In this document: positions 1 through 64,000 of the stretch, in pieces | Layout: every line of letters begins with the position of its first letter | Position numbering within the stretch: the first letter of the stretch is position 1 | NCBI GenBank assembly: GCA_007644065.1 | Contig: VJWN01000021.1 | Location: forward strand, 324,271-388,270 | Origin: Margaritispora aquatica | Lineage: Eukaryota > Ascomycota > Leotiomycetes > Helotiales > Discinellaceae | Direction of reading: 5' to 3' | Length of the DNA: 64,000 nucleotides | Position numbers and translations under genes: made by a program | Notes under the pieces: generated by a model | The model's database searches: none | What the model saw: only the letters and a program-made list of their open reading frames with translations | What the model was told of the DNA's origin: nothing

Positions 1-184
1 TGGGGGAAAAGGGGATTTCGTTTGATTCTTCTTGGGTACAGTACTTCCTTGAAAGCATTCCCCAGAGCATGACTGACCTTGCATGACAGATTAGCAATGA
101 TGATGATCCTTTTGTAAGCTAAGACCCATTCCTTCCGACTTCAACTACAACGCTAACATGGCAGTGAACTCGATAATTCCACAG

Positions 185-2090
185 TGTACACATACAGCAA
201 CTATGCTACCTCTGATTTCAGTCAGTTATCGGCTCTTGGCACATTGGGTACTGCTACAACAATCATCTTTGCTGTCGTTAAACCTCCCATCGCTAAACTT
301 TCCAATGTTATTGGTCGTGGCCAGACATTCTGCATAACAATCACTTGCTACCTCTTGGCCTACTTTTGTATGGCCTCTGCCAAGACTATCGGTCCTTATG
401 CTGCAGGTATGTAACACCTTCGCTACTTTCCGGACTATCGCAGTAAGCTTTTGCAAATTTAACTTTCTAATTATCCGAAAAGGCATGGTATTCTATAACA
501 TTGGACAAAGTGGGACAAATGTCATGACAGTAAGCTTGCATTAGAATCCTGTGATAAGACATAGTACTGATTCTGCTCCAGAACGTTTTGATTTCCGATA
601 TCACAACTCCAAGGTGGAGAGGATTCGCGATTGGGATATCGTATTTCCCGTTTCTAATCACGCCTTGGGTCTCCGCTATCATTGTTGGTAGCGTTGTCGG
701 CGAAGGTGGAATTGGTAAGCCTTTAACCGTCGACTACTCATATCAGTCACTCATTATTGTGTGGTGCTAACGCCTAAACTTCTAGGTTGGCGATGGGGTA
801 TTGGCATGTTTGCTATTCGTAAGTGCTTCCCAACTTGCCACGCATTGGTCACGAGACACTGACCTCTTTCAGTCATGCCTTTTGGTGCATCCTTCATCAT
901 CGGAACTTTGCTATACTACCAAAGGAAAGCAAAGAAGATGGGTCTTATCAAACCACGGAAGATGTCAATCTATGACTTTTGCTCGGAAATCGACCTAGGA
1001 GGTATCATCTTATTCGTTGCCGGCTTTGCATGCCTTCTTCTTCCTTTGACTATTGCGGCGTCTCAACCTCGTGGCTGGAAGACGCCTTGGATTATCGCCC
1101 TCATTATCATCGGAGCTTTTATTCTAGTTGGCTTGCCATTCTATGAAAAGCATTTCGCTGTTAATCCAATTACGCCTATGTTTTACTTCAAGAACGCGAC
1201 AATCGTGTTGTCCTGTCTATTGATTGCTATGGATAGTGTCGGATTCGCTGCAACTCACACATATCTTTACGCCTGGGGCACAGTCACGCACAATTTGACG
1301 CCAACTGTGGCCAGCTTTTATGTGTATGTCAATGGAGTCATGCAATGCTTCGTGGGCATCTTTGCCGGATGGATCATGTGGTACACTGGACGCTACAAGT
1401 GGTTGGTCATGTCAGGTGCTGTTATTAGACTCATTGGATACGGAGTCATGATCAGGCTTCGTGGCCAGGACAACTCACTTGGTGAGCTTATCGGTCAGCA
1501 ACTTATTCAAGGCACTGGGTCAGGCATTATCTCTACCTGTCTTCTCATTCCTCCCCAGCTTGTTGTCCCCCATGGACAAGTTGCTCAGGTTTTGGCACTG
1601 GTATTCTCGCTTTCGTTCCTTGGCAGCAGTGTTGGCTCAACAATCGCTGGCGCCATCTATACGAACACTATGCGAGAGTCTTTGAGGAAAGCTTTGGGCA
1701 CAGATGGAACCTCGGAGCTCATCGACTCATTGTACAACTCTATTAGAGGCGAACTACCTGAATGGAACTCCCCTGAGAGAATTGCTATCAACTACGCGGT
1801 AAGTCATTGCGTTCCCGGCACCTCAACTCAATCTAATTGGTTATAGTATTCCGATGTCATGCGATACATCACATATGCAGCAATTGGTGCTTCCATTCCA
1901 GCACTGATCATGTGTTGGTTCTTGCCAAATCTTGAGTTGCCTGCGTAAGTATAGCTTTAAGCCGCTGTACTGCATATGCTAATAATCGAACAGGGACAAA
2001 GGCATGTTGATGGGTGGAGGACATGATGTCTCGGAGACCCCTACTCCCGAAGACAAGAAGGTCGATGAGAAGAAAGAAGCAACTCTCTAA
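185..2090 (+). CDS. Siderophore-iron transporter (MFS, SIT/ARN family), 5' part not seen
   Basis: This is a major facilitator that imports ferric siderophores by proton symport across the plasma or vesicle membrane. The spliced exons 185-406, 483-529, 582-714, 786-818, 873-1798, 1847-1944 and 1994-2090 join in one frame and end in TAA. The product contains YTYSNYATSDF after the expected first helix, WRWGIGMFAI, many hydrophobic segments, and the SIT-type late segment GTGSGI followed by ALVFSLSFLGSSVGSTIAGAI. The C-terminal tail is Lys/Glu-rich and cytoplasmic. All introns are short and GT-AG. No exon coding the N-terminus and first helix can be joined in frame within bases 1-184, so the gene starts outside the window, behind a long intron, or is truncated. 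The family call is secure; the substrate is unknown. Confidence 0.9.
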
Positions 2091-2821
2091 ACCTACTTTA
2101 TGATTGGTGTGAATTGCCTGAGATAAAATAAGTGTAATGTTTAGAACTTCTATCAATATTCACGAATTAGAACACATGATTCGATTAAACCTATTCGAAA
2201 TGCGAAATGTCTAAAAGATGTTTAGTTAATTGCTGTCACTTTGCTTCCCCTGTGATGATTTCATCGCCGATTATCAATATCTGGTCAAACAATCACATGA
2301 GTACTGGCCGTCATGTCATACGCACTGTTGCTCTCTACTATTGTATATCATATCAAGCATTTGCGAGCCGGTCAGCTTCTAATTCACTTATCAAAGTCTC
2401 GTTATTGATGAGTCGTTATTGAACTTATTGGCGAAAGTCTTTCATCATTGTTGTCAATGTTATATTGTTATTATTAATGTTTTAGCATTGTCGTTTGTCT
2501 TTTAATATTGTTGCAATGTTGAGATTGTTCCCATTGTAAATTGAAAGTGAACGAATTCAGTCTTCGAAAGCACAAAGCCAGGATTTTAAATCCTATGATG
2601 TTTTGCAACATATCTCTTTATTCCAATGAATTCATTGAAAGATCTCAACTCAGTAAACAGTGCAACATTTGACGCATGTCTCTATTCAAACTAGCCCTAT
2701 AGATTCAAAGAGAAAAGAATAGGCACCCCATATCGGCACCACAGTCACTCCAATACTTCTTACGTTGAGACTTCGCCATTTTATCAACGTCAATTTCATG
2801 CCATACAGTTTAGGTACCGCA
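2091..2821. other. Intergenic, AT-rich, no gene seen
   Basis: This holds the 3' flank of the siderophore transporter and the promoter of the next gene. ATTGTT-rich simple sequence lies at about 2440-2540. No supported ORF or RNA was seen. Confidence 0.6.
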
Positions 2822-3855
2822 ATGACATTTCCAACGGATATGGATTTGTTCGAGACTTGGTTACAGCAGCGCCAAGGTGAAGCCGACAGGACTGGTGGGG
2901 ATGTCGTTGGAATCAATCGCTCTCTGAAGAAGATTACGCTTAATTCACAAGATGAAGAAGTCCTTATATCTCGTAAGTACCCTCTAGTCTAGGTTTTCTA
3001 CCCTACAGTGTCTCTTACATCCTCTCGACACTTCGCTGTTACGTAGACGGCATATTGTCTTCACGCAGCCAGAACTAAATTATAGAGCTAACGATTTCAT
3101 CGTAGTGGAAGTAAACGGAATTACTGAATCTGAATTCAACGACGATTTTGCTCGGGCTTTGCCAATAGATGGAGTAGAGGATCAAGGACAGGGAGATGTA
3201 ACAGGTAACAAGATAATCATTCATCACACCAAGATTCGTAAACTAAAAATACTGTACAGCGCTGGCAGTTGCTGTTAATGATCTCGAAGACAAAGATGAT
3301 CTCGTTGAGAGGTGGTCTGCGGGTGAGCTGGAGGTCCAAGGAAAGGAAGATCGGACAGGTGAGGAAGATCATCAAAAGGAGGATGTGACACCAAAGCCCA
3401 CCGCCCCTGCCAAGACCCCAAGTCAGTTCCTCGCTATCACTTCGCTTTTCGGATTTCCATCACCAGAGAACAACCCAGTTTGCACTGCACTCACGCTCGG
3501 TGCTGCATTGGAACGCGCATCCGGTCACAATAGCGACCATCTCAAAAAGATCAGCGAGATCGATCTCGATGCTTTCTTGTACGACCTAAGTGGCTGTTTG
3601 AACAAAGCCCTCACCACTATTATCTTTACGGAAGATCGACCCCTCCCATACGACAAGTTCAATTTAGAGCTTATAGAATATGCTCAGTATAGGCACTTCG
3701 ATGACTTCGCGGTAGTCTTCAAGCGCCTCAAGGGAACCTGGTCACTGAATTATAGTGGGGAGCGGGTATTTGCAGCTGCCTGTGAGGCTTTACTCAAGTA
3801 TCTCAAAGACAGGGAGGCTCGAGTTAGCGTGGTTCGTCGGATCTGGAAGGGTTGA
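2822..3855 (+). CDS. Hypothetical protein, fungal-specific C-terminal helical module (paralog of 4417-5932)
   Basis: Three exons, 2822-2972, 3106-3204 and 3260-3855, join in frame to give 281 aa. The start is the ATG nearest the first exon body; in-frame ATGs upstream (2765, 2801) are possible. The first half is acidic and low-complexity (Asp/Glu, Gln). The last roughly 110 residues form an ordered, probably all-helical module containing DLDAFLYDLSGCLNKAL, LELIEYAQYRHFDDF and a basic end LKYLKDREARVSVVRR. The same pattern (LEL..A.QY..F...F, then a Cys/Ala helix, then L.YL..RE.R...VR) recurs at the C-terminus of the neighbour at 4417-5932, so the two are probably tandem paralogs. There is no signal peptide, membrane helix or known catalytic motif, and no function can be assigned. 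Confidence 0.7.
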
Positions 3856-4416
3856 AGGGTCGCTTTCACACACTGTCCACGAGACATCTTGCGTTTGGCG
3901 TGGGTGGGTTTTCGAGCATTTTGAGCTTGGATTGTATATCTCAGAAATCAATTGGAAATTTGTATGGACTTAAACTTCTAGCTTCTCTCGTTCTTCATTC
4001 TCTTAGCTATTCTTGGTCCTCAATACTCACACATTGTACTAAGCGAGCCTTTGAGCAAAATTCGCTTAGCATTGTCACAGTCATCGCAACTCACCCTGTC
4101 CCATTGTCCTATTTTGCTAATTTTTTGATACATCTTAACATTGGCTTTTGTCATATTGTGCACTAGTTTCATAATTTTCTTCACGAACAAAGACTATATA
4201 TAGAACTTCTTCCCCTCGAATATATATTTCTTTCTTGACCAACCGACTCGACCACTCTGCAAGCTTGCCGTCAAACATCAACAGTCAGATACCATCACTT
4301 CAATTCATCAATTATCTTTGAATCCATCCAAGTTTCCAATTTCCCAGACATAATCTGCTTTCAATCAAACTCCTCATACCAAACCAACCCACAACATCTC
4401 TGAACATTCTTTCGAG
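3856..4416. other. Intergenic / promoter region of the next gene
   Basis: No gene was seen. A TATA-like box is listed separately, followed by a CT/CA-rich pyrimidine leader typical of fungal 5' UTRs. Confidence 0.6.
4195..4203 (+). promoter_or_regulatory. TATA-like box TATATATAG
   Basis: A clear TATATATAG lies 214 bases before the ATG at 4417 and is followed by a C/T-rich leader. A core-promoter role is inferred from sequence and spacing only. Confidence 0.45.
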
Positions 4417-5932
4417 ATGGCCACCACCAACGTAGTCATTGGCGAAGAGAGCAAGGCTATGAAGCCCCTAGAAATCTCCCGCATATCCCCTTGCTACACT
4501 GTAGCTTCTCTTCAGGAGACACAAGCAGCCCTGAATTGTAAGCTTTTGACTTTCTTTCACCAATTCTCCATCCTCAAAGCCAACTACAGCGCAATGCTGA
4601 CTGGTTTCAATCCCTCACATCTAAGTAGCCTTCATGATGATCATCTAACTTTTCATAGCAATCTCTCCCACCAACAACGATTCTCAACTTAAGCGAAAGA
4701 GCTCCTTTATCTCTTCATCCCCAAACGTGGACAAAAATTCTGACACCTCTTCCGAAAGCTCTGCTTCAAAGCGAGCTAAGCACATTCATTCGATTCGCGA
4801 GGACAAGAAGAGCGAGGCAGAGCTTCTGAGAAGAGCAGAAGAAGAGTACGCGAGACTCAAGGCTGAGTATGCCGAGCTCACGAAAGGTGCCGAGCATAGC
4901 ACTAGTTCCACTGATGAAGAAAGTGGTAGTGGTAGGGGCAGGAAGGCTGGTCCTCACCAAGTCACCACACCACTGTCGGCAAATCGGTGGAGCTATAGTG
5001 TCTATGATCTTGAATCAGTGGCAATGGATGCAGATGGGACTGTCTTTGTAAGCGCCATTCCCGTCCCAAAAAGCTCGTCAGATGCAGGTGTTCAGCAGGA
5101 ATACATCTTGAAGGCCCCGCCAATGCGCCCACGCAGAATCTTCTGCCAAGATCGCTTCCAGAGGCATTGGGATGGTAAGTCTTCACCAACTCTGATTTCA
5201 TCATGACTCAATGGGAACATTCCAACTCCATAACATTTTTGGTTGTCGAGCTCGGCTAATCAAGAGGTTATAGCATCAAGACTTTCGCCAACCCACCGCC
5301 CCCAAAGAAGACCTCGACCTCAAGCTCTGAGAGCTGAAGCTGCTTCTGTGGCACAGAAGATCATCGAGATCATCGACTTGACTGGCAGCGATGACGAGGA
5401 TACGGGAGATTCTGCAAAGGCAGGGAAATTCGCCAGCAGCATTCGCCAGAAGGCCGCTTCATCATCCATCAAATACCCAATAGCCGCCAGCGCACTCCTC
5501 CACTTCCCTCCTCCACTCACGAACGCACTTCCGTCCGGACTCACAATCGCGACCGCAATCGAGCACTGCGCAGGACAAAACAATCCGACATCCCAGATTC
5601 CTCTCCCTACCACCATGAGTCTCGGCAAATTCAAGTGGTCCATCAACAATGCTTTGCATAAAACCCTTTTGCACCAATGCGACAACGAACCACAAACTCC
5701 AGACAAGTACCGTTTGGACAGATGGGAGTTGGAGCTGCTGAGTGCGTCTCAGTACGAATTGTTTGGAGAAGTGTTCTTGGGGGCCTTTCGCAAGGTCAGA
5801 GCTTATTGGGGAAGTGGGAAGATGGGAGAGTGTGAGGCAGTATTGAGGATGTTCGGTGAGGGGTGCAGGGGTTTGATGGAGTATTTGGAGGAGAGGGAGA
5901 GGAGAGCAAGGTTTGTAAGGGAGTTGAGCTGA
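4417..5932 (+). CDS. Hypothetical protein with coiled coil, SUMO-interacting-type motif and shared C-terminal module
   Basis: Exons 4417-4537, 4659-5174 and 5274-5932 join in frame to give 431 aa. The middle starts with a Ser/Lys-rich stretch and a KRAKH basic patch that could be a nuclear signal. It is followed by a strong heptad-like coiled coil (EAELLRRAEEEYARLKAEYAEL). In the third exon IEIIDLTGSDDED has the form of a SUMO-interacting motif: a hydrophobic core followed by Ser and acidic residues. The last roughly 105 residues (SLGKFKWSINNALHK through YLEERERRARFVREL) match the C-terminal module of the gene at 2822-3855. A nuclear, SUMO-linked role is inference; no enzymatic motif is visible. 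Splice sites are consensus GTAAG. Confidence 0.75.
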
Positions 5933-6894
5933 ATGTGGAGCGAGGAAGTCGAAATTTCATCTTTCGTGGTACCAATTCCGAGGACAGCAGACGTGATCAG
6001 CATACATAGATACCGGCTTCAGACAACCAGACAATTTTCAAGATCAATTTCATTCAACTCTACCCTATTTGCTATTTTACGTTATCTGGCGTGCACTCAG
6101 TGGGAAAGAAAGTTATATGTTGTTGAATGTGGATATTAGTATGAGTAAAGGCTTGCTGGCAAGCTCTGGTTGCCGCCAAGTCCTGGATATAAAAGCCTAA
6201 AATGAGAGAAGCATACGTGTAACAGATTGATATTGTTCGTGCATGCACGAAATTCACCAGCGACGAATGATCTCAAAAGCGCCCGACCCAAATTATGTTG
6301 GAAACAGAAATCAAGCAATCATGCTGATCACTAAATCCATATACCCAGTTATACAAACCAATTAATTGACAATTAATAGCCGTAGATTCTAATCCAGTGT
6401 TTGTGAATAAGTATGTTACTCCCCAAACATCAATGCTTGCAAACGTAGAATTGATGTACAAGTACAATGACTTTATCCTTAGGTACGACTATGTCGATGA
6501 GGACGATACTGCGTTCTTTGTACAAAGGCTCAGTCCATTGATTGTAATTACCCCCATACCATTGTGATAATTTCCAGTTGACAAATGATATATATTCAAT
6601 TATGTCTATATTCACCAAAAGAAGAGATTTCTTAGTAATGTCGCTACAATTCAATTGAATGACTTCTCTCTGAAAGCTCGATTAAGACTATCCCAACAAT
6701 GACGGTCTCTACTATATTAACATTCACTTGAATACTTGAAGAACTACAACAACACATACTCTACACGAGCATCACTTCGATCTTCGATCTTTAAAGGCTG
6801 TCCCATAAAGAATTCACAAGCTCAAACCCACATAGTGAATCGCTCAGAACCCACTACACCACCTCAAAGTATTTCTTCGGCATCAAACGCGGCA
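5933..6894. other. Intergenic
   Basis: About 1 kb, moderately AT-rich. A TATATTAA-like element near 6711 and a CA-rich leader precede the next gene. No supported gene. Confidence 0.55.
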
Positions 6895-7264
6895 ATGTCT
6901 TCTCTTGAGATCCAAGACGGCATCACCTCCACCACTACAAGCTGCGTGTTGCCTGCTGAAGAAATTCAAGGAGATTCAGAGTTCAGTAAGCTCACCAATT
7001 CCCAGCTCCTTTCCACGCGGCTCATTTACCATTTATGGTTGATGCTAGCTTATCTCCTTTCCTCTCACTTCACTTCTATCTCTTCATCTATTGACTAATG
7101 CATATCCAGTCAATCCCAAAGCCAATCAGATCACACATCCCGTGCAAGATCTCAACACTGCGCTTCCTCAGCCGACTCCATTACCAAATGCAACCCGACA
7201 GCCACTATCCACGGCAGGATCAGACATACCCGCACACACCCACGATCACACCCACATACGCTAA
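6895..7264 (+). CDS. Small hypothetical protein, two exons (reading frame uncertain)
   Basis: ATG at 6895 (MSSLEIQDG), exon 1 6895-6985 with consensus donor GTAAGC. Exon 2 begins at 7110 after branch-like TGACTAAT and acceptor CCAG. Read with this splice, exon 2 gives an 81-aa protein ending at TAA 7262-7264. However another frame of the same exon is open from 7111 to the TGA ending at 7503 (131 codons), with a Glu/Arg-rich helical end LEQMKEDERRYWEGLRRW. The two frames cannot be joined by any consensus splice I found. The layout (short exon 1, GTAAGC donor) resembles the neighbour at 4417. It may be a shortened third member of the cluster or a frameshifted gene. Confidence 0.35.
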
Positions 7265-7503
7265 CTCAAGCCAGATCTCGGATCCAAGCTAAGCATCAAG
7301 ATCGTGTAAGAGCTGTGCCAACGGTAGTTCTCGACAACGATATGGCGCGCAAGTTGGAGCAAATGAAGGAGGACGAGAGGCGTTATTGGGAGGGGTTGAG
7401 GCGTTGGAGGACGGTAAAGATAGAAGATGAGAGGCAAGACGAGGATAAGAAAGAAGGGGGGGAAGAAGCTCGACGCATAACCATGGACTGGTGGAGTTCG
7501 TGA
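7265..7503 (+). other. Open frame continuing past the stop of the small gene (possible frameshifted C-terminus)
   Basis: The frame open from 7111 to 7503 contains charged, helix-prone sequence (DNDMARKLEQMKEDERRYW, then an Asp/Glu/Lys-rich tail). It lacks its own good start except a GTG at 7315 and an internal ATG at 7342. It may be the true C-terminus of the gene above after a one-base lesion, or chance. Confidence 0.3.
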
Positions 7504-8257
7504 AGATTTACCTACCTAGCTGTGCATCTTGAGATCCTTGGAAATGGACTTGGAATTGGAATTTTGGATATAAGATGTAGTCTTACTTCGGTCCTTCACA
7601 GCATTGCTCACTCGTCGGGTTCTTTGATTAGATAGACAGTGCAGAAACGTTTTGCTTCCGCTACCATTTCCACCATATTTGCCGTTACCACTGGTCCTGA
7701 GAGTTTGAAGACATGGTCTAGTGTGTTGTCGACGCTGCTGAGTGTACAAATTCATCTTTATCCTTCTGTCCTGCTCATTCATTCCCACGTAGTCTTATCT
7801 CGATTGAACCATCGATATGGACCTAGATCGAGCTAGGCATCTATACACACGCAATGCAATCGAGATGGAGACTCCCAAAGAGCGGGAGAATATGTGTATG
7901 TGTAACTAACAAGCACTACACCGTCGCTATATCTAGACCAATCGAATGTTATCTAAGCCAGAAGACGTCCTCTCAGTGGCGGCGGGGCTCACACTAGGAA
8001 GTGATTGCGATTCGAGGTGGGCGTATTGAGTCCTTTAAATGATACACAAAACATGATGAGGTTGAGAAGATTGCAAGGATGATGTATTGAAACTCCAAAA
8101 GCGCTTTATTGATACACCCGCTATTGCGAACTCCGAGGATGCAAAAATTAGAAATGCAAATGAATCTCTAACCAACATACACCAGCTTCCCACCACTCTC
8201 TCGCTCGCTTGCTTATTCTCTCTTTCCTTTCTTTCTATCCTTACACTCTACCCACCT
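7504..8257. other. Intergenic
   Basis: 3' flanks of convergent genes. CT-rich sequence at about 8195-8255 lies just after the stop of the amino-acid transporter. No supported gene. Confidence 0.55.
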
Positions 8258-10203
8258 CTAGAAGCTATTCTTCACAGTAACAGCAGTGGTATACACCATG
8301 CCCACGAACCCTACAACCATCAAGAGGACATCCAGAGCCTTCACCCACCTCTTCGTCGCCACGCCCTTCATATGCAAGTACGCCGGGTAGATATACACCA
8401 AGGGGACACACGCAAAACTGCCAATGAGCGCAACGAAAAGGTCCAAGTTACCCGCACCAGCGATACTGACGCCCCCACACGCCGCGACCAGCGCGGCGCG
8501 AAAGGCGTTTTTCTTCCACTTCGTCATGGCGTCCTTCTTGCCGCTAGCGCGACTACCGAAGACTCGACCTTCGAGGATACGCATAGCAGGGAAGAGTTGG
8601 ACCGGTGTCCCGAAGAGGACCGCGAGGGCGTAGATGAATTGCACTGCGTTCACGAGTCTCGAGGTCTGAGGGAAATTAGAAATAATCTCAATATTCGTGT
8701 CCACTCCGAAGGAAGCGTAGCACATGGCTCCCACGGAGGTGAAAATAAGCGTGATGATGCCCATGACGAGCCAGAGGAGGTTTTCAAATTTATGCGGCGA
8801 GCGCATGGAGTCTTGGATGGGGAGTAGGAGGCCCACGCCTTCGAAGGTGAAGATTCCCGAGCCGATGGTTAGGGTGTAGGATGTAGGGTTGAAGAGGACG
8901 ACGGATGGGGCGATGCCGCGTGTGAGGAGCGTGTGCGAGGTCGAGCTGTAGATGTAGGTGAGGCCGATGAGGATGAATATATCGGCGAGCAGGGCGGCGG
9001 GGCCGAGTTTGGAGATGTTGCGGATGAATGCTAGGGGGACGAGGATGGCAACTTGGATCCAGATTAGGGCTTGGGTTGAGAGGGGGGTTGGGCCAGGTGT
9101 TATTGCGTCTGTGTGGTGTTAGATTTGCTGCGCTTGAGAGTTCATGAGGAGAGACAGTAGAAAGGAAGGAAGGAAGACTTACTCAAAAAACTTGTCAAGT
9201 TCTCCGCAACAAACACAATCCCCGCACACACGAACCCCAACTGTGAGAGCGTCACACTCGCCAGAATCAAAGCCTTGACCTTCTTCCCACTGATAATCCC
9301 ACCCATCTCACCATATCCATCGCCATACTTCTCCTTACACTTGAGCAACAGATGAAACGCCCAGACGGACGCAAGACTAATAACCAGCATCGTGATAGAC
9401 GAAAAGACCATACCGCCATTACTGAACGCTTTAGGCAGAAACATGATGCCTGTCCCGACGAAGGCCTTGATGAGCGTGAAGAACGTCTTTACCGTCCCCG
9501 CTTCACCAGGCTTATTCATCCTCGCCGCACGCGTTGATTTCCGCGTGCCAAGTAGAGGTCTCCTCTCGCCTGCACCCGCACTATCATCGGCTCTCCTCTC
9601 TCCAATCGCCTGCTCCTCCTCATCATCCTCGCTATCATCCGTATCCGACTCGGCCAAATCCTCACCCGCAAACCTGCCATACAAGTCCAAGAACTCGACG
9701 AAATTCCTCGTCCCCGGAATCACGACATTCGTGTCCGCCCTTCGAAGGAGATGCTCGCGTCTGAAGCCACCGGGTTGCGTCTGCTCCGATGCAGTGGGAT
9801 ATGGAGACCCGGTCCCGGGATGCTCTGAAGCAGAATTGCTGGGTGCTGGGTGTGAGAACGTCGCTGCGCGTTGTTGGAGCCGACCTCGAGCGGCGGAGAG
9901 CTTGAAGAGGTCGCGGTGCATGTCTCCGCCTTGGAGCTTGAGGGAGGATTCTTGCTCGGCATCGTTCTTGGTCTGGGATTTGCTCTTGCTTTGGCTGGTG
10001 CTCCTGCTGTTGCTGTTGCCATTGCCGTTTCCATTGCTGTTTGGTTTCACATTCTCACTCTGTGACGATGTCTCATTTGTATTATTTTCTTTGTTGTTAC
10101 TGTCACCTGACACGCCATCGAACTCAGCGGTGTATCCAGACGGTAGATGGTTTTCCACGGTATCGATCTCGCCTTCGGTATGGGATGTTGTATCTGAGCT
10201 CAT
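8258..10203 (-). CDS. Vacuolar-type amino-acid transporter (AAAP/AVT3-4-like, SLC36 relative)
   Basis: Two exons on the minus strand, 10203-9183 and 9108-8258, with a 74-nt intron (GTAAGT donor, CTAAC branch, CACACAG acceptor), give 623 aa. The first roughly 230 residues are hydrophilic, with an Asn/Gly/Ser repeat and an Asp/Glu-rich stretch (DTDDSEDDEEEQ), as in yeast Avt3/Avt4. The transporter core follows: VKTFFTLIKAFVGTGIMFLPKAF is the family's first-helix signature, then about ten more hydrophobic segments including FEGVGLLLPIQDSM, the conserved helix after the unwound region. Family knowledge predicts proton-coupled export of neutral amino acids from the vacuole. Substrate and exact ortholog (Avt3 or Avt4) cannot be told from sequence. 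Confidence 0.9.
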
Positions 10204-11103
10204 CTTGGCAGTTTCTGTATATTCTCAATTCGAATTGTTATAACATGTCCATTTAATACTGTCTTAGGAGAATGTATAGAAGAAATACAAGACGAGATGT
10301 CGTTGAGGAAGTTTTTTCCTCCAAACGTGATTCGTGACCTTGGTTGGAGTTCTCATTATGTCATATCCGGGGGTTAGCGCATTGACTGATGCAAAGCCGA
10401 GGTGGGATTTTCGCCTTGTCCCGCTTTTTAAGATTTTGCCCCTTTTTCTCGCTTAGATGCTTGAGACGGGGTCAACAACAGGTGACGGAAAGCAAGACGA
10501 CTTCGTGTCTCGATACAGTGAAGAAATCGGATAGATGTACCAAAGCTTGTACACGAAGTTTTATCTCGCGATGTTGTTCCTCAAAAGGAGTAGAAGCCTT
10601 TTGAGCTGCCTCTGGAACACATTGTCTTCTCGCTTAGAACGGCTTGGCGTGCCAGTCGAGAATCACATTGTAGTCAAAACACATGCAATGACCTGAGTAG
10701 TATTCGTTCCAAAGGAGTCATATATGGTACTCAGCTTCATTAAGAAGGTCACTCTTCTGGTAAATGAAAGCTTCGTTGGTGCATCGTTCATCAGCGTCAA
10801 GTGAGGCGGACTGCCGTTTTGTGGCGAACATCTCACATCTCACGATGGAAACACATGTCGATAGAGAGGAAAGCAAACCACAAGTGAAATCTAACTGATC
10901 CTCAATGTTCCATTCAGTCTATCCAGCAGCTAGATGAGTAGCTGAGACTTGAAGCGATTGAGTTTGATGATATTGGACATCAGATCCCAAATTCGAAATT
11001 TCATATTGCAGAAAATTACTCCATCCCACCAGAATTCATTAAGACATTTGAAACACAATATTCTCTCTCCCTCTCATTCCCACAGTCTCAAGAGACACAT
11101 TAT

Positions 11104-11121
11104 ATAGCTAGCTAGCTAGCC
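11104..11121. repeat. CTAG/TAGC tetranucleotide microsatellite
   Basis: TAGC repeated about four times. Confidence 0.8.
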
Positions 11122-12397
11122 AGAATATCGATCCAAGCTTTAACACACAGATCAACATTAACACCCAGTACCGACTCCAGCACCAACATCAACCCACACC
11201 CACACAAAGCGAAAAATCCAAGTAACAGAACATACACACGAATAAACGTACGAATGAACGAAACAGCAAAGACACACAAGACGCCATCTCAATCTCAATC
11301 CCAATCCTGTCCTCCATGATCGAAGCTCAGAATACCAATCGTTTTCCCAAATTTCGAGATTTTCGGAAAATTCGAAATTCGAAATCTTCTAACTTTCTGG
11401 CGTTGGTCAAATCACCCTCATCCCACCTAACGTAGCCTCATCCCAAAATAAACAGCGGAGTTCTAGCAAAGCAGTCACTATCAAGCTTTTTACCTTTCCC
11501 CTTCTATTCTCCTGTCCCATCCACTTCCTCACTTACTACCCACTCACTCACTTCCTCACTTACTAGCTACCACTTCAACCCCCCAAAGTACCATCAACAC
11601 CTCTCTCCAATACCTTTCTCCAATCTCTCATCTCTCATCACTCGAAAGATCGATCGGTTGACCACAGCCTTTTCGTACTTCCCACTTCCCCCTACCTCAT
11701 CCCAGTATCCTCTCATCCCCTCTTCGTTTGGTTTCCCGATCCCGTCGTCACTTCATCCTCTCAACCCCTCCTCATGTCTCCTCGTCCTCTTGTTACCTCA
11801 CAATATGCACTTTGCAATAGACTCTTCGTCAGTTCGTCACTTCCCTCGATACTTCGCAATATACAGGCAAAGGCAAGGTCAAGTCAGGGGAAAAGGCAGA
11901 GGCAAAGGTAAATGTAAAGACAAAGACAAAGGCAATGGTCAGGTTTAAGCTTCCATCCCAATTCCAAATTCCTAATTCACAATTCCCTATTGTGTGTGGT
12001 TACCTACTTACTTGCCTGCCCTACTACTACTACTCAGTTACTCACTCACTCACTCACATATATGCAAACCTCCCTACCTCCCTACCCCTCAATCTCCCAA
12101 CCTCACAACCTCCCCAACGCCTTCCCTACCTATCTCGGTCTCGCAATCCTCACAACCAAACATCCTCTCACCCAATCCCTATCCTATCCCCAATCGCAAC
12201 GAACTCACAACCAAAGCCAAAACCAACACCAAAACCTTCGCAAATCGCAAATCGCAAATAGTTATCATCGCGGTTCGTTCCCCAAGTAAGTCACAAGTCA
12301 CAAGTTACAAGTCAAGCCGCAACGTGCAAGTCAATTCGCCACTCACTCGCAAACCACAACTCAATTCACACCTCAGAAGTGACAAGTCGCACTTATA

Positions 12398-12453
12398 TAT
12401 ACATATATACACACACATATATACACACACATGTATATACACACACACACACA
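12398..12453. repeat. AC/AT-rich microsatellite
   Basis: Alternating tracts of TATA and CACA, including several ACACACAC runs. Confidence 0.8.
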
Positions 12454-13028
12454 TCACACGAAAAACACATATTTCACACAAAAATACAAATATCACAAAT
12501 ATCACAATATAATATAACAAATCTATAAAATTAAAAAAAATTAAATTTTTTTTAAAAAGATAGAAACGTCATTCATAGATAGGAAGTATCTATTTATTTA
12601 TTTAGTTTACTTTATTTATCTATACTTTTGGCTTATTTATATTTACATTTAGACTTTTAATTTATATATATATTATCATGTAGTATCATATAATATAACA
12701 TCATGTCACACCACAGGACGACTATCCCACCCAGCTCAGCTCATCAACCCAGCCCCAGCTCCTCTACCTACCCTCCTCCACCTCCCCCCCCCCCTCTCAC
12801 TCACATACCAACACACTCACTCATACACACATGCACTCACTCATATACACTTGGTAACACACTCACCAACACACTCACCAATATACTTACCTAAACACTT
12901 ACCAACTCAATCTCAACATCCCATCGTCCATCCATTATCCACTGTCTAGTGAATCAATGATTAATAATGAATAACAAAAATAATTAATACACAGAATAAT
13001 ATATTTTTATATTTTTTCACTACGATAG

Positions 13029-13032
<4 letters not shown>

Positions 13033-13067
<35 letters not shown>
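13033..13067. repeat. CT dinucleotide microsatellite
   Basis: About 17 uninterrupted TC units followed by TATATATA. Confidence 0.9.
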
Positions 13068-13076
<9 letters not shown>

Positions 13077-13536
13077 CATACAAAAAATTGGCTAGCTTTT
13101 CATTCCCCCGTTTTATCTTGTCTAGTCTTAATTTGGCTTATCATAGGTAAGTAGTTAATGAATATCCCCAATTTTAATTTCAAATTCAATTCTTCTAAAC
13201 ATGAATTAATAACAGATTTCACCTTCACAAAAAAAGAAAATCACTAACAGCATTGAAAAAAACCAAAGAGTATGTTCAAGCCCAAAGGGCCGATATATGG
13301 ATATATTAATTAAAAAGAGAGTAGTGGACTCGATCTCTCATCATCAGAGAGAGAGATCAGTTTGTAAGTACAGGTAGGTATATCTGTCCGCCCCGCCCCC
13401 TTTCCATTTCCCAATCCCCCCACCCCAAACCCGGACCTCAACCCAGCAGAACAATTTCACGCTCCCGGTCTATAAACAACAAGATGCATCGCTTGAAAAA
13501 TACAACTCTCAAAAACTCGCAGGAAGAAGCAAAAAT

Positions 13537-15514
13537 TTACTTCTTGGCCACAAAGTGAGGAGCATTGAGGATGATGCCCATCGACACACCGGCAATGGTA
13601 CCAGCGATTGGGATGGTCATGATCCAGGACAAGAGCAAGAGACCCACACGCTGGAAGTTGACAGCCTTGAGGGTACCGTTGCAAAGACCGACACCGACAG
13701 TGGCACCGGTGATACACATGGAGGTGGAGACGGGGAGAGAGTATTGGGAGAAGACGAGGACGGTGATGGCGGCACCCATCTCCATGGAGGAACCACGGGA
13801 TGGAGAGTGGTAAGTGATCTTGTTACCCATGACTATGATTTTGTTAGCTTGCGAATCTGATGGCATGTGTTTGTTTGCTTACCCTTCATGATGTTGTATC
13901 CATAAGTGCAGAGACCGAGAGAGATGGTAAGAGACAGGACAGCGAGTTGCCAAACTGGGACCGGTGCCTTGGCAGCAGCGGCGTTTCCAGTGTTCCAGGC
14001 ACCGTAGATGACAGCCCAGGGACCGACGGAGTTTCCGATATCGTTGGCACCGTGAGCGAAGGAAGCGGTACAGGCGGTGATGACTTGAATGAAAGAGTAG
14101 GTGTGCTCGACCTCGTTGGGGTACTTCTCGGCGGCATCATAGACACGCTTCATGCGGTTACCTTCTGGGGTGCCCTCGATACCGGATTGAGCCGCGTGGA
14201 TATCATAGTAGAAACCGTAGAGAGCACCACAGACGACCATGGCGGGGAGACGACGAGCGATGATCTTCATGTTGGCGAGCTCGTATGGGCGACCGGCACC
14301 GAGAGGATAGTCGTGCAGAGTGCGCATAGCCCAGCCAATTGGACCCCATGTCTTGCGAAGTTTGGCGTGGTATCTCTCTTGTCCTTGAGCCATGAGTTCA
14401 GCGTAGGTGTATTGCGCAGCTTCGGTGTGGGCAAGGGCCTTCTCGTTGACCTCGCTGGGGGATGGGACAGCCTTGATGCCGGCCTCGCCTGCCTTGGGGT
14501 CGAAAACACCATCTTCCATGGAAGAGACGGAGGAGGAGCTGGGGAGATCCTTGTCTTGGACAACGGCGTAGTTGGGAACAACGGCCTCATCACCAACAGC
14601 GACGGGTGCGCGCTTCCAGAGGAGAGGACCCATGAAGATCATGTACCACTTGACGGATGCATCCTTCTTGACAACCTTGGCGTACAAGTATGGGACGAAG
14701 AAGATGGCCGCGAGGAGAGCGAGACCACCGCCGGTACCGAGAGTGACGGCAATGATGAAAGACTTTGGCTTCTTGGCCAAACCGAGCTTTGGGGAACCCT
14801 TGTACACGATGGAGAGCGTGCAGATGGTACCGGCGATCAGGAAGAAGAAGGGAGAGGTGTAGACAGCCCATGGGACGGGGTTCTTGCGCATGTGGACTGT
14901 GACCTTGATGAGCATGAAGATGGTGGCACCGAAACCAGCCGCGATGACGGGAGCCATTCCGAGACCAGCAAAGATGGCACCCATTCCCTTTCCAGAGTTC
15001 CATCCCCATTGTACCTTGGAGGCACCGACAGTCGCAACACCGACACCGGCAACGGCGGACACCAAAGAGTATGTGGAGGAGACGTGAGCGGAGTGGCGGG
15101 TACACCACATCACCCAGGAGGAGGCGGCGGCCAGAGCACAAGTAAAGGCGAGCATTTGCACACCGGCGTTTCCTTGGAAGGCGGAGTTGGGAATGATACC
15201 GTTCTTGATGGTATCGGCAGTTCGGGCACCGACCAAGATGGCACCTAACATCTCAAAGACCGTTCCGAGCACCATGGCCCATCGGTAGGTGATGGATCTC
15301 GAAGACACACTGGTCGCCCAAGCGTTGGCAACATCGTCTGTGGAGGTATGAGTTAGCAAGTTGTCGGTAGGTAGGTAGGTAGGAATGGTATTCATCCCCA
15401 GTATCAATTCGGATTGGAATGGAATTACTCACTGGCTCCGTTGTTGTAGGCATCGAGCATGGCAAAGAACGTGCCAATGGCGAACACATAAGTGTATTGC
15501 GTAAGACGAGGCAT
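13537..15514 (-). CDS. PHO89: Phosphate permease, PiT family (PHO89 / pho-4-like sodium-phosphate symporter)
   Basis: Three minus-strand exons, 15514-15433, 15337-13883 and 13832-13537, join in frame to 610 aa. The product has the two PiT signature repeats: GANDVANAW at residues 26-34, split by the first intron, and HGANDIGNSVGP in the C-terminal half. About ten to twelve hydrophobic segments surround a central hydrophilic loop (VPNYAVVQDKDLPSSSSVSSM...). Family knowledge: high-affinity, cation-coupled inorganic phosphate uptake at the plasma membrane, used under phosphate starvation and alkaline pH. Introns have good branch sites (GCTAAC). CACGTG elements upstream, the binding core of Pho4/NUC-1 regulators, fit phosphate-starvation control; that link is inference. 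Codon use is strongly biased (GGT, ACC, GTC), suggesting high expression. Confidence 0.95.
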
Positions 15515-15741
15515 CTTGGGCGGTTGGGTTGTTCTACTCTTTGGGTGTCGAAGAGAAGAAGATGCTGAAAAGCTGAAGAGTGAGTGAGGTGCTGGGATAA
15601 AGAGAAGTAGGACAAGAGTGCAGGTTCAAGAGCTTATATGTGCCATGGACCTTGTCACCTTAATCACTTGGCACATCTCATCCACATCGACATTTGAATA
15701 TCGAACATCCATCGAACATCCACACACCGAGACATACCCTA

Positions 15742-15747
15742 CACGTG
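15742..15747. promoter_or_regulatory. CACGTG, candidate Pho4/NUC-1 site upstream of the phosphate permease
   Basis: CACGTG lies 228 bases upstream of the permease start codon. Yeast Pho4 and Neurospora NUC-1 bind this core in phosphate-uptake promoters. The motif is seen; its function here is inferred. Confidence 0.45.
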
Positions 15748-15767
15748 CATGCATGCATGTACGTGTG

Positions 15768-15777
15768 TGTGAGAGAG

Positions 15778-15809
<32 letters not shown>

Positions 15810-15812
15810 AAC
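15768..15812. repeat. GA/GT microsatellite
   Basis: Runs of GAGAGAGA and GTGTGTGT in the permease upstream region. Confidence 0.85.
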
Positions 15813-16032
15813 GCCTCCCTCCCTCCTAAGCTGATGCCCCGACCGGACAGGCCATTTCTCCATCCAAGTGCATCAATCCCATCCCTCCCTCCCTCCCATC
15901 GTTTATTTTCGATCCTAAACCTAAACACGGACTAGGCTAGGGTGGGGCTGGATCCGATCCTAGGCTGAACAAGGCAGAGATATTTAGTCGGTAGTGTAAA
16001 AAGTCTGGAAAACTCTCTTGGGGGGGTGGGAT

Positions 16033-16068
16033 GCTTCTGCTTCAGCTTCAGCTTCCGCTTCCGCTTCC
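16033..16068. repeat. TTCNGC hexanucleotide minisatellite
   Basis: Six units of CTTCAG/CTTCCG type in a row. Confidence 0.85.
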
Positions 16069-16140
16069 AATTGAATCAAACGATGAACCCTTTCCTCTCT
16101 CTCGCCTGTCGGACTCGAAAAGTCTTGGATGACAGTGGTC

Positions 16141-16184
16141 GGTCGGTAGGTAGGTAGGTAGGTAGGTAGGTAGGCAAGTAGGCA
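16141..16184. repeat. GGTA tetranucleotide microsatellite
   Basis: About eight TAGG units followed by degraded copies. A shorter GTAG run occurs near 15367-15380 inside the first intron of the permease. Confidence 0.9.
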
Positions 16185-16958
16185 GGATGGGCGTGGGTTG
16201 TGAACATGGGGTGAGTGAGCAGAGACATAGACATGGGGCATGGGGATGCATTGGAACTGGCTGGGTGTGGGTGTCGGTGTCGGTGTCTGTGTCGGTGTCT
16301 CTCCAAATTGCCGGGTGCGTGTGAGTGTGCGTGTGCGTGTGTGTGGTGAGAGTGTAAATGTACAGTACGACTAACCACGCGTGTGAGTGAAGGTAGTCGC
16401 CGCGGGTGGTGGAGTGCAACAATCGAGGGGGGGGTGGTCCTGCCTTCAGCATAGTACCGCATACTCGTGATCCCAAAGTGAAAATAGTCGTAGTAGGTTG
16501 ATTCTGATCTGATTCACCCCTTCCTTCCTGATCATCTTCTCATCTTTTTCTTTCCTCATCTCATCTTCATCTTCATCGTCTGCATGCCCGTGGTCGTTTG
16601 GATAAAGGTGATTCGCCATTTAGACGGGGGGGATCTTGGTGTGCAAAAAGCCACTCTCCAAGCCACGCCTCGGGAATGGCGATATTGTCTGGTCTGGGCT
16701 TTTTTTCTCTTTCCTATCCAGTGGTTAGTGGTTGGTGATTGGTGTTCGGTATCCAGGCTGTGTCTTTGATTTGCGACAGATTTTACGCCATCAATGGGAC
16801 AAGCTCGAGACAAGCCAGAGACAAGAGACACCAGAGACACCAGCGAGAGACGAGAGAAGTGGAAGTGAGACTTGGCGATTCCTGGGCGTACATTTTTACA
16901 TTCTTGGCGGTACTCATTGGGGTTTATGTAGCCGGTGAGAACCAGGGTAGGGGACGAG

Positions 16959-17003
16959 AGAACTAGGGAACTAGGGAACTAGGGAACTACGGAACTATGG
17001 AAC
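16959..17003. repeat. GGGAACTA octanucleotide minisatellite
   Basis: Five tandem copies, the last two degenerate. Confidence 0.85.
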
Positions 17004-17143
17004 TGGTGGGAAGAAGTGTGTGGCAAAGGCAAGGGAAGGGTGTGGAGTGAGTAGTGGGTATTTACAGTACGTACAGTATGTATGGGTGATAGATTGACAG
17101 ATTTGAGTACTGTATTATTTACTGTACATAGTGAGAAGAAGGA

Positions 17144-17188
17144 AGGTGCAAGGTGCAAGGTGCAAGGTGCAAGGTGCAGGGTGCAGAG
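17144..17188. repeat. GGTGCAA heptanucleotide minisatellite
   Basis: About six tandem copies with degenerate ends. Confidence 0.85.
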
Positions 17189-17407
17189 TGGAGAATGACA
17201 AGAAGGTGAGAAGAAGGGTGGAGGGGTAAAAATAATCCGATGGAGGAGGAGGAGGAGGAGGCGGAAGGAAGGAAAGGAAAGCTCACGTCAGGTTGTCGTT
17301 GTCGTCAGTCAAGCCAATACAGTACCCACCAATACGGGGCAATGATCATACTACGGTTGCAGCAAGTACCTTAGGTAAGTACCTATTGTCTGATAATAGC
17401 TAAAGGT

Positions 17408-17443
17408 ACATATATATATATATATACATACATATACATACAT
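17408..17443. repeat. TA/CATA microsatellite
   Basis: TATATATA run grading into CATACATA. Confidence 0.8.
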
Positions 17444-17790
17444 ATCTGATCTAAACCTATTGGAGTCATATGATGGATGAATTAGGTAAAAGGAACAAAG
17501 AATAAAAGAACAATTAGGAAGGAGAGATGCCCGGTCGGTAGTACGTACTAGGTGGACTGGTACAGTACTGTACTGTGGTGGTGGTGGTACCATTATTATT
17601 GCATGTGCTTCTTGATGATGAAAAGTACGCCCTGGACTGTACTCTCAAGTAGTTTTTGCACTACAGTATACTATAAAATAAAATAATAATAAAATAAATA
17701 ATAATAATAAACCCAATTGAAGTGACGGTCCCTCCTTGGCAGGACGAGGGGCACGACCGACGGGAACTGTTATCACCCTGTTATCAGGTA

Positions 17791-17796
17791 CACGTG
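17791..17796. promoter_or_regulatory. CACGTG motif
   Basis: One of four CACGTG cores within 4 kb upstream of the phosphate permease (others at 15742, 18562 and 19577). Function at this distance is speculative. Confidence 0.25.
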
Positions 17797-18561
17797 GGGT
17801 AATGGAGACATATCATTGGAGAGGGAGAGGGGGAAAAGAGTATTCGCTTACCGTACCGGGGGGAGGGCTCAGATCAAAAGAAGGCACGTCCCTCCCTCTC
17901 TGATTCCCTTTTGGCCAAGCATCTAGCTAGGATAGGGGTCCCCACCCAAGCCTTGTTGGTGGAGTCTTATTTTCCTCCCCCTCCCTCATTGATTCATTCT
18001 GCCGCTTTCTATTCACCACTCACACCACTCACCACACATTGAAAGATCACACATTGAAGATACATACTGGAACTGTACAGTAGACAGTACCACCTCAGGA
18101 TAAGTAAGTGTGATCTCAACTCAAGTAACTCAACTTTTATCCTAATCTATCTATTTATTGCCTGACCAAGTGAGTGAGTGAATAATTGACCGAAGATCTG
18201 AAATAGAACGTCGTCATGTGTCAAGTGAGATAGATGACTCGATCCAATGCAATCACATCTTTGGATTCGAGCAATGTCGTTTCTTCATTCTTCGTCCATC
18301 CATAAGGTCTCACTCATTTCATCCTCATCCTCATACTCATACTCATATTCATCTGGTAGGTAGTTCGATAACCGCTGGTTGCGTGCGTTCACTTCACCCA
18401 CCCCACTTTCATTCAGTCTACCGCCTTCCCAATCCGGCATTTCTTCATCCATACAAAGCACATCCATCCATATTCCATGCAGGACAGTCCAAGTATGGGG
18501 AGGGGGAAGGGTACATACTGTACCCCTACCTTATCTTATCCCTACCTTACCTTCCTACCCG

Positions 18562-18567
18562 CACGTG
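18562..18567. promoter_or_regulatory. CACGTG motif
   Basis: Part of the same upstream CACGTG group; flanked symmetrically as GCACGTGC. Confidence 0.25.
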
Positions 18568-19576
18568 CAGGATGCATAAATGCCGAGTGGTGCAAGAATG
18601 GAGGATCCACTTCTTTGGGACCCTTTCCGTGCCTTCCAAGCCCAAGTGCAAAAACTTGAACTTTGAGAACTTTGTACACTGCACACTATCCCAAAACTAT
18701 CCATGCTTCCACTTTGAGACATCTCTCATCACTCGTCTCTCACTCGTCTCTCACTCTCACTCACTCTCACTCTCAATCTAGTATCTGAGTGGTCTTTGAC
18801 TCTCTTCTCCACAGATTACTGACTACCGACCTTGGTTACTAATGCATCTGTAATCTATCTATCTGTATCGAATCGAGTAACGACCGGACGTTACAGTACA
18901 ATGCAAGACACACAATACCTACCCTACACACATTATTGTACAGAACAGCATCGGACAGTAACTTTTGAGACAAGACATACCTTTGCATACCTTTTGCAGA
19001 TCTTTGACTTTTTTTTTGTTTTTTTGCTTTTCATTGTGTTCATGCTCGTTTCTTTGTCACGATGAATGACCCGACCCAACCCCACACATCACATAGATGC
19101 TGATCCAGATACAGCTCTCAAGAACTGCAAAAAAGTACCCATATGCAAATGTGAGATCCGAGGTCGCGTGTCAAGTGCAGAAATCTCGAATTCTAGATTC
19201 TAGAGAACGGTTGGCATGCTTCCTTTTTGTGCTTCCTCGGTTTGAGAAAAGAATGTGGAGGTGAAGGTAAGAATGTACATGGATATAGACAGCTACATGG
19301 GTACTTTCTGAAGACTGGACCTGTCGCTTGTCAAAAGATCCAATCTATCAAATAATACTTTGTACTCGCGGATCCGGATTAACATTTGAGACCAGAACTA
19401 AGAAAAGGTCTGACAATGGAGTTTTCCCGATCAATCTAACCTAGCAGATTTAGCAGATCGCACCATCCAATACTGTACAGTACGCTAGCTAGGTAGTCAC
19501 ATGATCCATGTCTACCACCAGCCCCTCCCCCTGTCATTCCCAGGAGGTTTCTCCCTCCCCGAATCAAGTATCAACC

Positions 19577-19582
19577 CACGTG
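19577..19582. promoter_or_regulatory. CACGTG motif
   Basis: Distal member of the upstream CACGTG group. Confidence 0.2.
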
Positions 19583-20734
19583 TGCTCGTGGGACATCAGA
19601 ATTGGATACTTGAATAACCGCCCTAGCAATGTCAAGGAAATCTAGAAAATCGAGCAAATGCAGAAAATGGATCCAATCCATCTAAAACCAAAGACCAAGA
19701 CCCGACCAAGACACACACCAACTGATCACTTTACACATCTGGACTCGCTGGTCCCTATTTTCGATTCAAATTTCAATATTGAAGAGTTTTTCTGCGCTTT
19801 TCGTCCCGTCTGATCTCTCATCTGATCGCATCTGTTCGGTCTTTTCTCGCTTAAGGAAATCGACGGACTGTCCATTCTCACGTATCTGCCCGGAGAAGAA
19901 GTTTCCATTACAATTATCGGCATGTCCGTCAATCGCGATGAAAGAAATGGCGATTGATCATTTTGCCACTTTCTCTTGGGAGATTCTAATCTTTCCGCTC
20001 TTCCTTCACCCTCTCCTAGCGAAAATGAAGGTTTGTGCGAGACATATCAAGTCAACACCAGCAAATCATTAAAGCAACTGGGTTCCCGTGGTTTTGCCAC
20101 GCATTTTCCGCTTTGCGCCAAAAAAACATCGAAATCTTCGAAACATTGCGTCGACCAACACCGGCAGATCGACGCTCTCACTCCATCATCTCGCCAATGA
20201 TGGTCTTTGTTTTCTGGCTGAAATATCGAGATATTTGACCCTTTTGAAGTATCTACCACAGATCCATAATGCCATTTTGAAGGTGGGTGCACATACTCAA
20301 GTCAACAGTGGAATTTGAAGTGATGATCAACATTGAGATATGCGAGATTGTTTGATCAGATTCTAGACGCAAACGGCGGAACTTCTACACGTCGTCTGTC
20401 CTTGATAATGTGCTCTGAGCTAGCTAGAGATTTCACATTCCAATGCGCGAGTAGTTCGAAAAATCCATCTCTTGGCGTCGTTGCCATCTTGACTCGCTTG
20501 CCCTATTGCGGACGGACGCTTTCGAGCTAGACACAACACTTGGAATAATCAACACTTAGCGACAGCACAACAAGGATAATCGCTTCGGGGGCGTCAAACG
20601 AGCCATTTCGAAGATTGAGATTGGGGGAAGTGTGTAGAGTTGTTCAGGTGCGCTTCTTGGTGTTTTTGACCAAACTGACAGCCGGATAGATGTTTGAAAC
20701 AATTGCCTAGCCGAAAGGTGACCTCGTTACCTGT

Positions 20735-20805
20735 TACCCGATTTCTCCTTCGTCGCGATTTCCACCTCGCCGGGATTTCTACCCGTCGCGATTTTTACCT
20801 CCAAA
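20735..20805. repeat. Degenerate GCGATTTNNACC repeat
   Basis: Four imperfect copies of a roughly 17-bp unit built on CGATTT plus a pyrimidine stretch. Confidence 0.6.
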
Positions 20806-21548
20806 TCGATGGAGCCTGTTATTTGCAAACGAATCACTATACGTCGAAAAAACATCATTGGAACCCCAACGACAATCTGCATGGAAAAATCAAGGTCAAT
20901 ACCCAGCCGAGGATCTTCAACATACCCACCACATTTAAGACTGCGCTGCGCATCTGCACTCTATACCCTTCTACAGTCTATCAAATGCTCTCTTCAAAAT
21001 ACACATGAGATGCCTGATCCGAGCGAGTGCAACGAATTACGAGCATGCAATAACCGTAAGGCAAAAGGAGACTTTTCTTCACAACCCCAGTGGTTGTCTT
21101 GCGAGCCATACCTATACCTCGTGATTAGCACTCCAATGGTCAGGGACTACACAATCTTCGAGAGATGGGAAGAAAGAAGACCTGGTCTCTGGAAGGCAAG
21201 CGGCAACTGCAATTCCCACGAGATTTACGCCGTGGCCATTTATGCGATCGCATACCCAAAAGTTTGGTGTGGGATTGCGAGTATGGTACATATACGTGAT
21301 ACAGATCATTTACAGCACTAGTGGAACGACAAGCTAAGTGATTTTTCCCAAAGTTAATCCACAACCCATGAAGTGATTTTCCCGAATCTCTTTACGTCAC
21401 AAGTATGCGCACGCAGCTACGTTGAATATCCGCAAGACAGGAGAAGTAACGAGCAAAAAGTAATCCAGTCCAATTCGCAGAGACACAATGAGTCTCGAAT
21501 CGACGCTATGGGCACGCGAAAGCCGAGCTGGCATGGCGCATTGAAAGA

Positions 21549-21622
21549 AAGTAAGTAGGTAAGTAGGTTTGCAAAAGGTAGGTTTGTAAAAGGTAGGTTT
21601 GCAAAAGGTAGGTTTGCATGCA
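21549..21622. repeat. 15-bp minisatellite (AAAAGGTAGGTTTGC)
   Basis: About four near-identical tandem copies, preceded by GTAAGTAG repeats. Confidence 0.85.
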
Positions 21623-22840
21623 GATATGCACGCGTACTGTATTGATCCGCGCAGACAATAGCACCACAGAAGCAAAAGAAGGCGGCATGTCCGTCATCGC
21701 TCAGTCTCAGGCTCAGGGTGATGTTCATTGACAGACGAGTGATGCCAGCCAGTCAGCCAACCCAAATCATGAGTGAGGGTGGGAGGTGGGAGTGGGATAT
21801 ATAATTCTCTCGGGATACAGCAGTACGCACATATACCCACGCACACACGCACATACACGCACACACGCATACGCATGCATGCACGAGCAGAGTGTGAAAT
21901 GAAGAGTAGAGGGACAATCAGTATCTCAATCCCAAATAAGTAGGGAAATTCGTCCTTGTCTGTACAGAAATGGTTCCGCGTGCGTGGCAATATATTCCGG
22001 AACGCAGCGGGGCGGGATGGAGTTGAACGAAATGGAATGGAAGTAAATGGAATAGCATTGCAAGCACAAGCACAAGCACAGGGGAGTTTTGGTGAGTTTT
22101 GATGAGTTTTGGTAGTCAGACTTTCAGCAAGAAGCGGATTTTCATACTCTTCTCTATCTTCCTCTTTCTTTCGTCCCGTGTTTTGGGTTGTGGTGTGGTG
22201 TGGTGGTATCTATAAACCAGACCAGACCAGCCCAGACCAGACGAGACTCGATGAGTTGAGATGGAATATGATGGAATCTAATGGGAAGCAATGGGATGAG
22301 ATGAGGTGACTGAGGTAGGTCATATGTTGTATTGGGTTCCTGGGTTGGACTAGGTTAGACTGAACCTAACTAAAAGAAATTGAATTAAATTGAATGAATG
22401 AATGATTTCTCAAACTTCTTTTCTTAGTATAGATAGTATAGATAGTATAATATAAATGTACTAGACTAGGCCTATCAAAATATATATAATCTTACAAACC
22501 AACGTCACGTCTTCAATTCTTCTTCTACATACGTCGCGTTTCATAAGCAGTCCACTCCCAAACACTTGGATCTCCTCTCACTGGGGGAAAAAAATGAATG
22601 AATGAAATAGAATGAAAAAATATTATATTTATGTCATCATCGCGCTTGTCTTGCCTTGTGCCTGCCTGATTGATAGAGAAGTCTCCATAGCAGTGGCTAT
22701 CAAGTAGCAAGGAAACAAGCAAGCCAGATAGCTATACCAGCCAGCTAATCAACCAGCGTATAAGCTACGTACGCCAATAAGGCTATCAGCTTAAGAATCA
22801 ATATTAGCCTCGCTAACAAGCTCGAAAGTTTTATTTATTG

Positions 22841-22862
22841 TTTTTTTTTTTAAAAAAAAAAA
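22841..22862. repeat. T11A11 perfect palindrome
   Basis: Eleven T followed directly by eleven A. Confidence 0.9.
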
Positions 22863-23577
22863 TTTCTTTCCTCATCTAGTTTTCAAAGGTATGGTTCAAG
22901 CAAGTATAGTATATAAGTTTTAACCGTCGAGTTTAGGGATTCTGCTATGTATTCTCCCGTCTTTGTCAAATTATATAACAGGATCCATTTTTACAATTAT
23001 AGAAGGAAGATGTCGTGGAATTTTCTGCATACTCTGGTTTAAGTAATAAGCACGACGTATGTATGTTAGTAGCACACGATTTCGCTGATTAGCTTGTAAG
23101 TCTCGCTTCGGGATGTGATCGAGTTCCTTCACCCTGAAGAACTACCATCGAGTCCTGATTACTTCTAATTCCCACACATAGATTTTCTCACCTGAGCTCT
23201 ACAGGTCTCGTACTATGCTAGAAATCTTTATGAGTATCGTAGCTGATGCGGTCTGTCTACAGATGTATGCAGAATCGCCATGCATGTGGGTCTGGACCTC
23301 TAGGCAAACCAACCAAGTAACTTTTAGTTACCTAGTGCGGAATGGAATACGGTTAGCGTGACGATATGAAGTAAGAGTAGACCGTAACAAGATGCGACTA
23401 TAAATTTCTAGTAAAGAAGGGGTTAAAGTGATGAAAAGTGGCTATAAAACACGGCTTACACAAAGGTAAAGGAGATATTAATGTGTGCTTGAAGTTCAAA
23501 GTAACTTGCCGTAATACCCTGGGTTGCAGGAAAAGTCGTCAAGAGGTGAGATGCCCGTGGCGGCCATCAGGCGATCC

Positions 23578-25362
23578 CTAAAACAGACCAAATTTCAACA
23601 GCTCTTTCAATTCATCGCCGCCTGGTACTACAGCCGCCCCATCCATCAACCCATGCACATAACACTCCCCAATAAACTCAGCAAGGCCATTGAGGCCTTT
23701 AAGCCGAAGCACATACAGCACCTGCCCGCCAGGAAAGGTACACACGACGTCCCCTTTCCTGGCCCCGGCAGGTCCCAATCCCAAATACCCCTTTCTCGAC
23801 GTAAAGTTCCTTCGCTCATGCATGGCCGCCCTTAAACTTTTCTTCATGGTGAAAAACTCATCCAAGTCCATCTGGTTGTCTTTAGTGAGGGCCAGCATTC
23901 GTTCATCCAGTGCAAACCCGCGCTTGACCACGTCTTTCCCGCCTTGTTGCACGTCTGCGACAATGGTGTGGAGGAAGGCTTGCCGAAGCGTTCCTCCGGT
24001 GATGTACGGGAAGGTCTCGCCGCCGGAGATCATCCAACTGCGCGCTCTCCGAATCAAGCCCTCGTCCTCGGTCTCCTCACACACCGTCGTGACCTCGTCT
24101 ATCACATCAACGACCATGCCGTCGACAACGAGCAGGGTCTCGTTGAGCCTGGCCCTCGTCTTCCACGTCCCACAGGCGCGGTAGACTGGATCTCCAGCTG
24201 CCTCGCCATAGGTGAAAGCTTTGGGAAATTCGAACATGTTTGTCACGATCGCCCAGTTCGGCACGAATGTGAGCGCCAACTGCTTCTCGCTGAAGAAATC
24301 GGCTTCAGGTTGCGACCTAAGCACGTGGCCTAAAAAATCCAGCTGGTATTGACCACTCTCGTATTCGAGCAAGTGTTGTACGACGTTCAGATTCACCCGA
24401 TTAAGAGAGATCGTATAATCCGGCTTTAAGATATCCCCGAAAACCCCAGCAGCCAGTCCCAGGACCGCAAAGACTTTATCCCTTGGATCAGTGCTTGACT
24501 GACAACGGAGCCTAGTCAATCCTCCCAACAGTGTCAGCATTGCAGGACCAACACCAGTCCTCTTATAAGGCTCGAACATCTTATATAGACCCCACAATCT
24601 TGTTACATACGCTTCTCCGCCCTTACTCACGATGTGAGTAAGGGGGAACTTCTGAAGAAATCGCCGAATGAAAAGTGTAACCACTAAGCAATCCCAATCC
24701 ATGCTTTTCTCGCCACATATAATCAGAGTGTCTTTCGCCTTGAGCACTTCCTGCACGATCCAAATTCTCCGCCACCACGGTCGCTCCCACAGCTCGAAGA
24801 TCGCAAGCCAAGCTTCATGTTCCACCGAACCTGGCGGACCCTGAAAATCCATGTTGTCAGAGACAAGATGTACGAGGTCTGTCCAGCCCTGAAAATGCGC
24901 GGGGACGGAAGCCAGAAGCAGGTCCTTCCAAGCAAGCATCTTTTCGAATGCAAGATCGCTATTCGCGGCCGCGGGACCAAGCCAGATATACACGCTTTGG
25001 GCGGCGCCGTAGATCTGGCCCATGATCGTGACTTGAGAAGCGCGTTCGGCGAGGTCTTGCTGGTTAATGCAGATTCCGTCGGCCCAGAGGAGAAGACCGG
25101 CGCTTTGAAGTCGAACATGCAGCTGGACGAGGGCGGAATTCAGGTTGGAGGTTATGGGGAGAGTGGTGGTGTTGACGTTTATGTTGTGGTTGAGTGTGGG
25201 ATTTCCCCAAGTATAGGAGAGGGCGATGAAGGGTGGAGCTTGAGAGAGGGGGAAGATTAATAGTTCGGATTTTGGAGTGGAGGAGGGCAGGAATTTGAGG
25301 AGGCGGATGTGGGTTGGTGAGGTGAGAGGGGTGTATTGGTAGTTGAGCTGTGCTTCGGACAT
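23578..25362 (-). CDS. HET-domain (heterokaryon incompatibility-type) protein
   Basis: An intronless 594-aa ORF. The N-terminal HET domain shows its three signature blocks: FIALSYTWG (residues 45-53), LLWADGICINQQDLAERASQ (about 91-110, with the conserved CINQ) and SVYIWLGP (123-130). Further conserved HET-family segments follow: PWWRRIWIVQE, then TDPRDKVFAVLGLA and PDYTISL. The C-terminal part (GECYVHGLMDG) resembles the C-terminus of the other HET gene in this window (53500-55445). HET proteins trigger cell death or growth arrest after non-self recognition in filamentous ascomycetes; the partner and trigger here are unknown. The start is the only ATG before the domain. No N- or C-terminal fusion domain is visible. 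Confidence 0.93.
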   Translation of the reverse strand: MSEAQLNYQYTPLTSPTHIRLLKFLPSSTPKSELLIFPLSQAPPFIALSYTWGNPTLNHNINVNTTTLPITSNLNSALVQLHVRLQSAGLLLWADGICINQQDLAERASQVTIMGQIYGAAQSVYIWLGPAAANSDLAFEKMLAWKDLLLASVPAHFQGWTDLVHLVSDNMDFQGPPGSVEHEAWLAIFELWERPWWRRIWIVQEVLKAKDTLIICGEKSMDWDCLVVTLFIRRFLQKFPLTHIVSKGGEAYVTRLWGLYKMFEPYKRTGVGPAMLTLLGGLTRLRCQSSTDPRDKVFAVLGLAAGVFGDILKPDYTISLNRVNLNVVQHLLEYESGQYQLDFLGHVLRSQPEADFFSEKQLALTFVPNWAIVTNMFEFPKAFTYGEAAGDPVYRACGTWKTRARLNETLLVVDGMVVDVIDEVTTVCEETEDEGLIRRARSWMISGGETFPYITGGTLRQAFLHTIVADVQQGGKDVVKRGFALDERMLALTKDNQMDLDEFFTMKKSLRAAMHERRNFTSRKGYLGLGPAGARKGDVVCTFPGGQVLYVLRLKGLNGLAEFIGECYVHGLMDGAAVVPGGDELKELLKFGLF

Positions 25363-25912
25363 TTTTTTTACGAGTATGGTGGGTTTGAATTGAAGAAGTG
25401 TATTGTCAATTGACCTAGGGAAGAAGTGTATTTTCTTGGAGATAAGAAAGTTATTTGAAGATGGCAGCTTTGTAACACAAGGCTGCGTAGTAGCAACTAT
25501 TGAGCCTACTTCAATTTACCCGGCGAGAAATACCAGGTCAGTATAGTATACTAGCCTTATGAGAAAGCATTGCTGCAAAACAGGATGAGACTTGGCGACT
25601 GCTGCCTGTCAGCCTGAAATTCTCCGTCTATTCTTTCATCCCAATGGACAGAAAGGCTGTCATTGATACTTTGAAAGACGATATTGAAAGCGATTTCGAG
25701 CAATATGATGTTTCTGTCATGGAAGAGGTCGCTCGTAGCATAGGATGGTCGAGCAGCCAACCGAGGTATATATATACCACCGTGAAAAAGTTGAAGATAG
25801 CCAATCATAAACTGTCTTTACCAACAGATAAGGTAGCTTGCAAAGACATACCTTAATTTTACATATTCCGATCACGTGAGACCCTTGTCAGCATTGAGAA
25901 CACCGATATATT
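25363..25912. other. Intergenic
   Basis: HET promoter and 3' flank of the next gene. Small overlapping ORFs on both strands at 25557-25856 have no recognisable features. Confidence 0.5.
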
Positions 25913-26674
25913 TTAGGCCCTATTAAGAGCCATTGTGATGTTTGTTCCCCTAGATTGGGGTGGTCGAAAGGGAGAAGGGAGAGAGGTGAATTTCGGTAAT
26001 ATATTATGATGTAGTGATGAAGATGTAGTCGAGGTAGGGTCAGAGGAGATGCTGAGTACGGGAGAGTGTGAGATAGACGTACTTGAGTACTTCGAACATA
26101 ATGGGATTGCCCTGATATTTGAGATAGTCAGCGGTAATGGCCTGCAAAGAGCATCCAAGCAGAGAGCCAAGGTATTGATAGATATGATTCAACGTCTTGC
26201 TACGTGATCATACACATGAATTAGCTATGTTCTAAGCACAGACTCCTCGCTTGACAAACCGACAAGCGAACCATGAAGAAAATAAAGGAAAGATTGGCCA
26301 TGAGGTTGTCGAACTTACTACTGCTGACTGGTAATATTCCCATTAGGACTCATATTCAACGACAACCGTACTGATCCGCCATCGTCGGTGCTCAGCAACT
26401 CCGGGGTGAAATAGCCCAGCAGGTTGATACGGCTGCCGTTGTAGATAGCTGGGAAGGCGAAGCCGTGCACAGGAATGGAGTTGTTGGGCGTAGTGTATGT
26501 GCCTAGCACGACGGTGTTGATGAGAATGATGATGAGGAGCTTCTCGGTGGCAGGTGTGTGTGAGCCCAGGATTGTGAGGGCATAGTAGTCGCAGATGGAG
26601 GTGTTTGCAGGGCGGAGGGCGTTGGTGAAGGGAGCGAGAAGCGCGAGAATGGAGGTAAGGAGGGCGAAGTTCAT
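25913..26674 (-). CDS. Small secreted protein of a fungal GPI-type family, probably C-terminally truncated
   Basis: Three minus-strand exons, 26674-26319, 26199-26083 and 25949-25913, join in frame to 169 aa. Residues 1-19 form a signal peptide (MNFALLTSILALLAPFTNA). The body carries SICDYYA, LIIILINTVVLGTY and IYNGSRINLLGYF. Exon 2 encodes YQYLGSLLGCSLQAI...YQGNP. From memory this matches a family of Aspergillus-type secreted, often GPI-anchored, hypothetical proteins, usually near 300 aa with a Ser-rich tail. Here the protein stops soon after YQGNPIMFEVLK, without Ser-rich tail or anchor. The TAG next to the first donor is removed by splicing (TA|GTAAGT). Alternative: exon 2 reads into its intron and stops within 20 codons. 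Function unknown. Confidence 0.6.
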
Positions 26675-27667
26675 TTCGTTGTTGTGTAGAGACGAGAAAC
26701 TGGCAGACTTTTGGATAACTGAGATCAGGCGGGAGTTGAGAAAGATTGATGGAAAGAAGTGAGTATAGGAGGAGCTTACTTGTTATATACTCTCTCTTCA
26801 AACCTGTCAGGGAGTATTGAATGGTCAATCCTCTTCTAGGTATTGGAGAACCTCACCACTGAGCTATTCAGTCAGCTCATCCAGACACCAGCAAGAGTCC
26901 ATACTCTCATCTCCATATTTCTGTGCATAAGATATACCTGAGTTTGTCGTTTCCACTACTGCTCTCCACCAATCAATCGGTTTCCTCTATTCAATCCGTT
27001 CGCTACATTTCCACCAAGAGACCGATGCAGGTACCATAACTAGGACAGAACCTCAGTGGTATGCACGTCTCGTATGTTAAGTAAGCAGAGTCCTTGTGTA
27101 GCCATGGAGCAACAAGACCATGCTGGGTGGCAATTGCTGCACCTTCCGGAAGTCAGCGTCGCGCCTAGACGACAATGGTCAGTGACAGAGTAAGCTTACC
27201 TTCAGCCTGCACCGGTGGGGAGAGAATAAATTAGTTGACTTGAATATGATTGAGAAGTATTGTTACACCCGATATGGCTGACGAGGGGTGTGATGGAGTT
27301 CACGCACACTGGTGCTGAGTGGAGGACAAATGATAGATAAACTACCTACGAAGTCTTCGCATGTGACGACTCGCAGGTGTGATTTTGCCGAGACTGAGTG
27401 CAAGATTCGCATAAAAAGTTAGAAGATACAAGGAATTTGCAAAGAAATAACGAATTCTCTATCAATCGTTCTAGAGGCTTGGAGGATTGACCTGAAAATG
27501 CTTCACAGACACTCAGCAGAGACTCCAGTGAAGGAAAATTGAAATGGCACGCCTGACTTGGAGACTTTTGGTTGTCTGAACTGTTTTATATTTCAATACA
27601 GCTCTTCGGGGAATGTACGCGAGATCAAGATCCTATTCTATCACATGAGCTTATCACGTCGATATAA
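26675..27667. other. Intergenic, no gene seen
   Basis: Scattered splice-like signals but no coding stretch that can be assembled. A tRNA A-box-like segment near 26850 does not fold into a tRNA. Confidence 0.5.
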
Positions 27668-28600
27668 ATGGAGCTCACCTCGCGATTGAAGATCCCCTTG
27701 ACGTACTTCGCTTTCTCACGATCGCAGTGGTCGTTGTGGGGTTCATTTCTCTTCGCGCTCAGGTATGAAATGGCCAATTGGTGGTCCTTGCCCAAGGTCC
27801 CCTCGTTGGAACCTCCTGACTGTGCCTATTTGTTCTCCCGCGGTTCATATGCCTTTATCTCTTTCAAGGGAACATTTGGGTTTTCTCGCTCCCACTTTTC
27901 AAGCGCTTCGAGTTGTGCTATTTTCGCCTCTTTATTCGCGATAGCGTTTTAACTCGCACCATTGAGTCTCTATTCTCTTAGTTCTCGCTTCGCTTTTCGA
28001 ATAGACGTATTCTTCCAAGAATGATGAAAAGAGACTCCTTCCAACGACTGCTTGCATTGACGCACTCCCAACTCTTGGCTCCACGGCATCCGACCTTGTT
28101 CATTTTCTGCCGATTTTTTCCCACTCCAAATTCTCGATATCCTTCTCTCGTGTTCTTAGAAGGCTTCTTGTGATGTCGTTTGAGGGGCGCTTCTCGCCAG
28201 CCTTCAATGTCTTAGGTCCTCCAATAACCCCACTGATTTCTTCGCGCCATCAGGCCGTGGCATGATTGCGATAGAGAACGGTGGTGGCATGGCAGCTAAG
28301 AAAGCCTAGTATCCGACTGGGGATTTTGTTACACCGTTACTTCCAAGCTTGTCCACGACTTTTCAATCAGCGAAACCATGGGGCGGTTTTTTCGACAAAA
28401 ATCTGTGCACATTAGTCATACGCACTCCAAAGTACGAGGTGTTCGCGGATCCGGGCTTGACGAAGAACCTAGGATGGCGCCCTTTGTGGACCGGTATGGA
28501 CACCAGCACTTTGGAGGGTTTGATTGACAGAGGCCTCGTGGCATATGTTGTGTCCTTGGCTTCTCGTCCTCCACTCTTACTTTGACTCCTTTAGCAACAC
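27668..28600 (-). pseudogene. Decayed minus-strand coding relic with RIP-type stops
   Basis: One minus-strand frame stays protein-like for about 300 codons, interrupted only by about seven stops. Each stop (TAA, TAG, TGA) could come from CAA, CAG or CGA by a single C-to-T change. Segments such as IAQLEALEKWERENPNVPLK, RKAKRELRE and PSKVLVSIPVHKGRHP have normal amino-acid balance and a helical, Lys/Glu/Arg-rich character. I do not recognise the family, and no start codon or intron layout could be fixed. The pattern is what RIP or long neutral decay would leave. The opposite-strand ORF at 27668-27952 is the shadow of this relic. Confidence 0.5.
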
Positions 28601-29513
28601 CACTATCAGAATTCCTTCGCGGTTTCATACCTACCCCGTTGCAGAGATATAATGGTTTGTCGGGGAGGTCTCTAGCTGAGATACAACGGCTTCCAAAGTA
28701 ATGGGCTCACGAGCATCCTGCTTCTTCAAAGCCCTAGCTCATAGAATATATTTGTCCAGTTTGAGAAAATTGTACGATTTCCAATTTCTAAGTTTATGAG
28801 CACCATGAGTTATCTGTGCATTGATAGCACTCCAGAGTTATTGTCTGCCATTTGGGAACAGGGGATGGATTTTGCCCAGGGGGACGTCGAAGCCGCGGAT
28901 TACTTCGAAGCAGCAGTATAGAGGATTTAAGTTTCATACCATGATAGTATAGGTGAATAGGCAACTTGCGAAACAGCTGGCAGATAGGTAGTAACGAAGC
29001 TTTTACCATACTTCGAATCGATGTTGTAGAATATGGGAAGGCTGAACGAGCTGTATACATGAGGCTGAGAGGTAACTAAGCTATTTTAGGCCAAAGCTTG
29101 TGAAGTGGAGTAACTTCGCACTCAATAAGGAGTAAGCTCACTTCAGGCTGTATCGAGTACACGATTCATCGAATCAAATGGTTGGAGTGCACCGGCTCAT
29201 GCGAGAGACAGCATAGCACATTCAATGCTTGTATATGCAAACTATCATGACCACGGACATCATGTCTTTTTGGGGTTAAGTCTAGGCGCCAGCTTAAAGA
29301 TTGAGCAACAAAATGAATTAAAAAAGGACTGGAAGTTTAATACTTGGAGCTTGGCTTTGGGATGAAATCGAAGATCACCTTAGACCTTGACAGTACGTCT
29401 CTTAGCAAGCAATCAATATCAACTTATTAAATCCATGGGCTAACATTCACAGCAACACAGCGATAGCAAAACATCAATCAGGCAATCACTTGTGTTAACG
29501 GTTTTCCGACACC
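28601..29513. other. Intergenic; possible small coding fragment at 28800-28930
   Basis: The segment at about 28798-28920 is open on both strands (plus: IWEQGMDFAQGDVEAADYF; minus: RGFDVPLGKIHPLFPNGRQ). It cannot be assigned. The remainder shows nothing. Confidence 0.35.
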
Positions 29514-30434
29514 ATGTCTACCGATCAAATGCAGCCAAGTCAAGCTTCTAACGAGAAGCCAAGCTATCCGCCTGCCCAAGCAACCCTTCATGAGATACGA
29601 ACCGTCGAAACTAGCGCTACTCATGTACTGCCAAAGCTGCAGTCCATGAAATTATCCAACCCCCAATTGAAGCTCCTAGACGTCGGATGTGGTTCAGGTA
29701 CCATTTCTGTTAGCTTCGCGAAGCTCATACCCGACGGCCATGTTACTGGAATCGACTTCAATGCAACGATATTGCCACGAGCACGAGCTGTTGCCGAAAT
29801 GGCCGGCGTGACGAATATCGAGTTTCAAGAAGCTAGTATCTTCAGTCTTCCATTCGCGGATGAGACTTTTGACATCACGTTCTGTCACCAAGTGCTGATT
29901 CACATAGGCAATCCGTGGGATGGATTACGTGAAATGCTCCGAGTGACAAAGCGAGGTGGCATCGTCACAGCACGCGAGGGCGACTATGAGTCTGAATGCA
30001 TATGGCCTGAGATCCCAGAGCTAAGCAAATTTCACGACCTCATGGCAGGACTTATGAGAGCAAATGGTGGCACTCCGACTGCAGGTCGACAGCTACTCTC
30101 TTGGGCCCTCAAGGCTGGTGCCCAGCGGGAGCAAATTGCGCTTAGCTATTGCACAACATCCTACAATACACCAAGCGAAAGAGAAACATGCGGTAAGCTG
30201 CGTACCTCCAACGGACTTCTTTTCACCATGAACCTATATCTAATCAATATATTCTCTCTAGCTCAAGGGTTGTGTCAAGCTCTTAGGGGAGGTCCCATGC
30301 GTACAAAAGCTCTAAAGTTTGGCCTAGGTGCCGACGACAATTTCGAAGATATGGCGAAGGCTTTGGAGGGGTGGGCCAAGACAGATGATGCAAGCTTAGC
30401 CATGCTCCACGGCGAACTCCTTATCCATAAGTGA
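29514..30434 (+). CDS. SAM-dependent methyltransferase (class I, UbiE/COQ5-type fold)
   Basis: ATG at 29514, exons 29514-30192 and 30262-30434, 283 aa. Motif I, LLDVGCGSGTIS, lies at residues 54-65 and is followed by GIDFN (acidic residue binding the SAM ribose). The motif II/III region is SLPFADETFDITFCHQVLIHI, then LREMLRVTKRGGIV. This is the layout of small-molecule methyltransferases (Methyltransf_11/25). The C-terminus is short, with no second domain or targeting signal. The 69-nt intron is a multiple of three and has no stop, so an unspliced message would still give a 306-aa protein. Substrate unknown; the neighbours do not form a recognisable biosynthetic cluster. Confidence 0.88.
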   Translation: MSTDQMQPSQASNEKPSYPPAQATLHEIRTVETSATHVLPKLQSMKLSNPQLKLLDVGCGSGTISVSFAKLIPDGHVTGIDFNATILPRARAVAEMAGVTNIEFQEASIFSLPFADETFDITFCHQVLIHIGNPWDGLREMLRVTKRGGIVTAREGDYESECIWPEIPELSKFHDLMAGLMRANGGTPTAGRQLLSWALKAGAQREQIALSYCTTSYNTPSERETCGKLRTSNGLLFTMNLYLINIFSLAQGLCQALRGGPMRTKALKFGLGADDNFEDMAKALEGWAKTDDASLAMLHGELLIHK

Positions 30435-31875
30435 TTGCGAGGATTGTCTGAGATCAGAGGCCCCAAATTTTACCAGTGCTTCATGTACATTGCGAGGGCA
30501 CATATGTGAAGGTGAGGAGCCATCGGATCTCGATCTCATCGTCGTAGCTTGCTGGATGACCACCGATGGCAAATGCAGTACTACGGTACATATGCGAGCG
30601 CCCCCAATACCATTACATTTCGGCACCTTATTGCAAATGGACTTCAGATGACTCTATATCAAAATTTTAAAAGCGCAATTGATAATTGTACAATTGACTG
30701 TGCTCATACCCAGCTCTCGCTTCCTGTCCTTCATAGAGTGTATGACATGAGCTCCAGATCTCAAATAATACAGTTGCCTCACAGACCTTCAGCAGCAAAC
30801 CCATTGGCCACCTCATACTCTGCCATACCTATCGACAAATGTTGTATTCTTAAACCATTCAGCTTTCGAAGCCCATAATGTCAAACGTGACTGGGTCAAT
30901 TCTAACGGATTTGGGAATTTCCCGATCGGAAAGCACCCATTCTGCCAAGGATGCATGTGTCGTGTGAGCATCTCATACCCGCCCGCATTGAGGAAGCCTA
31001 CTCACGTCAGACTGAAACTGATGCATTCAGCGCCCTCAGGTCCAAGATGGGTCTCAGTTATGGGAAAGATCAACCAACATTCGACATATTGAGCGAAATG
31101 ATTGGAGTGGAGTCTATCGTGACGCTGCACGCTTTCAAGCGGTATCTTCCCCCTAGGCCCCCAATGGTCTCTGTCGAATTACTCGATCTAACTGCATCGG
31201 TATCCCCTTACTATTGGTGGTGGAGCAACAGTGAAGGGGATTGGAGAAACCCAGAGAGGACCGTAGGTACAAAACATCAGAATGAAATTGTCATGTCTTG
31301 AGAAACTTCTAGGTCAGTTTAGTAGCCCCAGAACGGTGTAGATGTGCTTGAAGCGGTGTAAGCAATTTGAACGAGCGAAATTTGGAATCCGAAACTTTCA
31401 TTTACTGCTTAGGAGTGTGCTGATGATCAAGGTTCAATATCAAGTCTTTTAGGTATTCTCATTAGAAAGGGTATGGAAAGACTGGTCAGATTGTAAGTAG
31501 AACATTGCCAACGATTGCAGCTCTACCCAATATCGACTCTCCATCCACATCGATTGGGAATCGTAATGATATATCTCTGAAATTCTTGAAGGACAAAAAA
31601 GAGCATCCTGTGTGTAAAATCCATAGCGTGTAGTACAAATCTAGAGCGGATAGACGTATAAATTCCTCGTATGATACGAGCTTGAATCAATGATAATGAC
31701 ATAATGTTTATATTTGAGATTTTCCGGGTATTGATATCACTATTCAGCGGAATTCGCCATCGCACCACTTCTATTGATACCTCATGTCCACCCTTACTGC
31801 ATAATGGACCTCGCTTAGCAAGCAACCTAAACGCCAACCAAACCCATATCAAATTACACTTTCTCACTCACACAC
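30435..31875. other. Intergenic with one orphan ORF
   Basis: Apart from the uncertain ORF at 30951-31301 there is nothing that looks coding. Confidence 0.5.
30951..31301 (+). CDS. Orphan ORF, 116 aa, low support
   Basis: An uninterrupted ORF with reasonable composition (SALRSKMGLSYGKDQPTFDILSEMIG). It has no recognisable domain, signal peptide or clear promoter. A second short open frame begins at 30879 directly upstream in another frame. Could be a gene fragment or chance. Confidence 0.25.
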   Translation: MHVSCEHLIPARIEEAYSRQTETDAFSALRSKMGLSYGKDQPTFDILSEMIGVESIVTLHAFKRYLPPRPPMVSVELLDLTASVSPYYWWWSNSEGDWRNPERTVGTKHQNEIVMS

Positions 31876-33214
31876 TCACGCCGCAACAATCACGCTTCTT
31901 CTCCTCCCCCCACCCGTAGGCACACGTCTCAGCGTCCCAAACTGCGCGACAAACCCCCCTGTCCGCTCAATCGACGCACCAAGCACCTCGACCCTCGCCT
32001 CCACGAATCCCACAAATCGCTGCACCAGCAGGAAATTCCCAAATGCTCTCAGTGTCCTCTCATCTCTCGCATACCACCCCACAAGTCCAATCAGCCCATC
32101 GCTCAGTGCCCTCTGCGCACCGAGATCAAGGTCTATTCCCCGGACGAGCTCCATCACCATCTTCATGTCTGACTTGATTCCTACTATGTCACCATGAGCC
32201 CCAGGGAGCATTACCGCGTTCTTACCACTCAGCATGCCCGTCAATTCCGAGAGCAAAGACTGGCTGTGTCCCAGCATCAACGCCATGCGCCTGAACAAGC
32301 GGCCCGCATTCTCGCGCACGAGAAAGAGGACGCGCCGCATGATCTCCCTGTCTGCACGAGCAATGTACCGTGCGTGCGGAAAAGTGCTGATATGGCGCTC
32401 CATCTTGCGGAGAAGCGTATACATGTTGTTGTGCAGATTATGGGTTATGTGCTCTTGTTTGGCGAGGCTGCGGCGCGTGCGTCGGAGGTAGCTTTGCAGT
32501 CGGGCGTATTCGGCCGTTGTGAGAGTGAGTGTTGGGTTGAAGGCGATGGATGGAGTCGGGTTCGGGTTCGTGGCGACTTGGTAGGTGGAGGGGAGCGAAA
32601 CATTGGAGCTGAATCCAGAGTCGTGGCGGACGTGGTGGGATGGATTGATCTTCTCGGCCTTGCTCTTGTCATTTGGGCCAAAGATCCCTTTGCGTGTGAA
32701 GCCAGGTTCAGATGCTGGTGCAGGCGCGAGGACAATGACTGCTGCTTGGCCCTTATTCTTCTTGTCCTTCTTTAACTTGACAACTTGCTTCTTGATCTGC
32801 GTTGTGTCCTCACTAATGACCAGATCCATCATCTGCTCGCCTAAATCATCGAGTGTAACTGATGCCTTCTGCTTGTCTAACTTTTTCCTAGGGAAAACAG
32901 ATTTCACGAATTTCCTCATGCGGGCGAATCGAGTCTCTTGCATGTGTTTGGGCATCATGAAGGGCACGGGTTTGGAGGGAGTGCTTTTTCGATCGGAAGG
33001 ACCTGGGGTCATTGGCATGAAAGCTTCTGTGAGGAACGATGAGTACCGGCGCCTCAACTTTCGTGGTTGGTGAGTATTTTTTTCTTTGGCATGTTAGCAG
33101 TTTGATGCAAATTTTATGAACGAGCTCGATAGAGGTAGTTCTGCTGCGGAATGTGGAGGTCTCACTTGTGGTGTTGGGGTTCCTAGCTGATGAGTGCTGC
33201 GATCTGCTCGACAT
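31876..33214 (-). CDS. Hypothetical basic protein with C-terminal helical region
   Basis: Exon 1 33214-33166 (MSSRSQHSSARNPNTT) and exon 2 33083-31876 join in frame to 418 aa. The intron has a GTGAGA donor, TGCTAAC branch and CCAAAG acceptor. The N-terminal half is basic and disordered (RKFVKSVFPRKKLDKQK, IKKQVVKLKKDKKNKGQ). From about residue 190 an ordered all-helical part begins: LTTAEYARLQSYLRRTRRSLAKQEHITHNLHNNMYTLLRKMERHIS and several more helices to VEARVEVLGASIERTGGFVAQ. The end is Gly/Arg-rich. No membrane segment, catalytic motif or known domain is recognised. GC content is higher than the flanks, as expected for real coding sequence. Confidence 0.75.
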
Positions 33215-34367
33215 GTTGTCTTGGATCACCTTAGTCGTCGCCTAGATAAGCTGGCCGCTATTGCTTAATGGTCAACAAGTAATTCGATTGTCGTGTGCAG
33301 ATCGAATCTCATGTGCCACGAAGACTTCGACAGATATTGTGGCGTAAAAAACTGTTCGATGGAGGGCAAAATGTATTGTTCCTGGTCGCTGGGTCGAAAT
33401 AAAAATGGTAGAGCTACGAAAGCTCTAGTATTTCACTTATTGGTGTTACAATGTCAGACTCTGCCAATATTTGCTAGTCGAAATGTTGTGGATCTAGGCC
33501 TCTTCTTGCTTCACCTCTTTCTGCGAATTTTCTTATCAACTCGTCTGAGGTTCAGGGTGCTTTCAAACAAATTATGCCCTTGCTGTGCCAAGTCAGAGCC
33601 TCAATACCAACCCGCTCGATAGCGAAGTGACTTCCTGTTGGATGATTTCGAATTCCAGCGAATGACAACAAACTAAAGAGGTGAAGAAAGCGAAGTATAA
33701 ACAGAAAGACAGCAAAAACAAGAAATTTCACCCCAGATAAAGAGCACTTGCTGAAGGTTGAATATTCGAAAACAGCCTCAAGAGACTTGAGAGGGAAAGA
33801 TGATTCGAAACAAAGACATTCACAACTCGCGTGTAAGCGAGTGTTCCTCAGATCGTGCCTGTCTCAGGTTTCGTGTCTGAGACACGCCGGAACTGAGCAT
33901 GGATGTCTTGCAGTAGCGAAAGTACCGTGTACCGTGGCAGAATGCAAGAAGCACGGCCTATTTCGCGGGGTTCGCTGTGTTGACTGGTGGGTGGTTGTGG
34001 TGGGTGATGCGTTGGCACGCACTTGCAAACATCAAAACCCCTCGATGCGATTTAGCAAGACGTCAAATTTGCTTACCTGTTTCTACCAAGACTCCCAAGA
34101 GAAAACACAAGAGATTCAGTCGCAGCCAAAGACATTTCGAAGCATAGGAGAAGGTTGTATGAAGATTGAAGAATCGACCTTTTGTTGTTGTGAACTTGGC
34201 ATGGAGATCTAGAAACCAAATCGTCCTCAACCTTTCTACGTAATCCTTCCGCAGTTAGTATCCAGCATCTCCATCGCTTATTTCGTCTTCTATCCGTCAT
34301 TATCTCCTTATTCGTCCCATATCGTATATCCTGCGAGTGCTGCTGTACCATTTGCGATGCGGGACAT
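33215..34367. other. Intergenic
   Basis: Promoter of the gene above and 3' flank of the next. ORFs at 33293-33622 and 33748-34212 have unbalanced, Cys-rich random composition and are not supported. Confidence 0.5.
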
Positions 34368-35085
34368 TTAATCGTCATCCTCATCATCCCCAGCCTCTAA
34401 ACCTTCCTCTCCACTGAAATCGTCTTCTTCCTCGGCATGGCTAACCTTCGATTTCTTCGTAGGTGCTGGGGCTTCATCATCGGATGCGTCCAGCTCCTCG
34501 AGCCCTTCCTCCTCCTCTTCCTCCTCCTCATCTTCAACATCACCATTCTTAGCGACCGGTTGTTTGGCCTTGGAAGTTGGGGCTGGTGCTTCCATCTTGC
34601 GCTTCTTCTTTGCCGGCTCGGGCTCTGTTGGACACTTGTCAGATATGCGACACAACGGCGATGCAAACGGCGAGTAAGTGGTTGTCTGGGCGGATGGATC
34701 CATACCTGGAGCAGCCTCCTCTTCTACGTCTTCTTCATCCTCTTCCTCTTCATCCTCTTCCTCAGAGTCATTAGCTCCACCACCGTAGTCTTCTTCGGAA
34801 TCCTCATACCTATCAAGGATTAGTTGCGTTGATTTGCCGAGGTTCTGGTCATCAATTGCGACATGATTTGAGTTATGGGACATGATATAAGATGCGACAA
34901 CCCAACAACCTCAATTGAAGCTCAATCGCATCAGCAGATGTTGATGGGATGATGGGATAATGGGATATAGGAAGTATGATGAACAAAAGCACACAGTGAA
35001 ATGGAGCTTACTCCTCTTCCTCCTCACTGTCATCACTAGGAAGAGCAACGAGCTCTTCATCTTGCTTGCGCTTTCTTGTCGACAT
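34368..35085 (-). CDS. Small highly acidic nuclear-type protein
   Basis: Three minus-strand exons, 35085-35012, 34809-34706 and 34624-34368, give 144 aa. The protein begins MSTRKRKQDEELVALPSDDSEEEEE and is then almost entirely Glu/Asp tracts separated by short basic patches. AKKKRK resembles a monopartite nuclear localisation signal. Related acidic proteins starting MSTRKRKQ occur widely in filamentous ascomycetes (recalled, not checked). The composition suits a histone- or nucleosome-binding factor, but that is inference. The second intron (81 nt) is a multiple of three with no stop, so its retention would insert 27 neutral residues. Confidence 0.78.
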
Positions 35086-36090
35086 CTTATCTTATCGTTT
35101 ATATCTCTTTCTTGGCGATCAATTGAGTGTTCAAAGCTCAAGCGTTTGATGTTGTGATCTGATGGTGAAGGTGGTTCAAAGGGAGATTGATGTTGGTAAG
35201 CTGGGAGATAGAAGAAAAGGACGAAGAGAGCTCTAATGCGAGGGGGAAACGCAATTGGCGGGCGCAATGGATGGGAGCTGGGGAAGGGAGAGAGGCACGT
35301 CACTGATTGGAGTGGCGCATTGAGCTCGAAGAGGTAAGGTGCCGATGCAGGGGCGGTGGAGGAGAACAATAGTGGGTTAGTGATGCACGTGGGTCGGAAC
35401 CACTTCTCCGTAAGCGTAAATTTGGGTACTGTTTTGATATTGCTATCAGACTCTTGAAAATCAACGCATGATTTTGGATTCGAGATATCATTTACTATTC
35501 GATAGGTGAAACTAGAAACAATGCAGCCCATCAAATCTGTATTCACAAAGTAGGCGAGCTTGTGGAAGGGTGGCCGGTTTCTTGTTTGTCTAACGGCCGA
35601 AATTCTTGGACAGGAGCCAGCCCGTCCTGGTAGAGGAATAAACCTGGGTCGGTAATTTCTCAGCTGAGAGATTTTTAGGATGCCTGTTTGCTTTTCTACC
35701 CTCTTCCTTATCAAGAGTAAGTAGAGCGTAAGTAAGATCCTTCTTACAGTGGTTAGACTACACGTGATCATAGGCTTAGTTTTGCTTGTAAAAAAGTGTT
35801 TGTAACAAATATTTGAATGAGGAAATATACCATTTTGTTGATTTCAGGTCGTTCACATTGCTACCCGATTGCCCAGGTGTAACAAGCTCGAGCGACATAA
35901 GCACGACGGAATACCTTACTAAATGGGAGGGGGCAAAACTCGCTTAACTCCTGAAACTCAAAAGAGCCGACCGCCGTCAGCAAACTCACACAAATCAACA
36001 TCAACAACTTCCCCAAAACAACTATCTGAGATTAAAGTCATAACAACCAGCAAATTAACAGCAAAGAATGGCAACAAAAAAAGATTTCTC
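35086..36090. other. Intergenic
   Basis: Bidirectional upstream/downstream DNA with CACGTG at about 35386 and 35761. The long ORF at 34911-35771 (minus) overlaps the acidic-protein exon and intron and is a chance frame. Confidence 0.5.
36076..36082 (-). terminator. Pol III T-run terminator for the tRNA gene
   Basis: On the minus strand seven consecutive T lie 8 bases after the tRNA discriminator base, the normal place for RNA polymerase III termination. Confidence 0.75.
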
Positions 36091-36216
36091 TGACCTACGC
36101 AGGGATCGAACTAATCGCAAATTTAGCATGAATTTCATTGTTAAGGATGGTGATTGAAGCTTACCCTGCAATCTCTTGATTCGTAGTCAAGCGCCTTGCC
36201 ATTGGGCCAGCAGGCC
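36091..36216 (-). tRNA. tRNA-Arg(ACG) interrupted in the T arm by a 54-nt GT-AG insert
   Basis: Read on the minus strand, the acceptor 5' side GGCCTGC pairs fully with the 3' side GTAGGTC (two G-U pairs), and the discriminator is A. The D arm is GCC...GGC with an AATGG loop. The anticodon stem CTTGA/TCAAG is perfect, with loop CTACGAA, so the anticodon is ACG (Arg). T stem GCAGG pairs with CCTGC, and the T loop is TTCGATC. Between G53 and T54 lie 54 extra bases (36164-36111) starting GTAAGC and ending TTAG. The usual tRNA intron position (37/38) is empty. The last G of the insert restores a good B box (GTTCGATCC). A T-run terminator follows. The gene appears transcribable, but its RNA needs the insert removed to fold normally. 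Confidence 0.85.
36111..36164 (-). other. Spliceosomal-intron-like insert in tRNA-Arg
   Basis: 54 nt, within the size range of the mRNA introns in this window (50-100 nt). The 5' end GTAAGC is identical to several mRNA donors here. CTTAAC and TGCTAAAT are branch-site-like at about 29 and 15 nt before the 3' TTAG. It lacks the position and bulge-helix-bulge context of a canonical tRNA intron. Alternative: a neutral insertion in a tRNA pseudogene. Confidence 0.6.
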
Positions 36217-36407
36217 ATCTGATTGGTTGACGCAAAATCCACGAGTTGAGAAAATGAATAACGTTGAGTCACGTGACAAAACATTGACTAAGACAGGATG
36301 ATGCAGTACCTATCTTGACAATAATGTGCATCCAGCTCAAATTGATTATAACGAATAATTATCAGATAGTCAAAATTAATCTGAGGCTATGGAAACGTTC
36401 TAAAAGC

Positions 36408-37522
36408 TTAAACAACTCCCCAAGGATGCACCACAATAGGCGTAACAGGCTTGCCATCTCTAAACGAATCCAGGCCTTCCTCAATCGCAGCAAGATTGAA
36501 GCCTTCAATCATTCTGTACTTTCCAACAACCAAATCTCCATTTTCTACCCAGCCTGGCATATTCCTCCAGAACTCTCCCGTCAAAGGCTGCATGAACGAC
36601 GCTGTGCCAATGATCATCCTCGCTTCAACGTCGAGGGACTTCTCCACAATCACCTTGTTTGCGCCTTCGCACCGATGAAGTATGAGAAGAACGCCGTGTT
36701 TCTCTGGAGAGAAGAGTGAGAGAGACATGTTGAAGTCCCAAGATACGCAGTCATATATCTTCGTCAGGCCTGCCAAGCCCACGATCTCTACTATTTGTGC
36801 TTTGATATCCGCTGGCTCTTGATGTCGATCAATCACATGCGTTGCTCCAAGTTCTTTCAAAGTCGAAGTATTTGCGGTGGACGCTATTGTCAGAATCTTT
36901 TTCACTCCGTTAAGCTTCCCAAATTGCAGCGCGAACTTGCCAACATTCGAGCCGCCTCCGACCACAAGTATGCTCTCAGCTTGTCCATCAAACCCACTTT
37001 CACCTGCTGAAAGTGGAGTTGGAAAGCCAAATCCCTTCTCATTAAAGAGAGCCGAGAAGGACGTCACCGCGTTGACTGGAAATGTCGCCATCTGGTCAAA
37101 ATCGAATCGATATGGAATCTTGGCACAACTCTCAGCATCTAGAATCGCATATTGTTGAAGCCCTGTCTGATCAGGAACTGGATTTATTGGCTTGCCCAGA
37201 CCGAATATTTCATCACCAGCAACGAAATTATCTATCCCAGAGCCGGTGGCGACGATAGTGCCCGCGATGTTGGTGCCAAGAATGAATGGTAGATTTTTGC
37301 CAAAGAAAAGACCTCGGTCGCGGCCGTATGCGTCGTGTGAAAGTTCTTGTCTTCGTTAGATTTTATTCCAACGGGCTATCAATGGCAGAGCTTACACATG
37401 GTTGATTGTACTTTTATCAGGAGTTGATTTTCATTTGGAGTGGGAACTGCTCGTGTTCCTATAACGAGCGGCTTGCCTACTTCTTGGACGAAGACTGCTG
37501 TTTGGGTTGTTGGAAGCACCAT
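36408..37522 (-). CDS. Zinc-independent MDR oxidoreductase (quinone oxidoreductase / trans-enoyl-reductase-like)
   Basis: Exon 1 starts at 37522 (MVLPTTQTAVFVQEVGKPLVIG) and codes the GroES-like start of a medium-chain dehydrogenase. The main exon (to 36408) continues with SHDAYGRDRGLFFGKNLPFILGTNIAGTIV, IFGLG, and the NADPH-binding Rossmann motif ILVVGGGSNVGKFALQFGKL. The zinc-ligand cysteines of alcohol dehydrogenases are absent, so the quinone-oxidoreductase/enoyl-reductase branch fits best; this branch includes stand-alone enoyl reductases of secondary metabolism and toluquinone-type reductases. The junction between 37380 and 37350 is uncertain. The best donor (GTAAGC) with the CAAG acceptor would create TAA, whereas AT|GTGTAAG to GAAG|ACAAG keeps the frame. 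Substrate unknown. Confidence 0.85.
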
Positions 37523-39071
37523 TGTAGATGTGTAGAAGCTTTTTTCCTGAGAAATTGTTTTGATGTTTGGGGAAAGGAACGAGTTCTGCTTTTCAATAAC
37601 TGGATTTCGTTCACACATTCCGGTTTGAAGCCCTCACATGTACTCTGCGGAATAATCATATGCGGATTCTTTCTCATCTACTCGCTTACCCTTCATCTCC
37701 GTTTAGTAATTTGGGGATCTTGAGCAAGCTCTCATGCATGTGAGTTACTGTACCTGGTGGACTCATTGACTTTGATTGGGTGGCTTGAGCATTAAGCGAG
37801 AATTCGATGGTGATTACTGAACCTGATCCGAGATGAGATTTTCGAAATATCCGTAGAGGGTGCAATTCGAATTCAACATGATTGGACTTAGAATATACCC
37901 TAAGATCCTAATAGTACTTCTCGGAATAATAGGGGAGAAAACTTTGTTCAAAGGTGTTCGATTCGAGATACTGCCCCTGCGCTAAAGCACAGCTGCAACA
38001 AAGCCATGCAAGGGCAGCATCTAATTCTCTTGGACGTTTTAAAGTGTAGTAATATCCAGTAGATACTACCGGCAGGTCCGATTAGCCACTTAAACTTCCT
38101 TGTGTTATTGTACTCCATTTTCGGCCGAGGTGGCGTCTTGTGCATCCAGTCGGAACATGGCAAAATGCACAAGGAAACAGAGCATGAAGATTATGGGGAA
38201 ACATTCAGGTGTATTGAATCAACGCTGCGACAAGAATAAATCAGGCGAGATCGAGAGTGTTTGTTCGTGATTAAATCGTACATAATTTGTCAGCTTACAA
38301 ATTCATGAACCTTAAATTTCGTCACAAGTAATAGTATCCTATGAGCTTGTCGTATCGTTTAAGCTTGATCCATATCCTTAAACTCTATTCTCCCCATTTC
38401 ACATTTCGCTTGTCTTAAATCCGCGTTCACCGTGGGATTGCAAATCGAGTGGGGCAAGCCAACAACCACAAACTTGGCATTGTGGGGTTTGGCGACGCCC
38501 AAAATCCGTTCGCATTTAGTTGGCAATTGCTGTGCAACAGCCCGGCTCAAAATTATTTTTGCGTGCCCTTGCCTTCAGCCCCAACGTTAATCGAGATCAA
38601 CACAATCTCTGATCCTTTTTAACCATAAGGGGCGTTAAAATAACAGCAGTTATTGGACAATATTGTGTGTACCCTTTGTTTGTTGCTGCCGAGAAGATCA
38701 GGGAAACACATTGCGCCAATAATGTAGATGCTGCCGAGAAGATCAGGGAAACACATCGCGCCAATAATGTAGATGCTGGCATGAATGGAGGTTCTCGGAT
38801 CATACCGAAGATTTTCGCAGGGATAGGACATATATCAAGATGATTTCATATACATTTTGAGTTTTATTCGGACTTTGTGCAACATGAGGTGTCTACAATC
38901 ATGCGAGGCTTGATATTGCTTTCAAATCATTGGTAAATTGTGCAAAATGTAAAAGTACAAGAAGAAGCCATAATTCGCAATAATCAGATTCCTATCATAC
39001 CTTACAAAAAACAACTTCTCACCATTCTACTTCAAATACCAATCCTCAAGATTTCAGTTCAGAAAACTACA
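37523..39071. other. Intergenic between divergent oxidoreductase genes
   Basis: About 1.5 kb with a 45-bp tandem duplication (listed) and no supported gene. The two flanking oxidoreductases are divergently arranged around it. Confidence 0.55.
38685..38774. repeat. 45-bp tandem direct repeat, two copies
   Basis: Two adjacent 45-bp units starting GCTGCCGAGAAGATCAGGG differ by a single base (ATTGCG versus ATCGCG). Confidence 0.9.
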
Positions 39072-40144
39072 ATGTCTTCTCACTCCTTTAAAGTGTTCCG
39101 AGGATCCCCTTCGGGAGAGATTATTGAAACAATCACTGAGCGACCTGCTCTCACGGGTGATCAAGTCTTGTTGAAGATAACCCATTCAGGTGTCTGCGGC
39201 ACTGATGCACATTTTGTAAATGCCGGTATTGCTTTAGGACACGAGGGGATTGGCTTCGTTCAAGAACTTGGTCCTGGAGTAAAGAGTCTCAAAGTGTAAG
39301 TCCTTATGTTTTGATGGTACATAGACTACACACTAATACGTATTACAGTGGAGAGAGAGTTGGATGGGGCTACACCAATGCTTGCTGTGGCAAATGTGCT
39401 CCATGCATGGAAGGTTTTGAGGTTATGTGCGAAGACCAGCTCTCTGAACGTTACGGCGAAACCAACCACGATTCTGGAAGTTTTGGCGAAAACTCTATCA
39501 GGAGCGAAGCACATCTGTACCGCATTCCAGAAGGTCTCGCTTCATCTACTGCCGCACCTCTCATGTGCGGTGGGGTAACTGTGTGGGCGGCTCTGACTTC
39601 GGGTGGAGTAAAGCCAAATCACACCATCGGGATTGTTGGTATTGGCGGACTTGGACACCTGACAATACAGTTCTGCAAAGCAATGGGTCACCAGATTATC
39701 GTCTTCAGCTCGACCGAGTCTAAAAGAGAACAGGCTATTAAGCTGGGTGCTACTCATTTCGTGGCCACCAAAGACAAAACTGCTTTGGATGTGCCTGCCA
39801 AGATCAACCATCTTATCGTCACTTCCTCGCGAGCTCCGGACTGGAATCTTTACATTCCTGCTTTAGCAAACCAGGCTACTATCTACCCTCTCAATATGCC
39901 GGACTTCAATTCTACACTGGATATCCCGCATTTTTGGTGCATCATGAAGGGGTTGAAGGTTAATTCAACCATGCCCAAGAAGTCGTCTTACAATGGCATG
40001 TTGGAGTTCGCTGCACGCAATAAAATTGAAGTCATTGTTGAGCGCGATGAGATGACCAAGGAGGGGATTACGAAGAGCTTGGATAAGTTGGCTAAGGGAG
40101 AAACCAGATATCGAGGAGTTTTGTTTGCAGCTGGACAAGCTTAA
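39072..40144 (+). CDS. Zinc-dependent alcohol dehydrogenase (cinnamyl-alcohol/aldehyde-reductase-like MDR)
   Basis: Exons 39072-39295 and 39349-40144 join in frame to 339 aa. Catalytic zinc ligands are visible at C42 (VCGTDAHF) and H57-E58 (GHEGIG). The structural zinc site is C88-x2-C91-x2-C94-x7-C102 (CCGKCAPC...MC). The NAD(P)-binding motif is GIVGIGGLGHL. This arrangement matches NADP-dependent medium-chain alcohol dehydrogenases of the CAD/Adh6-7 type, which reversibly reduce aromatic or branched aldehydes. Length is close to the usual 340-360 aa. The start is the only ATG before the conserved N-terminus and follows a CA-rich leader. No targeting signal, so probably cytosolic. Confidence 0.93.
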
Positions 40145-41064
40145 AGCTGTATATATACAAGATTTGAGATTTTGGAATCGCTTAACTTGGACGTATGCTC
40201 AGCTAAACTACGCTATGTCTTCCAAACCCCATGTAGACTAATTGTGTGATTTTATCAGACAAATCTTGATACATGTGTCGAGATTTTGATAATGGCTCTG
40301 TGTGTGACGGTATGAAATTTATAATATCGTCTTGAATCCACGTTTTATGACTGCATATGACTTAGATTTGGTGAGATTGAATGCAAAGTAATCCATAAAG
40401 TGTGTAGAATGAGGGGTCATTTCTAGAACTGTTTGGCAATAAAGGAGTGAGAGATACAGCATGAGCTATCTTTGAGCACGCTTCCAGCATCAAATGATGA
40501 ATTGAATCATTGATTGCATTTCTAGATCTAGTTCATTCTCTCAGGCCTGTTGTTGGTATATCAAATTGAATTTGCAACAATAAACTCGCTTAACTATCCA
40601 GGCACGAGGTAGGTAGCCTTGTAGCTCTTTGTCATTGGCCACGCTAAAGTGTTGATGCCCCAGGCATAGATCTGCCTAATTTGGATCTCAACTCTCTATT
40701 GAGTTTATATAACCTCTTCACCTTCACACCATGTCACTTTTTAAGTTTAATCCAACATTGAATTTCGTTTGAATAACACCCGAAGCCTCAGAAAGACCAA
40801 TAATTCGTCCCTGCGTCCTATGATTCGAATCTACAACCTTGATGTCATAGTGCAAACAAAGCTGCTCCACCATCAAATACCATTTGTATCGCATACCTGA
40901 CTTGTACGGACTTGAATACATACCACATACTACGCAAATCAACCGGTAGGTTAACTCTCCTGGTCTTTTCAAAAAGTCCAAACTTGCAGGCTAGCAGATA
41001 TCTAATTCATAAATTAGGCAGACCATCCTCACGTGCAGAACGCACTCAGCCTCAACATCTCAGC
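40145..41064. other. Intergenic
   Basis: 3' flank of the dehydrogenase and 5' region of the next gene; AT-rich; no supported feature. Confidence 0.5.
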
Positions 41065-41664
41065 ATGAATTCTATGGAATCCATCCTATCTGACAATGGC
41101 TCTGATGTCGCATCAATCGTCATTGACGATAACCAGGTCCTGTCCGCACTAGCCTTAGAATCCTTTCAACTCATCCAGGCACGTGTCAATGATGCTCTGG
41201 TCATCAGATCTCAATATTTGCAAAGCATTTCTATTCACATGGAAGAAACCCTCGCCAGAGGAATATCAGACCAAGAGCGCGTCGACCGCTTCCACCGAAA
41301 CGAAAAGCGCATCTACAACTTCTCCATCCTCGACAAGGTCATTACTGCACTCGCCAGCCATCCCGACAAGGCCTGGCCGATGCGTCGTTTCCTAAGCGAT
41401 GTCAGTACAATCCTGAATGTCGCACCATACAGATCAGTGCAGTTCTTTCTGCTGGCTCACTTGGCCTTTCGATATGACCATGTGATTGCCATCTTCGACC
41501 AAACAGTTCACCTTGAGCCTAGCGAGGAGGTCGATACTTTTTTGCTCCCTACTAAAACAAATCCCGCTGGAAGAGAACTCACATTAATGGAGAAGTTGTT
41601 TCTCGAGAAGTGGTTGCAGGACTTTCAGGCATGGATTCGATCTCCTGCTGTAACTCTTGAATGA
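41065..41664 (+). CDS. Hypothetical protein, 199 aa
   Basis: An intronless ORF. I chose ATG 41065 (MNSMESILSDNGSDV) over the upstream in-frame ATG 40912, because the extra 51 codons look like 5' UTR. The sequence is soluble and mostly helical: ALALESFQLIQARVNDALVIRSQYLQSISIHMEE, then RFHRNEKRIYNFSILDKVITALASH, then RYDHVIAIFDQTVHL. No domain, signal or membrane helix is recognised. Composition is balanced and GC content rises against the flanks, so it is likely a real gene of a small fungal-specific family. Confidence 0.65.
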   Translation: MNSMESILSDNGSDVASIVIDDNQVLSALALESFQLIQARVNDALVIRSQYLQSISIHMEETLARGISDQERVDRFHRNEKRIYNFSILDKVITALASHPDKAWPMRRFLSDVSTILNVAPYRSVQFFLLAHLAFRYDHVIAIFDQTVHLEPSEEVDTFLLPTKTNPAGRELTLMEKLFLEKWLQDFQAWIRSPAVTLE

Positions 41665-42849
41665 AGGTAGGCTTTTGTCATTCCCCCCACACAACAGTGT
41701 TGAGTTGTACGGAGTTACTCACTTCTAAGATGTGAGCTGATGAGAAGCCCAGAAGTTTCTAGAACGTGCAAAAATCTGGAGCTTGTAATGGTCCGAGTTT
41801 GGGATACAGAACACGAGAAACATCATCGGATGTCAGCATAGCATAGATTCACTTGTGTAGTCAGAAGATGAACAAGACTGGATAGTTTAGCGTTTCTATC
41901 TGAAATTGAAATTCTCAGACTCTCGTATAATCGCTGATTCTAGCATTTACAATGTTACCTTCCCACAAAACAGTATATTTTGGATGAGAAGAGAAAATTT
42001 ACCCACATGTCAGGACAACGTTGGATTGAGATTGGCCCGATTGATTATATACTCTACTATCATTATGGCATAATACCTCATTATCATATACCGACAAAAT
42101 ACCATTAAAGAAAAGGCCTTCATAGCTTTGTCTCACGATCAGCATTAAAATAGGTCATTCTAGTAGATCAAGACTCATGCGGTGAGCTTCACGTCCGGGT
42201 TGCCGGGAAGTGCTCGTCTTGGTATTGTTGACTAAATTTGAGTGGCTTCATCTTCTCAAGGGATGTATGGAATTAGTGTCGTACATCTCTCAAATTGAGA
42301 GATGGTAGGACTCAATACTTGGTTGGGCTAAAGAGATTTGATGGCAAAAGGCGGTTATATCAAGATGCGCGGCCAGAAAGCTCAGTGCATGCATTGCAGC
42401 GGCATGGCTCAAGCTAATTCGTATGATAGTAACGATTTGCGAACAGGTAGCTCATAAGATGGTGGTTCTTTTGCAGGTAGTTAGATCTTTACGTGTCGTA
42501 GTCCCGGATCAATTACTACACGCCTCCATTTGCCATTCCCTTCGTTGGCGAGCCTTTTGAATGGCCATCTCCTAAAAGCGCTTCACACTTGCTATGGAAG
42601 CAAGTGGTGGTGATATTGTGAGAAACAAAAGGTACCTGACCAAATTCATGAATGCAAAGATCGTGCAGGTATCATCGGATACAATGGCAAAAAGACGAAG
42701 GTCGAGAGATTCTAGGCTGACTGTTGAGGGTTGCTCCTAAGCAATTTAGTAAAATTGTAAGGGAATCCGCCATAGTATCCGATGTCATGACATGTCAAAC
42801 ACCAACATGCAGGCAGGGCTGATTTACTCCTCAGAATAATTCTGGAGCG
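41665..42849. other. Intergenic
   Basis: No supported gene. It may include decayed upstream parts of the RBR relic that follows, but none could be read. Confidence 0.45.
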
Positions 42850-43075
42850 ATGTACTCGAGTACTTTACCAAACATCAAAGATTGTCCTAAATGCAAGACA
42901 CCGATGGAGAAGACCGAGGGTTGCAATCATATGACGTGCGGAGGTTGCAAGGCGCACATCTGTTGGGTGTGTATGGATGGCAGTCTTTGGGAGGAGCGAC
43001 CCTTGCTATGAACATATGAAAAAAGAGCATGGTGGAATTGGTCTGGAAGAACTTAATTATCTGGTGAATTGGTGA
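42850..43075 (+). pseudogene. Relic of an RBR E3 ubiquitin ligase (Rcat/RING2 part), frameshifted
   Basis: From 42880 the sequence encodes [19 protein letters not shown], then CKAHICWVC. These Cys/His spacings and the words [11 protein letters not shown] and CWVC are the Rcat (RING2) signature of RING-between-RING ligases, including the catalytic-Cys region. After CWVCMDG the frame is lost to a stop. Shifting by one base continues [20 protein letters not shown], which is the usual family sequence after Rcat, and ends in TGA at 43075. No RING1 or IBR part is visible upstream. This is a 3' gene fragment inactivated by a one-base indel. Confidence 0.75.
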
Positions 43076-43470
43076 CCGGCTCGAGTGGTACGGGATTTGA
43101 CAAGGAGTTTGACGCTTTGGGAGGCACGTTCTTCCGTGGTGACATCCTTCGCGGTTCATACTGCCGAGCTGACGGTTTCACTCCACGGCCCGTACAAAGG
43201 ATATGGACCTGAGTGATTCGGCTCGTGTAGGCATGCATTAATACATGCTGTTTCTCTAGCAAGTGGTTGTAGGCCTCAAAATTGGTTGATACATGCCTGC
43301 ATCCTCGTACTCCCACACTCTTTAGAGAATCCAATCTGAGGGCTTGATTCACTGATTCTCTGCTGCAATTCTAGAAGTAGTAACCAATGTCAAGAGGAGA
43401 TGTGAGGTTCAGAGCGCCCAGCCGATTGGCAGAGGTTGAATGCTGCCAATCGGGAACCGCCCGTTCTTTA
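43076..43470. other. Intergenic, left flank of the MITE
   Basis: No gene supported. Confidence 0.5.
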
Positions 43471-43699
43471 CTATCCCCACCCTGAATAAACCTTATTCGG
43501 TGGAGGCACTCCTTTTATGGCTTACAGCCACAACCGAAGAGTTTTAGCCAGTAGGGAAGCCTTACTATGAGCGAGTGTCGGCGGTGAAGGTGATTCTAGT
43601 AGCTTCTATAACTTTTAATTGGCTTAAACCCCTTGGAAGTGGCTGTAGCCAAAGGAAGTGTGTCTCCACTGAATAAGGTTTATTCAGGGGGGGGGATAG
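43471..43699. mobile_element. MITE (non-autonomous TIR DNA element) with TA target duplication
   Basis: A 229-bp element bounded by inverted repeats of about 60 bp: left 43471-43531 (starts CTATCCCC, ends ACAGCCAC), right 43639-43699 (starts GTGGCTGT, ends GGGATAG). The arms align with few mismatches over the whole length, including the CTGAATAAACCTTATTC block. A TA dinucleotide flanks both ends (43469-43470 and 43700-43701), as for Tc1/mariner-type insertion. There is no coding capacity inside. A G9 run in the right arm replaces the shorter run on the left. Confidence 0.85.
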
Positions 43700-44012
43700 T
43701 AATACAGCTGCACCTTGATGTGAGGCCAACTCAGCTTGCTTGCATTGTTTATGTAGTAGGCCTCAATCCCCCTACGGGTAATTCATTCGAGTCGTCAAGG
43801 TGCCCTCACCAAAAAAAAAAAAAAAATGAGTCTACCAATCAACCTCTATATTTGTACACAAACTCACTTGCTGACGCCATTTTTCTTTTTTGGTGGTTCT
43901 GTAGGAGGATTCTTGTTACACAGCTTTGCTCACATTTACACCAACTAACCCCCGCCCTCGCTTTCTCGACGTCTCTCTCTAAGAATCCCTTCCAAGCATT
44001 GTTCAAATTCAC
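43700..44012. other. Intergenic between MITE and dynamin relic
   Basis: Contains an A16 tract at about 43811-43826; no gene supported. Confidence 0.5.
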
Positions 44013-44259
44013 GATGATGGAGACAAAATTCCTCTCTAAAGCTCTTGACAGCTTGTGCTCTAAGGACTAGCTCGAACTACTGAACGCTATCGATTGTCTC
44101 CGCTCGCAAGGCATCAGCCATTATGTCTCTCTACCGCAGATTATCGTTTGTGGTGATCAATCCTCAGGCAAAAGCTCCGTTCAAGAAGCAATTTCCGGTG
44201 TCTCATTCCCTATCAAGAGCAACCTTTCTACGCGCTTTCTGACCGAACTACAGTACTAG
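44013..44259 (+). pseudogene. 5' fragment of a dynamin-family GTPase gene
   Basis: The frame starting at ATG 44013 encodes METKFLSKALDSLCSKD, an in-frame TAG (44068-44070; CAG to TAG would explain it), then LPQIIVCGDQSSGKSSV, then VSFPIKSNLSTRFLTEL. The G1 P-loop GDQSSGKSS and the following segment are diagnostic of the dynamin/Mx-type GTPases common in ascomycetes. Homology ends abruptly near 44256, where AT-rich DNA begins; GTPase motifs G3 and G4, the stalk and the GED are all absent. It is a truncated pseudogene, cut by rearrangement or insertion. Confidence 0.8.
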
Positions 44260-45221
44260 ACAACTGCTATTTAACAAAACGAAGAATACGAAAATTACGA
44301 ATATACTTTATAATAATATTAGTATAGGCCTCGAGCCTTTTACTACTATTCGATATAGTTGATCTAAATAAAAAGACAATCTCTTATCTTTCTCTAGTCT
44401 TTATAATTATATAGTATTAATATTAAGGCGTAAAAGATTCTAATATATATAAACGTAGTAATGGTTTACGGTTTACTTTACGTATTATTTATAGAATAAT
44501 ACCTTATTTGCTCGTGATTTTACTAATAGGCTAGAAGTAAAGCGGAGCTTTCTCCGATATTAGTTTGGCCCTTATCTTCTTAGGCTAGTCCGTTATAAGA
44601 AAGTATAGAATTAAAGGTAGATTAATAATATTAGGTATAAAGATATTTATCCTTTACCTTACTAGAGAATAAAATTGATATACAATCTTAGGCTATCCCC
44701 TAAACTAGTAGCTATTTACTTACGCTAATAGGGGGTATAGAAGCGAGCTTTTCTAGTCCTATTATTGGCAATAGCTCTCTAGCGTGACAAAAGACACGTA
44801 TACATAGCGTATTTTAGTAACCCGTCAGGTCTCGCAAGTGATTGGTATTAGTGAATCCCCCCCTGTTAGCGTGAGTAAATGGCTGCTAGTCCAAGGGATA
44901 ATATTGATGAGGTCAGTCACCCAGTCATTTACCAATGAGCGTCCTAGTATATCATGCCGTTTGTCCTCAGACGGTGCAGGGAAGCTAGCGGAAGATTGCG
45001 GCTGACTGAGAGTGGCGTCTCACCAGGCTTCAGCGTGGACACAGGTGAGCGCAACAGTGTCTGATGGCGACTTGGTTTGAATCTCTGCAATCTTTTAGGA
45101 TTTTTTGAGAGCCCATATCATCATAAATTTTGCATTCCAGCAAACATACACCTCACATTTAAACTTCATCTCACTCTTGTGACTGTCTTGGCAGGGTTTA
45201 TCAGAACCCAATACGCCGATC
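44260..45221. other. AT-rich, RIP-like island (44260-44830) and intergenic DNA
   Basis: From the break in the dynamin relic to about 44830 the sequence is strongly A/T-rich and dense in TAA/TAG in all frames, with TATA and TTAT words. This suggests a RIP-mutated repeat remnant. Composition returns to normal by about 44840, before the STAND gene. Confidence 0.5.
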
Positions 45222-48200
45222 ATGGCCAGTGTACAAGATAGCAATTCAATTTCAGCAGAATTAAGGTAAGAATATCCGCTATCCCGCACAAAAATTTGCT
45301 TCAAACAAGCTCATGGATATAGCTCAAAACTTTGGTACGAGGCGAAGCAAAATCTAAGCAAAGAAGAACAAGAATATATCCGCGATTTCCATGGCGATAA
45401 AGGTGATAATCATGGAATCGTGAACGATGTCTTGGAAACAGCCAAGAAGAAGCAAAAAGAGGCAGAAGATAAGCAATGGACGTTCAAGTGTAGAGATGGG
45501 AGGGTCGTTGTAGTGCGAGATATTTTCTCCAAAATAGTCGATTCGGTCACAAAATTCCAAGGAGCCGTGGACTTTTTGGTGTCCATGGATGCTAGCGGAC
45601 ACTCGGCACTTCCTTGGGCTGGAGTGAAGTTCCTCTTATCGGTTCGTCAATCTCTCTATGGTCACTCATGACGAAAACCAATTCTTGTATAGATTGCTCT
45701 TAAGGATTCCCAGAAATGGGGCTCGGTGATCGCGGGCATGGAGTTTGTCACGAGGGAGATTAGTTACTATGGCATCTTCGAAGTCATCTATCTCAGGCAG
45801 AATTTCTCAGCCACGAAACAGCTTTCTGATGCGCTGGTGTGTGCTTATACAAAGATATTACAATTTCTGTCTGGAGCGAGACGCTACTATGAGCAGAATT
45901 CTCTCAGTATGTGTTTGCAATCCTTGTCTCGTGAGATTGAATATTGATAGTGTGTAGAGCGGTTTTTGGGTACCGCATTTCTTCTTGATGAGAATCTTAG
46001 TGACATAGTCAGTGGGATCAAGAGTGAACGAGACGATATCGAACGTCTGAGGGGAATGATTGATGGACAGCGTGAGCACACTCATAATATGGGTTGAGAA
46101 AGATGATGCATCACTAACCGATTCTTGTCACAGACGAGAAAGATATAGGAGATGGCATAGTGACTTTGAGCCAAGGTAAGTAAACGTCCGTTGCTCCATC
46201 TCAATCGTAAGACCTACTCAGTATTCTGTAGACCAAAAGGCAAATCAGGAAAAGTTGGTCAGCTTGTTGAATGGCCTAGCAGCACCTCTGGAGATTATGA
46301 CGATGCAGTTGACAGATGTGAAGGGCAAGGTGGACGAAATGCATTCTGGTATGAACTTCTCGTCATCTTCAATATGTGACAGTCGTGGAGCTAACTGTGA
46401 ACTTCTTTCCTTAGAAATGAAAGCCAGGAATAAGGCAGACGAACTACCGAGGATCTACGCTCATCTTCAGCCAGGAAAAGTAACCAAGTATGAGACCGGC
46501 GTTGAAAACCTGACTCCTGGAACTGGTACCTGGATCCTGCGAAACACATCGTTCACGGAATGGCTTGGAGGCAAGATGCCTGTTCTTTTCGTATCTGGGG
46601 GGCCAGGCACTGGCAAATCATATCTATCTACGAAAGTGATTGATTATCTGCGGAAAACATCTCTTGAAGTGGGCCGACGTCAGAATCGCGTTGGCTACTA
46701 TTACTTCAAGGAGGGCGACAAGAACACTCGCTCGGTACTCACTGCACTATGTGCGATCGTATATCAGATCGCAGTAGAGGATGAGATATACCGTATGCAT
46801 GCCTCACAGATCTGTGACCGATCGCCAAACTTTGCCATAGCCACGTTTCGAACAGTATGGAATGATTTCCTTGTAGCACGATATGGAGCCACTTCCGATA
46901 ACCAGCTCTTCCTTATATTTGATGGTATTGATGAAGCGGAAAGGGAAGAATTCTCAAACTTCCTCAAGTTTGTATCAAGGTCGGTCCTTCAAGACATCAA
47001 AATCCAAATCCTTCTCGTCGGACGCCCGGAAATGAATTCCATCATTAGAGAGAGATTCGCCAAATCATCTTTCGACATTATTGAGGTCTCAAGCAGAGTC
47101 AATATTGATGATATTAGAAAATTCAGCGGAGCAAGATATGACGAGTGCATCAAAGTGCCCAAAAGTCTGAAGGGCTTACGGCACAATGTGATCAAGACAC
47201 TCACCGAAAAAGCGGATGGGATGTTCTTATGGGTAGATCTCGTTTACAAAGAGGAACTTCAATACATTCGCACTCCAATGAAATTGAAGGATGCCTTGGG
47301 AAACCTCCCACAAGGCGGGCTTCCCAACTTGTACGACCGTATCTTCTTAAGAATCGAACATGACAGCGGGGGGCTGGCAAAGCACTTAGCACTGCAGGAG
47401 CTTTTTAGTTGGACAGCATATTTTAAGGAGCCTCTGTCCTTGTTCTACTTGAACGAAATTTTGAATCTTTCAATCGGTTATCAGCACGCCGATGCGGAGG
47501 CTATCCTGGAGACATGTGCCTCACTGTTCACACTTGTCAAGACGGGAGAAGTGCTATTAGCAGAATTAAATCGGTTGGAAACGGAAACACAAGGAGGTAC
47601 TGATGATTCTCACAGAAATGCTGGATATAATGAGGGGCGAGACAACACCGGAGCCGATCCTGAGGAGCAGAATTATGATGACGAGAACGATGACGACGAG
47701 AACTATGACGACGAAAATTATGACGATGAAAATGAAATGGCGGAGATGGCAGAGGCGGATGAGCGACACCGCAACCGCCAGCGAGAGATCTTTGTCCACC
47801 TGCGACATGCTTCTCTCGGCGATTACCTACGGAGAGCAGATTTAAAGCCCACCACTATTCTGCTAGGTGCAAAGCAAGGACAGATTCATGTCGTGGTGAC
47901 GATGTTGCAGATAGTCTGCAAAGGAGCTGATGCATCCCAAGAGCTCTGGCTTTATTTGATGGCGAATTTCCTGGATCAACTTACATCACTGGATTGTAAC
48001 ATCGTTTCAGAGGCAGACACAAAACTTATTATCGGATATCTTCACGAAATATTCACTTCTGAAACCCTTGGGAGGCATATTGCTAAGTTCCATCGAACCT
48101 CCGAAGGCTATCCTCTCCTTGGGGATAGCAGAGGTGACTTCTCCTTCGGACTGAACACAAGTCAGCAGAATGATAATTACCTCGTCATTCGGCAATGGCT

Positions 48201-50268
48201 TCAAAAATCCCAAGACACTGGGCTGACCAAGTCGGATCCTGAGATTTCAAATTGGGCCAGGCAGATCCTAGACGATCCCTTGAAGCTCTTGGTTCCTTTG
48301 GTAAAGACGTGCATCAGCGAATGGCTGGCGTGCAAAGCGGACGGATTTGAGCTGTACTGGAGATTTAGATTCATTTGGAAGCTCATTCTTTCTGTAGGTA
48401 CTCCCCTTGCTTAGAAGATGACTCCTCTAAGAACACTTTGCAAAGGAGTCGAAACTGACAAATACGAATAGACAGATCTCGTTCCACCAGTTCCGCAAGT
48501 GAATGCCATCAACCTGATGGAAGACGCCGCTGATTTCCTTGGTGATGACGCATTCACTTTCATTGCAGGTCTTTCAAAGCAACCAGAAACAATGGAAATG
48601 CATTTTGCGATTGCGAAAACCATTTCTTTTGGGCGCCCCAGTAATGTAGTGGCCATTGCAGAATATCAGAAAGCCATCAAAATGGCCCAGGAGCAAGGAT
48701 CTGACGATGTGTTGAAGGAAATTTATCTACAACAGATCATGGCGTATGTTGATGTTAGATTGCTCAGCGCCAACAAATATGCCCTCGAGGCGATTGAGAA
48801 CTACTTGAAGCTCGATGAGTCGAATGCGAAGGTTCTTGCCTGTCTTGGAGTCGTCCGCATTAGAGACGGTGACGAGAAGGGAGCCATTGAGAGTTTTAAA
48901 AAATCGCTTAAACTGGACCAGACAGACTACGAGGTTGGAATAGCCTTACTGCGAACTCTGTTCAGAATGAAAGACTACGAGGGCATGGTATTGCAGATTG
49001 AATACTATGGCGTTCTGTCGGTGGGGTCCTGGCTGCGTGATAGCTTCAGCCTCGGCGATCACAAAGCAATCATTCATGCCGTATCCACGGTAAATAAGGT
49101 GGATTTGGTGATAAAGTGCTACGAACATGAAATTCAAAATACACAGCTGTCAGACCAGGACCTCAAGGACGTGAAGGACGCCGATCCAGCGAATGCCGTT
49201 CGGCTAACTTTGCGACACCGAACGAGGAGAGTTGCCGTCTCGTCTATGTTCCGCGTATACTTGGGATGGCTTTATCTCGAAATTTTAGGCCAACCTGAAG
49301 AGGCATTTGAGCTCTGGAAAACGGCATTCTTCCAACGCAGCGAATTCTTCAACATGGGTCAACTGAATAGCAGATACAGAACAGATGTCATCCCCGACTT
49401 CTTCGCGCTCTTCTCGCAGCTCATCTACGAAAAGGCCTTGGATCCAGATCCCAATGTAGCTAACCAAATGATTCTCCATCTTGAACATCTCCACCGGCGC
49501 GAGAAGGCTTTCCAGGAGCTGGACAAGTTCCTTGTGGGCAGCGGTCTCAGAAACGTGAATCTGCTTCTGGCCAGGCTCTATCTGAAATACGGGAGGAAAG
49601 ATGAGGCACAGAAGTTACTGAACGACCAGTTTCAAAAAGCTATTGATATCCTTGAAGATGACATCGACTGGAATGATGAATTTGGTTATGGCGCCCTTGC
49701 TGCACTGCTATTTCTTAACGGGCAGTTTGAGAAAGCAAGGGTTGCCTCCTCCCTAAAGCGATTTTTCATTATTGGCTTTAACGCTAAGGTTGAAAATATG
49801 GAACACAACGCTCTAGAAGATGCACAGTCCAAGTCAGATATTGAAGGTGCTGAGCAAAAAGATGAGAAAGGCGAGGATCAGCAACCTCTGCCAAGCAACC
49901 AAGATGACAGCGTCAGCACCACTTCCGATAACTATGATTACGCCACCTGGTCGCAAATATTCTGTGCAGGTGGATACCACTGCGAGAATAATTCAGGGAG
50001 AATCCCGTATAGTGCTACCGTTTACACATGTACAACATGCGCCAACGTCAGCTTTTGCGAGACGTGCTACGACAATCTGCTCAAGGAGACGGGGCAGAGA
50101 AAACTCTTCGTATGCAGCCGCAGTCATGACTTCATCCAAACCCCACCGGAGGGCTTGGAAAAAATTGAGGATCAGAACATCACGATGAATGGGAAGAGCA
50201 TTTCGTTTGCAGATTGGATTAATGAGGTGCGAAAAGAATGGAAAACTGGGCTCTGCTTCAAGTCTTAA
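45222..50268 (+). CDS. STAND/NLR-like receptor: N-terminal STAND domain, NACHT, helical repeats, C-terminal ZZ zinc finger
   Basis: Eight exons: 45222-45265, 45323-45641, 45693-45906, 45958-46071, 46134-46175, 46232-46348, 46415-48393 and 48472-50268. They join in one frame to 1541 aa. Residues 1-230 resemble fungal STAND N-terminal domains (HSALPWAGVKFLL, YTKILQFLSGARRYYEQNSLKRFL). The NACHT has P-loop GGPGTGKS at 345-352, Walker B FLIFDGIDEAE (D453, D456) and ILLVGRPEM. A DENYDD-type acidic tract lies near 700-735. Residues about 990-1380 carry TPR-like helices (AIESFKKSLKLDQTD, LARLYLKYGRKDEAQKLL). A ZZ-type finger at about 1440-1500 includes YTCTTCANVSFCETCY and CSRSHDFI. Fungal NLR-like proteins sense non-self and trigger cell death; the ligand is unknown. 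The 66-nt intron 6 is three-fold and stop-free. Confidence 0.88.
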
Positions 50269-50608
50269 ATTCTGGAAGCCAAACTCTATATCCCACCCTA
50301 ACCTTGAGGGCGGCTAGCAGGGCTCAAGGTCAAGAGCTCATCTAGATCAATAGCGAAGCAGATATAAGACGCCTGCCCTTTTCTCTTATTGTAACAGCTG
50401 CAAGTGATAACCTTTAACTACACGTGCAAAACTTAGGCGCAATGATGCTGTAGACTTGTTTGACGAGCGCCGGGATTTCGTGAGAACGTTGGAGGCGGGT
50501 GAAGGAAGTAGGAATGGAAAATGTTGAAGTTCTGGTCAGCGTCGATGTGAATTTGCTTTTACGCCGGCATAATCGATCGGCACCGGGGACAATTGCTATA
50601 ACCCCACA
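50269..50608. other. Intergenic between the STAND gene and the LTR-like element
   Basis: 3' flank of the STAND gene; no supported feature. Confidence 0.5.
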
Positions 50609-50985
50609 TGTAACGACCCTGTCGCTGGTTTGGGGTGAAAGGTAAGGATTCAGAGTACGGTAGATTAAAGCGTATTAATCTCAGGTATATTACTAACAAG
50701 TATAAATTACTATTTAAAGTTAAGTACGAAGCTCCTATCTAAGGAAACCTATTTTATTATATAGAACCTTTGTCCTTCTAGGAGCGCTAGACTATAGAGC
50801 GCTAGAGCTAGAGCGCGCTCCTGCTCTAGCACTCCTACTAAGGTCGCTCTATTACGTAACCCCTTCGGCTATCCTCTATAATTACGTTAGCCTAGTCTCG
50901 TAACCGAATACCCTTCTCCTTATGGCTTCTCTGTACAACCTTAGGCTGCCGAGCCTCAGGGCTATAGGTCAGGTGATTCGTAACA
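50609..50985. mobile_element. LTR-like sequence (TG...CA, 377 bp)
   Basis: Starts TGTAACGA and ends TCGTAACA, an almost perfect short inverted terminus of the TG...CA type typical of fungal Ty3 LTRs. Near 50788-50822 it contains a palindrome-rich stretch of AGAGCGC and CTAGAGC words. No second copy or target duplication was found by eye, so it may be a 5' LTR whose partner is too mutated to see, or a chance match. The DNA after it is AT-rich. Confidence 0.45.
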
Positions 50986-52079
50986 TTCCGACTAATGTCT
51001 AGTTATTCCGTTTCTCGTATATAAAGAAAAGTTAAAAATAACTAGATAAAAGTAAAGAAAAGTTTTAATAAGATTATAATTCTTATAGCACTGATTCTTA
51101 CCACCCTGCCAAGCGAACCTCATACTAGTAATCGAGGAACTTACTACTATTATAGAAGGTGGAGGGTATTCTTGGTATATAATTAATTACTAGTTATAAA
51201 TCTAGGCCGATAATAGTATTTAACTTAGTTAGTATATATTTTAGGGATAGAATATATATCTCTTTATTTAATATTATCTATATTATTTTAATTTAAATAC
51301 TATTACTCCTCTCTATATTCTCGAATATAAGCTTAAATAAGACCGATATCCTTTATAGCTTCTAGATACTTACTATAAATTTCTTATAGCTTATTAAAAA
51401 CCTTTTTTATTTAAAGACTATTGTTTTACTTATAGTCTTTAAAAGCTTTCTCTCTTAAGCTACGACGGGCTATAAAATATTAGCTAAATCTATATACCTA
51501 TTACTATAGAAAACTTATTCGGTTCTATAATTAACTTACTTTTAGCTTTTTTATCCTCGTTATTATTATATAGATCCAAGACTACTAAGGCTTTACGAAC
51601 TTCTTGTAAACTAGCCTACTTAGTAATTTTATTCCGTAGTATAACTAATTTTTTAAATACTAAAATTTGTTAATTAAACCCGAGTTTTAAGAATAAATAA
51701 CTTATAAAAAGCTATAGTAATTATATCGTCTTTATTAACTTTATTATCTTCTTTATTATCCGAGTCTAGGATTTCTAAGGCTATCGATAGACTAGAACCG
51801 GCATTAGTTTAACTAGTCTATTATAAGTATGGTTTTTATTAACTAGAAATCGTTAACTAAGCTTAAGTATTTGTAATAGATAACTTAAGATAGACTATAG
51901 TAACTATATTATTCTTAACTTTGCCTTTACGTCTAGTATTTAAATCCGAGATAGCTAAGGCTAGTGCCGGACTAGAACCTTTACTATCTTTATTTATATA
52001 TTAATCGAAAATTAAAGTTATATTGTTTTTTAAAGCGTTTAGTATATCGGATTCTAGACCTCTATTTAAGTTTAAAGTA
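50986..52079. other. AT-rich, RIP-like island (transposon remnant)
   Basis: About 1.1 kb, heavily A/T-rich with stops in every frame and repeated words such as ACTAGT, TTATTA and GACTAGAACC. Probably the internal part of the element that follows the LTR-like sequence. No domain can be read. Confidence 0.5.
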
Positions 52080-53210
52080 CTAGTAGCCGAGCCGGCACCG
52101 GTGGGGGTTTACTCCAAGGTACTTGTGGTATACTAGTCTACCGCGAGTCCCGGACCAGCACCGGATATGCTATTACCGAGCTCCGGGATAAAAGGAGATC
52201 TCGAAGTGTTAGGCTTGATATCTAAGCCGTCTAGAGCTCCGTTGGAGTCCGTAGTATCTATGGCTAGGCCGGCAACGGTTAGGTTTCGGTCTAAGGGAAC
52301 GATAATACTCTGATCGGAAATCACCTATAATTTACCTACTCTATCACCGAGCCCCGGGACAAAAAATTGAACATTGCTACCGCCTATTACCTGGTCGAGG
52401 TCTCCTAGAGCCGACATTGTCGTTCCGTTAGCTATACCTACAAGGACCGTCTCTCCGGAAGGATTAGACGAATCTATCGGAATATTATCTTTAGATATAC
52501 CTAGTATTACGTGTTAGTATCTTTCTAAAGTTAGGCGGAAGATATAGAAGCTGCCTTCTATTGACTTACTATTGGAATTGGTACGTAATTGATCAAAATA
52601 TTAATCGTAGATAAGTTGCTCGCTTGCCGCTAGGATAGGCGAGGATAGGTCAATGATATCTATCGCGCTTACAAGGCCCGCCTCTTCGAAAAAATTAGAC
52701 AAATCTATCGGAGCCGTTTTTTCGGATAAGCCTAGCACTAGGTATTAGTATCTCTCTTAGCTTAATAAAATGGGAGCTGACTTACCGTGGTATATGTTAT
52801 ATAACTCGTTAGTAGGCTAATCGTGGCCAAGTTGTCTACTTGTAGCTAGGATAGGCGACAACGAATCAGTTACGTCTATAGGAACTACTTCTATAATTAA
52901 GCCTAGTATTATATATTAGGTGTGTATTTAAAACTAAAAAAATGGGAATTGTTGGTGCCGAGAGAATTTGCACTTGATAGCTAATCTAGCTGTTAGTTTG
53001 TAGCTATGATGGGTGAGGGAAAATGTTGTCCGCTCTCTACATGTACAGCTTTGAGTTTGGGTGTGTCTTTCGGAGGTATGGCCAGCTTACTTCTGGGCTA
53101 TCGTCCATGGCTAGGTTTCTGCTTCTTACCGTTGTGGGATTTGACGACGCCCTTCGCCGTTGATCGAATAACGATGCTCTTCGTCTGTATCCTAGATCGG
53201 GTGTGAGGAG
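52080..53210 (-). pseudogene. Decayed minus-strand repeat-protein relic with many stops
   Basis: On the minus strand protein-like stretches alternate with TAA/TAG stops: KLAIPPKDTPKLKAVHVESG (53006-53130), then Ser/Leu-rich modules, then DQSIIVPLDRNLTVAGLAI and LGNSISGAGPGLAVD (52133-52324). On the plus strand the words GATTAGACGAATCTATCGGA..CCTAGTATTA..TTAGTATCT recur at about 52467, 52692 and 52866, so the gene had internal repeats of roughly 170-230 bp. The GC-richer pocket at 52080-52450 inside an AT-rich island fits patchy RIP. The original function is not recognisable. Confidence 0.45.
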
Positions 53211-53499
53211 CTATTGCGATGATGGTGTGTGATGGTTATAGTAATGGTGATAGTGATGGTCGAGAAGCTTGATCTACAAGACAGCTAAAACAGCTTCGTA
53301 TTTCTCGCTTATTCCATCCCACCACTCCCGAATCTATAGGTATGCAATGCCAAAGAAAAGAAGTGGAGCTCGATCTAACAAAACTTAGGGCTTTAAGAAT
53401 TAGAAAAGACTAGATGATTAAACCGTCGCGGACATAGCTTAACTTGAAATACCCTTGAGAATCAATATCCTATATCCATCCAAAACGGAAACGGATTTG
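53211..53499. other. Intergenic, GATGGT-rich start
   Basis: Short GATGGTGAT-type simple sequence at about 53218-53262; otherwise featureless. Confidence 0.4.
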
Positions 53500-55445
53500 C
53501 TAACTCAGTACGAATTGTTCAATTTGTGGGTTCCTTTCCATAAGTTCCCCATCCATAATCCCGTGAACATAACATTGACGGCCTAACTTGAAAATTCCTG
53601 GCTCGACTTCTGACAAAACAAATGGCGCGGCAGAGCCTAAGAATATCACGACCAGGTCGCCAGCTTTGATGTGCTCATCCCCAATGCCAGTATACCTATT
53701 TCTTTCAGTTGCAAATGGCTTACCACGATTACGGTTAAGAACAATTTCCCTCAATGCGTATTTATAGGCTTCTCTGTCCTGGTGCACCGGCTGAGGCCCC
53801 TCGACACTTTCGTGGCTGTGTTCTCGAAGTGCTCGATAGCCAACTCTCATGCGTACAGATGCTCGCTGTGACTGAGGTGGATTAAGTCCATCATCCGAGC
53901 TGACTGGCTTGCCATACGCATCGGACTTTATTTCCATATCCATTGTTGGGATCCTCCAAAGAAAATCAGGTCCTCCACGAGGGTAGACGTTGGAATTTAT
54001 ATCCCGGCAGAATCTCTCAAATCCTTCTAACCATTCGTTGGTAGACTGTTCCGTTTCCAAAGACTCTTCAGTGAGAAAAATGCCAGTTTCCTTGATGACA
54101 TCCACCCTGAACCCAGAAACTTTCAACAAACAGTCTTCTGAGATGCGATCTGGGAATTCCATAAGCGGTTTCGAGTCTTTTGCAGCCGTGAACTGGCCAC
54201 TCCCGAAAGCCATTCCCTCAATGGGACGACCGTGAGCAGCAAAAATCATCGGAACCCTGGATGGCATGCTGGTGCCGTCTTTCATTGGCTGGCAGATTGA
54301 TAGCAGTGATATATCCCCTTTCTTTAATATAGCTACTGCAGTTTGATGCAAGTTAGAACCAAAGATTATGTATAATCTGGCCGAATTCCCAGTTCTTCAT
54401 GATCGCTCGTCATATTTAGCAAAGCAAAAATGTAGTCACGCCAATTTGAAGATTCGTATCCGTACGCTTGGAGGGAGATAGGTGAATAGTTCAGCAAAGA
54501 TGAAAATAGGGTCCTTTTACGGGCATCCACAGAGCTAAAACAGGCGAGATTTAACAGAAGAATGACCCTTGAGTAGTGGCAAGCATAGTGATTAAGAACT
54601 AAGCGACCTTCCTGTGATGAGAACGATGAGATTATGTTCATCGCTGCATTGACGGCCCTCAAACCCTCGTAGAAATACAAATGCCGAATTTCAGACCTCC
54701 CACAGACGAATAACACCCGATCTGCGAAAAACATCTCTTGCAAAATCCAGATACGCTTCCAGTAAGCACGTCTAGCTAAGTTTTGAATCGGCTGCAAGGG
54801 GGCCTCTCCTGCAGCGATAACGTCTGCTATTCTGATGGCAAGCTGATGGAAATCGTCGTCTCCACCATTGCCTTCGAGAAGGGCAATTCCTGCCATTCCT
54901 ACGGCATCCAGAAAAGCTATAGCACTTCCACTGTCATTGGCCTCTGGCCCGAGCCAGGACACGACGTAGGCAGCTTGATGATAGATCTTGTGCATCTGTT
55001 CTACCTGTGTGCTTTTCTCTTCATTGTCGGTCTGGTTGATACAGATTGCATCAATCCAAAATGGCATGGATGGAATCGATGTCAATGTAGGAAACACAGC
55101 CAAGGCATCCCAAAGGTTTTCTGTCACCGAAAATTCGTGACCGTTGACGATGATCAATTTCGGGGCATCGGGGACCAGTCCTAACAGCCCAGGAAACACC
55201 TCTAGCATTATATCTGTGATGTTACCAGCCCATTCCGGCAGAAATGGTTTCCCCCATGTATACGATAAAGCTTTGAATTCAGGGTTACTATCAAGAGAAT
55301 GATGGGTGAGGCGGTAGCAGGGATGTTCGTCCGGCTGGGGATTTTCCTGATGAACGACATGTAGGAGATGAATCTCATGTTTGCTGGGATCCAGAGGGTG
55401 GTAAATAGGGTTTGCAGCTCTCATCATGTGGTTACGCCTCACCAT
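53500..55445 (-). pseudogene. HET-domain gene with a frameshift or unresolved junction near 54360
   Basis: Part 1 (55445 to about 54366) encodes a HET domain: FKALSYTWG, MPFWIDAICINQTDNEEKSTQ, AAYVVSWLGPEA, AYWKRIWILQE, NWRDYIFALLNM and ELGIRPDYT, then stops at TAA. Part 2 (about 54351 to 53500) in another frame begins NLHQTAVAILKKGDISLLSICQ, exactly the family sequence that should follow PDYT. It runs to the typical C-terminus YVHGIMDGELMERNP. No GT-AG intron of plausible size fits between the parts (the only candidate is 24 nt), so a one-base lesion is likeliest. The start may be 55445 (MVRRNH) or 55424 (MRAANPIYHPLD). Both parts are otherwise intact, so the lesion is recent or a sequencing error. 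Confidence 0.7.
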
Positions 55446-56871
55446 AAGATGGATTCGAAGTCCAGGAAGGTGGGTTATTATTCGAAACCTATTCACGGTT
55501 TGGGGCAGATATATATAAGTTCGATCGTTAAAACAAGGTGCAAGTAAGGTGTATAATATTTTCTTGTCATAATATCCCAATGAATTGGTTGATGCAAGCT
55601 TGATGCAGAAGCTAGGAGGATGTGATTTAGATAAGAATACAGTGGATTTCGTGCGAAGTCGTCACGGCTTGGAGTGTGACGTGGTGTGGCTGACGATATG
55701 TGGAAGTATTGCTACTTTCTGCGCCTTCACAATGCGAGTGGTTATGTTTTATCGTGTGAAACGTACAAAAGTCCAAAACGATGAGTCGTGGACTGCTTAC
55801 AAGGCTACCAAGTTCGACAGCATGTGACTAGAATGATAGGAAGCGCTATCTATATGATAATAGCGTGCAAAACTACACATTGAGACAATAATGTGTAGCT
55901 ATGACCGTGCACTTCGCAATCTTCAAGACAGGACAGAGGAAAGTAAGCGAGCTATACCTAACTGGAAACAAAAGTCTCTCAAGTAGAACTATGTTTGCAA
56001 ACAAGTAACAAGATGAAAATAAGGGCAGATATACACACAACCCTATAGATCAATTGATCATTCTGCGTTTATGCCGATAGCTGTTATCAAACCAACGTGA
56101 TGCCACTGGCTCGAGTTCCCATCCAACTTCGTGCTTAGCAATTTCCAGCTTTTGACACATTAACATCCATCCTAAACATGTTACATTCAAGCTAAAACAT
56201 CCTAAAAACAAGGAATTTAGAATTAGCCTATCATAGGATGGCACTCACACTCACACTCACCACCACGACTGTACAACTGTTTGCTATCCGTTGTGAACTA
56301 CTTCACAGGCACTGACCAACAATGGCCAACTGAGTTCGCTGATACATTCATTCCATGGTAACACCATCCTCCAATCTCCATAATTTGACTTCACAACTCA
56401 CTAAGTCCAGAAATGGAGCTCTTCATGAAGTCAATACTCGCTGAAAAACACCTCATCCACGATTACATCGATTTTGTTGACTCTCGTCGTCGAAATTTGT
56501 GCGTCCCAAACAGGTGAGGACTAAGAAATCAAGTTTCCCGAAGATTTCCACTTCTAACATTATGCTCGAATGCGATGTGCAACAAGATATGCGGTCCAAA
56601 CAGCCTTAAAGATCAATGATTAGTGATATATCATATGATCACATTACACCTACCTAGGTGCATTCTTACTCCGCTTGACGACTTGCAGAGACACTGATCA
56701 CTTAATCTGATTGGGAAAAACCTGGAATCAGTGGATTTGCTATTCGACAAGTATAATCATTACATATAGGCATTACTATCAACACCTCAATACAGCGCGC
56801 TTAGTAACAATCATGAAGCTCAACACATTACACGAGCTAACCCCCCAACTTTCCCCATCATTCCGCATTTA
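55446..56871. other. Intergenic
   Basis: Contains a small plus-strand ORF (ATG at 55603 to 55827) with a hydrophobic stretch, CDVVWLTICGSIATFCAFTM, which is unsupported. The rest shows nothing. Confidence 0.45.
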
Positions 56872-58058
56872 TCACCGACCACTGCCAATCTCAACCCTCG
56901 ACTCCCAATGACCCGGAGCCTCTACTGGTGGTGGACCACCATAAGGTTGCTGTTGCTGCTGCGGTGGTGGCATCCCATACGCACCCTGCGCACTTAACTC
57001 TTGCGTCCTAACATATCCACCACCATGATGTCCCTGAGCCTGGTTTGGACTCCCTACAGGCTGCACATAGCCTACCATCGGACTCTTATACTCCCCGGCA
57101 CCTCCATAAGGTGCAGGAACAGCGTTGTACATGGGTGCTCCACCTGGACCTCCATATCCTTGTGATGGGTTCGCGGCTGCTGCGTGGGACTTCTTTTTGC
57201 GTACTAAAAAGATGGCTGCGATTGCGACAATCAAGAGGAAGATACCACCAACTGCGATGCCAATTATCGCACCCAAGCTAAGTGGCATGGTTTTCGTGTC
57301 TGCAGCTGATGTGCTCGTCGATGCGCTACCAGAGCTAGAACCTATGCTCGAAGTTCCGAAAACGACAGCTTCTGTGTTGCCGCCAGTCGCTTTAGTAACG
57401 GAAGTAATTGTTGTTGCACCTCCCTTTCCTGAAGAAGTGACGGTTGTTACAGCTGTAGACTGCGCTCCACCACCTGTGTTTCCAACCACTGTCGTGACAG
57501 CTTGACCTCCAATTTGTGAGGCGATGGTCGCTAGCTGAGAGGCCGCAACAGCCTGTTCAGGATACCCACAGATTCCCGTATAACCTCTGGCCGGTATGAT
57601 ACCAATCTGACCAGGCTCGCAGCAGAAGTATTGCGTCTTGCTCATCCGGTACATGTTCCATGTTGAGTTCGCGCACACTGGCAGATTCTCGACAACGTTC
57701 ACACAGTCTCCGGCTGTAGACTATTGTTAGCTTTACTTTCGTCCAATTTCTATTCCTAACAGAAACACCACCAAAAACCAAAAGTGCAACACATACTTGT
57801 TGGACAGCAATAAGGCCATAGCCCACCCTTACAGAACTGTCCACTTGGACAGCAAGTTGGATTGATAAGTCCTGAGTTCGTGGGGCATTTCTCGGGGGCG
57901 GCTGAGGGACAATCAGCACCAGCCAAAGCCAAAGCCCAACCGCCTTGATAGGCAGCTCTCTTTGGCGTGAAATCGCGCGAAACAAGTTCAGCAAGTTTAT
58001 GCGCATGAGCTGCTGCCAGAATAGCGAAAACTGCCAAGAATGATGACGAAAGATGCAT
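56872..58058 (-). CDS. Secreted-type single-pass membrane protein, Cys-rich ectodomain, Ser-rich stalk (Mid2/stress-sensor-like layout)
   Basis: Exons 58058-57797 and 57713-56872 (intron: GTATGT donor, CTAACAATAG branch/acceptor region, CTACAG acceptor) give 367 aa. A signal peptide covers residues 1-20 (MHLSSSFLAVFAILAAAHAH). A Cys-rich ectodomain follows (CCPSGQFCKGGLWPYCCPT, then DCVNVVENLPVCANSTWNMY and FCCEPGQIG), then a Ser/Thr-rich stalk. One transmembrane helix (AIIGIAVGGIFLLIVAIAAIF) is followed by basic RKKK and a long Gly/Pro/Gln tail. This order is that of fungal cell-surface sensors of the Mid2/Wsc type, although the Cys pattern is not a WSC domain. A role in cell-wall sensing is inferred from architecture alone. 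Confidence 0.8.
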
Positions 58059-59223
58059 GGCGACGAAAATGTGTACTTTACAATAAGATAAAGAGGGTGA
58101 ATGTAAACAGAGCTGGGACAGTGAGATAACAACAATACATAAGGAATTTCTTTCAAACCGCCCACAACACCAAGCCACACAAGCTCAAAGACAGTAACAG
58201 CACGCCTGTGGAAGAAACGCAATCTTGGCGTGGACTTCTCCGTGAATGCTGAGAAGTGTGCTTCATACTGATGGAGGATTGGTCCCCCACAAGATGAGCG
58301 AGGCATAGCCCCTTGATTGAGGCGTTCAGCCAGCTCTGGCAATGTCATTGAAATAGAGATATGATTTAGAGTTCTCGAATTATCTAGGGTACCAAGGCTG
58401 AGCGACAGCCAAAACCCGAATAATGCGAAGAGCTGATACGTTATGTGTGAAGTGGCTGATGCATCAACAACAAGGCGGAACTTCCCCTAAGACATGACGA
58501 ACAGCACAGCAGGCCACCAAATTAACTCGCAGGGTGGAAGATCAAATGCCGTTTGACTTTGATGGTGATTAGCTTCGATGGAAGACATGATAAGCTTTTA
58601 AGATTGTCTTGGTGAAAATCTGCATGTCAACGTCAATACCAACCTACTGCAATTTCACTCACATCTGAAAAGACATTGTTATGAGGTGGCCGAATTTCTC
58701 ATTAAGTGCTCTTGACGAGGGCCTCGTCTGATATCCACCAAGGGACCATCCGTCTACGATCTCAAATCGCAAACAACTATAGCTGCAGCATCCCCATGCA
58801 TCCTAACAGAAAGGAGAATTGTGGTACGAAGAAGTCGCCCGACCCGTGGTGAGTCTCTCCTGACCACAGTACTACCCACAGGGTAGGCCGTAATACAGGA
58901 TCCGAGAACTCAAAAGCAAACGCATTTCCTTCCGTTCCAAAAAAAACAGCAAAGCGGGGGGTATTATAAAGAGTGGAGGATGATGTTACTCATTTACATC
59001 GGAAGGCGGCCAACCTCGTGGTGATGAAGTGAAATCTGTGTTGGTGCAAGCACACGCAAATTCCATTTGGTCCAATCTGATGGAAGATGACAGTCGTCCT
59101 CTGGACAATTTGAACTCCGAGCTGGGTACCTATCATAACACTATGTAACTTTAGATAGTCTTGGGAGATTTGGAATTTCTGGGCCTAGGTTAGTGCTTGA
59201 AATACCAGCAACACGAGGAAAGC
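58059..59223. other. Intergenic
   Basis: Promoter of the membrane protein and 3' flank of the BTB gene. A possible short last exon of the BTB gene lies near 59151-59180. Otherwise nothing. Confidence 0.5.
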
Positions 59224-60161
59224 CTACCCAATTTCCACAATGTCATCCACATGGTTACAAAGAGCCACGAAAAGGTCAAAGAAAAGTTTACCGCCACTCT
59301 CCATCTCTGTCTGCATGGTTCCGCTCCTCTTAAATGTCTTGCGACATCTAATTATCAAGGCAAGATAATGTGCGCGCAATCGCGAGTCTGTGTCCGGTGT
59401 GTTGTCATAGGCATACCGAGCACTGCGGAGGATGGTAGAGACCTCAATTCCACTCTGCAGACCTTGCTTTTTGAGGGCAAGGCGCTTGAGCTCCTCGAGA
59501 CCGTACTTCTCCGCAGAGCAGTATATGACAGTATCCTTCAAAAGGTGTTCTCCCACACTGGAGATATAACTTGTAGCCTCGACAGATCCGCGACCACCTG
59601 GGTTTTCGGGGTTGGGTGAGCTCACTGCATCCTCGAGCTCCCAAGAGTTTCGACGCTTGTTGTGCATCAAGCGTGGGTAATAGTCACCCTTCTACAATTG
59701 GGTCAGTGTCAAGCTCATGGAACTTCGAAAGGGCACAAGCTAGGTAGACGTACGTAGAGATATTCGAGAACACAGGAGAAGATTTCTGGTTCTTCGTCTG
59801 GGAGGTTAATCCTCTTACTCTGGGCCTCAAAGAATTGGCCTCGACACGCCGCCGCAAAGTACGGCGACGCAGCTAAGACATCCTCGTGGGCCGCAAAAAG
59901 TCGTCCCTCCTTGCCAACTGCGAAGGTTACAATTGGCGAGGTCAGAGTACTGTTCGCAGATGTGTTAGTAAGCTGTAACTGTATTTGCGACAAGCAGGCA
60001 GCATACCTCGCAGGCTGGGCTGGAGAGCTCTGATTACTAAACGACCTCTGCAATTTCGACAACTTCGTGGGATCCTTATAGACCTTTTTCAACTTCACAA
60101 CCTTCTCCACGCGATCACCAGAGCGGATGCGATCATCTGTTCTGAAAGAGCGCTTGAACAT
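59224..60161 (-). CDS. BTB/POZ-domain protein
   Basis: Exons 60161-60007, 59949-59754 and 59688-59224 join in frame to 271 aa. I chose the start MFKRSFRTDD; an in-frame ATG at 60308 adds 49 Ser/Pro-rich residues. After a basic N-terminus, the BTB core reads IVTFAVGKEGRLFAAHEDVLAASPYFAAACRGQFFEAQSKRINLPDEEPEIFSCVLEYLY, the typical fungal form. A helical C-terminus follows (AEKYGLEELKRLALKK, LFFDLFVALCNHVDDI). Such stand-alone BTB proteins are thought to dimerise and act as adaptors, often for Cullin-3; no partner is indicated here. Intron 1 (57 nt) is three-fold and stop-free. The end may be TAG at 59224 or, with one more splice (GTAGGC), a short exon ending SKSPKTI. Confidence 0.85.
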
Positions 60162-60908
60162 GGTTGCGGTGGGGGTATTTAACGCTGAAACAGGTCTTAT
60201 CGGGATTGCGGGGGAAATTGGATTGAACGAATGACGAAATGAGTGTTGAGGGGAAAACTGACGCACAAAAGATTGACTGGGTCCTGGAAGAGATCTCAAG
60301 ATATTCAAAGAAAGTCTAGAGATTCTTGTGTATTATTTGCGACCCGAATGGTGTGGTGAAGAGAGAAGAAGAGGAGTTGGGAGAATCGCGAAGTTGATAA
60401 ACAAAAGTAGCGTGCCTGGATGTCTTGGCGTACACACACGTGATGTGAAGAGGCCCAATAAGTATCGATAGCCATGCGTTCTATGGCTCATCGTCGAAGT
60501 ATTTCGAGGCTGCAGATCAGATTGGGGTCGTTATTCGCTATTACGTCCCGCGATAGTGACGCATCTCTGGATGCCTGTCTTGCGGGCGGAGCATTTAGCG
60601 AATCAGGGGGAACCAACACTTCATTGGTAGCAAGGCAGAAGAACGAACTTTGATATCAATGTATGGAATATCAAATGAGGCTATGGAAACATTTGGAAGA
60701 AAAACTCTAGTGAGTCTAGTCGCGGTTCTGAGTCAAAGATACCATGGGGAAAGCCTAGCTTCAACAGACTATATAATTTCAACCAATGTAGTGGCACGAA
60801 TTAGGTGACAGGAGCTTGCAAGAGAAACATCACATGCATTGCATACGTTGAGATATATTTGAGATTGGTAATGTATCTGGACAGCTTAGACTATTTCAGT
60901 CTTCAGTG
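60162..60908. other. Intergenic
   Basis: BTB promoter (a CACGTG lies near 60439) and 3' flank of the J-domain gene. No other feature. Confidence 0.5.
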
Positions 60909-62162
60909 TCACAAATGTGACATCTCGAATGTACTCTCAAATTTGGGATCATTCTCCCACGAAGCTCTGAATGGTTTTCCACAGAGATCAAACACCAAGG
61001 AGAACAACGATTCGGTCATTTCGCCCTCTTTACACATGATCCAATCTGCATACTCGCGTAGCAGACGCAGATCCCGGTAGCAATCATTGCACACGACAAG
61101 GCCACAGCCAGGGCATTTTGCTGGAGAGCAAGAGAGAACAATTTGAAAAGCGTTTTGACCACATCTTCCGCATGTATACTCTCCGACAAGTCGTTCCCAA
61201 TCTCCCTCCATGTGCCAAGGTCCTTCCCTATATGATGCAATGATTGAGGAGAATCGAGTGCCGACTTTGACTCGCGACAATGCCTTCCAGTGGTTGATCA
61301 TTTGTCCTCTCGTATCAATCATGCTGAACAGTGGTGGATTCAGTTCACGAGGTCCCAGCATCTCCAATGCTTCTTTGGCTTGCTCTTTTCGTGCACTAGC
61401 TTCTTCCGACTCATACCGTTGCCAATCATCACCCGCTTCTCTTAGTAGGATTTGTAATTGGGTTTCCTTAGATCTCAAATCCAGAGATAATTTTGAGGCG
61501 AAGGCTCTTCGAGCTTGAATCATTTTTTCGATAGCTTCGAGAAATCCTGGATTCTCTGAGCCGGACATTCGAAATTTTGCAATTGCTTCATCATCTTTAG
61601 CAAATTTCTCTATATCAGCCCTTTGCTTCTGGATGCAGATGAAACAATCCTGGACACTAACAATGCTTCGCCTTCGAAACGACATCCAACTATCCAGCCT
61701 GGCAAGGTGACCTTCTCGCACCGCTCGTTTCCACTCTCTCACTTGCTGGATCTTACTAGCCGTACTTGGAGAGTGTTGTGCTCCTGCGTTATTGCTGAAT
61801 TGAGCATGGTGCGCCCACTGAGCACTAGCTTCACGATTCATCTCATCTCGTCTCTCCCTCCACAAGCGAGTGATATCCTCATCAGCTTCTTGCTCCTCCT
61901 CCTCTTCGAACTTCCTCTTCATACACTTTACATAGTTGCGATCATACTCGGCTCTCGTCGTCGGATCTTTCAGTGTCTCCCAAGCTATCGACAGCTTTTG
62001 AAAGTCTGAAGTTGCGTTGGCATCCTTGTTTTTATCCGGATGGAAGCGCAAGGCCCGTTTTTTATAAGCTTCTCGAATAGTCGACAAAGTAGCAGATTGC
62101 GGTATTTGTAAAATCGAATAGTAGTCTTCTGTTACCACAACTTGTGCCATGCCATTTGACAC
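60909..62162 (-). CDS. J-domain (DnaJ/Hsp40-type) protein with C-terminal zinc ribbon
   Basis: Intronless, 417 aa; the start may be M1 or M5 (MAQVVVTEDYY). The J domain covers about residues 12-78 (DYYSILQIPQSATLSTIREAYKKRALRFHPDKNKD, with HPD at 41-43), so it should stimulate an Hsp70 ATPase. A charged helical middle with an E-rich patch (KFEEEEEQEADED) and coiled-coil-like segments (MIQARRAFASKLSLDLRSKETQLQILLRE) follows. Near the C-terminus CGRCGQNAF, CPGCGLVVCNDCYRDL form a Cys4/Cys6 zinc-binding site; there is no classical DnaJ Gly/Phe or CxxCxGxG region. This is a type III J protein with a lineage-specific zinc ribbon. Client and Hsp70 partner unknown. Confidence 0.9.
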   Translation of the reverse strand: MSNGMAQVVVTEDYYSILQIPQSATLSTIREAYKKRALRFHPDKNKDANATSDFQKLSIAWETLKDPTTRAEYDRNYVKCMKRKFEEEEEQEADEDITRLWRERRDEMNREASAQWAHHAQFSNNAGAQHSPSTASKIQQVREWKRAVREGHLARLDSWMSFRRRSIVSVQDCFICIQKQRADIEKFAKDDEAIAKFRMSGSENPGFLEAIEKMIQARRAFASKLSLDLRSKETQLQILLREAGDDWQRYESEEASARKEQAKEALEMLGPRELNPPLFSMIDTRGQMINHWKALSRVKVGTRFSSIIASYREGPWHMEGDWERLVGEYTCGRCGQNAFQIVLSCSPAKCPGCGLVVCNDCYRDLRLLREYADWIMCKEGEMTESLFSLVFDLCGKPFRASWENDPKFESTFEMSHL

Positions 62163-63318
62163 TGTTTTCTTTCGACAAGCTGGGGATTAACATTTGGAGA
62201 GATCTTTCAGCTTCCGTTTTTGTTGAGCTGCGTGAAATACTGGGCCTCAATCGTGCCGCGGCTCCTCGCTACTCTCGGTGCATTGATTACTCAAAGTGGG
62301 CCCATAATCCTTGGTGGATGTCATGTGATGTGCTGCTCCCCCCTATTTTCTCGCTAGTCACTTGACGACAGATGGTAAGAAGTTCCGAGGCTAAGATACG
62401 AACTATGTAGAGTGAAGCCAGCCTGAGGGCTATGATTATTAAAGAATGCTCTTTTGTGTCTGAGGACAAAATCCAGCATGAAATTATGAGTGAGCTTTTG
62501 CCGCAACTCCTTGGTATACTTCTTCGGGTACATCTTAGAAGTTCTCGGCAGTACCACTGCTGTTCTGCCACATTAATAGACGTTGATCTCGCCCATTTCA
62601 AACGCGATGAGAGTACGAAACTGAAAGATGTCTATGCTTCAGACGATATTTCTTCAAGTACAGCACGCCAAATCAGGCATAGAGCATAATCTTGGCTGTG
62701 AATTCTGATTTGCGCCTCTAGAATAAATTATTATCTTCTATCATGATTGCTTCATACTGAATTTTTGACTCACGTCCATAATCCACGATTCTCTCAAAGC
62801 TCAATCAAGTAAGCTTCCCTCATTTAGTCATCTTATCATAGCAAGGGGGCTGAGAACGGGAAATCCATCCCATCTTATTGTTGGCCAAGATTTTGGTATC
62901 AATATTTTTCTAATCCAGATGCTTCGACGCGCCTTATGATGAGGATAAGGCTTAGTCTCTGGAATTAGGATTAGTGGTAGGGCTTAGTCTAGCTAGCAGG
63001 CTGCCGAAATACCGAGCTAGCTATGTACCAGTAAGCCACTAACTAAAATGCTTCCGTTGCATCCCGGTGACACGCAGTCACAGGATCCGAGTTCTCAAAT
63101 TAGGTGATGATGGTTGGTCTAGTCTATTGGGGTAACTGACATCATTGAGGTTTTTGATTTCAATATTTGAACTTGCGACAAAATCAGTAGCGATCAAGGC
63201 ACTGCCCAAGATACCAGAATCGTTATGATGCCAATGTGTTGAAAATTCGGAATGAAATTAATCCCAGAATTTACATGCATGGAGCATTCCCAGCTCTAGA
63301 TCACCTTATCCCGTTTAA
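62163..63318. other. Intergenic
   Basis: About 1.15 kb without a supported gene. A repeated GGATTAGT..GGCTTAGTCT pair occurs near 62940-62990. Confidence 0.5.
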
Positions 63319-63903
63319 TCAGAATCTTGCTCGCCTGACGAGTGACCTGCCACGGCTCCGTCCCTTGACATTCTTCACTTGCTCCTCTCTCTGCTCATCA
63401 ATGGTTTCCAAGCAGTGCCTCTGCTTTCTCTCAATCCGCCGTCCGATTCTTGAGAGTTGCTCTTTGGCCTGCATCCACGATTTCATGTCGTCCTCATTGT
63501 GAGTTCCGTCCCTGTCCATGGAGTGCTTGAGCTTCTTCAAAGCCTCTTGCTCGACAACGCGCGCTTGAATCAAATCATATGCATCCCTATCAACAGATCC
63601 TGCTTCCTCGAGACGCTTTTCAACGGCAGCGATAACCGCTTGATTCCTTCTGGCCTTGGCTGTTTCTGCCAGCATGATTGTATTTGGGGTAGGACTTTCT
63701 TCTGCGACGTTGACTCGAGGTGTGCTGCTTGTAGAATGAGATGGCGAGGGTTCGCACGACCACGTCGTTGTATTGACCAGAGAGTAGCCTTGCGATGTCT
63801 TGTTATTTGTGGCTGCGGGGAGCATGGCTCTTGCTGCAACAAGGCATTGAGCTGCACGTTCTTTGGGATCTTCTGCCTTGAGACCCTCCGATTCTTGTCC
63901 CAT
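63319..63903 (-). CDS. Hypothetical coiled, basic protein, 194 aa
   Basis: Intronless ORF beginning MGQESEGLKAEDPKERAAQ. The first third is Ala-rich, then a Ser/Thr/Pro-rich linker (SPSHSTSSTPRVNV). The second half is a long charged helix: LAETAKARRNQAVIAAVEKRLEEAG, then ARVVEQEALKKLKHSM and MQAKEQLSRIGRRIERKQRH. It ends with the basic GRSRGRSLVRRARF. Probably a soluble or nucleic-acid-associated protein; no domain is recognised. The ATG at 63903 is well placed, with 97 bases of upstream sequence left in the window. Confidence 0.6.
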   Translation of the reverse strand: MGQESEGLKAEDPKERAAQCLVAARAMLPAATNNKTSQGYSLVNTTTWSCEPSPSHSTSSTPRVNVAEESPTPNTIMLAETAKARRNQAVIAAVEKRLEEAGSVDRDAYDLIQARVVEQEALKKLKHSMDRDGTHNEDDMKSWMQAKEQLSRIGRRIERKQRHCLETIDEQREEQVKNVKGRSRGRSLVRRARF

Positions 63904-64000
63904 CTTGTCGTAATTGGAGTTTGTGACAGTTCACAATGCGGTCTCTGTCAGAGAAGATAATTAATTTTAAAGACAGGAAAAACAAAATATTCTGGCTGGT

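Follow-up and report, generated by a model that had tools for sequence, protein, structure and literature searches.

Candidate spliceosomal introns in tRNA genes of the fungus Margaritispora aquatica, including every tRNA-Arg(ACG) gene found

Canonical eukaryotic tRNA introns are cut by the Sen complex, and the spliceosome is, to our knowledge, not thought to process tRNAs. The closest described systems are found in other small RNAs and in other lineages. An mRNA-type intron has been described in U6 of fission yeast (PMC10484740), and another source names U3 and U6 as the sole small structured RNAs that are known to carry an intron often (PMC5832005). The introns of fungal U3 snoRNA combine GT-AG ends, an RCTRAY branch site and a YAG acceptor within a structured non-coding RNA, as outlined in that same source. 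Furthermore, archaea, Cyanidioschyzon merolae and nucleomorphs have tRNA introns whose sites extend over the T arm, the D arm and the anticodon stem and comprise positions 53/54 and 30/31, with several per gene in some cases (PMC4090602).

Here we describe, in the ascomycete Margaritispora aquatica, a tRNA gene whose T arm is interrupted by what is very probably a U2-type spliceosomal intron, one of at least 14 such cases in this genome. As with fungal U6 introns, for example that of fission yeast, a spliceosomal intron would thus lie in a short, structured Pol III transcript, but the hosts are tRNAs, with 14 genes and seven sites. The inserts are also similar in their signals to the fungal U3 introns, whereas tRNA is absent from the U3 and U6 list of PMC5832005, and canonical tRNA introns follow another pathway. 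Canonical 37/38 introns are present in many tRNA genes of this fungus, some of them beside the new introns, but they lie at another site and have neither GT-AG ends nor a branch site. The archaeal, Cyanidioschyzon merolae and nucleomorph introns are attributed to the splicing endonuclease and a bulge-helix-bulge (BHB) motif; in contrast, the inserts described here form no complete BHB and carry spliceosomal signals.

The window, by which we mean the whole stretch of 64,000 nucleotides that was analysed, carries the tRNA-Arg(ACG) gene at 36216..36091 on the minus strand, interrupted between tRNA positions 53 and 54 by 54 nt (GTAAGC...CTAAA...TAG). A first-pass annotation of the window had the coordinates right (36091..36216) and left the choice between a spliceosomal intron and an interrupted relic. 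The features of the locus are the following.

36165..36216, minus strand: 5' exon of tRNA-Arg(ACG), tRNA positions 1-53, with the A box, D arm, ACG anticodon arm and 5' strand of the T stem
36111..36164, minus strand: 54-nt GT-AG insert at 53/54, with donor GTAAGC at 36164..36159 and acceptor TAG at 36113..36111
36120..36128, minus strand: branch-site-like TGCTAAATT, whose putative branch A (36123) stands 12 nt ahead of the exon
36103..36112, minus strand: B box as found in the DNA, AGTTCGATCC, its AG supplied by the insert end (compared with the B-box consensus)
36091..36110, minus strand: 3' exon of tRNA-Arg(ACG), TTCGATCCCTGCGTAGGTC plus discriminator A, with the T loop from T54 and the 3' strands of the T stem and acceptor stem
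36076..36082, minus strand: T7 run, judged from the sequence a likely Pol III terminator

Read 5' to 3' on the minus strand, the insert has the ends GTAAGCTTC...ATGCTAAATTTGCGATTAG, and it can be cut in two ways, GT..AG or GG..TA, that differ by a shift of one base. The first-pass annotation had set the GTAAGC...TAG insert precisely at 53/54, with a T7 run after the gene (36082..36076), and both are confirmed by the sequence; it also proposed that the last G of the insert rebuilds the B box, and the AG of the insert gives a near-consensus B box in the interrupted gene. Its branch-like words fared unequally: TGCTAAAT has the spacing expected, its branch A (36123) preceding the acceptor by 12 nt, but CTTAAC is far upstream. 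Elsewhere in the window, open reading frames with a HET (heterokaryon incompatibility) domain lie at 23581-25362 and 54369-55580, both on the minus strand, and one with an NPHP3_N (NTPase) domain at 46255-48411 on the plus strand (Pfam). HET and NPHP3_N domains are common in filamentous ascomycetes. Protein searches placed the organism in that group too, the best named hits showing 70-77% identity, with several from Helotiales and none from a close relative.

In the raw window, ARAGORN (bacterial settings, without introns) reported no tRNA and Rfam gave no match at the gathering score; ARAGORN with introns allowed likewise reported no tRNA in L001. After removal of the 54 nt in silico, a check that the first-pass annotation had itself suggested, ARAGORN called tRNA-Arg(ACG). 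The spliced 72 nt take up a cloverleaf fold, with a z-score of only -0.78 against shuffles. The chance of such an outcome was gauged with a stringent motif for introns of 45-70 nt (donor GT[AGT][AT]G, a CTRA whose branch A stands 9-13 nt from the end, and a YAG acceptor): the window holds 30 segments of this kind, and removal yielded a tRNA for one of the 30, which is this gene.

The genome (42.36 Mb assembly, 49 contigs) holds further copies. A 151-base query around the window gene returned four more, and the spliced 72-nt query returned the same five loci, each split into two exons that match query positions 1-52 and 52 to 72 or 73. The count of tRNA-Arg(ACG) genes that the first-pass annotation had called for therefore stands at five, each interrupted at the same base, and no uninterrupted one was found in the genome DNA search with the spliced sequence. 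That annotation had also named the case that would speak against a spliced gene, namely intact tRNA-Arg(ACG) genes serving the cell; this case is weakened because all five genes found are interrupted and none intact was found. A diverged intact gene elsewhere in the genome is possible because the tRNA list is incomplete, the Rfam tRNA search having scored 62 of 1722 candidates.

The 72-nt exons are identical in four of the five copies, and the window copy differs from them at 2 of 72 positions (97%). Its 5' exon is 98% identical to a query built from the other four copies, which themselves match that query at 100%, and its 3' exon is 95% identical to a query built from the other copies. The five inserts share the start GTAAGCTT and the AG end, and their bodies differ. 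Aligned pairwise, the insert cores share 53-67% identity, compared with means of 50-58% after shuffling; three of ten pairs exceed the shuffles by at least 2 standard deviations, so that some common ancestry of the inserts is still visible. Exons that are kept while inserts drift form the pattern expected of exons and introns. No copy of the 54-nt sequence, for which the first-pass annotation had proposed to search, was found in the genome; only its signals recur. Among the 14 tRNA inserts, that of the window copy alone lacks a full CTRAY, having CTAAA at 12 nt instead, and because of this weakest branch site and the two exon changes it could be the least used copy.

An ACG tRNA with inosine decodes CGT, CGC and CGA. 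In the one gene counted, that for beta-tubulin, these codons make up 20 of 22 Arg codons. If the five loci are the sole source of tRNA-Arg(ACG), a reading that rests on the DNA search having missed no diverged intact gene, they must be spliced. ARAGORN with introns allowed missed four of these five genes, and more such genes may thus hide in other genomes.

Similar inserts with GT..AG ends are present in 14 of at least 83 nuclear tRNA or tRNA-like loci located, a lower bound that rests partly on reading letter by letter. Beyond Arg(ACG) there are nine interrupted genes of seven kinds: two Lys, two Trp, and one each of Ser, Asp, Met, Arg(TCT) and Arg(CCT). The inserts occupy seven sites, which in our own numbering are 53/54, 55/56, 59/60, two D-loop sites, 26/27 and 30/31.

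Arg(ACG): five of five interrupted, at 53/54
Lys(CTT): two of six interrupted, at 53/54
Trp: two of three interrupted, at 59/60
Ser(AGA): one of four interrupted, at 55/56
Asp: one of six interrupted, in the D loop at 18/19
Met: one of two interrupted, at 26/27
Arg(TCT): one of two interrupted, in the D loop before G18
Arg(CCT): the sole one seen, interrupted at 30/31

Uninterrupted paralogues permit a direct comparison. For Lys, Trp and Asp, removal from GT to AG restores the uninterrupted paralogue across the junction; one Trp gene (C6) then equals its paralogue throughout, and the other (C9) is changed elsewhere (97% over the first exon). The exons of the spliced Ser gene differ from the uninterrupted L149 by a single T-stem pair, T-A to A-T, of which one base lies before the insert and the other after it. 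Near its junction, the Met gene differs from L036 in two anticodon-stem pairs, with both partners of each pair replaced, as judged by reading. The interrupted Arg(TCT) gene (L071) is 94% identical to L006 over the middle of the tRNA, and the acceptor and T arm differ. A diverged initiator-Met-like tRNA, 81% identical to the query and perhaps a decaying copy, was also observed (L121, G000:C47:2133701-2133775).

Six genes, as read, combine a spliceosomal-type insert with an ordinary anticodon-loop intron: two Lys, Met, Ser, Arg(TCT) and Arg(CCT) (in locus order L055, L071, L095, L108, L117 and L118). Separately, ARAGORN reported unusually long apparent canonical introns of 72, 81, 94 and 45 nt in L043, L051, L068 and L152. 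In the 53/54 genes the inserts end in AG, so the DNA reads AGTTCGA instead of GGTTCGA and the B box is nearly kept. A T run of four or more lies within 70 nt downstream of 13 of the 14 interrupted genes; in the Asp gene the first such run starts about 68 nt downstream. The evidence is weaker for three of the 14, on account of the donor of Arg(CCT), the G-U-rich acceptor stem of L071 and the branch site of the window copy, and Arg(CCT), with its poor donor GTTAGA, and L071 could be decaying.

The inserts carry a consistent set of signals. GTAAG is the start of 11 of the 14 (GTGAG, GTATG and the poor GTTAG in the remaining three), seven begin with GTAAGCT (five Arg, one Lys and one Asp), and all 14 end in YAG. 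A GT..AG cut is possible in each; it is unique in four (both Trp, Ser and Arg(CCT)), and in the other ten, one to three alternative cuts yield the same product. CTRAY stands 9-12 nt before the AG in 13 of 14 inserts, the spacings observed being 10-12 nt, with CTAAC or CTGAT-type branch sites in the sister genes of the window copy, whereas dinucleotide shuffles (n=2,000) placed it there in a mean of 0.31 inserts and a maximum of 3. The mRNA introns available for comparison, those of the beta-tubulin gene of the same genome, begin with GTAAG in three of five, and have CTRAY at 9-12 nt in four of five and at 21 nt in the first; the lengths of the tRNA inserts (49-67 nt) fall within the range of theirs (47, 49, 54, 62 and 126 nt). 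With donor, CTRAY spacing and lengths in agreement, the inserts resemble the mRNA introns of the same fungus, as sampled by this one gene.

The removal procedure was extended to a set of 144 sequences (228,423 bases), selected mostly for holding tRNAs. It contained 197 intron-motif segments, and 15 of these, when removed, left a tRNA that spans the junction: all 14 inserts and, trivially, a segment in an intact Trp gene (L033). Every one of the 14 spliced sequences was thus called a junction-spanning tRNA by ARAGORN, although it named Met as Ala and Ser as Asn, since each of these holds a second intron. Without removal it still reports a tRNA in four of the 14 (L002, L055, L084 and L115), with other boundaries or names.

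Genome-wide scans gave a less complete inventory. AG-type B-box words (AG before TTC) number 134 in the genome against 218 in the control, and this lack of excess implies that most such words are not tRNAs. Among the matches listed (100 of 134), 38 new sites were read, one of which is a tRNA (Lys, L095); three known Arg sites were listed as well. GGTTCRANYCC words are at control level, with 301 against 331 in a backwards control, and the nuclear tRNA gene set may be small for a fungus of 42 Mb. Eight fungal-type tRNA queries gave no match in the genome, a result of little weight because at least His and Gly genes exist there. Among the Rfam tRNA matches listed, 21 of 61 lie on contig G000:C38, several of them repeated about 33.7 kb apart, and this contig probably represents the mitochondrial genome, with one stretch repeated in the assembly.

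Other Pol III genes were inspected as well. Two U6 genes were found (47 scored of 2801 candidates), and both carry mRNA-type introns in the 5' domain, at two different sites.

G000:C48:1672708-1672842: U6 gene (L106) with an mRNA-type intron in the 5' domain
G000:C23:2147951-2148077: U6 gene (L107) with an mRNA-type intron in the 5' domain

The inserts lie after GGTC in one gene and after GGTCAATTTG in the other, measure 53 and 50 nt, and have GTAAGT, CTGAC or CTAAC, and TAG, with CTRAY at 10-12 nt. Once the exons are joined, both genes give an identical U6 sequence at the junction. U6 introns are known in fungi (PMC10484740) and set a precedent for a Pol III transcript that reaches the spliceosome. 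In 5S rRNA, another Pol III product, inserts are absent, as all 43 matches run end to end; these 5S genes are scattered over many contigs.

How else could such inserts arise or be removed? Non-canonical introns cut by the tRNA splicing endonuclease through a BHB, as in archaea, Cyanidioschyzon and nucleomorphs, deserve consideration, since archaeal introns are placed at 53/54, 30/31 and 59/60, among other positions, in PMC4090602. For the same reason the 53/54 position is not unique as such. The mRNA-type reading of the first-pass annotation is supported by the genome. The canonical anticodon-loop introns of many genes here imply that the endonuclease route is presumably present, and three of the 14 inserts (both Trp and Ser) show 3 of the 4 central BHB pairs. 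However, when pairs were counted at fixed geometry with shifts of one base, a complete 4-bp central helix appeared in none of the 14, against 4% of shuffles in this test without a positive control, and archaeal-kind removal is unlikely for that reason. None of the 14 inserts lies at 37/38, the position of tRNA endonuclease introns. Endonuclease-cut introns can do without GT-AG ends, a branch site and a set spacing of branch and acceptor, all of which the inserts have; we consider this explanation very improbable. Equally improbable in our judgement is that dead tRNA copies were hit by insertions while intact genes serve the cell, although eukaryotic tRNA genes with D- or T-arm insertions have been supposed to be pseudogenes (PMC4090602) and uninterrupted paralogues are present for Lys, Trp, Met, Ser, Asp and Arg(TCT). 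For Arg(ACG) it is unlikely because no intact copy was found in the genome DNA search, and the Arg exons are conserved while the insert bodies have diverged; for Ser and Met it is unlikely because pairing is kept, stems being preserved through paired changes. The downstream T runs in 13 of 14 genes also speak against it, and shared donors, branch sites and acceptors are not expected of random insertions.

An origin from a mobile, introner-like intron family or another repeat landing in tRNA genes could be read from the similar insert lengths in several genes and from the shared GTAAGCT start, but in a genome search at E up to 1 each of the 16 insert sequences (14 tRNA and two U6) recovered nothing but itself. 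Near-identical copies being absent for all 16, such a family is excluded at the search sensitivity used, and we give it next to no weight; it bears in any case on the origin of the inserts and not on their mode of removal. An assembly or sequencing artefact is just as hard to credit, given fourteen loci on eleven contigs, a different insert at each and precise junctions. Group I and group II introns were also set aside: the inserts measure just 49-67 nt and have folding energies of 0 to -9.8 kcal/mol, and Rfam at the gathering score gave no match in the window. Between intron and interrupted relic, the genome favours the intron as far as sequence decides, with five of five Arg(ACG) genes and nine other genes interrupted.

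With spliceosomal introns as the preferred reading, the pathway may run as follows. Pol III would transcribe the interrupted gene through its A and B boxes, which the intron leaves largely intact. The spliceosome would recognise GTAAGC, the CTAAA branch site and TAG, motifs from which the release of the 54 nt as a lariat is predicted, and the joined exons are computed to adopt a normal tRNA-Arg fold. The spliced tRNA-Arg would then be trimmed and decode CGU, CGC and CGA. For the six two-intron genes, a single precursor would be handled by both the spliceosome and the tRNA endonuclease. A spliceosome that acts on an uncapped, folded Pol III transcript would be unusual, with U6 as the precedent.

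More broadly, we think it likely that spliceosomal introns have widely invaded the Pol III genes of this lineage (seven tRNA sites together with the two U6 genes found), and that the indispensable tRNA-Arg(ACG) is made only by way of the spliceosome. No published report of spliceosomal introns in tRNA genes was found among the matches listed from the open-licence literature, and as far as we have seen, ordinary spliceosomal introns had no known cases in this class of genes.

Spliceosomal introns in tRNAs would break a division of labour, as canonical tRNA introns belong to another pathway. If the reading is true, the translation of CGU, CGC and CGA codons depends directly on splicing, splicing relies on U6 genes whose own transcripts must be spliced, and some tRNA precursors are processed by the spliceosome and the tRNA endonuclease together. 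The supply of tRNA would thereby be tied to splicing. This fungus would also provide numerous cases of intron gain or loss whose sites are known exactly, with uninterrupted paralogues alongside, and a natural test of the route by which uncapped Pol III transcripts come to the spliceosome.
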